From Microbacterium kyungheense (lineage in GTDB: Bacteria > Actinomycetota > Actinomycetes > Actinomycetales > Microbacteriaceae): a DNA stretch of 64,000 nucleotides. A program made the position numbers and the translations under genes. The stretch is taken from contig NZ_VFPE01000002.1 of assembly GCF_006783905.1 (NCBI RefSeq), positions 248,001 to 312,000 on the forward strand. The letters are read 5' to 3'. Of the stretch, positions 1-64,000 are shown in pieces. The notes under the pieces were generated by a model. It did not search any database. It saw only the letters and a program-made list of their open reading frames with translations, and had not been told where the DNA came from. Each line of letters opens with the position of its first letter. Position 1 is the stretch's first letter.

Positions 1-31
1 CCGACGAGCAGCCACTCCGAAGGGCGCGACA

Positions 32-436
32 GTGCGTAAGCAGATCAGCGTTGTCGGTGCAGTGATCGTTCGCGACGGCAACGTACTGTGCGCGAAGCGC
101 GGCCCGTGGGGCAGCCTCGCCGGGCACTGGGAGTTTCCGGGCGGCAAGGTTGAGCCAGGCGAGACCGCACGGAGCGCTCTCGAGCGGGAGATCGCTGAGG
201 AACTCGCCTGCAGCATCGATGTGGGAGCCAACCTGACGACGACGATCCATGAGTATGACTTCGGTGTCGTGACGCTTACGACGTTCTGGTGTCGGCTGAT
301 CGAGGGTACGCCGCAGTTGGTGGAGCACGCCGAGGTCCGGTGGTGTCCGCCGAGCGAGCTCGAAAGTCTCGACTGGGCGCCGGCCGACGTTCCGGCGATG
401 CGGATGATCGTCGAGGGCGCCAGGTGTAGCCGCTAG
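32..436 (+). CDS. Nudix hydrolase, NudG/MutT-like (modified nucleotide pyrophosphohydrolase)
   Basis: This 134-residue protein has a complete Nudix box (G38, E44, R52, E53, E56, E57), with the EFPGGKVEPGE segment typical of MutT and NudG. The C-terminal WAPADVPAM segment resembles the LAPADIP tail of E. coli CTP pyrophosphohydrolase NudG. Family members hydrolyse 8-oxo-dGTP or modified pyrimidine triphosphates such as 5-methyl-dCTP, and the exact substrate cannot be read here. The start is GTG. The gene converges on the SRA-like nuclease gene, and their stop codons share the bases ctag (433-436), which suggests a long-standing pair. A housekeeping MutT role is the alternative. Confidence 0.85.
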   Translation: MRKQISVVGAVIVRDGNVLCAKRGPWGSLAGHWEFPGGKVEPGETARSALEREIAEELACSIDVGANLTTTIHEYDFGVVTLTTFWCRLIEGTPQLVEHAEVRWCPPSELESLDWAPADVPAMRMIVEGARCSR

Positions 437-1524
437 GGCTGCACCAACTCAAATGAGTCTCCATCGCGGGAGGCGAGGGTGATTCCCAGGTCAGCCGTAA
501 GTTCCTGCAGGTCGGGCTCTGCGCGTCCGGGCAGCAGGATCATCGGCGTCACCTGCGCATCGAGCGCACGGGCGTTGTGGGTGTAGTCCAACACCTGACC
601 GATAGCCATTCGGACGTATTCGCGGCCCGTTGACTTCTTCGCCTCAACCACCCAACCCTCGGCCTCCACGTACATGTCTGGCTCGATGATCGCTCCGGCG
701 ACGGGAAGCCGCAGTCGGCTGGGCGGCGTGCCCCGATCGGTGAGCCACCGTCCGAAGTCCGCCTGAAGCTGAAACTCCTGACGCGACACGACACGATCGC
801 CTGGCGGGAGCTGAGTGGCATCAACAATCGCGTTGATATCAGAGGCGTCGGGCGGGTCCCAGCGGCCGACCTGTGGCTTGAGGAGCCGAAGCTGGCCGGG
901 GTTCGGAGCGAGCAGCGCGGGGTTGGCATCCAGCGGCACGAGGTTGAAGATGATAGCCCGCCGAGGGTTACCGTCAGCGCCAGGAATCTCGTGGAAGGAA
1001 CAGAGCGGATCTCCCGTGGTGAACGCACCTACATAGGTTGCGTAGGGCGGCTGAGCGTTAAAGACACGAATCGTGCGCGCCTCGTCCGCAGCATTCAGTA
1101 GCGCCTTGTTCCCGCGCGTGAACTCCTGGTGCCCGGACTGCCCCTCGCCGGTGTACGCGAAGCTTCCGTCAGCCTGCAGCCCTTCGTGAAGGTCGTAGCC
1201 ATATCGCGACCCCCGCGCCGGATTAGTGAAGATGAAAATGTCGGGAGTGCGGCTGGATGAAGAAATTCCGCCTTGCTGACCGCCACCATACTGACGATGA
1301 AGCTGCCGGCGGCGCACGGTGTCTCCGACTTCGAGTGCCCATTCGCGCGGCGCGCCGTCTGCAGCAGGCAGCCTCGACCGCACCTCCTCGGACTGCAGGT
1401 CGTCGAGGACCCAACGAGTCGTGTCCGCGGGCAACGTTCCGTATAGGTCGCGGAGTATCTGACGGACCCGCTTTTGACTCACGCCGGCCTCCAGCGCGAG
1501 CAGCGCCGGAGTGGTCGGATCCAT
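433..1524 (-). CDS. Modification-dependent restriction-type nuclease: SRA-like domain plus PD-(D/E)XK nuclease
   Basis: The 363-residue protein begins with a short helical region (about 1-60). An SRA-YDG-like domain of the ScoMcrA type follows (about 75-200), recognised by HRQYGGGQQGGIS, TPDIFIF, GSRYGYD, YTGEGQ, RGN and the RVF..Y.YVG stretch. The C-terminal half has a PD-(D/E)XK core with D283, E294 and K296 (EPDMY then VVEAKK). SRA-type domains read 5-methyl or 5-hydroxymethylcytosine and ScoMcrA relatives cut modified DNA, so a type IV restriction enzyme is the best reading. No methyltransferase is adjacent, which fits. I chose the ATG at 1524 because the upstream extension to 1671 is basic and low in complexity. 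No strong ribosome site is visible. Confidence 0.75.
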   Translation of the reverse strand: MDPTTPALLALEAGVSQKRVRQILRDLYGTLPADTTRWVLDDLQSEEVRSRLPAADGAPREWALEVGDTVRRRQLHRQYGGGQQGGISSSSRTPDIFIFTNPARGSRYGYDLHEGLQADGSFAYTGEGQSGHQEFTRGNKALLNAADEARTIRVFNAQPPYATYVGAFTTGDPLCSFHEIPGADGNPRRAIIFNLVPLDANPALLAPNPGQLRLLKPQVGRWDPPDASDINAIVDATQLPPGDRVVSRQEFQLQADFGRWLTDRGTPPSRLRLPVAGAIIEPDMYVEAEGWVVEAKKSTGREYVRMAIGQVLDYTHNARALDAQVTPMILLPGRAEPDLQELTADLGITLASRDGDSFELVQP

Positions 1525-2004
1525 AGCCGGCAGCGTATCGGTCGTGGCGGGTCGGTTGTTGGAGCTTGTCGGACCGCACGCGTGTCGGAAGCGGCGCGCG
1601 GTCGCCTTCTTGTGTCGTGACCACGACACGGCGCTGCAAACGCTCGGCCGGGAGAACCCGCCGGTTCTCACCTATGAGCTTCTGATTCGCAGAAGGCACC
1701 GCGCTCTCGGGATCGAACCCCGCCTTTCAGCGCGAGAATTCGGAGGCGCGTACCTTCTTGGTCCAGATGCGCCTTTCCACCTCCGAGCTGCGGGACGAGA
1801 TACGGCATTCCTTCTGGCTGCTCAAACGGGCCGCCTCGGCGAAGGCTCTTGAGCGGCTTCTGAAGCAGCACGAGGTCTTCAAGGACTACACGATTGTCCT
1901 TGCCGCCGGCGACGGTCGCACGGAAGACGACACCGACTCGGTCCCAGCGGCGGGCAAGGCCTGTATGGGGGTCGCAGGGTGGGTCGACCGGCGGCGGTGC
2001 TGAG
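1525..2004. other. 480-bp gap with one weak unassigned open frame
   Basis: No convincing gene is present. A plus-strand frame is open from about 1686 to 2003. Its only start is a TTG at 1758, giving 81 residues that begin MVQMRLSTSELRDEIRHSF. The first 50 residues look helical and protein-like; the rest does not. It may be the remnant of a deleted gene. A short stretch near 1705-1725 resembles a tRNA T-loop but forms no tRNA. Confidence 0.3.
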
Positions 2005-2586
2005 TCACGTGGGAGGCTCGATAGGCCGCAGAGCTCCGGCCGCGTCCAGCAGCTTCAGCGACGCCAGGACGGCGTTGTCGCGGTACGTTTTCGAGCTTGC
2101 AACCGCGCGAACAGCCTCCACGACCTCACGTGACCCGATAACAGCGACCGGGCCGACGCCCAAGATCTGCTGGGCGCACCACTCGCGCACCGCAGCCTCG
2201 TGCGCGGCGCCCGCGAACTTCCCGACGTACAGGCGCAACTCGACGAGCTCGATCGGGTACCCGAAGCGAGATGCGGCGCCGGAGACGACGCCGTCGCGGA
2301 CGACCGGGTTATTGATCACCGCGTACTTCGCATTCCACACCTTGTCAGCGCTGTCACCGCGCACATGCGCGGCGACCACACCGCGGGAGCCAAAGAACGA
2401 CTTGACCGTCGCAAGCACCAGCCGGTCCGCACGGGCGCCGACGAGGTCGACCTCGAACCCGTGCGTCTGGTACTCGGGATACGCTGTCTTCGACGTTCGG
2501 ATCGTGACCGGGAACTTTAGCGCCTCGGAGACGACGAGGCCCTCTGATTCCATCGCCAACGCGACGAACTGTTCGAAAGCTTCCAC
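2005..2586 (-). CDS. Uncharacterised nuclease-fold-like protein
   Basis: This 193-residue protein has no name that I can support. Residues 44-70 (FEVDLVGARADRLVLATVKS and following) have the spacing of a PD-(D/E)XK core, with D47 and K62 in place but Thr60 where Glu is usual. E21 lies upstream, as in many members of the fold. The remainder is alpha/beta, with a helical C-terminus that begins near a WCAQQ segment (about residue 135). It sits between two other nuclease-like genes on the same strand, so a role in DNA restriction or repair is likely by context. The nuclease call is inference; a non-catalytic DNA-binding relative is possible. Confidence 0.6.
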   Translation of the reverse strand: MEAFEQFVALAMESEGLVVSEALKFPVTIRTSKTAYPEYQTHGFEVDLVGARADRLVLATVKSFFGSRGVVAAHVRGDSADKVWNAKYAVINNPVVRDGVVSGAASRFGYPIELVELRLYVGKFAGAAHEAAVREWCAQQILGVGPVAVIGSREVVEAVRAVASSKTYRDNAVLASLKLLDAAGALRPIEPPT

Positions 2587-2625
2587 GACGCCGAGCGTAT
2601 CCGCCTGGCCCGGGCCGCAGTCGTC

Positions 2626-3462
2626 TCAGTCCTCTGAGCGGGTTGGGAGCTGTGCGCGCAGCGAAGACAGCGATGGCCCCGAGAGGCTGCCGACCCGCCA
2701 CATCTCCCAGCCTCCGAATCCTCCGGAGCTTGTACCGTCAAACGCCGCGGCAGCAGCCCGTGACGGGTTGCTGTACCCGGCACCATTCACAAGGATGTTC
2801 CCGTCCGGAGCTATCGTTCCCCGCCCTTCGAGGCCGTGGCGAGTGCAATACAGCTCCGACCCGGCCTGAAGGAGCCCCTCAGCGAGGAGGTCGGCGACCG
2901 TGCCGGGAATGGCTGTGCGGGTGAAGGTCGTCGTCGGTGCCGACTGCGCTGGGACGTCGTCGAGCCGATCCATTCGCAGACCGGTGAGGCGAATGGCGGC
3001 AAAGATCGAGGGCATGATCGCGTCCAGCGGCATCATCGCCGGCGCCGACAGCGTGGTGTCCTCGTCGACCTTCCCCTTGACCACAGTCAATCCAGGAATC
3101 GCGTCGAGTTCTGCAGCAAGACGCCCTTCGAGGTAGCCGATATCAGCGGAGCTAAATCCATGGGAGGTGTCGCGCTTTATGAGCACGGCACGCGTCCAAG
3201 CTGGCACCTGCGCGTTCGACCGCCTGTGCACCGCGAGCCGATCGCGGAGCTTGGTGGACTGCCCGACGTATATCTGCCGGGAGCCGTCGTCAACGAGCAG
3301 GACATAGATGCCTGGGCTGCTCCACTCCGCCTCGGCAAGACGCAGAATCTCTTCGCGAGCCACGTAGGCAACCCGAATCGCATGCTCCGTGAAGTCCGCC
3401 ACGATGGGTGCATTCGCCGATGAGGGAATCTGGACTGTAGCGAGGACAGCGGCTGAGCTCAT
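2626..3462 (-). CDS. GIY-YIG nuclease with C-terminal RAMA-like domain
   Basis: The 278-residue protein has a GIY-YIG core at about 49-125: GIY at 51-53, IYVGQS at 64-69, R73/R75, and a likely catalytic Glu112 in YLEGRL. The C-terminal part (about 195-275) contains LLAEGLL..G..LYC, a GTIAPDGNI hairpin, a YSNPSRAAA helix and a final WEMWRV. This matches the RAMA/DUF4357 pattern, which is predicted to recognise modified DNA in restriction contexts. Together this suggests a nuclease targeted by DNA modification. The ATG at 3462 has a GGAGG only one base upstream, so the true start may be an upstream in-frame codon such as the ATG at 3498. Confidence 0.75.
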   Translation of the reverse strand: MSSAAVLATVQIPSSANAPIVADFTEHAIRVAYVAREEILRLAEAEWSSPGIYVLLVDDGSRQIYVGQSTKLRDRLAVHRRSNAQVPAWTRAVLIKRDTSHGFSSADIGYLEGRLAAELDAIPGLTVVKGKVDEDTTLSAPAMMPLDAIMPSIFAAIRLTGLRMDRLDDVPAQSAPTTTFTRTAIPGTVADLLAEGLLQAGSELYCTRHGLEGRGTIAPDGNILVNGAGYSNPSRAAAAAFDGTSSGGFGGWEMWRVGSLSGPSLSSLRAQLPTRSED

Positions 3463-3914
3463 TCCTCCATCATGCCGTCGGCCGCCGACCGTGAGCATGT
3501 GCCGGTGATCGCCGCGGTGCGCGACCGCTTTTGGACTGAGGTGACCTGTACATGTGCGTGGCGGACGATCGCGGTGCGGCAGGACCGGCGGGTGTCGGAG
3601 GCACTGACCGCTGCTGTCCCGGCGTGGTAGTGCACCCTTTCTCAAGCGACCGGGTCGTAGTCCGCCTAGGAGGCGAGCGCGATGCGACGACCCACGCCCT
3701 CACCTCGCTCGACCCTGAACGGCCTAGCCGGATTCTCCCAGACAGTCGCCAGCGAGTAGCACCGAATGTGGCGGCACCAGCGGGGTCAGTGGTCCATCTA
3801 GTCCTGGCGCCGTGGCGGCAGCGTGTGCGGCGCATGTATTGCACACATTTCGGGTAATGGGTTACTGCTGCTGTGCAGCAGCCCAAGCGGGCAACAAGAG
3901 TCCGGGGAGACGCG
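3463..3914. other. 452-bp gap with no supported gene
   Basis: Both strands have open frames here, but they are basic, repetitive and look like GC-rich chance frames. The segment near 3830-3865 is relatively AT-rich and may hold the promoter of the next gene. A short inverted repeat (GCTGCT, then GTGC, then AGCAGC) lies at 3867-3882. Confidence 0.4.
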
Positions 3915-4866
3915 ATGGGGACGGAATGGCTGCTGCTCGCAGTCCCGAAGCAGGACTACGACGAGCTCAAGCACATGGTCGACTTCCGGCAGAAGCAGCG
4001 CGGTGAAGCACCAGCCCCCCACCGCGGAACAAGTGCGGGACAGCCAGCTTGCGAAAGACGCCGTCGTCCGTGCCGCTTTCGCCAAGCACGAGCCGTGGCC
4101 GGAGCATGCGCTTGCTCGTCTGGCTGAGGGCTCCGCGATCACGACGCAGCGCTTCGCGCAGGTGGTAGACCTGTGCGCGGCAACGCCCGGGGAGGACCAC
4201 CGCTACTCCACGGAGGAGCTCGCAGAGAAGACCGGGATGAACGTCAACGAGTGGCGCTCCGCCTGCCGGAAGATCCGGCTTCACCTCGAGAAGCACCACC
4301 CCGAGATCCCGCGGACCGACGCCGGCAACCCGGAGTGGCCGCTGGTGGACATGTCCGGCCGCACCCTCGGCGAGCGCGACCAACTGTACGTCGGCATCAC
4401 CGAGGAGCAGGCTCGCCGATGGAGGACCGTGCGATGCCTCGCCAGCGCCCCTCAATATGCGTCGCTGGATACCGCGCTGCGCAACAAGCACGTCCCGGTG
4501 GCGAACGACCGGTTCATCAAGGACATGCTGCACGCTGTCGGTGTGGAAGGCGCCTACCAGACGACCGGGTACATCGTCGTCGTACGTGCCGGGGTGGGCC
4601 CTGACCTCAACACCTATCGGGGCGCCACCAACGGGTTCGTCTCCAAGGAAGAGGTCATCGCTGTTGCCGGCGAAGGACCGCGCCGGGAGCCGAGCGATCA
4701 GACGGGACTGTGGCGGGTCGTCCATCCTGAGGATCCCGGCGGGCGCGAGTCCGGGCCGACGAGCAGCCGAACTTCACCGCGCGACTACGGTCAGTGCCCG
4801 GAGTGCTTCAGTCCGATGACGCCGAGCGGGTTTTTCACGGGCGTGGGGTGCGAGCACGCCGGCTGA
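3915..4866 (+). pseudogene. Frameshifted unknown gene with C-terminal zinc ribbon-like motif
   Basis: The ATG at 3915 follows a GGGGAGA ribosome site and encodes MGTEWLLLAVPKQDYDELKH onward. After about 34 residues the protein-like reading moves to the next frame (VRDSQLAKDAVV, later STEELAEKTGMNVNEW) and stays open to 4866. The switch falls at a run of six C at about 4015-4020. Removing one base gives exactly 317 codons. The middle resembles a winged-helix segment (about 110-160), and the end has CPECF...GVGCEH, a possible metal site. The function is unknown. A sequencing indel, a real mutation or programmed slippage would all fit. Confidence 0.6.
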
Positions 4867-5005
4867 GCTAACCGAGGGCTGCTCCGTGGACGAATTTCGC
4901 GACATATGACCAGCATTTGTGTCGTGATGATAAGAAACCCCACATGGCCCAAAATACTGTCCGCCGCATCGGTTACGGTGGCCAGAAGAGAGGCAGGTGG
5001 TGCCG

Positions 5006-5353
5006 ATGGGGAAGGACCAGAAACCCAGTGCGAGGCAGGAAAGAGCGCAGCTCGTGGACAAGTGGCGCAGAGAGAACGGGCTATACCCCCATCAACAGCC
5101 GGAGGCGCAGGAGGCGAGGAAGCGCAGGCAGGCTGCCGCGGCGAAGAAGCGCGGGAGGCAGCCTCAGCACAAGGAACCGCCCAGGCACCGCACCGCGGAG
5201 AGGACGAATGCGAAGGGCGAGAAGATCCTCGTCCAGTACGGCACTACGAAGGCATCCAAGCGCAACCCGGTGCGCCTGACGGACGGCATGGTGCATCCGG
5301 TCAACGTGGACTTCGCGAAGCCGCACGGCCCGACGTCGGACCTCGCGGAGTAG
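5006..5353 (+). CDS. Small basic hypothetical protein
   Basis: The 115-residue product is very rich in Lys, Arg, Gln and Ala (RKRRQAAAAKKRGRQ in the first half). It ends with a more ordered segment, VRLTDGMVHPVNVDFAKP. The composition suggests nucleic-acid contact, but no family is recognised. GTG codons at 4997 and 5000 are in frame upstream of the ATG at 5006. I kept the ATG because the upstream purine-rich stretch fits a ribosome site for it. It lies between the frameshifted gene and the integrase, a place where elements often carry excisionase or regulatory genes, but no helix-turn-helix is visible. Confidence 0.55.
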   Translation: MGKDQKPSARQERAQLVDKWRRENGLYPHQQPEAQEARKRRQAAAAKKRGRQPQHKEPPRHRTAERTNAKGEKILVQYGTTKASKRNPVRLTDGMVHPVNVDFAKPHGPTSDLAE

Positions 5354-5372
5354 CTGCGGCCGCGTGTCTGAA

Positions 5373-5392
5373 CTGTTGCGCTGCAGCAACAG
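5373..5392. repeat. Palindrome between the small basic gene and the integrase
   Basis: CTGTTGC and GCAACAG form a perfect 7-bp inverted repeat around GCTGCA. It starts 20 bp after the stop of the upstream gene and lies about 225 bp before the integrase start. It could be a terminator stem without a T-tract, an operator, or an arm-type recombinase site. Confidence 0.45.
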
Positions 5393-5615
5393 AACCGTGC
5401 ACCGTTAGGGTGAGCCTCTGCGATGAGTGCGGCGAGAATGGAGCCGTGCTCGATCGCTTCACTCTCGGCGTCGGAGGAGGCGCCCCTCGACTCCAACACC
5501 ATTTGACGACGTCTTCCGCCATCTATCCACATCTGTCGTCGGCCGCATTGACGGCCTCCGACCAGTGTTCGACACTGGCCCAATACTGACGATCGAGCCG
5601 GCACGGGAGGTCGAG

Positions 5616-6746
5616 ATGGGCAGCATCACCCCCTACGAGTCGGCGAAGGGCCGCCGCTACCGCGTGCGCTATCGCAAGCCGGATCGCACCGAGGCGGAAA
5701 AGCGCGGCTTCACGACGATGCGCGAAGCGAAGCTGTACCTCTCGATGGTCACGGTGTCGAAGTCGAAGGGCGAGTACATCGACCCGTCCTCGTCGCGGGT
5801 TCCTGTCCGGATGTTCGCCGACAGCTGGCTGCGATCCAAGCAGCCGCCGATGTCGAAGCCCTCGTACTACATGACGCTCGAGCGGGCGTGGAAGAACCAT
5901 GTCGCGCCGGTATGGGCCGACAGGGAGATCTCGTCGATCCGGCGCTCGGAAGTCCAGGATTGGGTGTCCGACCTTGCGACGCAGAAGTCGCGCACGGTCG
6001 TTCTTCGAGCACTGGGAGTCCTCGCCGGCATCCTCGACGTCGCCATGGACGATCGCCGCCTCGCGAGCAATCCAGCCCGCCATGTGCGCAACCTTCCCCG
6101 GCACGGGCCGGGCAAGCGTCGCGTCTACCTCTCGCATGACCAGGTCGCGACGCTGGCGGCGTGCTCGGCGTATCCGACGCTTGTCCTGACGTTGGCGTAC
6201 ACCGGCCTCCGCTGGGGCGAGGCGACGGGACTGCGCGTGCGCAGCGTGAACCGCCTCCGACGGCGCTTCGTCATCGAGGAGAACGCGGTGATGATCGCGT
6301 ACGAGATCCATGTCGGCACGCCGAAGACGCACGAGAAGCGCTCGGTCCCGTACCCCGAGCGTCTCGCTCCGATGATCGACCAGGCGTGCGCCGGGAAGGG
6401 TCCCGAAGGGCTGCTCTTCGGCGACGAGGTCAATCACATGCGCAACTCGGGCAGCAAGGGATGGTTCGCGAATGCGGTCCGGCGCGCGCAGGAGTTCGAT
6501 CCATCGATCCCTCGGCTCACCCCTCACGACCTCCGCCATACCGCCGCGTCACTCGCGATCAGCTCGGGTGCGAACGTGAAGGCCGTACAGCGGATGCTCG
6601 GGCACGCGTCCGCGGCGATGACGCTGGACACCTATGCCGACCTCTTCGACGACGATCTGGATGCCGTCGCGACCCGTCTGAACGACCAGATGCCGTTGGT
6701 GGCGCTGCCGTCAGGGCCGCAGACTCGCTACGCCCGACCTCAGTGA
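5616..6746 (+). CDS. Tyrosine recombinase / site-specific integrase
   Basis: The 376-residue protein has the full lambda-integrase layout: a basic N-terminal arm-binding part (about 1-60), a SAM-like core-binding domain (about 64-160) and a catalytic domain. The catalytic residues are R199 (TGLRWGE), K237 (TPKTHEK), H304 and R307 (HDLRH), H330 (MLGHAS) and nucleophile Y340 (DTYAD). It integrates and excises mobile DNA, probably at the neighbouring tRNA-Arg. The ATG at 5616 has a good ribosome site (GGGAGG, 5-base gap); the frame stays open upstream but the residues there are not integrase-like. It carries the only GGATGCCG octamer seen in the element. Confidence 0.95.
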   Translation: MGSITPYESAKGRRYRVRYRKPDRTEAEKRGFTTMREAKLYLSMVTVSKSKGEYIDPSSSRVPVRMFADSWLRSKQPPMSKPSYYMTLERAWKNHVAPVWADREISSIRRSEVQDWVSDLATQKSRTVVLRALGVLAGILDVAMDDRRLASNPARHVRNLPRHGPGKRRVYLSHDQVATLAACSAYPTLVLTLAYTGLRWGEATGLRVRSVNRLRRRFVIEENAVMIAYEIHVGTPKTHEKRSVPYPERLAPMIDQACAGKGPEGLLFGDEVNHMRNSGSKGWFANAVRRAQEFDPSIPRLTPHDLRHTAASLAISSGANVKAVQRMLGHASAAMTLDTYADLFDDDLDAVATRLNDQMPLVALPSGPQTRYARPQ

Positions 6747-6954
6747 CCCCAGAGAGCAGATTGCTCAGTATTTCGACGAGGCAGATCTCGCCCGAAACGC
6801 TCGATTTGACGCTCTCAGACGTCCCGCGAAGGCCGTTGCAGACGGCCGTTGTCGGCGCTCCAAAATTTAAGAATGCGGGCAAAAAGCGGGCAAAAACGCG
6901 TTTCGCGTGGTCTGACCACAGAAGAAACACCTGGTCAAGGGCAAAAAGAGACTG

Positions 6955-7026
6955 TGCCCCTGGAGGGACTCGAACCCCCAACCGTTTCCTTAGGACGGAA
7001 CTGCTCTTCCATTGAGCTACAGAGGC
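6955..7026 (-). tRNA. tRNA-Arg(CCT)
   Basis: The reverse strand folds as a complete tRNA. The acceptor stem pairs GCCTCTG with CAGGGGC. The D arm is GCTC/GAGC, the anticodon loop is GTCCTAA with anticodon CCT, the variable region has five bases, and the T arm has loop TTCGAGT. The 27-43 pair is a G-A mismatch. CCA is not encoded. The 3' end points toward the integrase, so this gene is the probable integration target, and its 3' part would be one attachment site. Confidence 0.95.
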
Positions 7027-7068
7027 TGGCCGAACGAGTCTACCTGGGCACGGCCGTCCCACGACGAA

Positions 7069-7112
7069 GGCCCCGGCATCCATCCGCGAAGGGACAAGTG
7101 GATGCCGGGGCC
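7069..7112. terminator. Terminator-like hairpin
   Basis: GGCCCCGGCATCCA (7069-7082) pairs perfectly with TGGATGCCGGGGCC (7099-7112) across a 16-base loop. It lies just downstream of the IscA-like gene on the minus strand. There is no T-tract, as is common in actinobacteria. The stem contains the GGATGCC word that recurs in other hairpins of this window. Confidence 0.6.
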
Positions 7113-7127
7113 GCAAGCCGCGGGGCG

Positions 7128-7409
7128 TCAGCCCTGGGTCGCGAGGGCGAAGCGCACGGCGCCGTCGTCCGACAGTTCCGCGTCGAGGACGCGGTCCTCG
7201 AGTGCGATCGCGGCAGTCTCGTCGAGGAAGACGCGGGCGCCGTCCGTGACGACGATCGTGTCGGCCGGCTGCGGGTCGGGGGCGACGCTCAGCTCGAATC
7301 CGCCGGTGCCTCCCGTGTCTCGGATGCGGACGCCGCCGTCCTGGACGGCGGGCACTCGCGAGACGATCTCTTTGACGGCCTCGGCGGCGGTCTGGGTCAG
7401 CGTGAGCAT
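7128..7409 (-). CDS. IscA/HesB-like protein lacking cysteines
   Basis: This 93-residue protein matches the A-type iron-sulfur carrier fold: LTLTQTAAEAVKEIV at the N-terminus, GGVRI, FELSVAPDPQPADTIV, then GARVFLDETAAIALEDRVLD. The three cysteines that bind iron-sulfur clusters in IscA and HesB are absent; there is no cysteine at all. It therefore probably does not carry clusters, and its role is unknown. The ATG at 7409 has a good AAAGGA ribosome site. Proteins of this kind are often annotated simply as iron-sulfur assembly protein, and that label should not be trusted here. Confidence 0.75.
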   Translation of the reverse strand: MLTLTQTAAEAVKEIVSRVPAVQDGGVRIRDTGGTGGFELSVAPDPQPADTIVVTDGARVFLDETAAIALEDRVLDAELSDDGAVRFALATQG

Positions 7410-7542
7410 GCGTTTCCTTTCCGTTGGGGCTGTGAACCGGCCACGATTCCGAGATCCGCGCCGGTCCGCAACCCCTACGCGCCGTCCGGTGCCGATTCGG
7501 AGGGAGCTCCCATGTTTTCGGTGGATGCCGCATCCCGGCCGG

Positions 7543-7743
7543 TCAGGGGCGCTGTCCGCCGCCTCCACCGGGTCCGGCGCCCATGCCGCCTCCCATGCCA
7601 CCGCCGGCCACGTTGGAGCCCTCGGTGACGGTGGCAGCTGTCGTGCCGTTGACGGCCACGCTGTACGAGCCGCCGTCGGTCAGCGCCGGCCCGCTGTAGA
7701 ACACCGCGCGGAAGTCGCGCCCGGCCTCGAACGTCGTGTCCAT
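7543..7743 (-). pseudogene. Possible C-terminal remnant of a carbohydrate-binding domain protein
   Basis: The 66-residue frame reads VFYSGPALTDGGSYSVAVNG and then a Gly-Met-rich tail (GGGMGGGMGAGPGGGG). The pattern of a hydrophobic strand, S-P-x-L, GGSYSV and a Gly-rich end resembles the C-terminus of large secreted proteins with a DUF4353-like carbohydrate-binding domain. Nothing of the expected several-hundred-residue body is present upstream, so I read it as the remnant of a deletion. A short independent protein is possible but less likely. Confidence 0.4.
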
Positions 7744-7902
7744 GCTTCATGGGTACGGGCCGCACTTACGACGGGTCTTGCCGCCTTCTATGAGGCAGCC
7801 CGGCGAAGAATCCTTATCGGATCAGAAAGTTCCGTGGTTTTCTGAGCCGTGTCGGGTGACTTACGTGGCGTACCGACGCGACGGTCTGACATCGTGGCAC
7901 GC

Positions 7903-9456
7903 ATGACCCGCATTGGCATCGTCGCCGAAGCGCCCGGAGAGAACCGGGTGGCCGCGACCCCCACCACCGTTCCCAAACTCATCGCCCTGGGCTATGACGT
8001 CGTCGTCGAAGCCGGGGCGGGGGCGGCGTCGTCGTTCCCGGATGCCGCCTACGCAGCATCCGGAGCCGTCGTGGTGGATGCGGCCACGGCCTGGGCGTCA
8101 CCGGTGGTGCTCAAGGTGAACGCGCCGACGCCGGCCGAGATCGACCGTCTCGCCGACGGGGCGACCGTCGTCGCGATGCTGAGCCCCGCACTGCGACCGG
8201 ACCTCGTCGACGCGCTCGCGACACGAGGCATCACCGCCGTGGCGCTCGACGCGGTGCCGCGCATCTCGCGCGCGCAGTCGATGGACGTGCTGAGCTCGAT
8301 GGCCAACATCGCCGGCTACCGCGCGGTCGTCGAAGCCGCGCACGAATTCGGGCGGTTCTTCACCGGGCAGGTCACGGCCGCCGGCAAGGTGCCGCCGGCC
8401 AAGGTGCTCGTGGCGGGCGCCGGCGTGGCGGGCCTGGCGGCGATCGGCGCCGCGTCGAGCCTGGGCGCGATCGTCCGCGCGACCGACCCGCGCCCGGAGG
8501 TCGCCGACCAGGTGGCGTCGATCGGCGGCCAGTACCTGGAGGTGGTCGTCCCCGACGAGAATAAGCAGGTGTCGGCCGACGGCTATGCGAAGGCCACGAG
8601 CGAGGCGTACGACCGGCGGGCGGCCGAGATCTACTCGGAGCAGGCGGCCGACGTCGACATCATCATCACGACGGCGCTCATCCCCGGGCGTCCCGCACCT
8701 CGCCTCATCACCGCCGCAGACGTGGCGCGCATGAAGCCGGGGAGCGTCATCGTCGACATGGCGGCCGGTCAGGGCGGCAACGTCGCGGGCTCGATCGCGG
8801 GGGAGCGGGTCGTGACCGACAACGGCGTCGTGATCCTCGGGTACACCGATCTGGCCGGACGACTCCCGCAGCAGGCGTCCCAGCTGTTCGCGACGAACCT
8901 CGTCAACCTGCTGAAGCTGCTGACACCCCGCAAGGACGGTGTGCTCACGCTCGACTTCGACGACGTCGTGCAGCGCACGGCCACCGTCGTCCGCGACGGC
9001 GAGGTGACGTGGCCGCCGCCGCCCGTCCAGGTGTCGGCCGCCCCCGCCGCGGCATCCGCGCCCGTGCAGGCGTCGTCTGTCCCCGCCGCACGCGCCCCGA
9101 TGTCGGCGGGTGCGCGCACGGCGCTCATCGCCGCGGGGATCGCCGCGCTCTTCGCCGTATGCGCGTTCGCGCCACCACCCCTGCCGCAGCACTTCCTGGT
9201 GCTCACGCTTGCCGTCGTCGTCGGCTTCTACGTCATCGGGCACGTCGCGCACGCCCTGCACACCCCGCTGATGAGCGTCACCAACGCCATCTCGGGGATC
9301 ATCGTGGTCGGCGCCATGGTGCAGATCACGGCGCCCGACCTCACGGTGCAGATCCTCGCGGCCGTCGCGGTGCTGCTGGCGAGCATCAACATCTTCGGCG
9401 GCTTCGCCGTCACGCGTCGCATGCTCGCCATGTTCCGGAAGGGTGAGGCCCGATGA
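7903..9456 (+). CDS. pntA: NAD(P) transhydrogenase subunit alpha
   Basis: The 517-residue protein begins with the NAD-binding dI domain ([21 protein letters not shown]; a Rossmann segment with [48 protein letters not shown]). After an Ala/Pro linker it ends in membrane helices (about 420-515). So the alpha subunit is in one piece, as in E. coli, rather than split into A1 and A2. With PntB it couples proton flow to hydride transfer between NADH and NADP+. The ATG at 7903 was chosen because the protein begins TRIGI there. The gene overlaps pntB by four bases (ATGA). Confidence 0.95.
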
Positions 9457-10874
9457 TCGCGGTCGCGGGTGCCGTCGCCGCGGCGGCCTACGTCGTCGCG
9501 GCCCTGCTGTTCATCCTGAGCCTCGCCGGACTCAGCAAGCACGAGACCAGCCGCCGCGGGGTGACCTTCGGCATCGTCGGAATGATCGTCGCGCTCGTGG
9601 CGACGGTGTGGCTCACCGCCGCCGGCGCGTGGGGCACCCCGCAGGGCGCGACGGGGCTCGTCCTGCTCGTGGTGGCCGTCGTCGTGGGCGGTGCGATCGG
9701 ACTGTGGCGTGCGCGCGTCGTCGAGATGACCGGGATGCCGGAGCTCATCGCCCTGCTGCACTCGTTCGTCGGACTCGCCGCGGTGCTGGTCGGCTGGAAC
9801 GGCGCTCTGTACGACGCCGGACTCGACGGTGCCCTCGCCGACATCCACCATGCGGAGGTGTTCATCGGGGTCTTCATCGGCGGCGTGACCTTCACGGGCT
9901 CGATCGTGGCGTTCCTGAAGCTGTCGGCCCGCATTTCGTCGCGACCGCTCATGCTTCCCGGCAAGAACGTGCTCAATGTCGGTGCGCTCGTCGTGTTCGT
10001 CGCCCTGACCGTCTGGTACGTCCTCACGCCCGAGCTGTGGCTGCTCGTGCTCGTGACCGTCCTGGCGCTGGCGCTCGGCTGGCATCTGGTCGCCTCCATC
10101 GGCGGCGGCGACATGCCCGTCGTCGTCTCGATGCTCAACAGCTACTCCGGGTGGGCCGCGGCGGCGGCCGGCTTCCTGCTGAACAACGACCTGCTGATCG
10201 TCACGGGAGCGCTGGTGGGCTCGTCAGGCGCCTACCTGAGCTACATCATGTGCAAGGCCATGAACCGCTCGTTCCTGTCGGTCATCGCGGGCGGCTTCGG
10301 CATCGAGGCGCCGAAGGGCGGCGACGAGCAGCAGGGCGAGCACCGCGAGATCGACGCGGCGAGCGCCGCCGATCTGCTCGCGGCAGCCGGCACCGTCGTC
10401 ATCACGCCGGGGTACGGCATGGCCGTCGCACAGGCGCAGCACGGTGTCGCCGACCTCGTGCAGAAGCTGCGCGAGCGCGGCGTCGACGTGCGGTTCGGCA
10501 TCCATCCCGTCGCCGGTCGTCTGCCGGGACACATGAACGTGCTGCTGGCCGAGGCGAAGGTGCCGTACGACATCGTGCTCGAGATGGACGAGATCAACGA
10601 CGACCTCGCCCGGACGGACGTCGTGTTGGTCATCGGTGCGAACGACACGGTCAATCCGGCGGCCGCCGAAGACCCGTCGAGCCCGATCGCCGGAATGCCC
10701 GTGCTGCGGGTGTGGGAGGCGTCGAATGTGATCGTCTTCAAGCGCTCGATGGCCTCGGGATATGCGGGCGTCGCGAATCCGCTCTTCTTCCGTGACAACA
10801 CGCAGATGCTCTTCGGCGACGCGAAAGACAAAGTCGACGAGATTCTCATGCAGCTCTCACGGATTTCCGTCTGA
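9453..10874 (+). CDS. pntB: NAD(P) transhydrogenase subunit beta
   Basis: The 473-residue protein has about eight or nine membrane segments in its first 270 residues (including [18 protein letters not shown] and [17 protein letters not shown]). The NADP-binding dIII domain follows (about 300-473), with [50 protein letters not shown] and [16 protein letters not shown]. It is full length and translationally coupled to pntA. A strong terminator follows directly, so pntAB is a two-gene unit. It is probably an important NADPH source or sink. Confidence 0.96.
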
Positions 10875-10885
10875 GACGGAGAACA

Positions 10886-10925
10886 AAAGGCCCTCACGGC
10901 GATGCTGATCGCCGTGAGGGCCTTT
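10886..10925. terminator. Strong bidirectional terminator after pntB
   Basis: An 18-bp perfect stem (10886-10903 with 10908-10925) surrounds the loop GCTG. Its outer end is AAA and TTT on the two sides, so it can act in both directions. It separates pntB from lsr2, whose stop is about 13 bp away on the other strand. Confidence 0.9.
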
Positions 10926-10938
10926 CGTCGGATATCGG

Positions 10939-11289
10939 TCAGTGCGCTGCGTCGTAAGCGTCGAGAATGGATGCCGGAACCCTGCCCCGCTCCGACACCT
11001 TGAAGCCGTTCGCCTTGGCCCACTCCCGGACGACGCCGAGGTCGCGCTGACCCGCGCGGCGGCGGCCTGCGGCAGCGGGGGCGGGAGCGGTGGAGCGCCC
11101 GGAGCTCACGCGCCGGCCGGCGGAGGTGTAGGCCGAGAGGGCGTCTCGCAGTGCGGCGGCATTCTCAGCCGAGAGGTCGATCTCATATGCGATGCCGTCC
11201 AGCGAGAAAAGGATGGTCTCGCCGTCGCCGACTTCGAGGACGGTGCCGTCGATGTCGTCGACGAGCTGATGGATGATTTTACGGGCCAT
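10939..11289 (-). CDS. lsr2: Lsr2-family nucleoid-associated protein
   Basis: The 116-residue protein has the Lsr2 layout. The N-terminal dimerisation half is MARKIIHQLVDDIDGT, then ISFSLDGIAYEIDL-like residues, then LSAENAAALRDALSAY. An Ala/Arg linker follows. The C-terminal DNA-binding domain (about 80-116) is LGVVREWAKANGFKVSERGRVP, with the RGR minor-groove loop. Lsr2 binds AT-rich DNA and silences horizontally acquired genes in actinobacteria. I took the ATG at 11289, where family members begin, over a TTG two codons upstream. It shares the pntB terminator in the opposite direction. Confidence 0.95.
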   Translation of the reverse strand: MARKIIHQLVDDIDGTVLEVGDGETILFSLDGIAYEIDLSAENAAALRDALSAYTSAGRRVSSGRSTAPAPAAAGRRRAGQRDLGVVREWAKANGFKVSERGRVPASILDAYDAAH

Positions 11290-11370
11290 AAGCAATCACA
11301 TTACGCAGGGCAATTGCATGGTGGCAAACAATTCGCCGGGACGCGCCGACAATAGGCGCGCGCAATGGTG

Positions 11371-12294
11371 TCAGGGAAGGATTCCGGCCCGGCGCGCCAT
11401 GACGACGGCGGCATGCCGGGTCGACGCATCGAGTTTCGCCATCGCGGACTGCAGGTACGACTTGACCGTTCCTTCTTTGAGGTCCAGCGCTGTGGCGATC
11501 TCGGCGTTGGTCGAGCCCAGCGCGGCGCAGGCCAGGACGTCGAGCTCTCGGGGGGACAGCCGCACATCGAGCTCCACCGACTGCTCGGCGGGATCCTGCG
11601 AAAGGGCGGCCAGGCGATGCTCGAGGCGATCGAGTCGCGCGCGGACGGCCGGATCGGCCACGATCGCCGAGATGCTGCGCAGCTCGGCATACGTCTCGCG
11701 CAGCCCTTCCCGCGTCGCGGCCGGAAGGGTCGCAGGTGCCGCAGCGCCACGGTTGCGCGTCAGCCGGCGCTGCACCTCGTCACGGATGCGCAGCTCGCTC
11801 GACAGCTCGTCGGCCACCGCGAACGCGGGCCGCGCGACGACGTCGCCCACGGGCGCTTCGGCCCACGACCCGCAGTAGATGACGCCGCGGGCGCGGCCCG
11901 TCACCATGATCGGGACGGCGAACAGCGTCGCGATGCCCTCGCCGAGCACGGCACGGTCGTAGTCGTGGGTGATGCTGCGGGCCGAGCGGTAGTCGATGGC
12001 GAGGCGCGGTCGCTGCTCGATGAGCGCACGGCCGCCCAGACCGCGGGCGGCCTCGACGACGAGGCCGTCGAGGCTGTGGGTGCGTGCGCCATGGATCGAC
12101 GTGACATGGATCGCGCCGTCGAGGACGAGGCCGCCGAACGCGACGGGGAATCGTGTGCGTCGCACGAGCTCGGCCACAGCATGGTCGAGGGCCTGTGCGT
12201 CGCTCAGGTCGTCGTCGGGTGCGCCGAAGGCAGCACGGACCCCCGCTCGAGCGCTCTCGGGGCCCGGTGCCTGGTGTGGGAGGGACGCGCCCAC
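11371..12294 (-). CDS. GAF-domain LuxR-type transcriptional regulator
   Basis: The 307-residue protein has a GAF-like sensory domain in its first 170 residues (FGGLVLDGAIHVTSIHG, then ATLFAVPIMVTGRARGVIY), a helical linker, and a LuxR helix-turn-helix at about 245-305 (LSPRELDVLACAALGSTNAE, IATALDLKEGTVKSYLQSAM). The layout resembles RamA, the corynebacterial regulator of acetate metabolism, but orthology cannot be claimed by eye. The GTG at 12294 is the only good start. It stands alone between lsr2 and the MGMT-like gene, so neighbours do not reveal its targets. Confidence 0.8.
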   Translation of the reverse strand: MGASLPHQAPGPESARAGVRAAFGAPDDDLSDAQALDHAVAELVRRTRFPVAFGGLVLDGAIHVTSIHGARTHSLDGLVVEAARGLGGRALIEQRPRLAIDYRSARSITHDYDRAVLGEGIATLFAVPIMVTGRARGVIYCGSWAEAPVGDVVARPAFAVADELSSELRIRDEVQRRLTRNRGAAAPATLPAATREGLRETYAELRSISAIVADPAVRARLDRLEHRLAALSQDPAEQSVELDVRLSPRELDVLACAALGSTNAEIATALDLKEGTVKSYLQSAMAKLDASTRHAAVVMARRAGILP

Positions 12295-12425
12295 GACTAC
12301 CTACTTCCGGGTGACGGCGTCCTCGCCGCCGGTTTTCGTAGCGTCGACCCTATCACCGGGCGCTCCCACGGGGGCGGGGGAAGGGCGGGGCCCAGGCGCT
12401 GCCTCGGCCCCGCGACGCGGGCGGC

Positions 12426-13031
12426 CTACACGCCCGCGGTCTGCGCATCCTGCGCACCCGGCGGGGCGCTGGGGATGCTCGGTCTGCTTTCGAGCTCGAT
12501 GAGGAAGCGCTTGATGTCGGGCCGCCCCCCGTACTCGCCGAGCGACCCGTCGGCGCGCACCACGCGATGCACGGGGACGACGATCGAGAACGGTGTGGTG
12601 GCGCACGCGGTGCCCACCGCACGTGCGGCCCGGGCCACTCCGGCGGCGATGGCCACTTCGCCGTAGCCCGCGGTCTCGCCGTAGGGGATGTCGCAGACGG
12701 CCTCGAGCGCGGCGCGCGTGAACCCGCGCACGAGGCGCCAGTCCAGCGGGAGGTCGAAGTGCGTGCGGGTGCCGTCGAAGTACTCGTCGAGCTGCGTCTC
12801 GGCCGCGTCGAACGGGTCGGGCTCGACATCGGTCGCACGGCTGTCTTCGGCATCCTCTCCGATATCGGGGACAGGGACGGCGCGCAGCTGCAGCGAGACG
12901 CGCTCGATCTCGTTGTCGAGCGGGCCGTCGAAGGGATGCAGCGTCACGATGCCGTCGTCGGTGACGACGATGAGGATGTCGCCGATGGGCGACGGGTGGA
13001 CGCGGTAGCGGGGCGGATCCGTCGTGGTCAT
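12426..13031 (-). CDS. MGMT/Ogt-family protein without the catalytic cysteine (alkyltransferase-like)
   Basis: The 201-residue protein aligns by eye with O6-alkylguanine-DNA alkyltransferases: a FDLPLDWRL-type N-terminal domain, helix FTRAALEAVCDIPYGETAGY, RAVG at 137-140, and the active-site strand IVVPVHRVVR. The invariant PCHR motif is PVHR here: Val154, codon GTG at 12570-12572 on the minus strand. The usual Asn of the NP segment just before it is also changed (TTP). It cannot accept an alkyl group on cysteine. Alkyltransferase-like proteins (Trp or Ala in place of Cys) bind lesions and hand them to nucleotide excision repair, so that is the likely role. Confidence 0.85.
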   Translation of the reverse strand: MTTTDPPRYRVHPSPIGDILIVVTDDGIVTLHPFDGPLDNEIERVSLQLRAVPVPDIGEDAEDSRATDVEPDPFDAAETQLDEYFDGTRTHFDLPLDWRLVRGFTRAALEAVCDIPYGETAGYGEVAIAAGVARAARAVGTACATTPFSIVVPVHRVVRADGSLGEYGGRPDIKRFLIELESRPSIPSAPPGAQDAQTAGV

Positions 13032-13237
13032 GCGACCATCCTTGCGCTCGGGGACCCGCTCACAGCCGGCGGGATCGCGGACTGTGGGAAACCGGCGGCT
13101 GTCGCGGAGAAGCTGCATACGGGGGAGGAGGGGAGGCCCCGCCGGCCGCCCAATACCGCGAAACTCAGGTCCATTGCAAGTGCCCTGTGCGTGCTCCGCT
13201 TAGGGTGGCTCGTGTGTGGCGAGCAGAGCGGAGCGCC

Positions 13238-16200
13238 GTGTTGGGCGCAGAAGACGCCGAACGCGGGTCGGTCGTGACCCCCGGCGATCTCGGCCTCGCC
13301 GAACCCGACGTGACGGTCGTCCACGTCGCCGAACCGGAGCGCGACCGCCTGCGACTGCAGTCGGCGGCGCTCGGCGGCCGCTCCACGCTGCAGCACTTCA
13401 TCGACGGCCAGGATGCGGCGATCGAGATCACCAAGGCGCACCCCGGCAGTCTGCCGCAGTTCATCACCGGCAGGTCGACGCTGCTGTCGAACCTGTTCCG
13501 CGACGAGGTCGCGCTGCGCGGCGCGCGGCTGGCCGCCGAGCGCATCACCGCCAAGGACCTCGAGCTGCGCACGACGCGGGGGCTCGACACCGTCCGTCTC
13601 GCGGTCGGACTCGCCCACTGGCGGCTGGGCGGACTGGTGTGCAGCGCCCCGGTGCTGCTGCGCCCCCTGGCGATCCGCCGCCACCACGGGGACTTCGAGC
13701 TCAAGCTGCACGGCACGTTCTCGGTCAACCCCGAGCTGGTCCGCGCGATGCGGCGTCACTTCGGCATCGCGATCGACGCGGGCGGCCTCGCCGCCCTCGC
13801 GTACGAGGGCGGCGTGTTCAAGCCGCAGCCGGTCATCGACCACCTCCGAGCGCTCACGGCGTCCATCGACAGCTACGTGGTCAAACCGCGTCTGCTGGTG
13901 TCGAGCTTCGCCGACGTGGGCGGGCGCATGGCGGCGGATGCCGCGAACCTCGACCATCCCGTGCTCAACGCGCTGGCGGGCCACGTCTCGGACCGTGAGT
14001 CTCTCACCATCCGCCGTGACGGACCCGTCCCGACCAGCCCCGACCACCGCCCCCCGGCGGCGGACACCCTGCTCCTGGACGCCGACTCCGAGCAGGAGCG
14101 GGTCTTGGCGCGCATCGCCGACGGCCAGTCCCTCGTCGTCCACACCCTCCCGGGCACCGGCGGCACCCAGACGGTCATCAACACGATCGGCCAGCTGGTC
14201 CGCGCGGGCAAGAACGTGCTCGTGGTCAGTGCGCGGCGCTCCACGCTCGACGGCGTGCGGCATCGCCTCGCCGGCATCGGGCTGCCGGGGCTCGCGGTGT
14301 CGCCCGACAGGTTGCAGCGCGACCTCATCCGCGCGATCGGCCGCAACGAGAAGGCAGAGAGTCCCAAGGTCGCCGACATCGACGACGCCCTCGTGCGGCT
14401 GCGCGGCGTGCTCGGCGACTACCGCGCCGCGGTGACCGACCGGCATCCCTCGCTCGGCGTCTCGGTGCTCGACATCCTGCGCGCCCTCGCGACGCTCGCC
14501 GAGTCCGGCGTCGCGCCGGCGACGGAGGCGCGCTTCGACGAGGACGCCCTCGAGAGCCTCGCGACGACGCGCCCCGAGGCCGCGGCGAAGCTCGCGGCGG
14601 CCGCGCGACTGGGGGAGTTCCGCTTCGGCCCCGACGACTCTCCCTGGTACGGCGTGACGTTCTCGACCGTCGAAGAGGCGCGTGCCGCGCACGCCCTGGC
14701 GGGGAAGCTGCAGCGCAGCGACCTGCCCACGCTGCTCGAGCGCGGCTACGAACTGGTCGGCCAGACGCGCATGCGCCCCTTCCAGACCGTCGACGAGCTG
14801 GGCGCGTACCTGCGCCTGATGCAGGGGATCCGCGACTCCCTCGACAAGTTCAGCATGACGGTGTTCGAGCGCCCCCTGGGTGAGCTGATCCAGGCGCATG
14901 CCGCCCGCCGGGACGCGCCCGACATGACGGGGGCGAACCGCCGCAGGCTGCGGCGCCTGTCGCGGGAGTACCTGCGTCCCGGCGTCCATGTGCCCGACAT
15001 GTATGAGGCGCTGGTGCGCATCCAGCAGCAGCGCACCGAGTGGCAGCGCTACGTCGAGTCCGGGGTGACCCCCGAGGTTCCGCTCGGCCTCGGCGACGTG
15101 CAGGTCGCGTGGCACCGCGTCGAGTCCGAGCTGGGCGAGCTCGACGGCGTCCTCGGCCGCAGCGGACCTGATCGGCTCGGGGCGCTCCCCGTGAAGCAGC
15201 TCGTGCGCACCCTCGCGGGACTCGCCGCCGACTCCGACGTGTTCGACAACCTCAAGGAGCGCGCCACGCTGCGCACCGAGCTGGCAGCCCTCGGCCTCGA
15301 GCCGCTGCTGCTGGAGCTGTCGGTGCGGCATGTGCCCGAGGAGCAGGTCGCCGCCGAACTGGAGTTCGCGTGGTGGCAGTCCGCGCTCGAACTGGTGCTG
15401 CGCACCGACCGCGCCGTGCTCGGCGCCAACACCGCGGTGGTCGACCGTCTGGAGCGGGACTTCCGCCTCGTGGACGAGGCGCACGCGGCGGCATCCGGAC
15501 CGCTCCTCGCCGCACAGCTGGCCACGCAGTGGCGGATCGGCATCGTCGACCACGCCGACGAGGCCGCTGCGCTCAAGCAGGCGCTCAAGCGGGGGGCGGT
15601 GACACCGGCCGAGCTCGTCGCCGTCGCACCGACCCTGTCGCGGACGCTCGCTCCGGTGTGGCTGGCGTCGCCCTACGAGGTCCCGCGGATCCCCGAGGCG
15701 GCGGCCTTCGACGTCGTCGTGCTGGCGGATGCCGCGGCCCTGTGCCTCGCGGAGGCCGCACCCGCGCTGCGCCGGGCGACGCAGGTGGTGGCGTTCGGTG
15801 ATCCCGTGACGCAGAAGCCGACGCCCTTCGTGGTCGGCGCCGGCGTCTCGGCGCCGTCCGTGCCCGCCGCGCCGGCGGGAGAGGGCGCCGCCGACGACGA
15901 GGCGCCGTTCGATCACACCAGCGTGTTCGAGCGGCTGGCCGAGCTGTTCCCCGTCGAGACGCTGACCCGCAGCTACCGTGCGGGCGGCGAGGACCTGGCG
16001 GCCCTGGTGAACGACGCGTTCTACGGCGGCGAGCTCGTGTCGCTGCCCTGGGCGGGGTCGTACCTCGGGCGCGGCAGCCTCGCGGTGGACTACGTCGAGG
16101 GTGGCCACGGCGCCCCCGATCCCGTGACGGGCGCCGTCGAGAGTCCCGACTCCGAGGTCGCGCGCGTCGTGACGCTCGTGGTCGAGCATGCCGTGAACCG

Positions 16201-16969
16201 CGGCACCGAGTCGCTCATGGTCGTCACCGCGAGCGCGCGGCATGCCGAACGCATCCGCGGCGCCGTCGAGGCCGCGTTCGTGGGGCGCTCCGACGTCGCC
16301 GACTTCGTCTCGCGCGACACGGCGGAGCCCTTCGCCGTGCTGACGCTCGAGGAATCGGTGGCCGAGAGCCGCGATCGTGTGATCTTCTCACTGGGCTTCG
16401 GGCTCACCAAGCACGGCCGCGTGCTGAGCGACTTCGGCGACCTGTCCACGCCCGACGGCGAGCGGCTGCTCACGGTCGGCATGACGCGTGCCCGCCGGTC
16501 GATGGTCATCGTCTCGTCGATCCGCCCGTCGGCGTTCGACGACGGGCGGCTGGAGTACGGCGCGGCGACGCTGATGTCGATCCTCGGGGGCATCGCGGCG
16601 CGGTCCCGCGAGGCGCGGCTCGAGGACCTGGCCGATCCGCTGACGCGTGCGCTCGCCCGTGAGCTGCGCCGTGCCGGCCTGTCGGTCGACGTCCATTACC
16701 GCGGCCTGCTGCCGCTGGTGGCGCAGTACGACGGCAAGGCCGTCGTCGTCGAGAGCGACCCCGAGACCGTGGGCGAGTCACTGCGTGAATCGCTGCGCCT
16801 GCGACCGCAGGTGCTGCGGCGCCTCGGCTGGCACTACGTGCGCGTGCACTCGTTCGACCTGTATCGCGACCCCGCCGAGGTGGCGCAGCGGATCGCCGCG
16901 ATGCTCGGCGTGCCGCCGGATGCCCCGCGCGTCGACAATGAGACGCAGCCCATCGATGTCGTCGAATGA
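13238..16969 (+). CDS. Large superfamily 1 helicase-like ATPase with degenerate Walker A and restriction-like C-terminus
   Basis: The 1243-residue protein has the order of DNA2/NAM7-type superfamily 1 helicases: an N-terminal region, a P-loop-like segment at about 303-311 (LPGTGGTQT), NVLVVSARRSTLDGVRHRLA, a Walker B-like VVVLADAAALCLAEAAP, motif III VVAFGDPVTQKPTPF, a YRAGGEDL segment, and motifs V and VI near 1055-1095 (LTVGMTRARRSMVIVSS). The P-loop lysine is Gly309 and the DEAS motif is DAAA, so ATP hydrolysis is doubtful. The last 85 residues (VVVESDPETV, then LGWHYVRVHSFDLYRDP) look like a Vsr/PD-(D/E)XK-like fold. The GTG at 13238 has a weak GCGGAG site; starts up to 13187 are possible. 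Confidence 0.85.
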   Translation: MLGAEDAERGSVVTPGDLGLAEPDVTVVHVAEPERDRLRLQSAALGGRSTLQHFIDGQDAAIEITKAHPGSLPQFITGRSTLLSNLFRDEVALRGARLAAERITAKDLELRTTRGLDTVRLAVGLAHWRLGGLVCSAPVLLRPLAIRRHHGDFELKLHGTFSVNPELVRAMRRHFGIAIDAGGLAALAYEGGVFKPQPVIDHLRALTASIDSYVVKPRLLVSSFADVGGRMAADAANLDHPVLNALAGHVSDRESLTIRRDGPVPTSPDHRPPAADTLLLDADSEQERVLARIADGQSLVVHTLPGTGGTQTVINTIGQLVRAGKNVLVVSARRSTLDGVRHRLAGIGLPGLAVSPDRLQRDLIRAIGRNEKAESPKVADIDDALVRLRGVLGDYRAAVTDRHPSLGVSVLDILRALATLAESGVAPATEARFDEDALESLATTRPEAAAKLAAAARLGEFRFGPDDSPWYGVTFSTVEEARAAHALAGKLQRSDLPTLLERGYELVGQTRMRPFQTVDELGAYLRLMQGIRDSLDKFSMTVFERPLGELIQAHAARRDAPDMTGANRRRLRRLSREYLRPGVHVPDMYEALVRIQQQRTEWQRYVESGVTPEVPLGLGDVQVAWHRVESELGELDGVLGRSGPDRLGALPVKQLVRTLAGLAADSDVFDNLKERATLRTELAALGLEPLLLELSVRHVPEEQVAAELEFAWWQSALELVLRTDRAVLGANTAVVDRLERDFRLVDEAHAAASGPLLAAQLATQWRIGIVDHADEAAALKQALKRGAVTPAELVAVAPTLSRTLAPVWLASPYEVPRIPEAAAFDVVVLADAAALCLAEAAPALRRATQVVAFGDPVTQKPTPFVVGAGVSAPSVPAAPAGEGAADDEAPFDHTSVFERLAELFPVETLTRSYRAGGEDLAALVNDAFYGGELVSLPWAGSYLGRGSLAVDYVEGGHGAPDPVTGAVESPDSEVARVVTLVVEHAVNRGTESLMVVTASARHAERIRGAVEAAFVGRSDVADFVSRDTAEPFAVLTLEESVAESRDRVIFSLGFGLTKHGRVLSDFGDLSTPDGERLLTVGMTRARRSMVIVSSIRPSAFDDGRLEYGAATLMSILGGIAARSREARLEDLADPLTRALARELRRAGLSVDVHYRGLLPLVAQYDGKAVVVESDPETVGESLRESLRLRPQVLRRLGWHYVRVHSFDLYRDPAEVAQRIAAMLGVPPDAPRVDNETQPIDVVE

Positions 16970-17156
16970 CCGTCAGCGCGTCGAGCGGGTCGCAGGGTCA
17001 CGTCGGGCGAAGCTGACCCCTGCTCCCGGTACGACCGCCGAGCCGACGCCAGCCGATGAGTCGGTGGATGCCGCGACCGCAGGCGGCGCGGCATCCACCG
17101 ATTCCTCGGGGCCGAACGACGAGCGCATGCGCCGCGACGTCCCGCCCCACTACTGA
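16956..17156 (+). CDS. Small conserved actinobacterial protein downstream of the helicase-like gene
   Basis: The 66-residue product starts with an ATG inside the end of the helicase-like gene (14-base overlap) and ends NDERMRRDVPPHY. Small proteins ending in a similar acidic-basic stretch plus PPHY or PPHW are common in this order, as I recall. The middle is low in complexity (Ala, Thr, Ser). Its DNA contains a 12-bp inverted repeat, GGTGGATGCCGC (17063-17074) with GCGGCATCCACC (17088-17099), so part of it may have arisen from that repeat. The function is unknown. Coupled translation with the helicase-like gene is likely. Confidence 0.6.
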   Translation: MSSNDRQRVERVAGSRRAKLTPAPGTTAEPTPADESVDAATAGGAASTDSSGPNDERMRRDVPPHY

Positions 17157-17169
17157 CGCGCGACGCCCG

Positions 17170-17583
17170 TCAGGAGTGCGGCTTCTCGAGCAGGTCGCGG
17201 ATCTGGACGAGCAGCTCCTGCTCGGTCGGGAGCTTGGGCTCCTCGTCGGCGGGGGTGACTCCGGCGCGTGCGGCAGCGCGCTCCTTGATGCGGTTCATCG
17301 GGTAGACGAACACGAAGTAGACCACGACGGCGACCGCGAGGAAGTTGATGATCGCGCCGAGGATCATGCCGAAGCCGAAGAAGACCTTCTCGCCGTTGAT
17401 GTTGACGACGGTCCAGCCGACCGCGTCAAGGCTGCTCGCATTGAAGACCAGCGCGATGAGCGGGTTGATGAGGCCGTTGACGATGGCGTTGACGATCGCC
17501 GTGAACGCGGCGCCGATGACGACCGCGACCGCCAGGTCGATGACGTTGCCGCGCAGGATGAATTCCTTGAAGCCCTTGATCAC
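17170..17583 (-). CDS. mscL: Large-conductance mechanosensitive channel MscL
   Basis: The 137-residue protein opens MIKGFKEFILRGNVIDLAVA, the canonical MscL start, with TM1 at about 14-45 and TM2 at about 66-95 (GMILGAIINFLAVAVVVYFV). A charged cytoplasmic helix closes it (ELLVQIRDLLEKP). It forms a pentameric pore that opens under membrane tension during osmotic downshock. The GTG start at 17583 follows a strong AGGGGG ribosome site. Length is normal for actinobacteria. The gene converges on the small protein gene at 17156. Confidence 0.97.
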   Translation of the reverse strand: MIKGFKEFILRGNVIDLAVAVVIGAAFTAIVNAIVNGLINPLIALVFNASSLDAVGWTVVNINGEKVFFGFGMILGAIINFLAVAVVVYFVFVYPMNRIKERAAARAGVTPADEEPKLPTEQELLVQIRDLLEKPHS

Positions 17584-17630
17584 GTGTACCCCCCTGGGTG
17601 TCGTTCCCGCGTCGGATCGGGCGGATCAGG

Positions 17631-17903
17631 CTAGGACGCGGGCGAGGCCTTCGCCTCGGTCTTCGATGATGTCGAAGTCGACGAGGTGGCGCCACCCGAG
17701 GCATCCGATCCCGAGCTCTTGGCACCGGCGCGGGAGTCGGTCCGGTAGAAGCCCGAGCCGTTGAAGGTCACGCCGATCGAGCCGTACTCCTTGCGCAGCG
17801 GGCCGCCGCATTCGGGGCACTCGGTGAGGGTGGGGTCGGCGAAGGACTGCACGGCGTCGAAGCGGTGACCGCACTGCTTGCAGGCGTAGGCGTAGGTGGG
17901 CAT
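17631..17903 (-). CDS. FmdB-type zinc ribbon protein
   Basis: The 90-residue protein begins MPTYAYACKQCGHRFD and has two CxxC knuckles (C8/C11 and C29/C32), with ECPECGGPLRK and GVTFNGSGFYRTD, the signature of the FmdB/CxxC_CXXC_SSSS family. The rest is a Ser/Ala/Gly-rich tail with no structure to read. The family name comes from a formamidase regulator but most members are uncharacterised. It lies 21 bp after the 5-formyl-THF cyclo-ligase gene and is probably co-transcribed with it, an arrangement I recall as common in actinobacteria. Confidence 0.9.
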   Translation of the reverse strand: MPTYAYACKQCGHRFDAVQSFADPTLTECPECGGPLRKEYGSIGVTFNGSGFYRTDSRAGAKSSGSDASGGATSSTSTSSKTEAKASPAS

Positions 17904-17924
17904 GGGTTCTCTCGCGGTTCGGGT

Positions 17925-18521
17925 TCAGCGCCGCGTGGGCGCGAGGGTGATGGTCTGCGTCGGGGTGACGACCCCGGTGACGCGCTGGTCGTGGACGTCG
18001 CTGGGCACTTCGTCGACGAGCTCGGAGTCGTACACGACGGCGTACACGGGCGGGCAGCGCTCCATCGAGCCGAGGGTCTTGTCGTAGAAGCCGCGCCCCC
18101 AGCCGAGCCGCATGCCCGTCCGGTCGACGGCTGCCGCCGGCACGACGAGCAGGTCGACATCGTTCAGCGCGATGGGTCCGAGCAGCTCGCCGACGGGCTC
18201 GGGAAGCCCGAAGAGCCCCTCGGCGATGTCGCCGTCCGGCGTGGCGACCGCCCAATCCAGCAGACCATCGGTGCGGGTGACCGGAAGGAGGACGCGGATG
18301 CCGCGAGCCGCGGCCTCGGCCACGAACGAGCGGGTGCCGGGTTCGGCCATGGTCGACAGGAAGCACGAGATCGACCGGGCGCCGTGCTCGTCGATGAGGG
18401 CGTCGAGCTGGGCGCGGATGCCGTCCTCGGCGTTCTCGCGGGCGGCGTCGGAGAGCATCTGGCGTCGCTCCCGCAGCTCGGCGCGCAGGGCGCGCTTGGC
18501 GTCGGCGATCGCGTCGGACAT
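17925..18521 (-). CDS. 5-formyltetrahydrofolate cyclo-ligase
   Basis: This 198-residue protein matches the MTHFS family: an N-terminal helix AKRALRAELRERRQ that contributes to ATP binding, ISCFLSTMAEPGT, LLVVPAAAVDRTGMRLGWGRGFYDK (the GxGxGfYD phosphate loop), and VYDSELVDEVPSDVHDQRVTGVVT near the end. It converts 5-formyl-THF to 5,10-methenyl-THF using ATP, returning this storage folate to one-carbon metabolism. The ATG at 18521 follows a GAGGG site; a longer reading would run into the galU promoter region. A TAGAAT -10-like hexamer lies just upstream (18529-18534). Confidence 0.93.
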   Translation of the reverse strand: MSDAIADAKRALRAELRERRQMLSDAARENAEDGIRAQLDALIDEHGARSISCFLSTMAEPGTRSFVAEAAARGIRVLLPVTRTDGLLDWAVATPDGDIAEGLFGLPEPVGELLGPIALNDVDLLVVPAAAVDRTGMRLGWGRGFYDKTLGSMERCPPVYAVVYDSELVDEVPSDVHDQRVTGVVTPTQTITLAPTRR

Positions 18522-18589
18522 GCCCTCGATTCTACGGGGCGAATTGTAGACCGCGCCCGCCACCTCCCGGGGCGAGCACCCGGGCGGCA

Positions 18590-18601
18590 TAGACTCGGAC
18601 A
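18590..18601 (+). promoter_or_regulatory. -10 element of a probably leaderless galU transcript
   Basis: TAGACT at 18590-18595 is followed by six bases and then the ATG of galU, so transcription would begin at or next to the start codon. No ribosome site is present before the ATG, which fits a leaderless mRNA. No clear -35 is visible. Confidence 0.5.
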
Positions 18602-19489
18602 ATGCCACATCCCCCGATCAAGGCCGTGATCCCGGCCGCCGGCCTCGGCACCCGCTTCCTCCCGGCAACGAAGGCGATGCCCAAAGAGATGCTCCCCGTC
18701 GTCGACAAGCCGGCGATCCAGTACGTCGTCGAAGAGGCCGCGCAGGCCGGCATCGACGACATCCTGGTGATCATCGGGCGCAACAAGAACGCGATCTCGA
18801 ATCACTTCGACTCGGTGCCCGAGCTCGAAGAGAAGCTGAAGGACAAGGGCGACACGGATCGCCTGCGCCGCGTCCTCGAATCCAGCGACCTCGCCGACAT
18901 CCACTTCGTCCGCCAGGGCGAGCCGAAGGGCCTCGGCCACGCTGTGCTGCGCGCGAAGGCGCACGTGGGCGACTCCTCGTTCGCGGTCATGCTGGGCGAC
19001 GACCTCATCGACGAGCGCGACGAGCTGCTCACCACGATGATCGAGGAGCACCGGCGCACCGGCGCCGCGGTGATCGCGCTCATGGAGGTGCCCCAGACGC
19101 ACATCCACCTGTACGGCGTCGCATCCGCCGAGCCGACCGAGCATGACGGCATCGTGAAGGTGAACGGCCTCGTCGAGAAGCCGAGCGCCGAGGACGCCCC
19201 GTCGAACCTCGCCATCATCGGCCGCTACGTGCTGAGTCCCGCCGTGTTCGACATCCTCGAGCGCACGGAGCCGGGCAAGGGCGGCGAGATCCAGCTCACG
19301 GACGCACTGCAGGAGCTGGCGGCCGACCCCGACGGGCCCGGCGTGTACGGCGTGGTCTTCCGTGGCCGTCGCTACGACACCGGCGATAGGGTGGACTACA
19401 TCAAGGCCATCGTGCAGCTCGCGGTCGATCGCGAAGACCTCGGTCCCGATCTGCGTCCCTGGTTCAAGGATTTCGCGGCGAACCTCTGA
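18602..19489 (+). CDS. galU: UTP--glucose-1-phosphate uridylyltransferase
   Basis: The 295-residue protein opens KAVIPAAGLGTRFLPATKAM, the nucleotide-binding signature of GalU. PKEMLPVVDKPAIQYVVEEA, FVRQGEPKGLGHAVLRAK, VMLGDDLID and VEKPSAEDAPSN follow, all standard for the family. It makes UDP-glucose from UTP and glucose-1-phosphate for cell-wall polymers, trehalose and exopolysaccharide. It is divergent from the cyclo-ligase gene and followed 23 bp later by an acetyltransferase gene on the same strand, probably in one transcript. It is full length. Confidence 0.97.
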   Translation: MPHPPIKAVIPAAGLGTRFLPATKAMPKEMLPVVDKPAIQYVVEEAAQAGIDDILVIIGRNKNAISNHFDSVPELEEKLKDKGDTDRLRRVLESSDLADIHFVRQGEPKGLGHAVLRAKAHVGDSSFAVMLGDDLIDERDELLTTMIEEHRRTGAAVIALMEVPQTHIHLYGVASAEPTEHDGIVKVNGLVEKPSAEDAPSNLAIIGRYVLSPAVFDILERTEPGKGGEIQLTDALQELAADPDGPGVYGVVFRGRRYDTGDRVDYIKAIVQLAVDREDLGPDLRPWFKDFAANL

Positions 19490-19512
19490 CGCCGCCCGTT
19501 CGAGGGAGTCTC

Positions 19513-20142
19513 GTGGATCTGACGGCTCCCCGCGGTCATGGATCGGTGGCGATCCGGCTCGTGAAGCAGCGCGACGCGCGCGTGCTGCAGAGCGAGTTGC
19601 TCGCCAATCGCGGCTGGCTGCGTCCGTGGGAGGCGACGAGCCCCGACGGCCCCGTGTCGTTCGACATGCGCGTGGGCGTGCGCAGACTGCTGCAGCAGTA
19701 CCGCGACGGCGTCGGCGTGCCGTTCGTCATGGAGTATGACGGCGAGATCGCCGGACAGCTCAACGTGTGGGGCGTCGCGCGCGGCTCGCTCGCGTCGGCC
19801 ACGATCGGGTACTGGGTCAGCGAGAGGTTCGCCGGCCGCGGCATCACGCCCACGGCGGTGGCGCTCGCCACCGACATCTGCTTCACGGAGATGCGGCTGC
19901 ACCGTATGGAGATCTGCATCCGGCCTGAGAACCGGGCGAGCCTGAGGGTGGTCGAGAAGCTGGGCTTCCGCTACGAGGGTCTGCGGCGGCGTTTCATTCA
20001 CATCGATGGCGACTGGCGGGACCACTACGCGTTCGCCCTCGTGCGCGAGGACGTGCCCGAGGGCGTGCTGCAGCGCTGGGTGTCCGGTCGGGCACCGCAG
20101 CACGCGGCGACCGTCCCGCCCGCCGACCGCCTGCACGCGTAG
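19513..20142 (+). CDS. GNAT N-acetyltransferase, RimJ/RimL type
   Basis: The 209-residue protein has the GNAT fold: GVPFVMEYDGEIAGQLNVWG (strands 2-4), IGYWVSERFAGRGITPTAVA (the acetyl-CoA loop), then HRMEICIRPENRASLRVVEK and LGFRYEGLRRRFIHIDGDWR, which are typical of RimJ-like enzymes acting on ribosomal-protein N-termini or other amines. The actual substrate cannot be read. The GTG start at 19513 follows GAGGGA. It lies 23 bp after galU and reads with it, then a gap of about 85 bp leads to the membrane protein gene. Confidence 0.9.
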   Translation: MDLTAPRGHGSVAIRLVKQRDARVLQSELLANRGWLRPWEATSPDGPVSFDMRVGVRRLLQQYRDGVGVPFVMEYDGEIAGQLNVWGVARGSLASATIGYWVSERFAGRGITPTAVALATDICFTEMRLHRMEICIRPENRASLRVVEKLGFRYEGLRRRFIHIDGDWRDHYAFALVREDVPEGVLQRWVSGRAPQHAATVPPADRLHA

Positions 20143-20227
20143 GGCCGGCGACGCCGACGGCGCGCATCGCGCGACACGCGAGCGGATGCGAGTGTCCGGG
20201 GGATCCGGTCGCGTTACCGTGGTCTGC

Positions 20228-21199
20228 ATGGGCGGGCAGGTACTGGGCGGGGGAGTGATCGTCCTCGTCGCTGCGGCGTTGTGGCTGGTCTACCTGTTGC
20301 CGTCGTGGCACAGCAGGCGTCAGTACGACGCCGCTGAACGCAACGCCGTACGGCTCAACCAGGCCCTCCGGGTGCTGGCCGAGACCAGTGAGACGCCCGA
20401 AGAGGTGCGGCTGGAGCTCAACGCGCGCACCGCTGCGGCACAGCAGCGTCTCGCCAAGCGCGCGCTCGCCGAGCGCGAGCAGGCGGCGCTCGAAGACGCG
20501 AAGGCCGACCTCGAGCGGGCACGCACCGAGAGGGTCGCCGCCGAGGCCGCCGCCCGCGTCGACCAGGAGCGGTCGCGCGCCGCCCGGGCGTCGGCAGAGG
20601 CCGCCGCCCGCTCCGAGGTCGCGGCCGCACGCGCGCTTCCGGCCGCCCGCCGCGCCCGCGCACGACGTCGATTCCGTCTCACCGCCACCTTCATCGGCGT
20701 GCTCGGGCTCGGGCTGGCCGCCTGGGGCGCGTACGAGACGATCACCGCCGGCGTGCAGACGCTTCTGTGGACGGGCGTGGGACTGGCCGCGGCATCCCTC
20801 CTCGTCCTTCACCGGCTCTCACGTGTCGCCGCGCGCGCTGTCGCCGCCTCGGTGGATGCCGTGCCGCGGCGCGCCGCCGCGGTGCAGGATGTCGAGCTCG
20901 AGGCCGAGGAGCGCGCGTGGGAGCCGCGGACGCTGCCGCAGCCGCTCACGGCGTCGGCAGGCTCGCGGGCAGCCGCCGTGCTGGACGCGCAGGCCGCCCG
21001 TGCGGCGTTGCGGCAGGCGGCGCTGGAAGAGGCGATGCGGGCGCGTGCGGAGCAGCAGCGTCCACCGTCGATCGACCTCGCGCGGACCGCGCGCGCGTCG
21101 GCGCCGGACACCGACTACGCGCGCATGGGCTACGTCGACGACGCCGAGATCGAGGCCCACGTGCGCGACCTGCTGACCCGTCGCGCCGCGGGTGCGTGA
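20228..21199 (+). CDS. Membrane-anchored coiled-coil protein
   Basis: The 323-residue protein starts with a membrane helix (VIVLVAAALWLVYLLPSW, about 10-27). A long Ala/Arg/Glu-rich coiled coil follows (about 40-145), then two more membrane helices (about 152-195: FIGVLGLGLAAWG and VGLAAASLLVL), and finally a charged C-terminal tail with DTDYARMGYVDDAEIEAHVRD. Similar proteins are found next to galU in related genomes, sometimes labelled large exoprotein, but I know no function. The topology suggests a cytoplasmic coiled coil tethered to the membrane. The ATG at 20228 was chosen because the hydrophobic anchor starts there. Confidence 0.75.
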   Translation: MGGQVLGGGVIVLVAAALWLVYLLPSWHSRRQYDAAERNAVRLNQALRVLAETSETPEEVRLELNARTAAAQQRLAKRALAEREQAALEDAKADLERARTERVAAEAAARVDQERSRAARASAEAAARSEVAAARALPAARRARARRRFRLTATFIGVLGLGLAAWGAYETITAGVQTLLWTGVGLAAASLLVLHRLSRVAARAVAASVDAVPRRAAAVQDVELEAEERAWEPRTLPQPLTASAGSRAAAVLDAQAARAALRQAALEEAMRARAEQQRPPSIDLARTARASAPDTDYARMGYVDDAEIEAHVRDLLTRRAAGA

Positions 21200-21266
21200 G
21201 GCGCGCCCGGGCTCCTCGACCGATTCGGAGCACGCTTCGAGCCGTGATAGTGTTTTCGAGGTTCAC

Positions 21267-21339
21267 GGGCCTGTAGCGCAGTTGGTAGCGCGCCTCGTTC
21301 GCATCGAGGAGGTCAGGGGTTCGATTCCCCTCAGGTCCA
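21267..21339 (+). tRNA. tRNA-Ala(CGC)
   Basis: All arms are present. The acceptor stem pairs GGGCCTG with CAGGTCC. The anticodon stem CCTCG/CGAGG holds loop TTCGCAT, anticodon CGC, which reads GCG. The T arm has loop TTCGATT between AGGGG and CCCCT. CCA is not encoded. A strong terminator follows 11 bp later. No integrase or repeated 3' end is seen beside it. Confidence 0.97.
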
Positions 21340-21350
21340 CTGGAATCAAG

Positions 21351-21378
21351 AAAAGCCCGCCGGTCACGGCGGGCTTTT
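21351..21378 (+). terminator. Terminator after tRNA-Ala
   Basis: AAAAGCCCGCCG (21351-21362) pairs perfectly with CGGCGGGCTTTT (21367-21378) around the loop GTCA, ending in four T. It terminates the tRNA transcript and may also serve the leftward gene at 21421-22011 from the other side. Confidence 0.9.
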
Positions 21379-21420
21379 CGCTTCGGCGGGGGCCCGGTGT
21401 GGCCGCTGCGCCCCCGCTGA

Positions 21421-22011
21421 TCAGGTTGTGAGCGCCACCACGGCGACGACGATCCCGACGATGACGTCGAGCACGGCGCAGAACTCGGCGAGCGAGCGGT
21501 CGACGACGCGTCCGGTGCGGTGATGGTGGACGTCCCATGCCGCATGCGCGAGCAGGGCTCCGGCGACGACAAGGCCTCCGGCGACCGGGTCCAGGCGGAT
21601 GGCGATGAGCGATGCCGCGCCGAGGACGAACATCGCGATGGTCTGAAGGGTCAATGCCCACCACGGCCGGGTATGGCCGGCCGCCAATCCGACGGCGACA
21701 AGGACTGCTGCCATGACGAGCATCCAGAACGTCGCATCGAGACCTGCGAGCTTGTGCAGCGCGATCAGCACGAACGTCGCGCCGAACGCGATCCACGCTG
21801 CGGAGCGGCGTCCGGTCGCCGCCGCGGCGAGGTACACGAACCCCGAGGCGGCAACCATCGGAGCCACCTCACGCGGATCCGTGAGACCGTAGGCCGTACC
21901 GGCGGCGACGAGGACGCCGAGCGACGCCGGCCAGAACGCACTCCACCGGGGATGCGTCCTGGCCGGCGCCGGGCGATGCTGCGTGCGGTCTCCGATGGTG
22001 TTCGCGTGCAT
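21421..22011 (-). CDS. Multi-pass membrane protein of unknown function
   Basis: The 196-residue product has about six hydrophobic segments, starting at WSAFWPASLGVLVAAGTAYG and ending at LDVIVGIVVAVVALTT. It has a VHHHRTGRVVDRS segment near the C-terminus whose histidines could bind metal. No family is recognised with confidence. I took the ATG at 22011 because an AAAGG ribosome site precedes it; an in-frame start seven codons upstream would begin inside the promoter-proximal repeat. Expression is probably regulated through the inverted repeat at 22024-22071. Confidence 0.7.
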   Translation of the reverse strand: MHANTIGDRTQHRPAPARTHPRWSAFWPASLGVLVAAGTAYGLTDPREVAPMVAASGFVYLAAAATGRRSAAWIAFGATFVLIALHKLAGLDATFWMLVMAAVLVAVGLAAGHTRPWWALTLQTIAMFVLGAASLIAIRLDPVAGGLVVAGALLAHAAWDVHHHRTGRVVDRSLAEFCAVLDVIVGIVVAVVALTT

Positions 22012-22023
22012 GGCGATGCCTTT

Positions 22024-22071
22024 CTTGAACACTGGTGTATGAGATAGCGAAACTGTACGCTGGTGTTCAAG
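22024..22071 (-). promoter_or_regulatory. Promoter bounded by a perfect 9-bp inverted repeat
   Basis: CTTGAACAC (22024-22032) and GTGTTCAAG (22063-22071) are perfect inverted copies. On the minus strand the right copy contains a -35-like TTGAAC (22070-22065). After 18 bp comes TATCTC (22046-22041), a plausible -10. The arms could also pair as two operators ACACCAG(T/C)GT for a TetR-type repressor, but no such gene is adjacent. Confidence 0.55.
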
Positions 22072-22095
22072 TTAAGGGAAGTGCCTGGCGCCCGT

Positions 22096-22806
22096 TCACA
22101 CGGCTTTCAGCGGCGGCGTCGCGGTCGAGGACTCGATGATCGAGACGCCGCGACCGCGCAGCCGGCGGCGCTCCGCTTCGAGAGAGGCCAGCAGCCGGTC
22201 GCGCGTGCCCCGACTGTGCGCGGCGACCAGGCGTCGGGCCTCGGTGACGTCGCGGCCGGCCACGGCCGCAGCGATCTGCAGGTGCTCGGCACGCGCCTGC
22301 GCCCGCGCCTCCGGCGTGCGCACTTCCAGCCAGCGGGTGCGGCTCAGTCGCGTCAGCGCGCCTGCCATCGCGTCGACGAGGAACGGGTTGCGCGACAAGC
22401 GCGCCAGGCCGAGGTGGAAGTCGCTGCCGTCGCGGAGGCCGACCTCTTCGTCGTCGTGATCGTGGTGTGCGTGGGCGAGCGCGGTGAGGGCTGCGAGCTC
22501 GGTGTCGTCGGCGCGTTCGACGGCATGCTCGACGATCGCCGCTTCGACCGCCTCGCGGTACTCCATCACGGCTCTGATCTCGGTCAGATCGATGGGCGTC
22601 ACCTGCCAGCCGCGCCCCTCGCGCTGCGTGAGGCCCTCGTTCTCGAGCCTCATCAGCGCGGCACGGATGGGCGTTCGCGATGCTCCCAGCAGGGATTCCA
22701 GGCCGCGTTCGCTCAGCCGCTCCCCGGGCATCAGCTCAAGGGAGAGGACCGCTGTGCGGAGCCTGTCGGCGAGACCGCTGTCGTTCGCTGCGCTCATGGC
22801 ATCCAT
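22096..22806 (-). CDS. GntR-family regulator, FCD type
   Basis: The 236-residue protein has a short winged helix-turn-helix at about 10-75 (GERLSERGLESLLGASRTPI, RAALMRLENEGLTQREGRGW) and an all-helical FCD ligand domain with EYREAVEAAIVEHAVERADD, D and H residues in DFHLGLARLSRNP, and HLQIAAAVAGRDVTEARR. FCD regulators usually sense carboxylic acids and repress a neighbouring uptake or breakdown gene. The adjacent divergent MFS gene is the obvious target. ATG codons at 22806 and 22797 are both possible. The C-terminal tail after residue 215 is Arg-rich. Confidence 0.88.
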   Translation of the reverse strand: MDAMSAANDSGLADRLRTAVLSLELMPGERLSERGLESLLGASRTPIRAALMRLENEGLTQREGRGWQVTPIDLTEIRAVMEYREAVEAAIVEHAVERADDTELAALTALAHAHHDHDDEEVGLRDGSDFHLGLARLSRNPFLVDAMAGALTRLSRTRWLEVRTPEARAQARAEHLQIAAAVAGRDVTEARRLVAAHSRGTRDRLLASLEAERRRLRGRGVSIIESSTATPPLKAV

Positions 22807-22820
22807 TCTGGTGCACCGAA

Positions 22821-22840
22821 GTGGTATACCGTGATGGTAC
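22821..22840. promoter_or_regulatory. Candidate GntR operator in the gntR/MFS intergenic region
   Basis: GGTATACC (22823-22830) is a perfect palindrome, followed by GTGATGGTACTC, which repeats the GGTA half-site. It lies in the 61-bp gap between the divergent regulator and transporter genes, where an autoregulated FCD operator would be expected. The contacting protein is inferred only from position. Confidence 0.45.
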
Positions 22841-22867
22841 TCGATTGCCCGCAGCGGAAGAAGGACC

Positions 22868-24094
22868 ATGTCGAATCAGGTGGCGACACAGCAGGTGCGG
22901 ACGCCGGCGAAGGCGTGGGTCATGCTCGGCCTCGGCGTCGCCGCGCAGGCGACCGGAACGCTGCTCGTCTCGACACCTGCCTACCTCATCCCGCTGCTGC
23001 ACTCCGACCAGGGGATGCCGCTCGCACAGGCCGGCCTGCTCGCCGCGGCGCCGACCTTCGGCATGGTGCTCACGCTCGTGCTGTGGGGAGCGGCAGCCGA
23101 CCGCTTCGGAGAGCGGTGGGTCATCGCCGGCGGCCTCGCGCTGACCGCGCTGTTCGCGTTCGCGGCCGTGCCCGCCGACGGGTACGCGTGGCTCACCATC
23201 GTCCTGGTGCTGGGCGGAGCGGCGTCGGCGAGCACCAACTCCGCCAGCGGCCGCATCGTGGTCGGCTGGTTCCCGCGCGAGCGCCGCGGGCTCGCGATGG
23301 GCATCCGCCAGATGTCGCAGCCGCTCGGTGTCGCCGTCGCCGCGCTGACCGTCCCCGCCCTGGCCTCGGGGTACGGGCTCGCCGCGCCGTTCGTGCTCTC
23401 GGGCGCCGCCGCTCTCGTGCTGGCAGTGCTGTGCGCGTGGGGCATCCGCAACCCGCCGCGCCCGAGCACCCCCGTCGGTGCGGCAGCTGCCGGCACCGCG
23501 AATCCGTACACCCGCGACCGCTTCCTGCTGCGCATCCACGTCGTCTCGGCGCTGCTCGTCTTCCCGCAGTTCACGCTGTCGACGTTCGGTCTGGTGTGGC
23601 TGACGGCGGGGATGGGATGGAACGCGACGGCGGCGGGACTCGTCGTGGCGGCATCCCAGTTCGTCGGAGCCCTGGGGCGCATCGTGATCGGCCACCTCAG
23701 CGACCGCCTGGGCACGCGTGTCGGGGTTCTGCGCTGGGTCGCCATCGCCGGTGTCGTCGCGATGGTCCTCCTCGGAGCCGCGGGCTGGGCGCACTGGGAC
23801 ATCGTCGCCGCAGCGCTCTTCGTGATCGCGGCGACGATCAGCGTCGCCGACAACGGCCTGGCCTTCACATCGGTCGCGGAGGCTGCCGGCCGGCGCTGGT
23901 CGGGCCGTGCGCTGGGGATCCAGAACACCGGGCAGTTCGTGAGCGCCTCCGTGGTCGGACCCGTCGTCGGCGCCCTCATCACGGCGGTCGGGTTCCCGCT
24001 CGCCTTCGGGCTCGTCGCCGTCACGCCGCTGCTGGCTCTCGGCATCCTTCCGGCGCGCGACCAGCACTGGGACGAGCCGGCCGGCCCGCGGTAA
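22868..24094 (+). CDS. MFS transporter
   Basis: The 408-residue protein shows twelve hydrophobic segments and the MFS loop between TM2 and TM3 (WGAAADRFGERWV). The family-like features ASASTNSASGRIVVGWFPRE and RGLAMGIRQMSQPLGVAVAA resemble the cyanate/nitrate-nitrite and organic-anion branches of the superfamily. The ATG at 22868 follows AAGAAGGA, a good ribosome site. It diverges from the FCD-type GntR regulator and is probably controlled by it, so the substrate may be the regulator's carboxylate ligand. Substrate identity cannot be read. Confidence 0.88.
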   Translation: MSNQVATQQVRTPAKAWVMLGLGVAAQATGTLLVSTPAYLIPLLHSDQGMPLAQAGLLAAAPTFGMVLTLVLWGAAADRFGERWVIAGGLALTALFAFAAVPADGYAWLTIVLVLGGAASASTNSASGRIVVGWFPRERRGLAMGIRQMSQPLGVAVAALTVPALASGYGLAAPFVLSGAAALVLAVLCAWGIRNPPRPSTPVGAAAAGTANPYTRDRFLLRIHVVSALLVFPQFTLSTFGLVWLTAGMGWNATAAGLVVAASQFVGALGRIVIGHLSDRLGTRVGVLRWVAIAGVVAMVLLGAAGWAHWDIVAAALFVIAATISVADNGLAFTSVAEAAGRRWSGRALGIQNTGQFVSASVVGPVVGALITAVGFPLAFGLVAVTPLLALGILPARDQHWDEPAGPR

Positions 24095-24124
24095 CGAGGA
24101 CGCGGGGGAGGCCCGGGCCACGGG

Positions 24125-25084
24125 TCAGCCGTCGGAGCCGGTCCAGCCCTTGCGGCGGAAGAACACCCACATGCCGCCCGCCGCGGCGGCCATCACCGCG
24201 CACCCGACCGCGAAGGCCCACGGTCCGTCGAACACGTGGGTGACGGCCCACCCGAAGTTCATGCCGAAGAAGCCGGTGAGGAAGCTCAACGGCAGGAAGA
24301 TCGACGCGATGATGGCGAGCTGCTTCGACGTCTCGCCCTGCCGATTGGCGACGGTGGACAGATACAGATCGGTGCAGCCGCTGACGAGCTCGTGGTACGA
24401 GTCGAGCTCGTCGGTGATGCGGATCAGGTGGTCGTAGATGTCGCGGAAGTAGTCATGGCTGTCGGCCTCGAGCCCGGCGAGGTCGGCGATCACCTCGATC
24501 TCGCGGGCGAACACGTCGCGCATCGGGACGACGGCCTTGCGCAGCCGCAGCAGCAGCCGCTTGAGGCGGAACGTCTCTTCGAGCTCGCGTCTGCCGCCGC
24601 CGGACGCGATCGCGTCTTCGAGGTCGTTGATCTGCTCGTCGAGGTCGGCGAGCATCGGGAAGTAGCTGTCGACGATCGCGTCGATGATCTTGTACACGTG
24701 GTACTGCTCGCTCTTGGCTGTCTTGGCCTGTGAGAACAGCGGCCTGAGGCGCAGCAGCTCGGAGTAGGGGTGCCGGTGCAGCGTGACGATGAAGTCGCCG
24801 CTCAGATGGCAGTGGATCTCTTCGAGGGGGTGCTCGTTGCGGTCCTCGGGCTGCGAGCGCACCGCGCCGCGCAGCACGAGCAGCGCCGTGTCGCCGTAGG
24901 TGTCGAGCTTGGGCCGCTGGCCGAACAGGACACTGTCTTCGACGGCCAGGGGATGCAGGTCGAGCAGCGTCCCGAGGCGCTTGATGTCGTCGGCGGGCAG
25001 ATCGGTGGCATCCAGCCAGAAGAACTCGTGATCGCGACGCAGCTGCGCGATGAGGTCGTCGTCGATGGAATCGAGGATGCGCAT
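24125..25084 (-). CDS. corA: CorA-family divalent cation transporter
   Basis: The 319-residue protein has the long cytoplasmic alpha/beta and helical domain, then the two C-terminal membrane helices. TM1 ends in the signature FFGMNF (GMN, about 279-281), which forms the selectivity loop of CorA pentamers. The periplasmic loop and TM2 (WAFAVGCAVMAAAAGGMWVFF) follow, and the tail is short and basic. It carries Mg2+ or Co2+ inward. It is full length and converges on the MFS gene. Confidence 0.93.
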   Translation of the reverse strand: MRILDSIDDDLIAQLRRDHEFFWLDATDLPADDIKRLGTLLDLHPLAVEDSVLFGQRPKLDTYGDTALLVLRGAVRSQPEDRNEHPLEEIHCHLSGDFIVTLHRHPYSELLRLRPLFSQAKTAKSEQYHVYKIIDAIVDSYFPMLADLDEQINDLEDAIASGGGRRELEETFRLKRLLLRLRKAVVPMRDVFAREIEVIADLAGLEADSHDYFRDIYDHLIRITDELDSYHELVSGCTDLYLSTVANRQGETSKQLAIIASIFLPLSFLTGFFGMNFGWAVTHVFDGPWAFAVGCAVMAAAAGGMWVFFRRKGWTGSDG

Positions 25085-25139
25085 GGCTTCACCCTAATTC
25101 GCGGGTGAAGCCATGCGCGGACGCCGCCGGGGTGTGAGC

Positions 25140-26465
25140 TCACGCGTCCGTCGCGGCCCGGCGCAGCAGGGGCTTGGTCACGACGAGCCCGAGCGCCACC
25201 ACGCCGATCCCCGCCGCCAGCACGGCGGCGATGACGATCAGGGCAAGCGGCTGGACGAGGAGCGTGACGCCGGTCAGCGGCAGCATCACCACGGCCGCGA
25301 TCACGGCCGAGCCGATCGCCGTGAGACGCAGCGGCGACATCACCGCGCGCCGGCGTGCGGCATCCATCGTGCGCTGCGGCATCCCGAGCATGTCGAGCGA
25401 GCGATAGAGGTCGCGGCGATCGAGGATGCCGGCGGCCTGGTTGACGCCGACGGAGCAGGCGACCATGAGGAACGAGCCGATGACCGTGATGAGGATGCCG
25501 GTGCGGACGTCGGCGAACAGCTGCGCCGACTCCGCGTCGAGGCCCTTGCCGCCGCCGGCGAGGTCGGCGACGGCGATGCCGACCCCGGCGAAGACGGCCA
25601 TGAAGCTCGTCATGGCGACCCCCGACACCTGGCGCCACGCGGCCTTCGGCGATTCCAGGACGGTGCGCGCGGCGAGCAGCTTCGCCGGACGGGAGGCCCG
25701 GCGCGCCTGCCGCTGAGCGACGACGCGGATGACCCACGGCCCGACGAGGTTGAGGACGGCGAGGGTCCCGCCGAACGCGGCGGCGAGGAATGCGATGATC
25801 ACCAGCGCACTGCCGGCGACCTGCAGGATGCTCATGAGCCCGAACGACACGACGATCACGGCGACGGCGATCCCCGCGCGCACCCACGACAGCGTGGGCG
25901 CGTCCTGACGGGTGCGCACCCCGAGGGGCGAGATGACGACCTGGCGCAGTCCGAGCACCGCGCTGACGGCGGCGAGCACGGCGATTGCGAGCACCGTCCC
26001 CGCGATCAGCGGCGCCGGGAGCACGACGCCGCCCAGGCCCAGCGGTTCGCCGCGGAACGGCACGAGGGCGAGGGCGGGCACGATCGCGAAGTACACGACC
26101 ACGCCCGCGAGCGCACCGGCGAGGGCGAGCACTGTCGATTCGAGCACGGCGAGGGCCGAGACCGTCGCCGGCGTCGCGCCGAGCAGGCGCAGCGTCGCGA
26201 GACGGTCGTCGCGGCGGCGCGCCGAGAGCCGCGCGGCCGCGCCGCCGAGGGACGCCAGCGGCACCACCAGCAGCACGAGGGCGACCACGGCGAGCAGCTG
26301 ATAGGTGAACGCGACGTCGTCCGTCCAGGTCCAGAAGGACTGGGCACCGCCGAGGACGGTGAGCAGCAGCGCCGTCACGATGGCGAACGCGGTGACCGGC
26401 AGCGCGAGCGTCGCGACCCCGGTGGTCCCCGGCCGGGCCAGGAGCCACGCGACACGCGCGATCAC
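25140..26465 (-). CDS. ABC transporter permease, FtsX/MacB-like
   Basis: The 441-residue protein has an N-terminal membrane helix, a segment with RRRDDRLATLRLLGATPATV (the FtsX-family coupling region after the first core helices), and clusters of membrane helices in each half. The second half repeats the pattern (YRSLDMLGMPQRTMDAARRR), as expected for a fused two-domain permease. It works with the ATPase encoded just upstream; the two genes overlap by four bases. Such pairs export peptides, antibiotics or lipids. No substrate clue is visible. Confidence 0.88.
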   Translation of the reverse strand: MIARVAWLLARPGTTGVATLALPVTAFAIVTALLLTVLGGAQSFWTWTDDVAFTYQLLAVVALVLLVVPLASLGGAAARLSARRRDDRLATLRLLGATPATVSALAVLESTVLALAGALAGVVVYFAIVPALALVPFRGEPLGLGGVVLPAPLIAGTVLAIAVLAAVSAVLGLRQVVISPLGVRTRQDAPTLSWVRAGIAVAVIVVSFGLMSILQVAGSALVIIAFLAAAFGGTLAVLNLVGPWVIRVVAQRQARRASRPAKLLAARTVLESPKAAWRQVSGVAMTSFMAVFAGVGIAVADLAGGGKGLDAESAQLFADVRTGILITVIGSFLMVACSVGVNQAAGILDRRDLYRSLDMLGMPQRTMDAARRRAVMSPLRLTAIGSAVIAAVVMLPLTGVTLLVQPLALIVIAAVLAAGIGVVALGLVVTKPLLRRAATDA

Positions 26466-27175
26466 GCGGACGCTCCGGTGGCGTGCGCTCCGACGCGCTC
26501 GCCGACGATGCGCCCGTCTCGCACCTCGACGACGCGCGAGCAGCGGGAGGCGACATCGGCATCGTGCGTGACCATCACGAGGGTGCGGCCCTGGCCGGTC
26601 GTCGAGTGCAGGAGCGCGCCGATGACCTCGGCGGACGTGGTGGAGTCCAGCGCGCCGGTGGGCTCGTCGGCGTACACGACGGCCGCGCCGGTGACCTGCG
26701 CCCGGGCGATGGCGACGCGCTGCGCCTGGCCGCCCGACAGCTGGCCGATCCGACGGTCCTCCATTCCGGCGAGGCCCAGCGCCGCGAGCCAGCCGACGGC
26801 GTGCGAGGTCGCCTCCCGCCGCGGCATGCCGTTGAGCATGAGCGCGAGGGCGACGTTCTCGACGGCGGTGAGCTCGGGGATCAGCAGGCCCTGCTGGAAC
26901 ACGAACCCGAACTCCTCCCGGCGCAGCTGCGAGCGGTCGCGTTCGTTCATCGCGTCGACCTGCACACGACCTGCGCGGCCGTGGAACGCGACGACCCCGG
27001 CGTCGGGGAGGGTGATGCCGGCGAGACAGTGCAGCAGCGTCGTCTTGCCCGAACCCGAAGCGCCCATGATGGCGAGCGACTCTCCGGCGCGCACCGCGAG
27101 CGACACCCCCGCCAGCGCGCGTGTCGTGCCGAAGGACTTCTCGAGGCCGGCGGCCTCGATCACGAATGAACTCAT
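26462..27175 (-). CDS. ABC transporter ATP-binding protein, LolD/MacB type
   Basis: The 237-residue ATPase has a Walker A GASGSGKTT (about 38-46), Q-loop FVFQQGLLIPELT, signature LSGGQAQRVAIARA, Walker B VVYADEPTGALD and the switch histidine in MVTHDADVA. The order and spacing match the MacB/LolD branch, which pairs with FtsX-like permeases. The ATG at 27175 follows GGTGGGAG. It is translationally coupled to the permease gene. No regulator is adjacent. Confidence 0.95.
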   Translation of the reverse strand: MSSFVIEAAGLEKSFGTTRALAGVSLAVRAGESLAIMGASGSGKTTLLHCLAGITLPDAGVVAFHGRAGRVQVDAMNERDRSQLRREEFGFVFQQGLLIPELTAVENVALALMLNGMPRREATSHAVGWLAALGLAGMEDRRIGQLSGGQAQRVAIARAQVTGAAVVYADEPTGALDSTTSAEVIGALLHSTTGQGRTLVMVTHDADVASRCSRVVEVRDGRIVGERVGAHATGASA

Positions 27176-27287
27176 GCTCCCACCGTGCCGTGCGCGGGCG
27201 CCGCGGCGCGTCGGGCGGGAGAGTGATCCGGCGCCGTCCTCGTCATCCTCGCGGATGATCCGTGGCCGGCACCGCGGTGCCGCGGCC

Positions 27288-28601
27288 TCAGTCCGGCATG
27301 GCCTCGGCCGCCGCGCGCGCCGCCGCGGGGAGTGCGTCGACGATGCGCGAGACGGCGGCGTCGTCATGGGATGCCGATACGAACCATGCCTCGAAGACCG
27401 ACGGCGGCAGCGACACGCCCTGCGCGAGCATGGCCCGGAAGAACGGCGGGTAGCGGAACGCCTCCTGCGCCTTCACGGTGTCGTAGTCGGTCGGCGCCTC
27501 GGCGGCGAACTGGATCGAGAACAGGTTGCCCGAGCGCTGCAGCACATGCGTGACACCGGCCTCGTCGAGGGCGGATGTCGCGGCCTCCGCGATCGTCGTC
27601 GCGGCGGCGTCGATGCGGGCGTAGGCGTCCGCGTCGAGGTGGTCGAGCGTCGCACGCCCGGCCGCGACCGCGAGCGGATTGCCGCTCAGCGTGCCCGCCT
27701 GGTAGACGGGACCCAGCGGCGCCAGCAGCTCCATGAGGGCCGCCGGGCCGCCGATGGCAGCGAGGGGGAGCCCGCCGCCGACCACCTTGCCGAACGTGAT
27801 GAGATCGGGCGCGAAGGGCACCGGATCGATGCCGTACCAGCCGGCCGGCCCGACGCGGAAGCCGGTGAGCACCTCGTCGAGGATCAGCAGCGCACCGTGC
27901 GCGTGCACGATGTCGGCCAGCGCGGCGTTGAAGCCGTGCGCGGGCGGAACGATGCCCATGTTGGCGGGCGCGGCCTCGACGATCACCGCGGCGATCTCGT
28001 CGCCGCGCGCCGCGAACACCTCGCGCACCGCGCCGAGATCGTTGTAGGGGATGACGAGCGTCTGCGCGGCGATGGCGGCGGGAACGCCCGCCGAACCCGG
28101 CATCGCGAGCGTGGCGACGCCCGATCCCGCCTCGGCCAGCAGTCCGTCGGAGTGCCCGTGGTAGTGCCCGGCGAACTTGACGACGAGGTCCCGGCCGGTC
28201 GCGCCCCGCGCGAGACGGATGGCGGTCATCGTCGCCTCGGTGCCCGTCGACACGAGCCGAACGCGCTCCACCGGGTGTGCGCCGTCGCGGGTGACGCGTG
28301 CGGCGATGAGCTCGGCGAGCTCGGTCTCGCCCGGCGTGCTCGCACCGAACCCGAGACCGTGGGCCGCGGCATCCTGCACCGCCTTCACGACGGCGGGATG
28401 CGCGTGACCGAGGATCGCCGGGCCCCACGAGCCGACGAGGTCGACGTATTCGCGGCCCTCGACGTCGGTGACGTACGGGCCGGATGCCGACACGAAGAAG
28501 CGCGGCGTCTCGGCCACCGAGCCGAAGGCGCGTACGGGCGAGTTCACGCCGCCGGGCATGGCTCCGCGCGCGCGATCGAACTCCTGTGCGTTGGTCGTCA
28601 T
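27288..28601 (-). CDS. hemL: Glutamate-1-semialdehyde 2,1-aminomutase
   Basis: The 437-residue PLP enzyme begins with the family-specific [15 protein letters not shown] and has [41 protein letters not shown] and the PLP lysine K272 in [12 protein letters not shown]. It converts glutamate-1-semialdehyde to 5-aminolevulinate, the second step of the C5 pathway started by HemA in the divergent unit. The gene is last in the leftward heme operon and overlaps hemB by four bases. The ATG at 28601 is the natural start; an upstream frame extension lies inside hemB. Confidence 0.97.
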
Positions 28602-29569
28602 CGGATCCACTCCGCAAGCTCCAGTGCCCAATAGGTCAGCACGGCGTCGGCGCCGGCGCGGCGGATGCTCACCACCGACTCCTCGATCGCGCGGCGGCGG
28701 TCGATCCAGCCGTGGGCGGCGGCCGCCTCGATCATGGCGTACTCGCCCGACACCTGGTAGGCCCACACCGGGACCGGACTGGATGCCGCGGCGTCGGCCA
28801 GGACGTCCAGATAGCTCATCGCCGGCTTGACCATGACGATGTCGGCGCCCTCGGCGATGTCGAGGTCGAGCTCACGGGCGCCTTCGCGGCGGTTCGCGGG
28901 GTCCTGCTGGTAGGTGCGGCGGTCGCCCTGCAGCGAGGACTGCACGGCCTCGCGGAATGGCCCGTAGAACGCCGACGCGTACTTGGCGGCGTACGCGAGG
29001 ATCGGCGTGTTCGCGTAGCCCGCGTCGTCGAGCGCGTCGCGCACGGCGGCCACCTGGCCGTCCATCATGCCCGACAGCCCGAGCAGCTGCGATCCGGCCG
29101 CTGCCTGGGCGACCCCCATCTCGCGGTACCGGTCGAGGGTCGCGTCGTTGTCGACGTAGCCGTCCGCGTCGAGCACGCCGCAGTGGCCGTGGTCGGTGAA
29201 CTCGTCCAGGCACAGATCCGTCTGCACCACGAGCGCGTCGCCGGCCTCGGCGACGGCCACGCGTGTCGCGACGTTGAGGATGCCGTCGGGGTCGGTGGCT
29301 CCGGAGCCCACGGCGTCCTTGTGCTCGGGCACGCCGAACAGCATCAGGCCGCCGATGCCGGCGGCGGCGGCATCGGCCACGACGCGCTTGAGGGAGTCCG
29401 TCGTGTGCTGGAGGACACCGGGCATCGACGAGATCGGCACGGGTGCGCCGGCCCCCTCGCGCACGAAGACGGGGAGGATCAGCTCGGCGGGGTGCAGGCG
29501 GGTCTCGGCGACGAGCCGGCGCAGGGCGGGCGTCGCGCGCAGGCGGCGGGGACGGGGGGTGTCGATCAC
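28598..29569 (-). CDS. hemB: Delta-aminolevulinic acid dehydratase (porphobilinogen synthase)
   Basis: The 323-residue protein has [20 protein letters not shown] near the start, the metal-site region [13 protein letters not shown], the Schiff-base lysines in [14 protein letters not shown] and [13 protein letters not shown], and [10 protein letters not shown]. It joins two 5-aminolevulinates into porphobilinogen. The GTG start at 29569 overlaps the hemC stop (GTGA), so coupled translation is likely. The C-terminus overlaps hemL by four bases. The open frame extends far upstream but those residues are antisense-like shadow of hemC. Confidence 0.96.
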
Positions 29570-30492
29570 GGGCGTTCTCCGGTCAGGTCGGCGGCGCCGG
29601 CGTCGAGCAGCTCCCGGGCGACGGCGGACGCGATGTCGCGGGCGGCTTCGGGCTCGGGCCAGACCGTCGCGTGCGACGAGGTGAGGATCGTGGTGCCGTC
29701 GAGGCTGTACACACTCGCCGACAGCAGCAGGAGCCCGGCGTCGACGACGGCCCGCGCGCCGACGGGAGCGGAGCATCCTGCTTCGAGCAGCGCGAGCACG
29801 CCGCGCTCGGCCTCGACGGCCGCGCGGGTCTCGGCGTGATCGAGGGCGCTGACGAGGTCTTCCTCGCCACGGCGGACCTCGACCGCCAGGGCCCCCTGGC
29901 CCGGGGCCGTCGGCCACGCATCGGCGTCGAGGAATTCGGTCACGACGTCCGCGCGCCCGATGCGCCGGAGGCCGGCGGCGGCCAGGATGACGGCATCCAG
30001 CTCTCCGCTCGTGACCTTGCCCAGCCGCGTGTCGACGTTCCCGCGGATGTCGACGACCTGCAGGTCGGGTCGCCGCGCGCGCAGCTGTGCCATGCGGCGC
30101 GGGGAGCCGGTGCCGATGCGCGCGCCGGCGGGCAGCTCGTCGAGCGTCAGGCCGTCGCGGGCGATGAGCGCGTCGCGGGGGTCCTCCCGGGCCGGGATCG
30201 CGGCGACCACGAGGCGTTCGTGCGGCGCCGTGGGCAGGTCCTTCAGGGAGTGGACGATGATGTCGCACTCGTCGGCCTCGAGGGCGTCGCGCAGCGCTCC
30301 GGTGAACAGGCCCGTGCCGCCCGCGCGCGACAGCGGCTCGTTGGAGCGGTCGCCGTCGGTGGTGATGGTGACGATCTCGGTGGCGACTCCGGTCGCGTCG
30401 GCCAGGTCGTCCGCGAACATCCCGGTCTGGGCGAGAGCCAGCGTGCTGCCGCGCGTCCCGATCCGCAGCGTGCTCCCGGACGCGCTGCTCAT
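29566..30492 (-). CDS. hemC: Hydroxymethylbilane synthase (porphobilinogen deaminase)
   Basis: The 308-residue protein opens [15 protein letters not shown], then [28 protein letters not shown] and [20 protein letters not shown], and has the dipyrromethane cofactor cysteine C240 in [10 protein letters not shown]. It polymerises four porphobilinogens into hydroxymethylbilane. A hemD gene would usually follow and is missing from this cluster. Both ends overlap neighbours by four bases (hemQ before, hemB after), so the unit is tightly packed. Confidence 0.96.
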
Positions 30493-31187
30493 GCCAGCAC
30501 CTCGGCGATCTCGTCGAGGCCGATGCGGCGCCCGGTGAAGAACGGCACCTCTTCGCGCACGTGGCGACGCGCCTCGGTCTGGCGCAGGTCCCGCATGAGG
30601 TCGACCAGGTCGACGAGCTCGGGGGCCTCGAGGGCGAGGATCCACTCGTAGTCGCCGAGCGCGAACGACGCGACGGTGTTGCTCAGCACGCTGCGGTGGG
30701 CGGCGCCCTTGCGGCCGTGGTCGGCGAGCATCTGACGGCGCTCGTCGTCGGGAAGGATGTACCAGTCGTACGAGCGCACGAACGGGTAGACGGTGAGCCA
30801 CGCCTCAGGGTCCTTGTCGCGCATGAACGCCGGCAGGTGGCTGGCCGAGAACTCGGCGTCGCGGTGCACGCCCATGACGTTCCACACCGGCAGCAGGCCC
30901 GCGAGCGGCTCGGCGCGGCGCAGCGTCCGCAGCGCCGACTGCAGCACCTCGGGAGCGATCCCGACGCCCGTGAGCCAGATCATGAGGTCGGCGTCGGCAC
31001 GCAGGCCGGAGACGTCGTAGAAGCCGCGGACGACGACGCCGGCGGCCTCGACCTCGGCGACGGCGGCGGCCAGGTCGCCCGCCGGAGCCGGACCCGCCCC
31101 GCGGTTGCCGGCGGAGTCTCGCCGGAACACGGCCCACAGGGTGTAGCCGAGAGTGTCAGGGGAGGTCTGGGCCGGGGAGTCCGTCAT
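30489..31187 (-). CDS. hemQ: Coproheme decarboxylase HemQ (chlorite dismutase family)
   Basis: The 232-residue protein matches actinobacterial Hem[51 protein letters not shown] with the reactive tyrosine region, and the heme-side histidine in [20 protein letters not shown]. It decarboxylates coproheme to heme b, the last step of the coproporphyrin-dependent pathway. Its place between cgoX and hemC fits that pathway. True chlorite dismutase activity is unlikely because there is no perchlorate context. A gap of about 60 bp separates it from cgoX. Confidence 0.95.
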
Positions 31188-31246
31188 ACCTCTATCCTTT
31201 CACTCCCGCCTGAGCGGTTCGCCGTGAGAACGCGCCGCGCGACCGG

Positions 31247-32461
31247 TCAGCGGGCCAGCAGGCCGGCCGCCGTGCGTTCGGCGTGCGCGACGATGCCGGC
31301 CAGGCCCGACCCTGCCACCGTCTCGCCGACGATCGTCACCCCTTCGGGCGGAACGGATGCCGCACCCGGCCGGATCCAGGACACGTGCGCGGCGCCGACC
31401 ACCGTCGGCAGGCGGACTCCGAGCAGCGTCTCGGCGTCGGCTCGGGCATCGGCGACCGGGTCCGCGGGGGTCTGGTCGTACGACAGCCGGACGACGTGCC
31501 GGCCCGCGGCCTCCTCGCGCAGCCAGGCCCACTTCGCCGTCGCGTGCGTGAGCGCGCGGGCGCGCGCCGGGGCGCCCGCGGCCACGAGCAGCCCGGTGCC
31601 GCGGGGGGCGGCATCCAGTTCGTCCTGCTCGACCACGAGGGTGACGAGGTCGATGCGGCGGCCCGGGGGCGGAGGGGCGGCGACGCCGGGCGCCGCGACG
31701 ATGACGGTGCCGGCGAGGCGGGACGGGTCGTCGACCCGCGTGTTCAGGCGCACCTCCCCGCCGAGCCGTCCGACGTCGGCGGCCAGCGCCGGGACGATGC
31801 GGTTGATGCCGCCGCGGATGCCGGCCACGGCTGCTCCCGGCGGGGCGGCGGCACGCAGCCGCGCGACGGCACCGCCCAGCGAGCCGGCCTCGCGCACGGC
31901 GTCGGCGAGGCCGGGATGCGCGCGGGCGACGGGGAGGTCGTCGGGGTGCTGCGAGTGCACGCCGTGCACGACCGGCGCGACGAGCAGGTCGACCATCGCG
32001 TCTCCGTATCGCGACCGGACGAGCGCCCCGAGCGTCGCCGGCACGTCGCCGACGGGCACGGCGTCCCGCTCGACCGCACGCTCGGCGGCCGGGCGGCCGA
32101 TGACCCGCACGACGTCCTCTGCCAGCGGCTCCGCGGGGATGCCCAGCAGCGCCGTCGCCGGCAGCGGCACGGCCTCGCCCGACACCGGCTGCAGCCACGC
32201 GGGGCCGGGAGCGGGCGCCACGATGTCGTCCTGCAGGCCGAGCTCGGCGAGCAGGGCTGCCACGACGCCGCCACGCACCGCGAAGCTCTCGGCGGCGGCA
32301 TCCAATCCGATCCCGGCGACCTCGTGGCGGGCGACGGTGCCGCCGAGATGATCGGATGCCTCGAACACCGTCACCCGGGCGCCCGAGGCGGCGAGCCGGC
32401 GGGCCACGACGAGCCCGCCGACGCCGCCCCCGACGATCGAGAAGCCGGAGCGGTCAGGCAT
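31247..32461 (-). CDS. hemY: Coproporphyrinogen III oxidase (HemG/HemY family flavoprotein)
   Basis: The 404-residue flavoprotein starts [20 protein letters not shown] (dinucleotide fold), continues with [20 protein letters not shown], and ends [20 protein letters not shown], the typical second FAD contact of protoporphyrinogen/coproporphyrinogen oxidases. With HemQ present in the same cluster it most likely oxidises coproporphyrinogen III to coproporphyrin III (also named cgoX). It is shorter than many relatives (about 450-470), mainly in the substrate domain. It overlaps hemE by eight bases. Confidence 0.93.
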
Positions 32462-33512
32462 GCGCGTGCACGAACTCCACGATGCGCGTGAGGACGGCGG
32501 GATCGGTGTCGGGCGGCACGCCGTGGCCCAGGTTGAGCACGTGCGCGCGGGCGGCCTTGCCGCGCTCGAGCACGTCGACGATGTGCGCCTCGAGCACCGG
32601 CCACGGCGCGCGCAGCAGCGCGGGGTCGATGTTGCCCTGCACGCTGACGCCCTGACCCACCCGGCGCGCGGCCTCGTCCAGCGGCAGGCGCCAGTCCACG
32701 CCCACCGCGTCGACGCCGATGTCGCGCATCGCGGCGAGCAGCTCGCCGGTGCCGACGCCGAAGTGCACCAGCGGCACGTCGAGGTCGCGCACGGCGTCGA
32801 GCGCGAGGGACGAGAACGGTGCGACGTGCTGCGTGTAGTCGGCGAGGCTGAGCGAGCCCGCCCACGAATCGAACAGCTGTCCGGCCGATGCGCCCGCCTC
32901 GAGCTGCGCGCGCAGGAACGCCCCCGTGATGCCGGCGCACCAGGTGAGCAGTGCGGCCCACGTCTCGGGGTCGGAGTGCATCAGGGCGCGGGTCTTGAGC
33001 TGCTCCTTGGACGGGCCGCCCTCGACGAGGTACGACGCGAGCGTGTAGGGCGCACCCGCGAAGCCGATGAGGGGCGTCGTGCCGAGCTCGGCCACGGTGA
33101 GCGCGACGGCCTCGCGGATCGGCGCGAGCGCTGCGGGGTCCAAGGGCGGCAGCGCCGCGACGTCGGCGGCGGTGCGCACGGGATTCTCCAGCACGGGCCC
33201 GCGGCCGGCGACGATGCGCACGTCGACGCCTGACAGGCGCACGGGGATCACGATGTCGCTGAAGAAGATGCCCGCATCGACGCCGTGACGGCGCACCGGC
33301 TGCAGCGTGATCTCGCTGGCCAGCTCGGGGTTCAGGCACGCGTCGAGCATGTCGGTGCCGACGCGCAGCTCGCGGTACTCCGGCAGCGAGCGCCCGGCCT
33401 GCCGCATGAACCACACCGGCGTCACCGCAGGCCGTTCGCCCCGGTACGCGCGTATCAGCGCGGGGGGTTCGTTTCTCTGGAGGACGGAAGGGTGAGAGTC
33501 ATGCAACATCAC
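32454..33512 (-). CDS. hemE: Uroporphyrinogen decarboxylase
   Basis: The 352-residue protein has the signature [19 protein letters not shown] near the N-terminus, then [44 protein letters not shown] and the closing [11 protein letters not shown]. It removes four carboxyls from uroporphyrinogen III. GTG at 33512 and ATG at 33509 are adjacent in-frame starts. The -10 element ends six bases before the GTG, so a leaderless mRNA starting at the GTG is likely. It is the first gene of the leftward heme unit. Confidence 0.96.
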
Positions 33513-33529
33513 ACGTTAAGATTAGAGTC
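33513..33529. promoter_or_regulatory. 17-bp divergent hemE/hemA promoter core with overlapping -10 elements
   Basis: The two start codons are separated by only 17 bp. In it, TAAGAT (33517-33522) reads rightward and TAATCT (33524-33519) reads leftward. Each ends six or seven bases before its GTG, so both mRNAs would be leaderless, and the two -10 boxes share bases. RNA polymerase probably cannot occupy both at once. The -35 regions would lie inside the opposite coding sequences. Confidence 0.65.
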
Positions 33530-34780
33530 GTGCTCCTCTGTCTGACCGCGAACCATCGGAACGCGAGCCTCGACACCCTGGAGCGTCTCTCGGTCGGGGC
33601 GCCCGACGCGACGCGTGCCCTCGTGCGCGATGAGATCTTCGTCTCGGGTGCCGTCGTCCTCGCGACCTGCAGCAGGTTCGAGGCGTACCTCGACATCGAC
33701 GAGCCGCTCACCGGTGGCGAGGCCGTCGCCGTCGAGTCGGTCGTCGAGGCCATGGCCGCGGCATCCGATGTCTCGCCGGATCTGCTGCGCTCGTCGGTCG
33801 CCGTCCATCAGGGCGCGGATGCCGCCGCCCACCTGTTCGCCGTCACCAGCGGTCTGGAGTCGGTCGTCGTCGGTGAGGACGAGATCTCGGGACAGGTGCG
33901 TCGTGCGCTCGATGCCGCGCGCGCCGACGGCCTCACCAGCGGCGAGCTGGAGCGCCTGTTCCAGCGGGCCACCCACACCAGCCGCGGCGTGCGCAACCGC
34001 ACCCAGCTGCGGGGAGCGCACCGCTCGCTCGTGCGCCTCGCCCTCGAACTGGCATCCAGCCGCGTCGCCGACTGGTCTGCCGCACGCATCGTGCTCGTCG
34101 GCACCGGCCGCTACGCCGCGCGCACCGTCGACGCGCTGCGCGCTCGCGGCGCCGGCGACATCCACGTGTTCTCGCCCTCGGGTCGCGCCGAGGGCTTCGC
34201 CGTGCAGCGCGGGCTGCTGCCGGTGACCGATTTCGCCGCGGCGGCCGCGCAGGCGGACGTGGTGATCACGTGCACCGCCGACGCCGTCGTCCACGCCGAC
34301 GCCTTCGCATCCGGACGCCGCGTGCTGGTGATCGACCTGGGCCTGCCGCGCAACGTCGACCCGGCTGTCGGCGAGGTTGACGGCGTCGAGCTGCTGGACC
34401 TCGAGACGATCCGCCTGCACGCGCCGCTGGAGGAGTTCAGCGCGCACGCCGACGCCCGCGCCATCGTCGGCGACGCCGCGACCGAGTTCCACGCCGACCG
34501 CGAGGTGGGCCCCGCGATCGCCGCGCTGCGCGGCGAGGTGCTCAAGGTGGTCGACGACGAGATCGCCCGGGCGCGCGCCCGCGGCGCCGGCGACGACGTC
34601 GAGGCCGCGCTGCGCCACCTCGCCGGTGTGCTGCTGCACAAGCCGTCCGTGCGCATGCGCGAGCTCGCCGTCGAAGGACGCGTCGGCGATGTCCGCAGCG
34701 CCCTCGAGCTGCTGCACGGCCTGTCGGTCGACACCCCGGGCGCCGTCGACGACGACGACGACCTCTGGGCCACGGCGTAG
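33530..34780 (+). CDS. hemA: Glutamyl-tRNA reductase
   Basis: The 416-residue protein starts MLLCLTANHRNASLDTLERL and has the catalytic cysteine C47 in VLATCSRFEAY, SGLESVVVGEDEISGQVRRA, and the NADPH domain GTGRYAARTVDALRARGAGD. The C-terminal dimerisation helix follows, with LLHKPSVRMRELA. It reduces glutamyl-tRNA to glutamate-1-semialdehyde, the first committed step of heme synthesis. The GTG start at 33530 lies seven bases after a -10 box, suggesting a leaderless transcript. It faces away from the other heme genes. Confidence 0.96.
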   Translation: MLLCLTANHRNASLDTLERLSVGAPDATRALVRDEIFVSGAVVLATCSRFEAYLDIDEPLTGGEAVAVESVVEAMAAASDVSPDLLRSSVAVHQGADAAAHLFAVTSGLESVVVGEDEISGQVRRALDAARADGLTSGELERLFQRATHTSRGVRNRTQLRGAHRSLVRLALELASSRVADWSAARIVLVGTGRYAARTVDALRARGAGDIHVFSPSGRAEGFAVQRGLLPVTDFAAAAAQADVVITCTADAVVHADAFASGRRVLVIDLGLPRNVDPAVGEVDGVELLDLETIRLHAPLEEFSAHADARAIVGDAATEFHADREVGPAIAALRGEVLKVVDDEIARARARGAGDDVEAALRHLAGVLLHKPSVRMRELAVEGRVGDVRSALELLHGLSVDTPGAVDDDDDLWATA

Positions 34781-34865
34781 GGGTTCGCACAGGGATGCCG
34801 GCGGCTCGTGCCGACCGAGCGCTTCGTGGTGTGCGGCCGACGCTTGCTCGCGGGGGCGGCAAGTC

Positions 34866-34947
34866 TTTGCAAGTCATGCAAGAAATGGGCGTATCTGCGC
34901 AAGAAGCAGACAATCCCTTGAGAACTCGCGCGCGACCGCTCTAGATT
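34866..34947 (+). promoter_or_regulatory. Promoter and repeated TGCAAG sites before the secreted beta-helix gene
   Basis: TTGAGA (34918-34923) and TAGATT (34942-34947) are separated by 18 bp and form a good housekeeping-type promoter. Upstream lie TTGCAAG, ATGCAAG and TGCGCAAG (34867-34903); the first two also form the inverted repeat TTGCA, five bases, TGCAA. A carbohydrate-responsive repressor or activator is a reasonable guess, but none is adjacent. Confidence 0.5.
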
Positions 34948-34999
34948 GAGCGCGAGCGGGCATCGTGGCCCGTCCCACCCCGGATGAAGCGAGTCGACG

Positions 35000-37030
35000 A
35001 TGACACGACCCCGAACCCTCGTCGCGGCTGTGGCCGCGGCATCCCTCGCCCTCGGAGCGGCGGCGACGGCACCGGCGGCCTTCGCGGCGCCGCCCGGCTG
35101 GAACACGCCCGCGCCCGTGGTGACGCGCGCGGGGCTCGACCCGGCGCTCGTGGCCGGACGCGGCGCCGACGTGGCCTTCCTCGAGCAGGAGGCCGAGAAC
35201 GCCGTCACCGACGGCACCGTGATCGGCCCCGGACGCGAGGCGTACACGATCGAGGCAGAGGCATCGGGTCGCTCGGCGGTGCGCCTGACGCCCGGACAGT
35301 ACGTGGAGTTCACGCTGCCGGCGGCGGCCAACGCGCTGACGGTGCGCTACAGCATCCCCGACGCGCCCGGCGGCGGTGGATTGACCGCACCGCTCACCGT
35401 GCAGGCTGGACCGCACACGGCCACGATGCAGCTGACATCGCAGTACGCGTACCTCTACAACCAGTACCCGTTCACGAACGACCCCGATGCGGGCCTGCTG
35501 CATCCGGACTGGTGGGTCGCCGAGTGCGGGTGTGTGCCGGCGGCGACCACGCCGTCGTTCGAGCCGGCCGCGCCGTTCCGTCCGATGAAGTTCTACGACG
35601 AGCAGCGGCTGCTGCTGCACAAGACGTACAAGGCGGGCGACAAGGTGCGTCTGACGGCGTCGGCCGACGTGCCGTGGACGGTCATCGACCTCGTCGACAC
35701 AGAGCTGGTCGGCAAGCCCGTCGTGGTGAAGAAGGCGGCGAATGTCGTGGACTTCGGTGCGGACCCGTCCGGCCGCCGCGATTCCGCCGACGCGTTCGAC
35801 GCGGCGATCGCCGCCGCGAAGCAGCGCGGTCAGGTCGTGTACGTGCCGCAGGGCGAGTTCCGCGTGGAGCGCCACATCGTCGTCGACGACGTCACCATCC
35901 GGGGAGCGGGCACCTGGCACACGAAGGTGTTCGGTTCGGAGGTCGCGCTCGCCGAGCCCGCCGCGGACGGTTCGACCCACACCGGGGTCGGCTTCTACGG
36001 GAAGGATGCCGCCGACGGTGGCAGCACCGACGTGCACCTGTCGGGGTTCTCGATCATCGGCGACGTGCGCGAGCGCATCGACACCGACCAGGTGAACGCG
36101 ATCGGCGGCGCGTTCCATGACTCGTCCTTCTCGGACCTGTACATCCAGCACACCAAGGTGGGCATGTGGTTCGACGGCCCCATGTCGGACGTCACGGTGG
36201 AGCGCAACATCATCGTCGACCAGATCGCCGATGCGCTGAACTTCCACATCGGTGTGACTGATTCGGTCGCGCGCCACAACTTCGTGCGCAACTCCGGTGA
36301 CGACGGACTGGCCATGTGGGCGGAGTCACAGGGCGGGACGACGCTCACCAACGCGCGGAACACGTTCGAGCGCAACACGGTGCAGACGCCGAACCTCGCC
36401 AACGGCATCGCGATCTACGGCGGCACCGACAACACCGTCGCGGGCAACCTCGTCGCCGACACGATCCGCGAGGGGAGTGCGCTGCATGCGGGGTCGCGAT
36501 TCGGCGCTCATCCGTTCGCCGGGACGCTGATCTTCCGCGAGAACACCACCGTGCGAGCGGGGACGCGGGAGCTCAACTGGAACATCGGCCTCGGTTCGCT
36601 GTGGGTGTACGCGCTGGAGGGCTCGATCTCGGGCGTCCACGTCACGGGTGACCACTACCTCGACAGCACGTACAACGCCATCATGCTGGTGTCCGAGTGG
36701 GGCGTGAAGGACCTCTACTCGATGACCGACGTCTCGTTCGCCGATGTCAGGGTCGACGGCACCGGCACCTCGGTGCTGAGCGCACGGGTGAAGGGCGAAG
36801 CCTCGTTCCAGAACGTCGATGCACGCAACGTCGGAGCTGTGGGCATCAACAACTGCGGGTCGTTCGGCTTCCCGCCGACGGGCTCGGAGTTCTCGGTCGC
36901 CGACCTCGGCGGGAACGACGGAGGGGGCACCACGGGGCCCTGGATGGCCGCGTGGGAGCTGCCGAACACCATCACGTGCCACGATCGTCCGCCGGTGGTC
37001 GCTCCGCCGGCGCCGACGCCCTGGCCGTGA
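35000..37030 (+). CDS. Secreted right-handed beta-helix protein, possible GH87-like glucanase
   Basis: The 676-residue protein has a Tat/Sec-like signal (MTRPRTLVAAVAAASLALGA, cleavage near AFA-A at 29). An N-terminal beta-sandwich contains a carbohydrate-binding-like stretch (about 55-200), and a pectate-lyase-type beta-helix (about 245-620) opens with NVVDFGADPSGRRDSADAFD. Aspartates in NSGDDGLAMW (about 430) are the likely catalytic centre. This arrangement recalls GH87 alpha-1,3-glucanases and mycodextranases, which degrade fungal or dental polysaccharide. That family call is by memory of motif style, so treat it as tentative. Four cysteines in the mature protein suggest disulfides. It ends in a short Pro-rich tail. 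Confidence 0.75.
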   Translation: MTRPRTLVAAVAAASLALGAAATAPAAFAAPPGWNTPAPVVTRAGLDPALVAGRGADVAFLEQEAENAVTDGTVIGPGREAYTIEAEASGRSAVRLTPGQYVEFTLPAAANALTVRYSIPDAPGGGGLTAPLTVQAGPHTATMQLTSQYAYLYNQYPFTNDPDAGLLHPDWWVAECGCVPAATTPSFEPAAPFRPMKFYDEQRLLLHKTYKAGDKVRLTASADVPWTVIDLVDTELVGKPVVVKKAANVVDFGADPSGRRDSADAFDAAIAAAKQRGQVVYVPQGEFRVERHIVVDDVTIRGAGTWHTKVFGSEVALAEPAADGSTHTGVGFYGKDAADGGSTDVHLSGFSIIGDVRERIDTDQVNAIGGAFHDSSFSDLYIQHTKVGMWFDGPMSDVTVERNIIVDQIADALNFHIGVTDSVARHNFVRNSGDDGLAMWAESQGGTTLTNARNTFERNTVQTPNLANGIAIYGGTDNTVAGNLVADTIREGSALHAGSRFGAHPFAGTLIFRENTTVRAGTRELNWNIGLGSLWVYALEGSISGVHVTGDHYLDSTYNAIMLVSEWGVKDLYSMTDVSFADVRVDGTGTSVLSARVKGEASFQNVDARNVGAVGINNCGSFGFPPTGSEFSVADLGGNDGGGTTGPWMAAWELPNTITCHDRPPVVAPPAPTPWP

Positions 37031-37051
37031 CTCCGGGACGCTGAGACGAGC

Positions 37052-37081
37052 GGATGCCGCACCCGGCCGGGTGCGGCATCC
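37052..37081. terminator. Terminator-like palindrome
   Basis: GGATGCCGCACCCGG and CCGGGTGCGGCATCC form a continuous 15-bp inverted repeat with no loop bases, starting 21 bp after the beta-helix gene. There is no T-tract. It contains the GGATGCCG word and closely resembles the palindrome at 38989-39028. Confidence 0.7.
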
Positions 37082-37096
37082 ATCTGCTCGCGAATC

Positions 37097-37139
37097 ATTC
37101 TAAAGAACTCTTGCGAAAGATATCTTTAGAATCTAGTCT
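37097..37139 (+). promoter_or_regulatory. ArsR-type operator and leaderless promoter
   Basis: ATTCTAAAGA (37097-37106) and TCTTTAGAAT (37123-37132) are a perfect 10-bp inverted repeat. Inside it lies a -35-like TTGCGA (37111-37116); 17 bp later TAGTCT (37134-37139) is the -10. The ATG of the regulator gene follows six bases after, so the message is leaderless and the repeat overlaps the promoter. Autoregulation is the natural reading. Confidence 0.65.
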
Positions 37140-37145
37140 TCCGGT

Positions 37146-37757
37146 ATGACCACCGAACACCGACGCGAGCGGATCACCGATCCCGAGCGCATCCGCGCGC
37201 TGGCGCATCCCGTGCGCATCGCGCTCCTCGACCACCTGGGCGATGTCGGCGAGGCCACCGCCACCGAATGCGCGGAGGCGCTGGGGGAGTCGCCTGCCAG
37301 CTGCTCGTTCCACCTGCGCATGCTCGAGAAGTACGGCTACATCGAGCGTGCCGAGCGCCGAGGACGCGAGAAGCCGTGGCGAGTTCGGGTCGCGGACTTC
37401 GACATGCGCCCCGACCCCGACGTGCCGGGGTCGCTGCTCGCGGTGCAGGCCGTCGCGTCGATGGGGCTGGAGTCCGAGTTCCTGCGGGCGATGGACTGGT
37501 TCTCGAAGGTCGATCGCGAGAGTGACGAGTGGGTGCAGGCGACCACGTTCACGCGCACGTCGTTCTGGGCGACGGCAGAAGAGCTGGCGCAGCTGAGCCG
37601 CGACGTGCAGGACATCACCGACCGGTTCGCCGGGCGCCACGCGGATCCCTCGAAGCGCCCCGACGGCGCGCGCTTCTCGCGCTTCTTCGCGGTCGTGAAC
37701 CCCGACCCCGTGGACCCTGCCTCCGCCGCCGGGACCGAGCCGGAGGCGCAGCGATGA
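37146..37757 (+). CDS. ArsR-like winged-helix regulator
   Basis: The 203-residue protein has a winged helix-turn-helix at about 10-85: RIRALAHPVRIALLDHLGDV, TATECAEALGESPASCSFHL, RMLEKYGYIERAERRGREKP. The C-terminal 110 residues are helical with aromatic residues (AMDWFSKVDRESDEW) and lack the cysteine pairs of metal-sensing ArsR proteins, so a small-molecule ligand is more likely. It overlaps the MFS gene by four bases (ATGA) and probably controls it. The upstream inverted repeat supports self-repression. Confidence 0.85.
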   Translation: MTTEHRRERITDPERIRALAHPVRIALLDHLGDVGEATATECAEALGESPASCSFHLRMLEKYGYIERAERRGREKPWRVRVADFDMRPDPDVPGSLLAVQAVASMGLESEFLRAMDWFSKVDRESDEWVQATTFTRTSFWATAEELAQLSRDVQDITDRFAGRHADPSKRPDGARFSRFFAVVNPDPVDPASAAGTEPEAQR

Positions 37758-38983
37758 CCGGCACGACCGCACGGCGCGGCCTCCGTCTTCCTCTCGCGTG
37801 GTCGGCGCCCGGATTCCCGCGGCTGGCCGGCGCCTGGGTGGCGACGAACCTCGGCGACAGTGCGCTGTACCTCATGATCGCGGTGTGGGTGAAGGAGCTC
37901 ACGGGCTCCGACATCGCCGCGGGATTCGTGTTCGTCGCCCTCGGTGTCCCCGCGATCCTCGCGCCCTTCATCGGCATGATGGCCGACAGGATGCCGCGCC
38001 GCCGGCTGCTCGTCATCAACAACGCCGTCCTCGTCCCCGTGCTGCTGTCGCTCCTGCTGGTGTCGGGCGCGGAGCAGCTGTGGCTCGTGTACGCGGTGAT
38101 GGTGGTCTACAGCGCCGCGGGCTATGTGACGGGATCCGCGCAGTCCGGCATCATCCGCGCGATGCTGCGCGACGATCAGCTCGCCTCGGGCAACGGCGTG
38201 CTCTCGACGATCGACAACGCGCTGCGGCTCGTGTCGCCGCTCATCGGCACCGCACTGTACGTCTGGCTGGGCGCCCCCGCCGTCATCGTGGCCACCGCGG
38301 CGTGCTTCGGCGTGGCGGCCGTGGTCGTCGCGGGGCTCCCCGTCGGCGCCGCCGCGCCGGTGCGCGAGGCCCGGCGCGGATACTTCCACGAGCTCGCCGC
38401 CGGGTTCGTGCAGCTCTTCTCGCCGCAGAGCCTGCGGGTCGTCACGATCGCCGTGGCGATCGGCTTCGGGGCGACGGGCCTGCTCAACATCGTCGTGTTC
38501 CCCGCCCTGGACGCGATGCACGCCGACCCCGCCGCGATCGGCGTGCTCGTTCCCATCCAGGGTGCGGGCGCCGTCCTCGGCGGTGTGCTCTCGGCGACGC
38601 TCGTCACGCGCTGGGGCGAAGGGCGCACGGCGGCGCTCGGACTGCTGCTGGTCGCGGCGGGAAGCATCCCGTGGGCGTTCGGCTCGGTGGTCGCCGGCGC
38701 TGCCGGAATGTTCGTGCTGGGGCTCGGCATCCCGCTGACGGTGGTGGCCTTCGCGACGCTGCGGCAGCGGCTCACACCGGATGCGCTGCAGGGACGCACC
38801 GGCGCGGCGGCCAACGTCGTGATCAACGTGCCGCAGACGCTCGCCTCGGTCGTCGGTGCGGCGCTCCTCGCGGTCGTCGACTTCCGTGTGCTGATCTGGG
38901 TGTCGGTCGTCGCCGTCGTGCTCGGAGCGGCCACAGCGCTCCTGGCCCGCCGCGTCGCGCTGGTTCAGCCCGCGGCGGCGTGA
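37754..38983 (+). CDS. MFS efflux-type transporter
   Basis: The 409-residue protein has about twelve membrane segments and the loop MMADRMPRRRLLVINNAVLV after TM2, typical of the MFS_3/enterobactin-exporter-like branch (LGDSALYLMIAVWVKELTGS; SGNGVLSTIDNALRLVSPLI). This pairing of an ArsR-type regulator with an MFS exporter is widespread in actinobacteria and usually confers resistance to a small toxic compound. The compound is not identifiable. Translation is coupled to the regulator, and a perfect 20-bp palindrome follows the gene. Confidence 0.88.
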   Translation: MTGTTARRGLRLPLAWSAPGFPRLAGAWVATNLGDSALYLMIAVWVKELTGSDIAAGFVFVALGVPAILAPFIGMMADRMPRRRLLVINNAVLVPVLLSLLLVSGAEQLWLVYAVMVVYSAAGYVTGSAQSGIIRAMLRDDQLASGNGVLSTIDNALRLVSPLIGTALYVWLGAPAVIVATAACFGVAAVVVAGLPVGAAAPVREARRGYFHELAAGFVQLFSPQSLRVVTIAVAIGFGATGLLNIVVFPALDAMHADPAAIGVLVPIQGAGAVLGGVLSATLVTRWGEGRTAALGLLLVAAGSIPWAFGSVVAGAAGMFVLGLGIPLTVVAFATLRQRLTPDALQGRTGAAANVVINVPQTLASVVGAALLAVVDFRVLIWVSVVAVVLGAATALLARRVALVQPAAA

Positions 38984-38988
38984 ACGAC

Positions 38989-39028
38989 GAGTGGATGCCG
39001 CCACCCGGCCGGGTGGCGGCATCCACTC
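38989..39028. terminator. Perfect 40-bp palindrome, terminator-like
   Basis: The 20-bp arms (38989-39008 and 39009-39028) are exact reverse complements with no intervening base. The arm contains GGATGCCG, then CCACCCGG at the centre. It starts six bases after the MFS stop and lies about 27 bp from the end of the TM2 gene, so it may terminate both converging transcripts. A loop-free palindrome must open some central pairs to fold. Confidence 0.75.
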
Positions 39029-39055
39029 GGTGTCTTCGGTCTTCTGTCTTCGGCG

Positions 39056-40213
39056 TCAGCCGACGGTCAACGTCCAGTTTCCATCGGCGTGCACGACGAT
39101 GACGGATGGTCCCTTCGCAAGGGGTACGGTGCCCGAGTAGGCGCCGATCTCGTTGACGAGCAGACCCATGTGGAACATGTCGCCGTTGTCTTCGGTGATG
39201 ACGAAGTTGCTGGACCCGTCATGGGTCGCCGTGAGTGTGCCGACACCGCCGTCGTACAGCATCACTGCGTCGCCGGCACCGCTCGGCGCGAGTGTGGGGG
39301 CCGACCCCATCGGCTGGATGTCGATCGTCCACGCACCGTCGGCGGTGACCTGGAGATTCACGCCTTCGCCGAGCGCCGTGATACCCCACGCCGTTGTGCC
39401 CTGGTAGGGACCGATCGTGTTGACGAGTAGTTCCCCGGTGGAGCCGTTGTTGGCGTCCAGCACGCTGATCGCGAAGTTGCTCTGACCGTTGTGCGTGGCC
39501 ACGACGATGCCACCGGTGACGCCGGCCGGCAGGGCCACGACGCTGTCACCGGCGCCCTCCTGGTGAACCGGGCTGAACTCGCCCCACGTGTCGTTCGCCC
39601 ACGTCGCCGCGGTGGCCGGCTCATCGGCCGGCTCCTCCGCGGGCTCGTCGGCGGCCGGAGTCTCGTCGCCGGCGGGTTGCTCGCTCGGCTGTACCTGAGA
39701 GGCGGGAGGATCGTCGGCACGATTGCCGTTGAGGGCCCCGCTGATCGACCCCGTGATGATACCGAGCAGCACCAGGGCGCCGGTGACGATCCACGCGATC
39801 CTCTTGTACTGCTGGTAGCCCGCCAGCGCGTATCCGGCCTTGTCGCGCTGTGCGCCGGCCAGCACCAGGATCAGGTCGATCAGCCACCAGATCCCGAATC
39901 CACCCAGGGTGATGAGCTTGAGAATGCCGGTACCGACCTTCCCCAGATAGAAGCGGTCGACGCCGAGCACGCCGAGCAGCCAGGCGAAGAGCCACGTCGC
40001 GATGAATTGCTTCGACCCTTCGACGGCGGGCTGGCCGGGGGCGGGAGGCGGAGGTGCTGCGGCGGGTGCTCCGGGCGGGGAAGCCGCGGGCGCGGGCGCT
40101 GCGTAGGGCGGAGGTGCCGACGGCGAAGGTGCCGACGGTGCATACGCAGGCGGCGGCGTGGGTGAAGGAGGAGGGGTGGGTTGTTCTGGGCCGACCGGAG
40201 TGTCGTTCGACAT
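39056..40213 (-). CDS. Proline-rich TM2-domain membrane protein with duplicated C-terminal domain
   Basis: The 385-residue protein has a Pro/Ala-rich N-terminus (about 1-65). A TM2 domain follows (about 68-130), with FIATWLFAWLLGVLGVDRFY, LGKVGTGILKLITLGGFGIW and WLIDLILVL, then a third membrane helix (about 138-160) and an acidic linker. Two tandem copies of an 80-residue beta domain close it: GAGDSVVALPAGVTGGIVVA, NGQSNFAIS at about 222-300, and GAGDAVMLYDGGVGTLTATH, GSSNFVIT at about 313-385. The copies probably lie outside the cell. The function is unknown; TM2 proteins are often linked to membrane stress. It starts with ATG at 40213. Confidence 0.8.
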   Translation of the reverse strand: MSNDTPVGPEQPTPPPSPTPPPAYAPSAPSPSAPPPYAAPAPAASPPGAPAAAPPPPAPGQPAVEGSKQFIATWLFAWLLGVLGVDRFYLGKVGTGILKLITLGGFGIWWLIDLILVLAGAQRDKAGYALAGYQQYKRIAWIVTGALVLLGIITGSISGALNGNRADDPPASQVQPSEQPAGDETPAADEPAEEPADEPATAATWANDTWGEFSPVHQEGAGDSVVALPAGVTGGIVVATHNGQSNFAISVLDANNGSTGELLVNTIGPYQGTTAWGITALGEGVNLQVTADGAWTIDIQPMGSAPTLAPSGAGDAVMLYDGGVGTLTATHDGSSNFVITEDNGDMFHMGLLVNEIGAYSGTVPLAKGPSVIVVHADGNWTLTVG

Positions 40214-40363
40214 CGAATGCTCGCATTCTCGTGTGTTGTTCCGTGCCAGGCGGGCACGGGCCGCGGGGAGTCAGAGGTCCGTGTCGTGTGTGCTCTTCGG
40301 CATCAACATAGCGACGATGGGCGGGAATAGGCTGCTGGCCTGCGCCTTTCTTCGGTTCTCGTC

Positions 40364-40392
40364 TTGTCTGACTCGAAACTATGTTCTAAAAT
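40364..40392 (+). promoter_or_regulatory. Leaderless promoter with LexA-like SOS box
   Basis: TTGTCT (40364-40369), a 17-bp spacer and TAAAAT (40387-40392) form a strong promoter, with the ATG six bases later. TCGAAACTATGTTCTA (40373-40388) matches the actinobacterial LexA consensus TCGAAC-N4-GTTCGA in all but two positions and fills the spacer up to the -10. DNA-damage control is the likely meaning. Confidence 0.6.
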
Positions 40393-40398
40393 GTCTGT

Positions 40399-41694
40399 AT
40401 GATCGATACTGCTGAGACGTTCCCTCGTGGGGGCGATGATCCGGACCTGGAGGGGTTCGTGCCGCCGGTTCCGGATGCGGTGGATCTGGTGGTGGAGGCG
40501 TCGACGATGGTGTCGGTGTTCGTGGCGCAGCGGTATGCGCGGGTGGATGCGATGCGGCGGGAGCTGGTTGGGCGGGCGCGGCGGTTCGGGGCGGGTGAGG
40601 TGGAGTTGGTGGAGCGGTCGATCCGGTTGGAGCTGGCGGCGGCGATGCGGGTCTCGGAGTATGCGGCGGGTCGGTTGATCGTGGTGGCCGAGGCGTTGGT
40701 GCGGTCGTACCCGGCGGCGTGGGATGCGCTGGCCGGTGGCCGGATCACCGAGAAGCATGCCGAGGTGCTGGTGGATCTGCTGGGGGAGTTGCCCGCGGAC
40801 GCCGGCGAGGCGCTCGCGGTCGAGGCTGTGGCGTGGGCGGAGACGGAGCCGGTGAACGTGTTCCGCCGGCGACTGCGGGACCGGGTCGCCGCCATGCAGG
40901 CCGGCTCGTTCGAGGACCGGTACGCCCGGGCGTCGGCGGGGCGGCGGATCGCGGTGCAGCCGGGGGCGGATGGCATGGGGGATCTGTGGGTGCATGCCCC
41001 GTTGGTGGAGTTGTACGCGATCGAGCATCGGGCGACCGCGATGGCCAAGGCGATCAAGGCGGCCGGGGACGAGCGGACACTGGAGCAGATCCGCACCGAT
41101 GTGGTGTGTGATCTGCTCATAGACGGGTCCACCGAGCATGTTCCGGCGGCGGTGTCGGGGATCCGCGCGCAGGTGGTGGTGACCGTTCCCGTGCTGACGC
41201 TGCTGGACGAGGACGGTGGCACGGCATCGGATCTTCCGGTGGTGGAGGGGGTGGGGCCGGTGCCGGTGTCGCGGGCGCGGGAGCTGTGTGGTGGGGACGG
41301 GAAGTGGATGCGGGTGCTCACCCACCCCGAGACCGGCATCGTGCTGTCCGTCGGGCGGGACCGGTACGCACCGCCGGCGGCGTTGCGTCGGTTGGTGACG
41401 TGGCGGGCGGGGCGGTGCATGGCGCCGGGGTGTGTGATGCCCGCCTCGCGGTGCGAGGTCGACCACCAGGTGCGCTGGACCGACGGCGGGCAGACGAGCG
41501 TGGAGAATACGACCCCGTTGTGCAAGGGCCACCATCTGGTGAAAGAAAACACCGCCTGGCAGGTCAGACAGATCCCCGGCTCGGGCGGGGTGATCGAGTG
41601 GACGTCACCGACCGGCCGCCGGTATCTGGTGAAACCCGAACGACCCGTCCCCGTCTTCACCGCGACCGCAGCAGAACCCGCCCCGCCCTTCTGA
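40399..41694 (+). CDS. DUF222 / HNH endonuclease, 13E12 repeat family
   Basis: The 431-residue protein has the DUF222 region (about 25-290: LELAAAMRVSEYAAGRLIVV, GRITEKHAEVLVDLLGELPA) and a C-terminal HNH nuclease (about 350-405). There GRCMAPGCVMPASRCEVDHQ contains the DH of the motif, and TTPLCKGHHLVKE gives the HH. The metal cysteines C-x4-C and C-x2-H are present, so it looks active. These genes occur in many copies per actinobacterial genome and in mycobacteria some carry LexA sites. Codon use is strongly GTG/GGG/CGG biased. It is flanked by TM2 and P-type ATPase genes, with no partner. Confidence 0.9.
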   Translation: MIDTAETFPRGGDDPDLEGFVPPVPDAVDLVVEASTMVSVFVAQRYARVDAMRRELVGRARRFGAGEVELVERSIRLELAAAMRVSEYAAGRLIVVAEALVRSYPAAWDALAGGRITEKHAEVLVDLLGELPADAGEALAVEAVAWAETEPVNVFRRRLRDRVAAMQAGSFEDRYARASAGRRIAVQPGADGMGDLWVHAPLVELYAIEHRATAMAKAIKAAGDERTLEQIRTDVVCDLLIDGSTEHVPAAVSGIRAQVVVTVPVLTLLDEDGGTASDLPVVEGVGPVPVSRARELCGGDGKWMRVLTHPETGIVLSVGRDRYAPPAALRRLVTWRAGRCMAPGCVMPASRCEVDHQVRWTDGGQTSVENTTPLCKGHHLVKENTAWQVRQIPGSGGVIEWTSPTGRRYLVKPERPVPVFTATAAEPAPPF

Positions 41695-41759
41695 ACGAGA
41701 TCCTCGCGCGGTGAGGACGTCAGGCGCGCCTACGCCGACGCGGCCCACGAGAACTGTGG

Positions 41760-43658
41760 CTACGCGGCCTCGCCGACGCTTGCGCGCTCCTGTGCTGCGG
41801 GCGCCGGAACGACAAGCCCCGTCGCGGGCCCCGTGAGCGCGCGCAGGGCGTAGAGGATCGTCGCGAGATCGACGCCTTCCTGGATGAGGGCACCGGCCAC
41901 AGCGGGGATCACCCCCGTCGTCGCCACGAGCATCAGCCCGATGCTGAGCGCGATGCCGATCCAGATGGCCGTGTAGGCCACGCGCAGCGTGTGGCGACCG
42001 ATCGAGACGGCGTCGGCGATGCCGACGAGCGAGTCCTTCAGCACGACGGCGTCCGCGGCCTCGCCCGCCGCAGTCGAACCCTTCGCCCCCATCGCGACGC
42101 CGATGTCGGCCGCGGCCAGCACCGGTGCGTCGTTCACCCCGTCGCCGACCATCATCACCGGGCGCGGCCGCAGCTGCGCGGCCAGATGCACCTTCTCGGG
42201 CGGCAGCAGTTCGGCGTGCACATCGGTGATCCCGACCTCGCGCGCCACGGCATCCGCGGTCGCCTGCGCATCGCCGGTGAGCATCGCGATCCGCTCGACG
42301 CCGGTGTCGCGCAGCCACGTCACGACCGCGCGCGACTCGGGACGCGGGTCGTCGGCGAGCACGAGGGTGCCGGCGAAGCGTCCATCCACGGCGACGTAGG
42401 CCGCGGCCTCGCCCTCGCGGATTCCCCGGCGCACCGTGTCGGGTGCCAGCGACGCGACGTACGCGGGCTTGCCGACGACGACCGTGCGTCCGTCGATCTG
42501 CGCCGTCACGCCGTTCGTCGCGACCTCGTGAGCCTCGACGGCAGACAGCAGGTGGATGCCGCGCCCCGCCGCCGCGCGTCGGATCCCGTCGGCCAGCACA
42601 TGGCTGGAGTACTGCTCGGCCGACGCCGCGAGCGTCAGCAGCTCGTCCTCGCCGAAGCCGGCCGCCGGCTCGACCGCCACGAGGTCGGGGCGGCCCTCGG
42701 TGAGCGTGCCGGTCTTGTCGAAGGCCGCCGAGCGCACCCGCGCGAGCTGCTCGATGACGGCACCGCCCTTGACGATGATGCCCGCCTTGGCCGCCCGCGA
42801 CAGGCCGCCGAGGAACGCGACCGGCGCGGCGATCAGCAGTGGGCACGGCGTCGCCAGCACCAGCACCTCCGCGAAGCGCGTCGGATCGCCCGAGATCGCC
42901 CACGCCGCTCCGGCGATCACCAACGACACCGCCGTGAACGGGATCGCGAAACGGTCGGCCAGCCGCACCGTCGGAGCGCGATCCTCCTGCGCCTGCTTCA
43001 CCAGTTCGACGATCTGCTGGTACTGGCTGTCGGCACTGCGTCGCAGCGCCCGGATGCGCACCGCTCGCGACCCGTTGACCGAGCCTGACAGCACCTCGTC
43101 GCCGGCCGACCGGCTCACCGGAAGACTCTCGCCCGTGAGCGATGACTCGTCGAACGAGCCGTCCTCGCTCAGCAGCGTGCCGTCGACCGGGACGATCTCG
43201 GCGGGCCGCACCAGCAGCACATCGCCGACACGCACGTCGGCGGCATCCGCGTCCTGCACCTCGTCGCTGTCGGACTGCGGGTGCACGAGCACGTGCGCCA
43301 CCTGCGGCGAGCGGTCCAGCAGCGAGGTCAGTTCGCGCTTCGCGCGGCGGCTCGCGTAATCCTCCAGGGCCTCGCCGCCTGACAGCATCAGCACGATCAC
43401 GAGGGAGGCCACGTACTCGCCGACCGCGAGGGTGGCGACCATTGCGACGACCGCCAGCACATCCAGGCCGACATGGCCGCGCAGCACGTCGCGCACCATC
43501 CCGAGGAGCGTCCACGCGATGACCAGGCTCACGTAGACGATCGCGATCCACTTCGTCGTCTGCTCGTATCCGGCGGCGCCCAGGGTCAGCACGACGATGA
43601 GGACGATGATCGTGAGCCACACCACGGGGAATCGCACGAACCAGCGCAGGAACCTCAT
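41760..43658 (-). CDS. Heavy-metal P1B-type ATPase
   Basis: The 632-residue protein has the A-domain motif SLTGESLP, the membrane TPCPLLIA motif, the phosphorylation motif DKTGTLTEG, an ATP-binding region with AEQYSSHVLADGIR, and the hinge GDGVNDAPVLAAADIGVAMG. It has no N-terminal metal-binding domain. The TPCPL motif resembles P1B groups that move Zn, Cd, Co or Cu; the choice is not certain. The adjacent ZIP-family gene on the same strand suggests zinc or a similar metal. The ATG at 43658 is natural. The two genes are separated by 33 bp. Confidence 0.93.
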   Translation of the reverse strand: MRFLRWFVRFPVVWLTIIVLIVVLTLGAAGYEQTTKWIAIVYVSLVIAWTLLGMVRDVLRGHVGLDVLAVVAMVATLAVGEYVASLVIVLMLSGGEALEDYASRRAKRELTSLLDRSPQVAHVLVHPQSDSDEVQDADAADVRVGDVLLVRPAEIVPVDGTLLSEDGSFDESSLTGESLPVSRSAGDEVLSGSVNGSRAVRIRALRRSADSQYQQIVELVKQAQEDRAPTVRLADRFAIPFTAVSLVIAGAAWAISGDPTRFAEVLVLATPCPLLIAAPVAFLGGLSRAAKAGIIVKGGAVIEQLARVRSAAFDKTGTLTEGRPDLVAVEPAAGFGEDELLTLAASAEQYSSHVLADGIRRAAAGRGIHLLSAVEAHEVATNGVTAQIDGRTVVVGKPAYVASLAPDTVRRGIREGEAAAYVAVDGRFAGTLVLADDPRPESRAVVTWLRDTGVERIAMLTGDAQATADAVAREVGITDVHAELLPPEKVHLAAQLRPRPVMMVGDGVNDAPVLAAADIGVAMGAKGSTAAGEAADAVVLKDSLVGIADAVSIGRHTLRVAYTAIWIGIALSIGLMLVATTGVIPAVAGALIQEGVDLATILYALRALTGPATGLVVPAPAAQERASVGEAA

Positions 43659-43691
43659 GCCTCACACCCTGGCACAGGGAGTGCGCCGGGA

Positions 43692-44474
43692 TCAGCCGGC
43701 GAGTTCGTGGAGCAGGAACGCGCCGAGGAAGCCGATCGTCGCCCACAGGCCGGTGAGGGCGTGCTGCTCGTCGAACGCCTCGGGGATCATCGTGTTGCAC
43801 ACCATCGCGAGCAGGCCGCCCGCGGCGATCGTCGTGATGAGAGCGATGAGGCTCGGCGAGGCCGACTGGAACGCCACGAACCCCAGCACCGACGCGACGA
43901 CGGTCACGAGCGCGATGCCGCACCACAGCAGCGCCACGTAGCGTCCGGAGCTGCCGCCGCGCTTCAGTGCGGCGGTGGACCCGAGGCCCTCGGGGAAGTT
44001 GCTGATCGCGATCGCCGCAACGATCGGGATGCTGATGCCGCCCTGCAGCACCGACAGGCCCATCACGATGGATTCCGGGATGCCGTCGATGAGCGCCCCC
44101 ACCGCGATCACGAGGCCCGCGCCGCCCGCCACCCCGGCGCCGCCGGCACGCCGGGCGACGATGTTCGCGCTGCCGTCGCCGTCGACGCCGGCGACGGGCT
44201 TGCGCTTCCTCGGCCGGGAGATGAGCTGATCCGCGACGATGTACAGGATCGCCCCGCCCAGGAAGCCCACGGTGGTCGGAACCAGTCCGCCGTCGTCGGC
44301 GGCCTCCTCGACGAGCTCGAACGCCAGCGTCGAGATCAGCACGCCGGCGCCCAGCGCCATGATGCCGGCGACGACGCGCTGCGGGATGTCGACGAACCAC
44401 GCCACCCCCGCCCCGACGAGCAGCGTCCCGCCGCCGATGAGGCCGCTCAGCGCGGCGAGCCAGAGACCCTCCAT
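43692..44474 (-). CDS. ZIP-family metal transporter
   Basis: The 260-residue protein has eight likely membrane segments. The two metal-binding helices are GALIDGIPESIVMGLSVLQG and IAISNFPEGLGSTAALKRGG, the paired TM4/TM5 signature of ZIP transporters, where the more usual first histidine is Asp here. The linker RPRKRKPVAGVDGDG lies between TM3 and TM4. It imports divalent metal, or may export it in some bacterial members. It is the first gene of a two-gene unit with the P-type ATPase. Confidence 0.9.
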   Translation of the reverse strand: MEGLWLAALSGLIGGGTLLVGAGVAWFVDIPQRVVAGIMALGAGVLISTLAFELVEEAADDGGLVPTTVGFLGGAILYIVADQLISRPRKRKPVAGVDGDGSANIVARRAGGAGVAGGAGLVIAVGALIDGIPESIVMGLSVLQGGISIPIVAAIAISNFPEGLGSTAALKRGGSSGRYVALLWCGIALVTVVASVLGFVAFQSASPSLIALITTIAAGGLLAMVCNTMIPEAFDEQHALTGLWATIGFLGAFLLHELAG

Positions 44475-44511
44475 GGCGTCAACCTAGCGGGCCCTGGTCG
44501 CCGCGCCGGGA

Positions 44512-46104
44512 TCACACCGCCGCGGTCTCGCGGGCGCGCAGATCCTTGCGGAGGATCTTGCCGGCGGTGGACTTCGGGATCGCGTCGATGAACTCGACGC
44601 GACGCACCTTCTTGTGCGGCGCGACCTGCTCGGCCACGAACGCCATCACCTCGTCCTCGGTCAGTCCGGACTCGGGAGCGGCGACGATGAACGCCTTCGG
44701 GATCTCCTGCTTGTCGTCGTCGAGGACGCCGATGACGGCGGCATCCATCACCTTCGGATGGCTGAGCAGCAGCGCCTCGAGCTCGGCGGGAGCGATCTGG
44801 TAGCCCTTGTACTTGATGAGCTCCTTCACCCGGTCCACGATCGAGAAGTAGCCGCCCTCGTGGTAGACCGCGACGTCGCCGGTGTGGAGGAACCCGTCCG
44901 CGTCGAGCGTCTCGGCCGTCGCATCGGGCTTGTTGAGGTAGCCGAGCATGACGTTCGGTCCCTTGACCCACAGTTCGCCCGGCTTCGTCACGCCGTCGGG
45001 CCCGATCTCGGTGATCTCTTCGCCGGTCTCGGTGTCGACGAGCTTGTTGACCGTGTTCGGCAGCATCCCGCCCACCGAGCTGACCGGCTCGTCGTCACGT
45101 CCGTAGTACATCGCGTGCGACACCGGGCTCAGCTCGCTCATGCCATAGCCCTGCAGGAACCGGGCGTGGATGCGGCGTCCGGCGACCTCGGCGGTCTCGC
45201 CGTCCAGCGGCGCGGCGCCCGAGAAGACGGTGTGCACGCTCGAGATGTCGAACTGGTCCACGATCGGGTGCTTGGCGAGGGCCACCGCGATGGGCGGCGC
45301 GATGTACAGGTACGTGCACTGGTACTTCTGGATGTTGGTGAGGAACTCGACGAGGTCGAACTTCGCCATCGTGACCAGGCTCGCCCGTTTGCGCAGCGCG
45401 AGGTTCAGCAGCACCGTCATGCCGTAGATGTGGAAGAACGGCAGCACCGCCAGCACGCGGTCCGAGGCATCCAGGTTCATGTTGGGCACGCACTGCGCGA
45501 CGTTCGCCACCAGGTTGCGGTGCGACAGCATGACCCCCTTGGGGATGCCGGTCGTGCCCGACGAGTACGGCAGCACCGCGACGTGCGTCGCCGGGTCGAA
45601 TGACACCTCGGGCGCGGGGGATCCCTCGGTGAGCAGTTCGCGCAGATTCGGGTGGCCGGCCGCGCCGTCCAGCACGATGACCCGCTCGTGGGGGATGCCG
45701 ACGGCCTCGGCCGCCGCGACGGCCTGGGGGAGAAGGGGGCTGACCGTCACGAGCCAGGTGGCGCCGGCATCCTTCAGCTGCTTCTCGATCTCGCCCGCCG
45801 TGTACAGCGAATTGATCGTCGTCACCGTCGCTCCGGCGCGCAGGATGCCGTGGAACACCGTCGCGAACGCGGGCACGTTCGGGCACAGCAGCCCCACGAC
45901 GGTGTCGAGCCCGACGCCGCGCGCGGCGAGCGCTCCGGCGAACAGGTCGATCTGCATCCGCAGCGCACCGTACGTCGTCTCGGCGCCCGTCGCCGGATCG
46001 ACGAGGGCGACGCGGCCGAGGTCCTCGTCGGTCAGCGTCGCGAACAGGTAGTCGTAGACGCTGAGTTCGGGGATCTCGACATCGGGATGGGTACTGGTGA
46101 ACAC
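44512..46104 (-). CDS. Acyl-CoA ligase (4-coumarate-CoA ligase-like)
   Basis: The 530-residue protein is an adenylate-forming enzyme. Motif A3 is LPYSSGTTGIPKGVMLSHRN, with GYGMSELSPVSHAM, LHTGDVAVYHEGGYFSIVDR, VKELIKYKGYQIAPAELEAL and the C-terminal lysine in PKSTAGKILRKDLR. It activates an aromatic or fatty acid with ATP and joins it to CoA. The substrate pocket cannot be read by eye. The GTG at 46104 has an excellent AAAGGAGA site, and a longer upstream reading is unlikely. It stands alone. Confidence 0.92.
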   Translation of the reverse strand: MFTSTHPDVEIPELSVYDYLFATLTDEDLGRVALVDPATGAETTYGALRMQIDLFAGALAARGVGLDTVVGLLCPNVPAFATVFHGILRAGATVTTINSLYTAGEIEKQLKDAGATWLVTVSPLLPQAVAAAEAVGIPHERVIVLDGAAGHPNLRELLTEGSPAPEVSFDPATHVAVLPYSSGTTGIPKGVMLSHRNLVANVAQCVPNMNLDASDRVLAVLPFFHIYGMTVLLNLALRKRASLVTMAKFDLVEFLTNIQKYQCTYLYIAPPIAVALAKHPIVDQFDISSVHTVFSGAAPLDGETAEVAGRRIHARFLQGYGMSELSPVSHAMYYGRDDEPVSSVGGMLPNTVNKLVDTETGEEITEIGPDGVTKPGELWVKGPNVMLGYLNKPDATAETLDADGFLHTGDVAVYHEGGYFSIVDRVKELIKYKGYQIAPAELEALLLSHPKVMDAAVIGVLDDDKQEIPKAFIVAAPESGLTEDEVMAFVAEQVAPHKKVRRVEFIDAIPKSTAGKILRKDLRARETAAV

Positions 46105-46209
46105 CGGATCTCCTTTGATCGGTACGGGTCGCGCGGCGCGGGTTCCGCCCATCATGCCACTTCGCGCGGCGACTGTGGAACGCGATCCCGTATCGGGTGG
46201 GACGCGGTG

Positions 46210-47286
46210 TCAGGCGAGCACAGCCTGCCGTCCGCCCGCAGCGAGCCGTTCGGCCGCCAGACCCTCGGCGGCCTCCAGCGGCGTCACGCCCCGCGCCTCG
46301 GCCTCGTCGAAGATGCGGCGCACGGTGTCGCCGATCTGCGCGACGCGGCCCATGATCTCGGCGCGCGTGCCGCGCTGCTTCGCCTCGAGGTCGAGGTAGA
46401 TCACGCCGCCGGCGTTCACGACGAAGTCGGGGGCGTAGAGGATGCCGCGCCCGGCGAGGCGCGAGGCTCCGCTGTGGTCGGCCAGCGGGTTGTTCGCCGG
46501 CCCGCACACCGCCTTCGCGTCGAGCGCATCGATGACCTCGTCGGTGAGGAGGCCGCCGATGCCCGCAGGAACGAACACGTCGGCGGGGACCAGGTGCTCC
46601 GACCCCGGCTCCGCCCACGCCGCGCCGAGCTCGACGGCGAGGTCGCGCTTGGCAGGGTTGACGTCGGTCACGGTGAGCTGCGCCCCCTCGGCCGACAGGC
46701 GCACGGCCAGGCGGCTGCCCACCTGCCCGAGACCGGAGATCGTGATGCGCCGCCCGGCGACGTCGGCGGTGCCCGCGACACGCTCCAGCGTGGCCCGCAG
46801 CGACTCGTACACGCCGAGGCTCGTGGGACCGGCGGGCTCGCCCGACCCGCCCACCGCATCGGGCAGGCCGACGACGTGCTCGGTGCGCTCGCGGACGACG
46901 AGCATGTCGTCCGTCGTCGAGCCCACGTCCTCGGCCGTGCGGTACAGCCCGTGCAGCGACTCGACGGCGTCGCCCAGGTCGAGGAACGCGTCACGACGGC
47001 GGTCGTCGTCCAGCACCGTGCCCGGCGGCAGCGCGATCACGGACTTGCCGCCGCCCGCGTCGAGTCCGGCGGCCGCGTTCTTGAGCGTCATCGCGGCGGA
47101 CAGCCGCAGGGCGTCGCCGAGAGCGTCGCTCCAGTGGGGGTACGTCCACAGCCGCGCCCCGCCGAGTGCGGAGCCGAGCACCGAGGAGTGCAGCGCGACG
47201 GTGATGAACAGGCCGCTGCGTCGTCCCGTGATCACCTCCACCCGTTCGTGCGCGAAATCGGGCAGGGGCAGGGTGGTGTGCGTCAT
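46210..47286 (-). CDS. Glu/Leu/Phe/Val-type amino-acid dehydrogenase
   Basis: The 358-residue protein has the catalytic-domain segment MTLKNAAAGLDAGGGKSVIA with the lysine of the family, a DVGSTTDDMLVVRERTEHVV region, the Rossmann fold GLGQVGSRLAVRLSAEGAQL and GPANNPLADHSGASRLAGRG. It is shorter than glutamate dehydrogenases and matches leucine, valine or phenylalanine dehydrogenases. It deaminates a branched or aromatic amino acid with NAD(P)+. The ATG at 47286 has GGAAG upstream. Position next to an acyl-CoA ligase gene may hint at amino-acid catabolism. Confidence 0.9.
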   Translation of the reverse strand: MTHTTLPLPDFAHERVEVITGRRSGLFITVALHSSVLGSALGGARLWTYPHWSDALGDALRLSAAMTLKNAAAGLDAGGGKSVIALPPGTVLDDDRRRDAFLDLGDAVESLHGLYRTAEDVGSTTDDMLVVRERTEHVVGLPDAVGGSGEPAGPTSLGVYESLRATLERVAGTADVAGRRITISGLGQVGSRLAVRLSAEGAQLTVTDVNPAKRDLAVELGAAWAEPGSEHLVPADVFVPAGIGGLLTDEVIDALDAKAVCGPANNPLADHSGASRLAGRGILYAPDFVVNAGGVIYLDLEAKQRGTRAEIMGRVAQIGDTVRRIFDEAEARGVTPLEAAEGLAAERLAAGGRQAVLA

Positions 47287-47504
47287 TGCGTGCTTCCTTC
47301 GGCGGGCTTCGTGGGCCGCGGGGTGTGCTGAGAGCGCGGGTGGCGCGTCGCAGCGGATGACGCTGCGTCGCGGCATCCACTTTCATTTCACACCGATGCT
47401 GCGGATTGTTCAACCGTGCGTCCGGCGATTGGGCAGATCGCGCGGTCTCGCGGGCAGGCGATGCGCAGGCCGCCGCAGAGTGCGCCGCTCGTTAGGCTGT
47501 CGCC

Positions 47505-47978
47505 GTGACCGTCCTCCCCGCACGCAGTCAGCTCGTCCACGACGCCCTCCGCGCCGCCGGGATCCCGGGCGACATCGTCGTCCTTCCGGATGCCGCCGCC
47601 ACGGCCGTCCTCGCTGCCGAGGCGCTCGGGGTCGAGGTCGGCGCCATCGCCAACAGCCTCGTCTTCATGTGCGACGGCGAGCCGCTGCTCGTGATGACCA
47701 GCGGTGCGCACCGCGTCGACACGGCGGCGCTTGCCGAGCGCCTCGGACGCGGCAGGATCCAGCGCGCGAACCCCGAACAGGTCCGCGAGGCCACCGGGCA
47801 GGCGATCGGCGGCGTCGCGCCGGCGGGCCACCCCGCGCCGCTCACGACGGTCGTCGACGAGGAGCTCGCGCGGTACCCCGAGATCTGGGCTGCGGGCGGC
47901 ACGCCACACACCGTCTTCCCGCTGACCTACGACGAGCTCGTGCGCCTCACCGGCGGCACGGTGTCGAAAGTCGACTGA
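47505..47978 (+). CDS. YbaK/EbsC-family aminoacyl-tRNA deacylase-like protein
   Basis: The 157-residue protein has the fold of YbaK/ProX editing domains: LVHDALRAAGIPGDIVVLPD, AAEALGVEVGAIANSLVF, then GEPLLVMTSGAHRVDTAALA, and the Gly-rich GVAPAGHPAPL. The conserved lysine of YbaK (K46 in E. coli, in a KTL or KSL setting) appears as Asn50 here. Editing of mischarged tRNA may therefore use another residue or a different substrate. The start is GTG at 47505. It converges with the IclR regulator and is unlinked in function. Confidence 0.85.
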   Translation: MTVLPARSQLVHDALRAAGIPGDIVVLPDAAATAVLAAEALGVEVGAIANSLVFMCDGEPLLVMTSGAHRVDTAALAERLGRGRIQRANPEQVREATGQAIGGVAPAGHPAPLTTVVDEELARYPEIWAAGGTPHTVFPLTYDELVRLTGGTVSKVD

Positions 47979-47981
47979 CGC

Positions 47982-48776
47982 CTACGCCGGCCTGGCTCGC
48001 CCGATGCGGCGCTCGAGCTCGACCGCGGCAGCTGCGGCACGCGCCGCGAGCTCGTCGGCGCGGGCGTCGGCGTCGTCCGCGGGCCAGGTCAGCGCGATCG
48101 CCGCGACGGGCCAGTCCGACGTCTCGCGCACGGCGACACCGACCGAGCGCATGCCCAGGGTGACCTCGCCGTCTTCGTGCGCGAAGCCGCGCGTGCGCAC
48201 CTCGCGCAGCAGGTCGCGCAGCTCGCGAGGGCTGCGCGGACCGCGGCCCGTGCGATCGGCGAAGGCCGCCGCGTCGGGGAACAGGGCGCGCACCTGCTCG
48301 CGGGGGAGCGCTGCGAGCATCGCCCGGCCGGTCGCGGTCAGGTGCGCGGGCAGGCGCACGCCCACGTCCGTCACGAGCGCGGGCCGGCGCGGCGCGCGCT
48401 CCTCGACGATGTACAGCACATCGCGACCGTGCATGACGGCGAGGTGCGCGCTCTCGCCCGTGCGATCCGCGAGTTCGGCGAGCACCGGGCGCCCGAGCCG
48501 CGCGAGAGGCTCCTGACGCGAGTAGCCCCCGGCGAGCTCGAACGCCGCGATGCCGAGGGCCCACCGCCGATCCTCGGGCAGGTGCACGACGAACTGGTGC
48601 TGCTGCAGCGTCGCGAGCAGGTGATAGACGGTCGAGCGGGGAAGGCCGAGCGCCGTGGCGATCGTGCGCGCGGGTGCGGGCCCGCGCTGACGGGCGAGGA
48701 ACGACAGGATCCGCAGCGTCTGATCGGCCGCCGGCACTTGCGGCCGGTGCACCGTCGACGCGTTGTCTGGGATCAC
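47982..48776 (-). CDS. IclR-family regulator, probably of hut genes
   Basis: The 264-residue protein has the IclR winged helix at about 15-75 (TLRILSFLARQRGPAPARTI, ATALGLPRSTVYHLLATLQQ) and the effector domain, ending in a long Ala-rich helix (about 235-264). The effector pocket segment is RRPALVTDVGVRLPAHLTATG, and the glycine-serine loop MLAALPREQVRALFP follows. It diverges from hutH and probably controls it. The start is unsure: GTG at 48776 or GTG at 48812. I kept 48776, because the extra residues are not family-like. Confidence 0.85.
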   Translation of the reverse strand: MIPDNASTVHRPQVPAADQTLRILSFLARQRGPAPARTIATALGLPRSTVYHLLATLQQHQFVVHLPEDRRWALGIAAFELAGGYSRQEPLARLGRPVLAELADRTGESAHLAVMHGRDVLYIVEERAPRRPALVTDVGVRLPAHLTATGRAMLAALPREQVRALFPDAAAFADRTGRGPRSPRELRDLLREVRTRGFAHEDGEVTLGMRSVGVAVRETSDWPVAAIALTWPADDADARADELAARAAAAAVELERRIGRARPA

Positions 48777-48781
48777 AGACA
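48764..48781. promoter_or_regulatory. Candidate IclR operator between the regulator gene and hutH
   Basis: TGTCT and AGACA form an inverted repeat (TGTCTGGGATCACAGACA) in the divergent region, overlapping the assumed start of the regulator gene. It is the best palindrome near both starts. The regulator contact is inferred from position alone. Confidence 0.4.
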
Positions 48782-48834
48782 CAGGATGGCACGAGCCGCT
48801 GTCCTCCGCCACGCGCCCGGTGTGGAATCAGAGC

Positions 48835-50421
48835 ATGACCACTGAGCTTGTCGAAACGGTGGGGCTCCCCGTCACGGTCGGCGCCGCACCCCTGCGCCCC
48901 GCAGACGTCGTCGCCGTCGCCCGCCACGGAGCGCGCGTCCAGATCGCGCCCGAGGCGCTGGCGCGTGTCGCCGCCACCCGCGCCCTCGTCGAAGGGCTCG
49001 CCGACGACCCGGAACCGCACTACGGCATCTCGACCGGCTTCGGCGCGCTCGCCACGACGTTCATCGCCCCGGAGCGCCGACTGCAGCTGCAGGCGAGCCT
49101 CATCCGCTCGCACGCCGCCGGCACCGGACCCGAGGTGGAGCGCGAGGTCGTCCGCGCCCTCATGCTGCTGCGGCTGCAGACGCTCGCCACCGGGCACACC
49201 GGCGTGCGGCCTGTCGTCGTCGAGACGTACGCGGCGATGCTCGACGCCGGTATCACGCCGATCGTCCGCGAGTACGGCTCACTCGGCTGCTCGGGGGACC
49301 TCGCGCCGCTCGCGCATGTGGCGCTCGCCGCGATGGGCGAGGGGCGCGTGCGGGTGCTTCGACAGGCTCAGCAACCGGATGAGGCGGTCGAGATGGATGC
49401 CGCCGATGCGCTGGGTGCGGCATCCATCGCTCCGCTCGTGCTGCGCGAGAAAGAGGGGCTCGCCCTCATCAACGGCACCGACGGCATGCTCGGGATGCTG
49501 CTGCTCGGACTGCACGACCTGTCGGTGCTGCTGGACACCGCCGACGTCGCAGCCGCCATGTCGGTCGAGTCGCAGCTCGGAACGGACGCCGTGTTCGCCG
49601 CCGACCTGCAGGCGCTGCGACCGCAGATCGGCCAGGCCGTGTCGGCCGCCAACCTGCGGGCGGTGCTCGCCGGGTCGCCGATCGTCGCGTCGCACCGCGA
49701 CCCCGCCGTGTGCACGCGCGTGCAGGATGCCTACTCGCTGCGCTGCTCGCCGCAGGTGCACGGCGCCGCGCGCGACACCGCCGATCACGCGGCGCTGATC
49801 GCATCGCGCGAGCTGGCCGCGGCCATCGACAACCCCGTCATCACCGACGACGGACGCGTCGAGTCCAACGGCAACTTCCACGGCGCCCCGGTCGCCTATG
49901 TGCTGGACTTCCTCGCGATCGCGGTCGCCGACGTCGCGAGCATCTCGGAGCGCCGCACGGATCGCGCGCTCGACCGCACCCGCAGCAACGGGCTGCCGCC
50001 GTTCCTGGCAGACGAGGTCGGCGTCGACTCGGGCCTCATGATCGCCCAGTACGCGGCAGCCGGGATCGTGTCCGAGCTCAAGCGTCTGGCGGTGCCGGCA
50101 TCCGTCGACTCGATCCCGTCGTCCGCGATGCAGGAGGACCACGTCTCGATGGGCTGGGCGGCCGCCCGCAAGCTCCGACGCGCGCTCGACGGGCTCGCCC
50201 GCGTGCTCGCGATCGAGGTGCTCACCGGGGCACGCGCCCTCGACCTGCGCGCGCCGCTGCAGCCGGGCGCCGCCACCGGCGCCGTGCGCGACCTCGTACG
50301 CACGGTCGCCGGCGGCCCCGGACCCGACCGGTTCCTGTCCGTCGAGATGGAGGCCGTGACCGCGCTCGTCGCGTCGGGCGCCGTCGCGCGGGCGGCCCTG
50401 CAAACCACCACGAAGGAGTGA
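48835..50421 (+). CDS. hutH: Histidine ammonia-lyase
   Basis: The 528-residue protein carries the MIO-forming tripeptide as C152-S153-G154 ([14 protein letters not shown]); Ala-Ser-Gly is the more common form, and Cys-Ser-Gly is known in relatives. [51 protein letters not shown] and [20 protein letters not shown] are standard HAL motifs. It deaminates histidine to urocanate. The start is ATG at 48835. Two short dispersed-repeat fragments lie in frame inside the gene, at residues 2-8 and 174-181. hutU follows with a two-base gap. Confidence 0.96.
48840..48857 (+). repeat. Dispersed-repeat fragment in hutH, 5' copy
   Basis: CACTGAGCTTGTCGAAAC resembles a short dispersed repeat seen between genes in many high-GC actinobacteria (GAGCTTGTCGAAA core). 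Here it encodes TTELVET at the start of HutH. An inverted copy lies at 49356-49376. The family recognition is from memory. Confidence 0.5.
49356..49376 (-). repeat. Dispersed-repeat fragment in hutH, internal copy
   Basis: The minus strand here reads GGTTGCTGAGCCTGTCGAAG (and one more base), matching the 5' copy in the opposite orientation with one changed base. It adds or replaces about eight residues (LRQAQQPD) in a surface-loop region of HutH without breaking the frame. Confidence 0.5.
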
Positions 50422-50423
50422 CG

Positions 50424-52127
50424 ATGACCACCGCCGACACCACCACCGAGAGCCCGCGGGGCCTCGGCGAGCACGCCGTCCGCGCCCCGCGCGGACCCGA
50501 GCGCACCGCCAAGAGCTGGGGCGCCGAGGCCGCCAAGCGCATGCTCATGAACAACCTCGACCCCGAGGTCGCCGAGCACCCCGAAGACCTCGTCGTGTAC
50601 GGCGGCACCGGCCGTGCCGCGCGCTCGTGGGAGGCGTACGACGCGATCGTGCGCACCCTCGACGAGCTCGAGCCCGACGAGACGCTGCTCGTGCAGTCGG
50701 GCAAGCCGGTCGGCGTGTTCCGCACGCACGAGTGGGCGCCGCGCGTGCTCATCGCCAACTCGAACCTCGTGGGCGACTGGGCCACGTGGCCCGAGTTCCG
50801 CCGCCTCGAGGCGCTGGGGCTCACGATGTACGGCCAGATGACCGCCGGGTCGTGGATCTACATCGGCACGCAGGGGATCCTGCAGGGCACCTATGAGACC
50901 TTCGCAGCCGTCGCCCGCTCGCTCGGGCGCGACGACCTGTCGGGCACGCTCACCCTCACCGGCGGTGCCGGGGGGATGGGCGGAGCGCAGCCTCTCGCGG
51001 TGACCCTCAACGGCGGGGCGGTGCTCATCGTCGACGTCGACGAGTCCCGCCTGGCCCGCCGCGTCCAGCACGGGTACCTCGACGAGTACACGACCGACCT
51101 CGATGCCGCGCTGGCCCGGGTGGTCGCCGCGAAGGAGGCCGGCGAGGCTCGCAGCGTCGGCGTCGTCGGGAACGCCGCCGAGGTCTTCGGCGACGTCCTG
51201 CTCCGTCAGCGGGCCGGTGAGCTCGCCGTCGACATCGTCACCGACCAGACGAGCGCGCACGACCCGCTCGCTTACCTGCCCGTCGGCATCGCCTTCGCGG
51301 ATTGGAAGGCCGAGGCATCCCGCGATCCCGAGGGCTTCACCGCCCGGGCGCGGGGCAGCATGGCCAAGCACGTCGCCGCCATGGTCGGCTTCCAGGATGC
51401 CGGGGCCGAGGTCTTCGACTACGGCAACTCGATCCGCGCCGAGGCGAAGCTGGGCGGCTTCGAGCGGGCGTTCGAGTTTCCCGGCTTCGTGCCCGCGTAC
51501 ATCCGCCCGCAGTTCGCGGAGGGCCGCGGCCCGTTCCGCTGGGTGGCGCTGTCGGGCGACCCCGAAGACATCCGCAAGACCGACGAGGCCGTCAAGGCGC
51601 TGTTCCCCGACAACGCGGGGCTCGTGCGCTGGCTCGACAAGGCCGGCGACGCCGTGCACTTCGAGGGGCTCCCGGCCCGCATCTGCTGGCTGGGGTACAA
51701 GGAGCGCCACCTCGCCGGGCTGAAGTTCAACGAGATGGTCGCCTCGGGCGAGCTCGCGGGCCCGATCGTGATCGGCCGCGACCACCTGGATGCCGGCTCG
51801 GTCGCCTCGCCCTACCGCGAGACGGAAGCCATGGCGGACGGCTCCGATGCGATCGCCGACTGGCCGCTGCTCAACGCGCTGCTCAACACCGCGTCCGGCG
51901 CGTCGTGGGTCTCGATCCACCACGGCGGCGGCGTCGGCATCGGGCGCAGCATCCACGCCGGCCAGGTCACCGTCGCCGACGGCACGCCGCTGGCGGCCGA
52001 GAAGCTGGAGCGCGTGCTCACCAACGATCCCGGCACCGGCGTCATGCGGCACGTCGACGCCGGGTACGACCGGGCGAAGGAGGTCGCCCGCGAGCGCGGC
52101 CTCACCGTGCCGATGCTGGGGGAGTGA
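50424..52127 (+). CDS. hutU: Urocanate hydratase
   Basis: The 567-residue protein has [80 protein letters not shown] and [20 protein letters not shown], all hallmark urocanase segments. The catalytic cysteine region is [20 protein letters not shown]. It hydrates urocanate using NAD+ as an electrophile. ATG at 50424 follows AAGGAG, overlapping the hutH stop area. It is slightly longer at its N-terminus than typical enzymes, by a low-complexity stretch of about 20 residues. Confidence 0.97.
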
Positions 52128-52132
52128 GCCCC

Positions 52133-53302
52133 GTGACTGCGACGCTCATCACCGGCATCGGCGAGCTGACCACCAACGTCGCCCGTGACGGCGACGCGCT
52201 CGGCACGTTGCGCGACGCCGCGGTGCTCCTCGAGGGCGACCGCATCGCGTGGGTCGGACCCGCGTCGGATGCGCCGCTCGCCGGCGGGGTGAGAACCGTG
52301 GATGCCGGCGGCCGGGCCGTCATCCCCGGCTTCGTCGACAGCCACACGCACCTCGTGTTCGGGGGCGACCGCACGGACGAGTTCGAGGCCCGCATGATGG
52401 GGACGCCGTATGCGGCCGGCGGCATACGACGGACCGTCGCCGCGACCCGGGCAGCGAGCGACGAAGAGCTCCGGGCGCGACTGAAGGGGTTCACCCGTGA
52501 GCTGCACGCGCAGGGGACGACGACGTTCGAGGTCAAGACCGGTTACGGGCTGACAGTCGCCGACGAGGCGCGGCTGGCGCGGATCGCGGCCGAGGCCACG
52601 TCCGAGGTGACGTATCTCGGCGCGCACGTCGTGCCCGCCGAGTACGCCGATCGCCGAGAGGAGTACGTCGACCTGGTGTGCGACGAGATGCTGCGGGCAT
52701 GCGCGCCGCACGTCCGCTGGATCGACGTGTTCTGCGAGCGCGGGGCGTTCACTCCTGAAGAGTCCCGCCGCATCCTCGCGGCGGGCGTCGCTCACGGGCT
52801 GCTGCCGCGCGTGCACGGCAACCAGCTCGGACCCGGCGGTGGAGTGCAGCTCGCGGTCGCCATGGGCGCCGCATCCGTCGACCACTGCACCTACCTGTCG
52901 GATGAGGACGTCGCAGCGCTCGCCGCCGGCGACACCGTCGCAACGCTGCTGCCCGGAGTCGAGTTCTCGACGCGGCAGCCCTACCCCGACGCCCGGCGCC
53001 TTCTCGACGCAGGGGTGACGGTGGCGCTGGCCAGCGACTGCAACCCCGGGTCGAGCTTCACCAGCTCGATGCCGCTCATGATCGCTCTCGCCGTGCGCGA
53101 GATGGGCTTGACCCCGGCAGAGGCGGTGTGGGCGGCGACCGCCGGAGGAGCACGCGCGCTGCGCCGCACCGACGTGGGCGCGCTCGCCCCCGGCACGCGC
53201 GCCGATCTCGTGATGCTCGACGCGCCCACGCGCGTGCATCTCGCGTACCGCCCCGGCGTGCCCCTCGTACACGGGGTGTGGCTCGGCGGCGACCGGCTGT
53301 GA
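52133..53302 (+). CDS. hutI: Imidazolonepropionase
   Basis: The 389-residue protein of the amidohydrolase superfamily has the metal pair in [20 protein letters not shown] and segments [55 protein letters not shown] and [20 protein letters not shown]. It opens imidazolonepropionate to formiminoglutamate. GTG at 52133 has a GGGGGAG site 5' to it; a GTG at 52124 overlapping the hutU stop is possible. It ends the hutHUI run; the final gene hutG is 3.5 kb further on. Confidence 0.95.
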
Positions 53303-53350
53303 CCCCGGCGCCCCTTGTTCATCCGCATCCGGGCGCAGCAGCGGGGTCAC
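53299..53350 (+). terminator. Hairpin at the end of hutI
   Basis: GTGACCCCG (53299-53307) pairs with CGGGGTCAC (53342-53350). A second inner stem, GGCGCC with GGGCGC, lies in between with one mismatch. The stem begins at the last codons of hutI. It separates the hut operon from the repeat array. Confidence 0.5.
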
Positions 53351-53363
53351 TCTGAGAACGCGT

Positions 53364-53736
53364 TGAACTTCCGGTTCACACGTTGTGGATGCTGAACTTC
53401 CGGGTCACATGCTGTGGATGCTGAACTTCCGGGTCACATGCTGTGGATGCTGAACTTCCGGGTCACATGCTGTGGATGCTGAACTTCCGGGTCACATGTC
53501 GATAGTCGAGGCCACGTGTGAAGCCGGAAGTTCTGTGATGCGTGCGAACCAGAGGTTCAACGATGCGCGCGGGCGGTCCGACGCATGTGAACCGGAGGTT
53601 CAGCGATGTGCGCGGGCGTGATGCCGACGACGCGTCCGAACCCGAGGTTCAACGATGAGCGCGGGCGGTCCGACGCGTGTGAACCGCAGGTTCAGTGGTC
53701 CCAGATGGGACTCGATACGCGCGAGCCGGAAGTTCA
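53364..53736. repeat. Array of eleven semi-palindromic repeats in two opposed blocks
   Basis: Block one is five tandem copies with a 29-bp period, starting at 53364, 53393, 53422, 53451 and 53480. The core is TGAACTTCCGG(G/T)TCACA and the spacer is TGCTGTGGATGC. Block two holds six copies in the reverse sense: 53519-53534, 53545-53559, 53588-53602, 53637-53651, 53680-53694 and 53722-53736. The type is TGAACCGGAGGTTCA, itself a palindrome TGAACC/GGTTCA around three bases. An 18-bp spacer piece is repeated exactly at 53567-53584 and 53659-53676. No gene is supported in this gap of about 540 bp. Confidence 0.85.
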
Positions 53737-53800
53737 ATGGCGATTTCCGAGTAGTGGTCTCCGGCGGTCACGCGACGGACCGCCGTGAACCAGTGAGCCA

Positions 53801-53836
53801 CGGGATGCCGCCGGCGCCTCGTGCGGCGGCATCCCG
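53801..53836. terminator. Terminator-like hairpin after the arabinanase gene
   Basis: CGGGATGCCGCC (53801-53812) pairs perfectly with GGCGGCATCCCG (53825-53836) around a 12-base loop. It lies seven bases beyond the stop of the leftward arabinanase gene. It again contains the GGATGCC word. Confidence 0.7.
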
Positions 53837-53843
53837 GGTCGCA

Positions 53844-56243
53844 TCAGCGCATCGCGAGCTCGGCCACGTCGTCCGGCGAGAGCGCGGAACGCCACACCGT
53901 CAGCTCGTCGACGTCGCCCTGGAACGGGGCGTCCCACCAGTTGACGCCGAGAGCGAAGACGTTGCCGCCGCCTGACAGCACGTCGGGGAACCCGGTGCCC
54001 TGGAACCGCAGCTCGCCATCCACGTACACCGACGCCGCGCCGCCGTCGACGACGAACGCGACGTGCGACCACTCGCCGATCGGCAGGCTGCGACCGGTGC
54101 CGGCGTCGTACCAGCGGGTGCCCGACCACAGCATGGTCGAGCCGCCGACCCCGTCATGCCCGCGGGGCACGAGGCTGACCCACGAGTCGGGGTTCGCGGC
54201 CGCGAAGAACGCCGTCGTGTAGGCGGTGAGCGCCGACGGCCGCAGCCACATGCTCACCGAGTACGACGGTCCCTGCACGAGCGCATCGGGCAGGCGCACC
54301 CCGGCGGTGCCGTCGAGGTGCAGCGCCTGGCCGTCGACGCCGTCGGCCACGAACGCGGCGGGCGCGGTCGCCGCGGTATCGATGCGCGCGCCGGTCGGTG
54401 CCGCGTCGGCGAAGGCGCCGGCCGCGTCGGCGAGCGTGCCGTCGAACGACCAGGCGCCTGCCAGCACACCCGGGGTGCGTGCCAGCACGGTGATCGCGAA
54501 CGGGACGGATGCCGCCGACGCGCCGTTGGTGACAGTCGCGGTCAGGGTGACGTGCGCGTCGGGCTCGCCGATCCCGGGCCGGGTCACGGTCCCGTCGGAC
54601 CCGACGACCGCGGGGTCCGACGAGGTCCAGGCGATCGTGGTGCCGCCGGTGCCGCTCGTCGGCAGGTCGAGGTCGACGGTGACCCCGGACGTGTCGCCGA
54701 GCGACAGGTCCGCGACGACGGCGTCCACGGCGTCCTCGCCGGTGACCTCGATGGTCTTCCGGCCCCACAGCGTCACACCCTTCTCGGACACCGCGGTGAA
54801 CCCCGTCGACCACGACTGCAGGTCCGGGTCCCACACCGGCGCGAAGACGCCCCGGTAGACGTCGCCGCCCACCGTGAGGGTGGCCGTGTGCTGACCGGTG
54901 AGCCGCCAGGTCCCGTCGACGGCGCCCGTGATCCGCCCCGTCTTGCCGAGGGAGATGTCGGATGCCGTGGCCGCCGTCGCGGTGATGTCCTTGCCCATGT
55001 CGACCAGCTGCCAGGTGCCGACGACGTCGTCGCGCTTCACCTTGCCCGCCGTCTCTCCCGCATAGCGCATCGGCGAGACGACCGGCCAGCCGTCCTCGTT
55101 CATCCACATCTGGTGCACGCGTACCTCGTGAAGGTCGCCCGTGCCGGGGAAGCGGGCGTGGAAGACCATGAACATGCGGCCGGTGGCCGGGTCCTGATAC
55201 CAGGACGTGTGACCGGGAGAGACGTAGCCGGTGCCGACGCCCGTGCCGGGGTCACCGAGTTCGCGCCCGAACAGATGCCCGCCCATGAGCTTGACGCCGT
55301 ACGGCTGGATCGACACGTCGTCGAAGAGCGGCAGCGTCGGGTCGGCCTTGACGTCGCGCATGTCGTTGCCCTGCGCGTCGAGGTACGGGCCGGCGACGTC
55401 CTTCGAGCGTGCGACGCGGACGTCGTACCCGCCGGTCACGCCGAGACCGCCGAACGACAGGTACAGGTAGTAGTAGCCGGTCTCGGCGTCGTACTGGATC
55501 GTGGGGGCCTCGACGCGGCTGTGGTTGCCGCCCACGAGATGGGTGCCGTAGCCCTGACCGGGCAGCGGCTCGCCGGTGGCGGCATCCATCTTCAGCAGGA
55601 AGATCCCGCCCGAGTACGAGCCGTAGACCATCCACAGCTGCCCGTCGGCGTCGTAGAACGCGTCGGGATCGACGGTGTTGGGATGCACGCGGGCGTCGTA
55701 CGTCTCGCCGGGGTTCTCGGATTCGCCCTGCATGCCGCTCTTGAGCAGGATGCCCTGGTTCTCGTACGGGCCGTCGACGGCGTCGGCCGTCGCGAGGCCC
55801 AGCGCCGAGCGCGGCGACGAGCCCTCGCACGCGTTGTAGTACATCGCGAACCGGCCGTCGGGCAGCTGGATGACGTCGGCCGCCCACAGCGTCGAGGTCT
55901 GCGCCCACTCGAAGGTCTCCGCGAGGTCGGCGTAGATGTCGTCGAACAGCGTGTTGTCGGGATTCTGCGAGAGGTCGACGGTGTTCTGCGTCCACGACAT
56001 CAGGTCCTGCGTGTGCGCCGAAGCGCCGTGGGACCCGAACACCCAGATGTCGTCGCCCGACGTGACGATCGAGGGGTCGTGGACGGTGACGTCCTCGAAC
56101 ACGGGAGCGGGCGGGTCGGTCGGCGTCTTCGCCCACGCGGGACTCGCGACGGCGCCTCCGACGATCAGGCCGGCGGTCGCCAGCGCGACGACGGTGCGGG
56201 GCACGGTGGACGGACGGATGCGGGGTCGGGAGGGACTCGGCAT
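53844..56243 (-). CDS. Secreted GH43 endo-arabinanase with LamG-like domain
   Basis: The 799-residue protein has a signal peptide (about 1-38, ending ASPAWA). A five-bladed GH43 domain follows, with the catalytic aspartate in TVHDPSIV, ADVIQLPDGRFAMYYNACEG, and the catalytic glutamate in SRVEAPTIQYDAETGYYYL. Next comes a beta domain typical of arabinanase C-termini (about 395-495: KRDDVVGTWQLVDMG, GGDVYRGVFAPVWD), an Ig-like domain (about 500-595), and a LamG/concanavalin-type domain (about 600-799). It should cut alpha-1,5-arabinan outside the cell. The ATG at 56243 has AGGAGA upstream. The twin operators at 56283-56315 indicate carbohydrate control. Confidence 0.88.
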   Translation of the reverse strand: MPSPSRPRIRPSTVPRTVVALATAGLIVGGAVASPAWAKTPTDPPAPVFEDVTVHDPSIVTSGDDIWVFGSHGASAHTQDLMSWTQNTVDLSQNPDNTLFDDIYADLAETFEWAQTSTLWAADVIQLPDGRFAMYYNACEGSSPRSALGLATADAVDGPYENQGILLKSGMQGESENPGETYDARVHPNTVDPDAFYDADGQLWMVYGSYSGGIFLLKMDAATGEPLPGQGYGTHLVGGNHSRVEAPTIQYDAETGYYYLYLSFGGLGVTGGYDVRVARSKDVAGPYLDAQGNDMRDVKADPTLPLFDDVSIQPYGVKLMGGHLFGRELGDPGTGVGTGYVSPGHTSWYQDPATGRMFMVFHARFPGTGDLHEVRVHQMWMNEDGWPVVSPMRYAGETAGKVKRDDVVGTWQLVDMGKDITATAATASDISLGKTGRITGAVDGTWRLTGQHTATLTVGGDVYRGVFAPVWDPDLQSWSTGFTAVSEKGVTLWGRKTIEVTGEDAVDAVVADLSLGDTSGVTVDLDLPTSGTGGTTIAWTSSDPAVVGSDGTVTRPGIGEPDAHVTLTATVTNGASAASVPFAITVLARTPGVLAGAWSFDGTLADAAGAFADAAPTGARIDTAATAPAAFVADGVDGQALHLDGTAGVRLPDALVQGPSYSVSMWLRPSALTAYTTAFFAAANPDSWVSLVPRGHDGVGGSTMLWSGTRWYDAGTGRSLPIGEWSHVAFVVDGGAASVYVDGELRFQGTGFPDVLSGGGNVFALGVNWWDAPFQGDVDELTVWRSALSPDDVAELAMR

Positions 56244-56278
56244 GGGATCTCCTGTTCGGCGTTGGACGGGATGACGGC

Positions 56279-56318
56279 AATCTACAACGATGTAGAGCCA
56301 AAGTACAACGATGTAAAG
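56279..56318 (-). promoter_or_regulatory. Twin LacI-like operators over the arabinanase promoter
   Basis: TACAACGATGTA occurs at 56283-56294 and again at 56304-56315, 21 bp apart, which is two turns of the helix. The first is part of the longer palindrome TCTACAACGATGTAGA. On the minus strand, TTGTAC (56308-56303) and TAGATT (56284-56279) are separated by 18 bp and form a promoter covered by both sites. A LacI-type repressor would fit. Confidence 0.7.
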
Positions 56319-56356
56319 CGAGCAGACCGCCTCCCGACCGGACGGACGGGACCGGA

Positions 56357-56827
56357 TCAGCGGGGGGTGTCGAAGGTCCAGTCGTCCGGGTCGAGCGCGG
56401 CCGCGACGTCCCAGTCGTCCTGCGTCCACGTGAAGGTCGCGACGGCGCACGTGGGCATGTGGCCGATGCCGTCGCCCGAGAGCCGCCCCGCCAGGACGCT
56501 CATCCCGGGATCGTGGGCGACGACCATCACCGACGCGGCTCCGGTCGCCGCCGCCGCGGCGAGCAGTGCGCCTGCCGGCGCGCCGTACAGCTCCGGGTCG
56601 AGCGAGACCGCGACGCCGAGCTCCGCCGCGAACGCCTCGGCGGTCGTACGGGCGCGCACCGCCGTGCTCGCGAGGATCACGTCGGGGCGGAACCCGGTCG
56701 CCGCCAGCCGGGCGGCCATCACGGGCGCGTCCCGCATGCCGCGGTCGTTGAGGGGCCGGTCGTGGTCCGAGAGCGCGGCGTCGCCCCAGTCGGACTTGGC
56801 GTGGCGCACCAGCGCCAGGCGGATCAC
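56357..56827 (-). CDS. SixA-like phosphohistidine phosphatase
   Basis: The 156-residue protein belongs to the histidine phosphatase superfamily: LALVRHAKSDWGDAALSDHD carries the catalytic RHA, followed by RPLNDRGMRDAPVMA, DVILASTAVRARTTAEAF and the second histidine in VMVVAHDPGMSVLAGR. The size fits SixA, which dephosphorylates phosphohistidine on signalling or PTS proteins. The GTG start at 56827 overlaps the stop of the upstream arginase-family gene (GTGA), so both are translated together. A functional link to histidine catabolism is not implied. Confidence 0.9.
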   Translation of the reverse strand: MIRLALVRHAKSDWGDAALSDHDRPLNDRGMRDAPVMAARLAATGFRPDVILASTAVRARTTAEAFAAELGVAVSLDPELYGAPAGALLAAAAATGAASVMVVAHDPGMSVLAGRLSGDGIGHMPTCAVATFTWTQDDWDVAAALDPDDWTFDTPR

Positions 56828-57729
56828 GACGCGCTCCGGCGGGAGGCGAGCCCCGCGAGCAGCTCCAGCACGCACAGCGCCGCGAGGCGCACCGTGCGTC
56901 CGTCCGGGGCGTCGGCCGTGGCATCCACTTCGGCGATGTCGGCGCTGTGCAGACGCGGGTCGGAGGCCGCGGCACGGACGAGCGCCCGCAGCTCCCACGC
57001 CTGGAGCCCGCCGGGCACCGATGCGGGGCATCCGGGCGCCACCGCGCGGTCGCAGACGTCGACGTCGATGTCGAGGTGGATCGCGCCGCCTCCGGCCCCC
57101 GCGATCTCCAGCGCGTCGGCGACGATCTCGGTGGCGCCTCGGCGGCGCACCTCGTCCATCGTCACGACCGTGATCCCGAGGTCGGCGGCGCGCTGCGCGT
57201 AGGCCGCCGAGTTCGCGAAGTCGGCGATGCCCAGCTGCACGATGCGCCGGCCGTCGAGGCCGTCTTCGACCAGGCGCCGCACCGGGGAGCCGTTCGAGAC
57301 GCCGTCGCGCAGGTCGAAGTGGGCATCGATCGTGATGAGGCCGTCGGCCTCCGCGCCCTGTGCGACGCCGTACGTCAGCGAGTTGTCGCCGCCGAGTGCG
57401 ACCACGAGGTCGGCGCGCTCGCGCAGCGCCGCGACGGCGGAGCGGACGGATGCCTCGCCCTCCGGTCCGTCCGGATCGGCGACATCGCCCGCGTCGGCGA
57501 TCCGCAGCACCGCGTCGAGGTCGACCGGTGGCGGTCCGAGCAGCGTGGGACTGTAGCGCCGCAGGGCCTCGCGGATCGCCGCGGGCGTCGCGTGCGCCCC
57601 CGTCGGCGACAGCGAGGTCCGGTGGGCCGGGACGCCCAGGAGGACGGCATCCCACAACGCGTCGGCGAGGGGATCAGCGGGCGGCCACGCGCCGGCGCGC
57701 GGCCAGAGGTCATCGTGAGGAAGCGCCAC
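56824..57729 (-). CDS. hutG: Arginase-family ureohydrolase, probable formimidoylglutamase
   Basis: The 301-residue protein has the two-manganese site of the ureohydrolases: VVALGGDNSLTYG, TIDAHFDLRDG, and LDIDVDVCDRAVAPGCPASV. The sequence GVPAHRTSLSPTGAHATPAA is like hutG-type enzymes. HutG releases formamide from formiminoglutamate, the end of the pathway encoded by hutHUI 3.5 kb away. Agmatinase or arginase activity is an alternative. ATG at 57729. It overlaps the SixA-like gene by four bases. Confidence 0.8.
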   Translation of the reverse strand: MALPHDDLWPRAGAWPPADPLADALWDAVLLGVPAHRTSLSPTGAHATPAAIREALRRYSPTLLGPPPVDLDAVLRIADAGDVADPDGPEGEASVRSAVAALRERADLVVALGGDNSLTYGVAQGAEADGLITIDAHFDLRDGVSNGSPVRRLVEDGLDGRRIVQLGIADFANSAAYAQRAADLGITVVTMDEVRRRGATEIVADALEIAGAGGGAIHLDIDVDVCDRAVAPGCPASVPGGLQAWELRALVRAAASDPRLHSADIAEVDATADAPDGRTVRLAALCVLELLAGLASRRSAS

Positions 57730-57738
57730 GACTGAACG

Positions 57739-59010
57739 CTACCCGAGCAGGGCGTGGGCCACGGTGAAGATCGCGACGCCCGCCAGCGCGCCGACGATCG
57801 TGCCGTTGAGACGGATGTACTGCAGGTCGCGGCCGACCATGAGCTCGATCTTCTCGGTCGTCTCGGCGGGGTCCCACCGCTCCACGGTGTCGGTGATGAT
57901 CGACGCGATGTCGTGCCGGTACCGGTCGACGAGGAAGACGGCGGCGTCGGTCACCCACTCGTCCACGCGGCGCTGCAGGGCGGCATCCGTCGTCATCCGC
58001 TCGCCGATCTCGGCGAGGGCCGTCACGGCGCGGCGGCGGAGCCCGCTCTCGGAGTCGGCGAGCGAGCGCAGCAGGCCCGTCTTCGCCGTCGTCCAGGCCT
58101 CGGCGGCGAGCTCGCGCACGCGCGGGCTGTCGAACACCGCGAGCTTCGCGTCCTCGAACCGGCCGATCGTCGCCGGGTCGTTCTGGAGGTTCGCCGCGAG
58201 CCGCTCGAGGTAGCCGTCGATCGCGATGCGGGCAGGATGCCGCGGGTCGCGCTGCACCGCGCCGACGAACTTGACCGCCTCGTTGTAGACCGTGTCGTCG
58301 ACGAACCGGTGCGCCACCGAGGGCACCCAGGACGGCAGGCGGCGCGACACGAGCCCGGTGAAGGCACGGTGGTTGGCCGCGAGCCAGGCGGCGATGCTGT
58401 CGGCGGCGAGGTCGACGGCACCGCGGTGCGCGCCGGCGTCGACGATGCGCTGCAGCCATTCGCCGAGCGGCGGCCCCCATTCCGGAGCGATGAGGTGCTC
58501 GCGCGCGAGCTCTTCGATGACGTCGCGGACGTCGTCGTCGCTGAGCGCCTGAAGGACGCTCGACGCCATGACGGACGCCTCGGCGGCGACGCGCTCGGCG
58601 TGTGCGGGGGTGCGCAGCCACTCGCCGAGCCGTGCCGCGATCGGCGTCTCGACCAGCTTCGTGCGCACCACGTCGCCCCGCAGGAACTCCGTCTCGACGA
58701 ACTCGCCGAGCGTCCGGCCGATCTCGTCCTTGCGGCTCGGGATGATGGCGGTGTGCGGGATGGGGATCCCGAGCGGATGCCGGAACAGCGCCGTCACCGC
58801 GAACCAGTCGGCGAGCGCTCCGACCATCCCGCCCTCGCCCGCCGCACGCAGGTAGGCGAGCGCCGGCACCTCCTGCTGGAACGCGAACGAGAACGCGAAG
58901 AGCGCCGCCATGAACATCAGCGCGCCGAGCGCGACGCCCTTCATGCTCCGGAGCGCTCGCCGGCGCTCCTGGTCCGCGGGGCTCAGCAACTGCGTCGGCG
59001 TGCGGGTCAT
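57739..59010 (-). CDS. DUF445 family membrane protein
   Basis: The 423-residue protein has an N-terminal membrane helix (about 25-45), the DUF445 signature EGGMVGALADWFAVTALFRHPLG (in two overlapping pieces), IIPSRKDEIGRTLGEFVETE, a long helical middle, and a C-terminal helix (LNGTIVGALAGVAIFTVAHA). The two hydrophobic ends suggest a hairpin anchored on one side of the membrane. Function is unknown; relatives include YjiN and YheB. The stop lies ten bases beyond the hutG-like start, and the gene follows the acyl-CoA dehydrogenase by 14 bp. Confidence 0.9.
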   Translation of the reverse strand: MTRTPTQLLSPADQERRRALRSMKGVALGALMFMAALFAFSFAFQQEVPALAYLRAAGEGGMVGALADWFAVTALFRHPLGIPIPHTAIIPSRKDEIGRTLGEFVETEFLRGDVVRTKLVETPIAARLGEWLRTPAHAERVAAEASVMASSVLQALSDDDVRDVIEELAREHLIAPEWGPPLGEWLQRIVDAGAHRGAVDLAADSIAAWLAANHRAFTGLVSRRLPSWVPSVAHRFVDDTVYNEAVKFVGAVQRDPRHPARIAIDGYLERLAANLQNDPATIGRFEDAKLAVFDSPRVRELAAEAWTTAKTGLLRSLADSESGLRRRAVTALAEIGERMTTDAALQRRVDEWVTDAAVFLVDRYRHDIASIITDTVERWDPAETTEKIELMVGRDLQYIRLNGTIVGALAGVAIFTVAHALLG

Positions 59011-59024
59011 GTCGGGCCCCCGGT

Positions 59025-60197
59025 TCAGTCCTCGACCGGTCCGAGCCAGGCCGTCGCGACCGTCGAGTGCGCGGACTCGGGGTCGGACGGGTGGAACAGG
59101 CCGGCGAGCACGTCGCGGTAGAGGCGGCCGAGCTCGTTGCCCGAGAAGTACGACGAGCCGCCGGCGACGAGGACCGCGTCGTCGACGATCGCCTTCGCCG
59201 CCGTGACGGCACGGTGCTTGACGCCCGCGAGCAGCGCGAACCACTGCGAACCGTGGTCGGCGATGTCGTCGACGTCGCGCGAGAGCGCCTCGAGCTGCGG
59301 CGGCAGCGCGTCGTACGCGAGCGCCATGTCGGCGATGCGCCACCGGATGTCGGGGTCCTGGCTGTAGGCCTTGCCGGTGCGCTTGGACGTGCGCTTGGCG
59401 GCTGTCGCCACGGCGAGCTCGAGCGCCCGTCGGGCGATGCCGGTGTACACCGAGGCCAGCAGCAGCTCGAACACGCTGAAGATCCCGAACACGAGCGGAT
59501 CGGGATTGGGTCCGGGCGCGAGACGCCGCACGACCCGGTCGGCGGGCGCGACCGCGTCGCGCAGCACAGTGGTGCGCGACTGCGTGGCGCGCATGCCGAG
59601 GGTGTCCCAGTCGTCCCGCACGACCACACGGCCGGTCTGGACCTCCGACCGCGGCACGAACGCATAGACCATGCGCGGCGCGTCGTCCGAGGACGTGTCG
59701 AGTCCGTGCAGGCCCAGCTGCGTCCACACCGGCGAGAGCGACGTGAAGATCTTCGTGCCAGTGAACGAGTACCCGCCGTCGGGAAGCGGTGTGGCATCGG
59801 TCCCGCTGCCGAACAGCACGAGGTCGTTGCCCGCTTCGCTGATGCCGAACGCGAACACCTCTCCCGCGGCCGCCCCCTCCTGCACGAAGCGCAGCGCGTC
59901 GCTGCCGCGATCGGCCAGCACCTTGGCCACGCCGGTCCACACCAGATGCATGTTGATCGCGAGCGCGGTCGCGGGCGCGGCACCCGCGAGGCGCTGCTGC
60001 AGGCGGGATGCCTCGGCCAGGCCCAGTCCCGCACCGCCGAGCTCCTCCGGCACGAGGATCGCGAGATACCCGGCCGCCTTCAGGTCGGCGAGGTCGTCGT
60101 CGGGGAACGTGTTCTCGCGGTCGTGCACGGCCGCCCGCGCGCGGAGCCGCTCGAGCAGGTCGTCGGGAAGGAGCTGTGTCGGATCGAAGGACGTCAC
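59025..60197 (-). CDS. Acyl-CoA dehydrogenase-like flavoprotein
   Basis: The 390-residue protein has the ACAD layout: helical N-terminus with AAGYLAILVPEELGGAGLGL, the beta domain with FAFGISEAGNDLVLFGSG and YSFTGTKIFTSLSPVWTQLG, RDDWDTLGMRATQSRTTVLR, and a C-terminal helical bundle with ALELAVATAAKRTSKR and SSYFSGNELGRLYRDVLAGL. The typical catalytic Glu position could not be placed with confidence. Some relatives are DszC/SfnB-type or nitroalkane enzymes rather than beta-oxidation dehydrogenases. GTG start at 60197. Confidence 0.85.
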   Translation of the reverse strand: MTSFDPTQLLPDDLLERLRARAAVHDRENTFPDDDLADLKAAGYLAILVPEELGGAGLGLAEASRLQQRLAGAAPATALAINMHLVWTGVAKVLADRGSDALRFVQEGAAAGEVFAFGISEAGNDLVLFGSGTDATPLPDGGYSFTGTKIFTSLSPVWTQLGLHGLDTSSDDAPRMVYAFVPRSEVQTGRVVVRDDWDTLGMRATQSRTTVLRDAVAPADRVVRRLAPGPNPDPLVFGIFSVFELLLASVYTGIARRALELAVATAAKRTSKRTGKAYSQDPDIRWRIADMALAYDALPPQLEALSRDVDDIADHGSQWFALLAGVKHRAVTAAKAIVDDAVLVAGGSSYFSGNELGRLYRDVLAGLFHPSDPESAHSTVATAWLGPVED

Positions 60198-60240
60198 CCC
60201 GCCATTCTTCCCCCGCCCGGCGGCTCAGGCGAGGAGGAGG

Positions 60241-60996
60241 TCACCCGAGCACGGCGTGCAGCGCCGCGATCGTCGCCTCCGGGTCGTCGCGATGCGGGGA
60301 GTGCCCGGCTCCCTCGACGACGACCGTGCGGCGGAAGCTGGGGTTGCCGGCCACCGCGGACTCGGCCGGCGTGCCGCGGAAGATCGACCCGACGCCCGCG
60401 GCGATGACATCGACCGGGACCGACACGCGCAGTGCGGCATCCGTCACATCCCATTGCGGGTTCTGCACCGTCGTCTGCTCGACCGCCCAGCGGCTGCTCA
60501 CCTGCGACGCGCGGGCCTTGAGTTCGACGTCCTGTTCGTGCCAGTGCGGATGCGCGCGGCGCACCGCGTCCTGCGTCGGGTCGGCGAACGCCGCCATGAG
60601 CCCGGCGCCGATGCTCGCGCGGTCGTCCGCCTGCAGCGCGATCGCCGGGTCGACGAGCACCAGCCGCCGCGTCCACGTGGGATCGTCGGCGGCGGCCGCG
60701 ATGGCCGCGGCGCCGCCGAGCGAGTGGGCGATCACGAGGTCCCACGGCCCGCCGCCCGCGGGCCGGGCGTCCGCCACGTCGGCGGCGTACGCCGCGAGCG
60801 TGTAATCCAGCGCGCGGGGCGCCGCGCCGTGACCGCGCAGGTCGACCGCGTCGGCGTGCCACCCGGCGTCGGCGAGGGCGACCCCGTAGCGCCACATCAG
60901 CGCCCCGGTCGAGCCGAGGCCGTGAACGAGGAGCGCACGACGCTCGGAGGCGGCTGAGCCCCACGACAGCCGGGGGAGGGTGAGAGGCGTAGGCAT
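60241..60996 (-). CDS. Alpha/beta hydrolase
   Basis: The 251-residue protein has the oxyanion segment LLVHGLGSTGALMW, the nucleophile elbow IAHSLGG (Ser in AHSLGG, about residue 92), an aspartate in VDVIAAG or nearby and the final histidine in VEGAGHSPHRDDPE. This gives a complete catalytic triad. The lid region is short, so it may act on small esters or be a lactonase-like enzyme. Substrate unknown. It is on the same strand as the acyl-CoA dehydrogenase gene, 43 bp upstream. Confidence 0.88.
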   Translation of the reverse strand: MPTPLTLPRLSWGSAASERRALLVHGLGSTGALMWRYGVALADAGWHADAVDLRGHGAAPRALDYTLAAYAADVADARPAGGGPWDLVIAHSLGGAAAIAAAADDPTWTRRLVLVDPAIALQADDRASIGAGLMAAFADPTQDAVRRAHPHWHEQDVELKARASQVSSRWAVEQTTVQNPQWDVTDAALRVSVPVDVIAAGVGSIFRGTPAESAVAGNPSFRRTVVVEGAGHSPHRDDPEATIAALHAVLG

Positions 60997-61062
60997 GCGA
61001 TCAGCCTAGGAGCGCGGCCCCGCCCACCCCGTGCGCACGGCAGGATGGAAGCGGAGGTTGGC

Positions 61063-61467
61063 GTGATCTCGACGGAACTGGCGATGGCCCTGCGCGACGC
61101 GGGACTGGTGTGGCACCCGAGCTCGGGAGACCGCTTCCAGCTCGACGAACCGGAATTCGAGGCCGACGTCTTCACGGTCAGCGAGATGACCATCGAGCCG
61201 CGCGAATACCCGACCGGCCGCATCCTCGCCTTCAACGGCACCACGGAGTGGGCGCTCGACTCCGTCGCGCTCGAGGACGCGCTGTGGCTGCCGCACGAGC
61301 ATCAGCTGCGGGAGCTGCTGCGCGGCGCGTTCCGCACGCTGCGGCGCCTGCCCGACACTCACGAGGTCGAGATCGTCGTGGCCGGCGACCGCAAGGTGTT
61401 CGAGCATCCCGAGCCCGCCGACGCCTACGCCCTCGCCGTGCTGGAGCTGCTCCGTCGCCTCGCGTGA
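61063..61467 (+). CDS. Conserved hypothetical protein
   Basis: The 134-residue protein begins ISTELAMALRDAGLVWHPSS and has GDRFQLDEPEFEADVFTVSE, a long acidic alpha/beta protein with no metal or catalytic motif. Similar proteins occur in related actinobacteria, sometimes labelled as pilus-assembly proteins without support. GTG at 61063 has GGAGG five bases upstream; an ATG six codons earlier lacks a site. It diverges from the hydrolase gene and ends just before the MFS gene. Confidence 0.7.
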   Translation: MISTELAMALRDAGLVWHPSSGDRFQLDEPEFEADVFTVSEMTIEPREYPTGRILAFNGTTEWALDSVALEDALWLPHEHQLRELLRGAFRTLRRLPDTHEVEIVVAGDRKVFEHPEPADAYALAVLELLRRLA

Positions 61468-61479
61468 GACGACCGCACG

Positions 61480-62688
61480 TCACCCGATCGTCTGGACCGG
61501 CTCGGTGTCGGGGATCGGGCTCGCGCCACGCTCGCGCAGGTCGGGCTGGTGCCGCACGAACACGAGTGCGACTACCAGGGCCAGCGTGCAGAAGGCGGCC
61601 GCTGCGGTGTATGCCGCGGTGACGCCGCCGGGACCGTCGATGAGGAATCCGGCCACCGCGGAGCCCACCGCGGCGCCGATGAGCTGTCCGGTGCCCACCC
61701 AGCCGAACGCCTCGGCGGTGTCGCTGAACTTCACGCTGGCCGTCGTCATGGCCGAGAGCACGCCGAGAGCCGGCGCGATGCCGATGCCCGCCACGAACAG
61801 CGTCGCGCCGATCCACCACACGTTCACCCACAGGGTCGTGAGCGCGAGACCGAACGCCACCACGGAGAGGCGTCGCACCATCGCCCACCGCCCCATCGGC
61901 AGGTGCCCGAACGCGAGGCCGCCGGCGAGGCTGCCGACCGAGAACACCGCGAGCACGACCCCCGCCTCGACGCCGCCGTGCGAGAACGTCGCCACGACGG
62001 CGGCCTCGACCGCCGAGAACGAGCCGATGAGCAGGAACCCGATGACCGTGGCGAGCAGGATCGGCGGGCGCGCGAGCACCTTGCCGAGCGACCGCTTGCT
62101 GCGGGGGATGCGCACGCGCCCGACCTCGGGCGAGAGGATGAACCACGCGCAGCCCGACAGCAGGATCACGACGACCAGCACGAGGCCCACGACCGTCCCC
62201 GCCTGGGTCGCGACGAACGTGATGAGCACGGGCGCCAGGATCCAGATGATCTCCTGCAGCGAGGCGTCGAGCGAGTACAGGCCGGTCAGCTGCTTCGAGT
62301 TGACGAGCTTGGGATAGATGGTGCGCACGGCCGACACGATCGGCGGCGTCGACATGCCCGCGATGAACCCCAGTACGACGTACATCGGCACCGGCGCGAC
62401 GAGGAACGCGATGCCGAGGAGGGATGCCGCCGACACGAGCGTCGTGAGCGTCAGGACCCGTCGCATGCCCCAGCGGCCCATCCAGCGGCTCGTCACGGGG
62501 CCGGCGATCGCCTGCCCGATGGACACCGCCGCGAGCACGACGCCGGCCGCGCCGTACGAGCCGGTGATCCCCTCGATGTGCAGGAGGATGACGAGGCTGA
62601 TCATCCCGTTGGGGAAGCGCGCGACCAGCTGCGACGAGATCATGCGCAGGACGCCGGGAGTGCGCAGAAGATCCCCGTAGCCGGCCAC
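61480..62688 (-). CDS. MFS transporter
   Basis: The 402-residue protein has twelve predicted membrane segments, with MISLVILLHIEGITGSYGAA early, WMGRWGMRRVLTLTTLVSAA after TM2, and RTIYPKLVNSKQLTGLYSLD and EAFGWVGTGQLIGAAVGSAV in the later part. This pattern fits the MFS_1 branch, which contains sugar and drug exporters. The GTG start at 62688 is the natural one. It stands beside no regulator, so there is no clue to substrate. The gene runs opposite to the small conserved gene. Confidence 0.85.
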   Translation of the reverse strand: MAGYGDLLRTPGVLRMISSQLVARFPNGMISLVILLHIEGITGSYGAAGVVLAAVSIGQAIAGPVTSRWMGRWGMRRVLTLTTLVSAASLLGIAFLVAPVPMYVVLGFIAGMSTPPIVSAVRTIYPKLVNSKQLTGLYSLDASLQEIIWILAPVLITFVATQAGTVVGLVLVVVILLSGCAWFILSPEVGRVRIPRSKRSLGKVLARPPILLATVIGFLLIGSFSAVEAAVVATFSHGGVEAGVVLAVFSVGSLAGGLAFGHLPMGRWAMVRRLSVVAFGLALTTLWVNVWWIGATLFVAGIGIAPALGVLSAMTTASVKFSDTAEAFGWVGTGQLIGAAVGSAVAGFLIDGPGGVTAAYTAAAAFCTLALVVALVFVRHQPDLRERGASPIPDTEPVQTIG

Positions 62689-62955
62689 CAGACAACGTTA
62701 CGCCACCGCCGTGGGGCGGCGACACGCCGACGGGGTGCGCGACACGCCGGGGACGTTCTCCACAGCCGAATCCGATGTCGGACCCCGCGGCTACCGTCGC
62801 GGCTGTGGAGGGATGCGGCCGGGGCTCCCGAAACCCCTGTGATCACGGCCTTTTCGAGAGCCTCCGGGCTGTGGATGAATCCGTGGAGAACCTGTGTTGT
62901 ACATGGGGAGAACGGTGGAAAATCACACCGATGTAACTACTAGCCCTTGTGGTGC

Positions 62956-62988
62956 TTACGGATGTCGGTACCCATATGTAGTATTGGT
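62956..62988 (+). promoter_or_regulatory. nrd promoter with a possible operator over the -10
   Basis: TTACGG (62956-62961), 17 bp, and TAGTAT (62979-62984) form a promoter for nrdHIE, about 50 bp before nrdH. ACCCATA (62970-62976) and TATTGGT (62982-62988) make an inverted repeat with one mismatch over the -10. The 349-bp gap (62689-63037) otherwise holds no gene. NrdR is the usual regulator, but this repeat is not a clear NrdR box. Confidence 0.5.
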
Positions 62989-63037
62989 CTCCCGGCGGGG
63001 GGACTGCCGGAGAAGGAACGACGGGAGCAGAATCGAC

Positions 63038-63271
63038 ATGGCGATCACGGTCTACACCAAGCCCGCGTGCGTGCAGTGCACGGCGACTTACCGTGCCCTC
63101 GACTCGAAGGGCATCGAGTACGAAGTCCACGACCTTTCGGAGGACCCCACGGCCCTCGAGCAGGTCAAGGCGCTGGGCTACCTCCAGGCGCCGGTCGTCA
63201 TCACCGATGAGGACCACTGGTCGGGCTTCCGTCCCGACAAGATCGACGAGCTCGCCGCGCGTCTGAGCTGA
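63038..63271 (+). CDS. nrdH: Glutaredoxin-like NrdH-redoxin
   Basis: The 77-residue protein has [20 protein letters not shown] with the redox pair C-V-Q-C, then [20 protein letters not shown] and [20 protein letters not shown], all characteristic of NrdH. It delivers electrons from thioredoxin reductase to the class Ib ribonucleotide reductase encoded next door. ATG at 63038 lies after GGGAG. nrdI begins four bases after the stop. Confidence 0.96.
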
Positions 63272-63275
63272 CATC

Positions 63276-63722
63276 ATGTCTGCTCTCGTGGCGCAGCGCG
63301 TCGCGACGAGCGCACCGCTGCTGGTCTACTTCTCGAGCGTGTCGGGCAACACCGCGCGTTTCATCGAGAAGCTCGGCGCACGGGCGGTCCGGATTCCGCT
63401 GCATTCGACGGATCCGGCGCTCATGGTCGACGAGCCGTACGTCCTCGTGACACCCACCTATGGCGGAGGCCAGGGGCGGGGTGTCGAGAAGGGCGCCGTT
63501 CCCAAGCAGGTCATCCGGTTCCTCAACGACGAGCGAAACCGCAGCCTCATCCGCGGAGTGATCTCCGCAGGGAACACCAACTTCGGCGAGCACTTCTGCA
63601 TCGCCGGCGACATCATCAGCCGCAAGTGCCACGTGCCGCACTTGTACCGGCTAGAGGTATTCGGCACGCCTGAAGATGTGGAACGCGTGAGCGCGGGATT
63701 GGAACGATGGTGGGAACTCTGA
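63276..63722 (+). CDS. nrdI: Flavodoxin-like NrdI
   Basis: The 148-residue protein has the flavin site [40 protein letters not shown] and [20 protein letters not shown]. NrdI supplies the oxidant for the dimanganese cofactor of class Ib ribonucleotide reductase, so this operon probably uses a manganese-type NrdF that would lie beyond the window. It follows nrdH by four bases and overlaps the nrdE start by 16 bases. Confidence 0.96.
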
Positions 63723-64000
63723 CGCAGATGGACTTCAAGACGGAGGCACGCTTCGAGGGCATGGACTATCACGCCCTCAACGCGATGCTCAACCTGTACG
63801 ACGCGAACGGCCAGATCCAGTTCGACGCCGACAAGCGCGCGGCGCGGGAGTACTTCCTGCAGCACGTGAACCAGAACACCGTGTTCTTCCACTCGCTCAA
63901 GGAGCGTCTGGACTACCTCGTCGAGAAGGAGTACTACGAGGGCGCGGTGCTCGACAAGTACTCGTTCGAGTACATCCAGAAGCTCAACGACCTCGCGTAC
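63707..64000 (+). CDS. nrdE: Ribonucleotide reductase alpha subunit, N-terminal part
   Basis: The sequence runs off the window after 98 residues. It reads [60 protein letters not shown], the N-terminal domain of class Ib NrdE. ATG at 63707 gives overlap with nrdI, and ATG at 63728 (DFKTEARF) is an alternative. It catalyses reduction of ribonucleotides with NrdF, supported by NrdH and NrdI. Confidence 0.95.

Follow-up and report, generated by a model that had tools for sequence, protein, structure and literature searches.

Within the window, by which we mean the whole 64,000-nucleotide stretch of the Microbacterium kyungheense genome analyzed here, a group of nuclease-type genes lies at one end of an element of ~35 kb that is integrated in a tRNA-Arg(CCT) gene. 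The features concerned, with the basis of each assignment, are:

32..436, + strand: NudG/MutT2-like Nudix hydrolase, 134 aa, PADLOC PDC-S07 (Pfam, PADLOC, NCBIfam, structure comparison, tree)
433..1524, - strand: SRA-like reader fused to a PD-(D/E)XK nuclease, 363 aa, MspJI-type architecture (Pfam, motif, predicted structure)
2005..2586, - strand: 193-aa protein, possible weak PD-(D/E)XK-like fold (predicted structure)
2626..3462, - strand: GIY-YIG and RAMA protein, 278 aa, PADLOC PDC-S14 (Pfam, PADLOC)
4003..4866, + strand: open reading frame with no meaningful family match, probably a gene of the element (Pfam, PADLOC, NCBIfam, PHROG)
5616..6746, + strand: tyrosine integrase of the element (Pfam Phage_integrase, E 9.1e-19)
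6954..7026, - strand: tRNA-Arg(CCT), the integration target (tRNA gene call)
6957..6975, + strand: 19-bp att core, copy on the tRNA side (direct repeat)

The first-pass annotation of this DNA had described an integrase with a full catalytic set next to the 3' end of tRNA-Arg(CCT), and this description holds: the R...HxxR...H...Y residues were found by eye, in addition to the Phage_integrase match. The second copy of the 19-bp att core, located outside the window (G000:C2:219799-219817) at a place without a tRNA gene, marks the far end of the element, which reaches about 28 kb past the window and combines the two hallmarks of a tRNA-integrating element, an integrase adjoining the 3' end of a tRNA gene and a direct repeat at the far end. 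Comparison with the site in 6 relatives matched the tRNA side alone; the left flank was not found beside the tRNA in these genomes. The same element carries a restriction-modification (R-M)-like cluster, namely, a type ISP-like methyltransferase accompanied by helicase/PLD genes.

The first two cargo genes are convergent, and the CTAG at 433-436 is common to both of their stop codons. The longer one encodes a protein that is predicted, primarily from its structural model, to be built like the MspJI-type nucleases (MspJI, AspBHI, LpnPI), with an N-terminal SRA-like reader and a C-terminal PD-(D/E)XK domain in which the nuclease motif is intact. Pfam places its SAD_SRA match below the cut-off (17.2 bits against 30.7), and a profile of 7 sequences gives weak matches to the SRA chains of ScoMcrA and SUVH (E 0.005 to 0.7). 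The AF2 model (mean pLDDT 80, pTM 0.52), however, retrieves AspBHI as the best Foldseek match, aligns to SRA domains with Z scores of 12-13 (12.8 for ScoMcrA, 12.7 for SUVH5) and to SauUSI (7clg) with a Z score of 9.1, so that the original assignment of an SRA-like plus PD-(D/E)XK protein is upheld. The C-terminal fold of the model matches NucS/EndoMS, AF1548 and XisH, and the E-P-D and E-A-K-K elements of the nuclease motif do not vary among the 7 sequences compared. AspBHI and MspJI align with the model across both domains, albeit with only 15-16% identity and an rmsd of 13-14 A, the placement of the domains being different. The window nuclease further departs from the MspJI family in its ExK motif, where MspJI has QxK, and in a small additional N-terminal domain, which is present in the longer members of its own family, and that family differs from the MspJI family also in having a Nudix partner. 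PADLOC gives no match for this protein. Among phages, a single one, Gordonia phage Sidious (two records), encodes an SRA-PD relative, with no annotated Nudix within 3.5 kb on either side; none was confirmed among 53 pattern matches in viral contigs; and matches in plasmids are partial and distant only (12 records). Three other loci (L018, L019 and L082) were read by eye as EVE-nuclease fusions; Pfam finds nothing in L018 and L019.

The convergent gene encodes a Nudix hydrolase (Pfam NUDIX, E 2.6e-18) that matches the PADLOC PDC-S07 profile across its length (residues 1-128 to positions 3-130 of 135; E 1.1e-52, 175.3 bits). NudG is its best NCBIfam model (PRK10546 equivalog), at 103.8 bits against a cut-off of 156; because of this score, we describe the protein, as did the first-pass annotation, as NudG-like and do not file it as NudG. 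It has the Nudix box and an APAD-like motif in common with E. coli NudG (Orf135) and mycobacterial MutT2, both of which are chromosomal housekeeping genes, and differs from them in falling below the NudG cut-off. E. coli NudG (2RRK) is among the nearest solved structures, and the catalytic residues of the Nudix box together with the aspartate of WxxxD are invariant in 52 of the 52 rows counted. A passage of PMC5389931 lists E. coli NudG as a 5-methyl-dCTP pyrophosphatase, and the title of a reference given there names CTP and dCTP as substrates as well. The window enzyme is a predicted modified-dCTP pyrophosphatase; since NudG also accepts CTP and dCTP, its substrate may not be a modified base.

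The remaining two cargo genes appear to belong to a different story. In the protein described earlier as GIY-YIG with a RAMA-like tail, the tail scores above its Pfam cut-off (62.1 bits against 35.2) and GIY-YIG below its own (16.5 bits against 22.6); the protein matches PDC-S14 over nearly its full length (E 5e-95, 316 bits, residues 1-275 to 1-274 of 280). The part of PMC11037411 that deals with RAMA treats its role as a 6mA reader as unproven and the evidence as disputed. The 193-residue protein, initially called nuclease-like, is the product of a real open reading frame, but has no Pfam, PADLOC or NCBIfam match and a single PHROG match at chance level; its model resembles restriction-like folds weakly (best E 3.4e-4, to an R2 retrotransposon protein), and the acidic residue that usually precedes the lysine is replaced by T (TVK). 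Given the weak fold and this replacement, nuclease activity is doubtful.

Neither gene keeps company with the other two elsewhere. In 249 family genomes, the GIY-YIG/RAMA protein of the window is joined by a single full-length relative, whose contig contains a RhuM gene and a match to HSDR_N. The 193-aa protein has full-length relatives in three genomes, with different neighbors (PDDEXK_4 in one, TIR and DUF1883 in another). No SRA nuclease lies within 1.5 kb of these relatives, and a Nudix of the paired family is found in none of the wider loci retrieved for them (0/1 and 0/3, respectively). Among the genomes scanned, the 193-aa protein occurs together with the SRA nuclease or the GIY-YIG/RAMA protein in the window's genome only; genome G167 combines a distant SRA-PD match with a longer, different protein that matches RAMA alone. 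Conversely, across 33 SRA-nuclease loci, with flanks of at most 6 kb and in some cases less, the GIY-YIG/RAMA gene, the 193-aa gene, the 4003-4866 reading frame and the small reading frame near 5.0-5.35 kb are each found in none, and the integrase is found in 4. The first-pass annotation had proposed a five-gene cluster with two readers of DNA modification; apart from the adjacency of the genes in this one genome, the data speak against it, and we rejected it as almost certainly wrong. Of the four cargo genes, two show the separation in relatives that this annotation had named as its own refutation, but the Nudix and SRA nuclease pair does not. The GIY-YIG/RAMA and 193-aa genes look like passengers of the mobile element, unrelated to that pair.

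The Nudix hydrolase and the SRA nuclease, in contrast to these passengers, constitute a conserved two-gene unit, and the linkage implied by the original cluster survives in this narrower form. Among 23 relatives of the nuclease at at least 45% identity (near-duplicates L063/L064 and L065/L066, with almost identical Nudix, retained), 20 have the Nudix directly tail-to-tail behind the nuclease, as in the window; in one of the remaining three it lies at 1.36 kb, and in two it is absent. Of the neighbor families that do not lie antisense to the nuclease, the next commonest occur in 7/33 loci. The contig scan used patterns of seven relatives and hence favors close kin. At one locus (L061), a MazG-like gene lies about 30 bp behind the nuclease, and at another (L059), there is neither Nudix nor MazG. 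The Nudix of L057 lies inside an 885-codon open frame, taken as an artefact, and the Nudix frames of L053 and L153 are short (100 aa) and were omitted from the tree. Passive co-transfer, by which two genes that are both frequent cargo of mobile islands would remain together by chance, is consistent with the location of the window pair inside a mobile element and with the presence of another pair, MazG-like and GIY-YIG/SLFN, in 7 of the 33 loci. However, the layout is convergent in 20/20 adjacent pairs, with overlapping 3' ends in 16; the Nudix was apparently recruited from different clades; and control restriction loci lack it altogether (0/32), namely, 0/20 HsdR loci (148 kb; 20 of 38 matches, one ending at a contig edge) and 0/12 McrBC loci (132 kb; 12 of 12 matches). 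We consider co-transfer very improbable. The Nudix HMM was built from the Nudix of the first SRA loci, and it also scores unlinked Nudix strongly (E 2e-51 or better); narrowness of the model therefore does not explain why the controls are empty.

The same Nudix family adjoins 11 of 11 SauUSI-type proteins whose DUF3427 is full-length; in 10 it lies upstream on the same strand, and in 1 it is convergent. This set came from DUF3427 searches, although 7 of the 11 loci were first seen via the Nudix search; four of the proteins were scanned by Pfam and one against PDB. SauUSI differs from the window nuclease in being an ATP-dependent enzyme with a PLD nuclease and a helicase, and in the mostly upstream rather than convergent position of its Nudix; what the two have in common, besides the Nudix family, is an SRA-type reader, predicted in the window protein. 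According to a passage of PMC7913695, SauUSI has such a reader and cuts at 5mC or 5hmC. Not every modification-dependent enzyme comes with such a Nudix: McrBC, which depends on cytosine modification, has none in the 12 loci above; the Nudix is present in 0/6 distant SRA-PD relatives and in 0/6 strong Pfam-SRA loci (flanks of at most 1.5 kb); and of 10 remote DUF3427 proteins, 9 have none and the tenth has a weak, divergent match (E about 1e-6). These absences count against the protective role considered below. Loci matching the nuclease domain alone have a Nudix in 1 of 4; this one (L078) holds a fragment of the nuclease domain next to two copies of the Nudix and is outside the 23 relatives, although both copies contribute to the 24 'SRA' rows of the tree. 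In this tree, the SRA-linked Nudix fall into two main clades, with 7 label changes, at least 3 of them forced by well-supported branches, and the Nudix appears to have been recruited more than once. Another 20 rows are not beside an SRA-PD or SauUSI gene within 1.5 kb; two of these adjoin an HNH_2 endonuclease and a GmrSD_N gene. The PDC-S07 model matches unlinked Nudix, too (L128, L121), and hence is no marker of the paired kind.

From predicted domains and folds, and from the pairing, the recruitment and the absence from HsdR and McrBC loci, which were predicted or counted, we infer the substrates, the cleavage and the direction of benefit. To the reading that the pair is a two-gene module, carried as cargo of the tRNA-Arg element, in which a NudG-like Nudix shields host DNA from an SRA-type modified-cytosine-dependent endonuclease, we give an even chance. 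The SRA domain, judging by fold and architecture, would act on incoming DNA of phages or plasmids by flipping out 5-methyl- or 5-hydroxymethylcytosine, and the PD-(D/E)XK domain at the C terminus would cut nearby. 5-methyl-dCTP and 5-hydroxymethyl-dCTP could arise from salvage of the destroyed DNA or from phage synthesis; the Nudix, given its subfamily and the specific, repeated pairing, would hydrolyze them to the monophosphate, and replication then would not put the cut signal into the host chromosome. The earlier suggestion that the Nudix enzyme keeps modified nucleotides out of the host's own DNA fits the conserved, specific pairing, with a substrate that is putative.

The same pairing data fit the opposite direction of benefit, in which the Nudix is a weapon that destroys hydroxymethyl-dCTP or other modified dNTPs of the phage, forcing it to make unmodified DNA that ordinary restriction cuts, while the SRA nuclease cuts modified DNA. 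The R-M-like cluster within the same element is compatible with such a division of labor, but destruction of dNTPs would not affect phages that methylate their DNA after replication; we regard this possibility as unlikely, though deserving some weight. Alternatively, the Nudix could serve another step, hydrolyzing a signal or a nucleotide released by the nuclease, or sanitizing oxidized dNTPs after cleavage. MutT2 acts on a range of substrates, NudG has several according to the passage of PMC5389931 cited above, and Nudix of the same family also occur alone; yet, this explanation does not account for the lack of the Nudix in HsdR and McrBC loci, whose enzymes break DNA too, and appears improbable.

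In line with the shielding role, no match to a C5-cytosine methyltransferase appears in the window's genome at E<=1e-10. Across genomes, such an enzyme is found in 5 of 16 module hosts compared to 16 of 28 non-hosts that we chose ourselves and that include one (G004) with a nuclease-domain relative (P 0.13); at a post hoc cut-off of E<1e-30, which is not counted as a test, the numbers are 0/16 and 15/28 (P 0.0002). The module hosts do not clearly lack C5 methyltransferases.

The co-localization of this Nudix with type IV restriction is partly in print already: in a passage of PMC12813430, PDC-S07 and type IV R-M are co-localized (within 20 genes) in 23 of 23 occurrences in Streptococcus suis, and MutT beside SauUSI appears in the legend of a figure. 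In PADLOC, PDC-S07 (the Nudix) and PDC-S14 (GIY-YIG/RAMA) are separate defense candidates. A search of journal papers found no stated mechanism for PDC-S07 with type IV restriction. Shielding, if correct, would explain why this candidate defense gene travels with type IV restriction, and it predicts that modification-dependent nucleases become toxic to their own host once 5-methyl- or 5-hydroxymethyl-dCTP is present among the dNTPs. More generally, and tentatively, at somewhat short of an even chance, we propose a self-immunity arm of type IV restriction in which a partner pyrophosphohydrolase of SRA-type enzymes clears the mark from the nucleotide pool, different Nudix lineages having supplied this partner on repeated occasions and a MazG-like enzyme having, perhaps, taken its place once (L061). 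Whereas R-M systems place a mark on their own DNA to protect it, the SRA-type enzymes would protect self by excluding one, which would amount to a way of telling self from foreign other than methylation.

The modification-linked genes at the start of the window do not appear to form a single system, and instead, one conserved pair stands out, namely, a predicted modified-DNA nuclease and a convergent Nudix gene. The features concerned are these:

32-436, forward strand: Nudix gene, NudG/MutT-like (PADLOC candidate PDC-S07)
433-1524, reverse strand: SRA-like reader with PD-(D/E)XK nuclease (the SRA nuclease)
2005-2586, reverse strand: ORF of 193 aa
2626-3462, reverse strand: GIY-YIG/RAMA protein
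about 3.9-5.35 kb: ORFs
5616-6746, forward strand: integrase
6954-7026, reverse strand: tRNA-Arg(CCT)

The first-pass annotation treated these nuclease-type genes as one cluster, a view that did not survive comparison across 249 genomes of the family (the window's own included): the SRA nuclease, the GIY-YIG/RAMA protein and the 193-aa protein occur together nowhere else, save for remote partial matches in one genome. The Nudix gene is the exception, lying convergently behind all six nuclease relatives at 46% identity or more. A scan of genome contigs gave 33 nuclease loci, of which 23 share at least 45% identity with the match extending into the SRA part. At 20 of these 23, Nudix follows immediately past the nuclease stop; at one (L062) it lies 1.36 kb away, and at two (L059 and L061) it is absent, as it is from all six distant SRA-PD relatives (28-41%). 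Among nuclease-domain-only loci, it is present in one of four (L078, a fragment). No other neighbor family exceeds 8 of the 33 loci, and the family that does reach 8 consists of an ORF lying antisense to the nuclease. Of the 20 adjacent pairs, 16 have overlapping 3' ends, the overlap being 4 bp (CTAG or TTAG) in the seven pairs listed and also at L053; the remaining four are separated by 0 to 37 bp. In the window, the two stop codons share the CTAG at 433-436.

Control loci searched with the same Nudix HMM were empty, with 0/20 for HsdR (148 kb), 0/12 for McrBC (132 kb) and 0/6 for strong Pfam SRA proteins (flanks of up to 1.5 kb), so that Nudix is a partner of particular modified-cytosine enzymes, not of restriction generally, McrBC or the other SRA proteins examined. 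SauUSI-type enzymes are a second such group. A Nudix search of 150 family genomes found the gene directly upstream of a large ORF at 7 of 29 further loci; the four ORFs scanned against Pfam all contain PLDc_2, ResIII and DUF3427, and the single ORF searched against the PDB matches SauUSI (7clg, E 1e-221), which is reported to cut 5mC and 5hmC DNA and to recognize it by an SRA-type domain (PMC7913695). Among 199 family and 246 phylum genomes, Nudix adjoins all 11 full-length DUF3427 proteins (E<1e-60), upstream on the same strand in 10 and convergently in one (the L153 frame is short, 100 aa), and none of 10 remote partial-DUF3427 proteins, save for a weak divergent match at L156.

A tree of 54 rows places the SRA-linked Nudix genes in two main clades, the first, including the window's, with most SauUSI-linked Nudix and the second with other MutT-like genes. 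The partner label needs to change 7 times, with at least 3 of these changes required by starred branches, compared with an average of 17.9 after shuffling; the catalytic residues and the WxxxD Asp are invariant across the 52 rows counted. At least 2 of 20 unlinked rows adjoin other candidate modification-dependent enzymes: an HNH_2 endonuclease of 296 aa, convergent with Nudix just as the SRA nuclease is (L121:3910-5247), and a GmrSD_N gene followed by a RelA/SpoT-domain protein, with a C5-cytosine methyltransferase on the opposite strand (L122:5038-9720). At L098:1480-2931, a family Nudix adjoins an ORF resembling, by eye, thymidylate synthase or dCMP hydroxymethylase.

Co-localization of Nudix with type IV systems has been published in part: PDC-S07 is reported within 20 genes of type IV R-M in 23/23 Streptococcus suis occurrences (PMC12813430), and a figure legend places MutT homologs beside SauUSI homologs in Streptococcus (PMC7641849). 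The pairing with MspJI-like/SRA-PD nucleases appears to be new within the literature searched (preprints outside its scope), which yielded neither this pairing nor a stated mechanism.

The nearest named relatives of the SRA nuclease are in Microbacterium. The SRA-like reader proposed at first pass falls below the Pfam cut-off, and a profile from seven relatives matches McrA and SUVH chains weakly, but the AF2 model (mean pLDDT 80, pTM 0.52, linker 229-245 poor) favors it: the best Foldseek match is AspBHI (E 1.6e-8), and VIA-align gives Z 12.8 to the ScoMcrA SRA, 12.7 to SUVH5 and 9.1 to SauUSI (7clg). AspBHI (Z 10.2) and MspJI (Z 9.9) align across both domains, at an rmsd of 13-14 A, so that the domains are positioned differently; as predicted, the nuclease has the MspJI-type architecture. 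Gene 63 of Gordonia phage Sidious (L274), adjoined by two methyltransferase genes, shares 37% identity with residues 95-350 of the SRA nuclease. GIY-YIG-RAMA fusions, for their part, have been described as possible 6mA readers (PMC11037411).

The 19-bp tRNA-end repeat (6957-6975) recurs at C2:219799 on the same contig, where there is no tRNA gene, and the element is therefore about 35 kb, mostly beyond the window. When an empty integration site was sought in 6 relatives, the tRNA side matched and the left flank was not beside the tRNA; tRNA-Arg(CCT) also adjoins nuclease relatives at L051, L052 and L127. Further cargo includes RmuC, a weak PemK-like match, a Fic protein, an IS and, towards the far end, an ASCH-domain protein that barely exceeds the Pfam cut-off (L008:11760-12236). 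The TrwC relaxase gene (L002:1157-3897) looks broken, its AAA/UvrD_C part being separate in a different frame. A type ISP-like methyltransferase, PLD/SNF2 helicase, weak HEPN_Swt1, two ORFs without matches, ResIII helicase and HTH regulator (L002:4288-15638; G000:C2:234288-245638) look like a multi-gene restriction system. At 3915-4866 of the window, two frames overlap, a short ORF beginning at 3915 and another of 287 aa beginning at 4003; they may represent a single interrupted gene or two separate ones.

By sequence, the window Nudix is nearest to 5x1x (annotated MutT), then 2RRK (Escherichia coli NudG), 3gwy and MutT2 (5zrc). Given the conserved pairing, among other grounds, removal of C5-modified dCTP is its likeliest role. 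At L061, where Nudix is absent, a MazG-like pyrophosphohydrolase gene (7122-7529, forward strand), accompanied by a GIY-YIG/SLFN-helicase gene, lies directly (~30 bp) behind the SRA nuclease; these two genes occur together in 7 of the 33 loci (also L055, L063, L064, L070, L072 and L082). Because DCTPP1, a human MazG-like enzyme, has been tied to 5-methyl-dCTP (PMC4491611), the L061 gene may, in this one case, replace Nudix functionally. Removing C5-modified dCTP could, by the same chemistry, serve instead as a weapon, and Nudix may starve phages of modified dNTPs. The window's genome has no C5-methyltransferase match, so that a 5mC cutter would spare self unless modified dCTP enters the pool; across genomes, avoidance of C5-methyltransferases is not significant (5/16 vs 16/28). 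We prefer the reading in which Nudix would keep C5-modified dCTP away, and thereby shield the host from its own nuclease.
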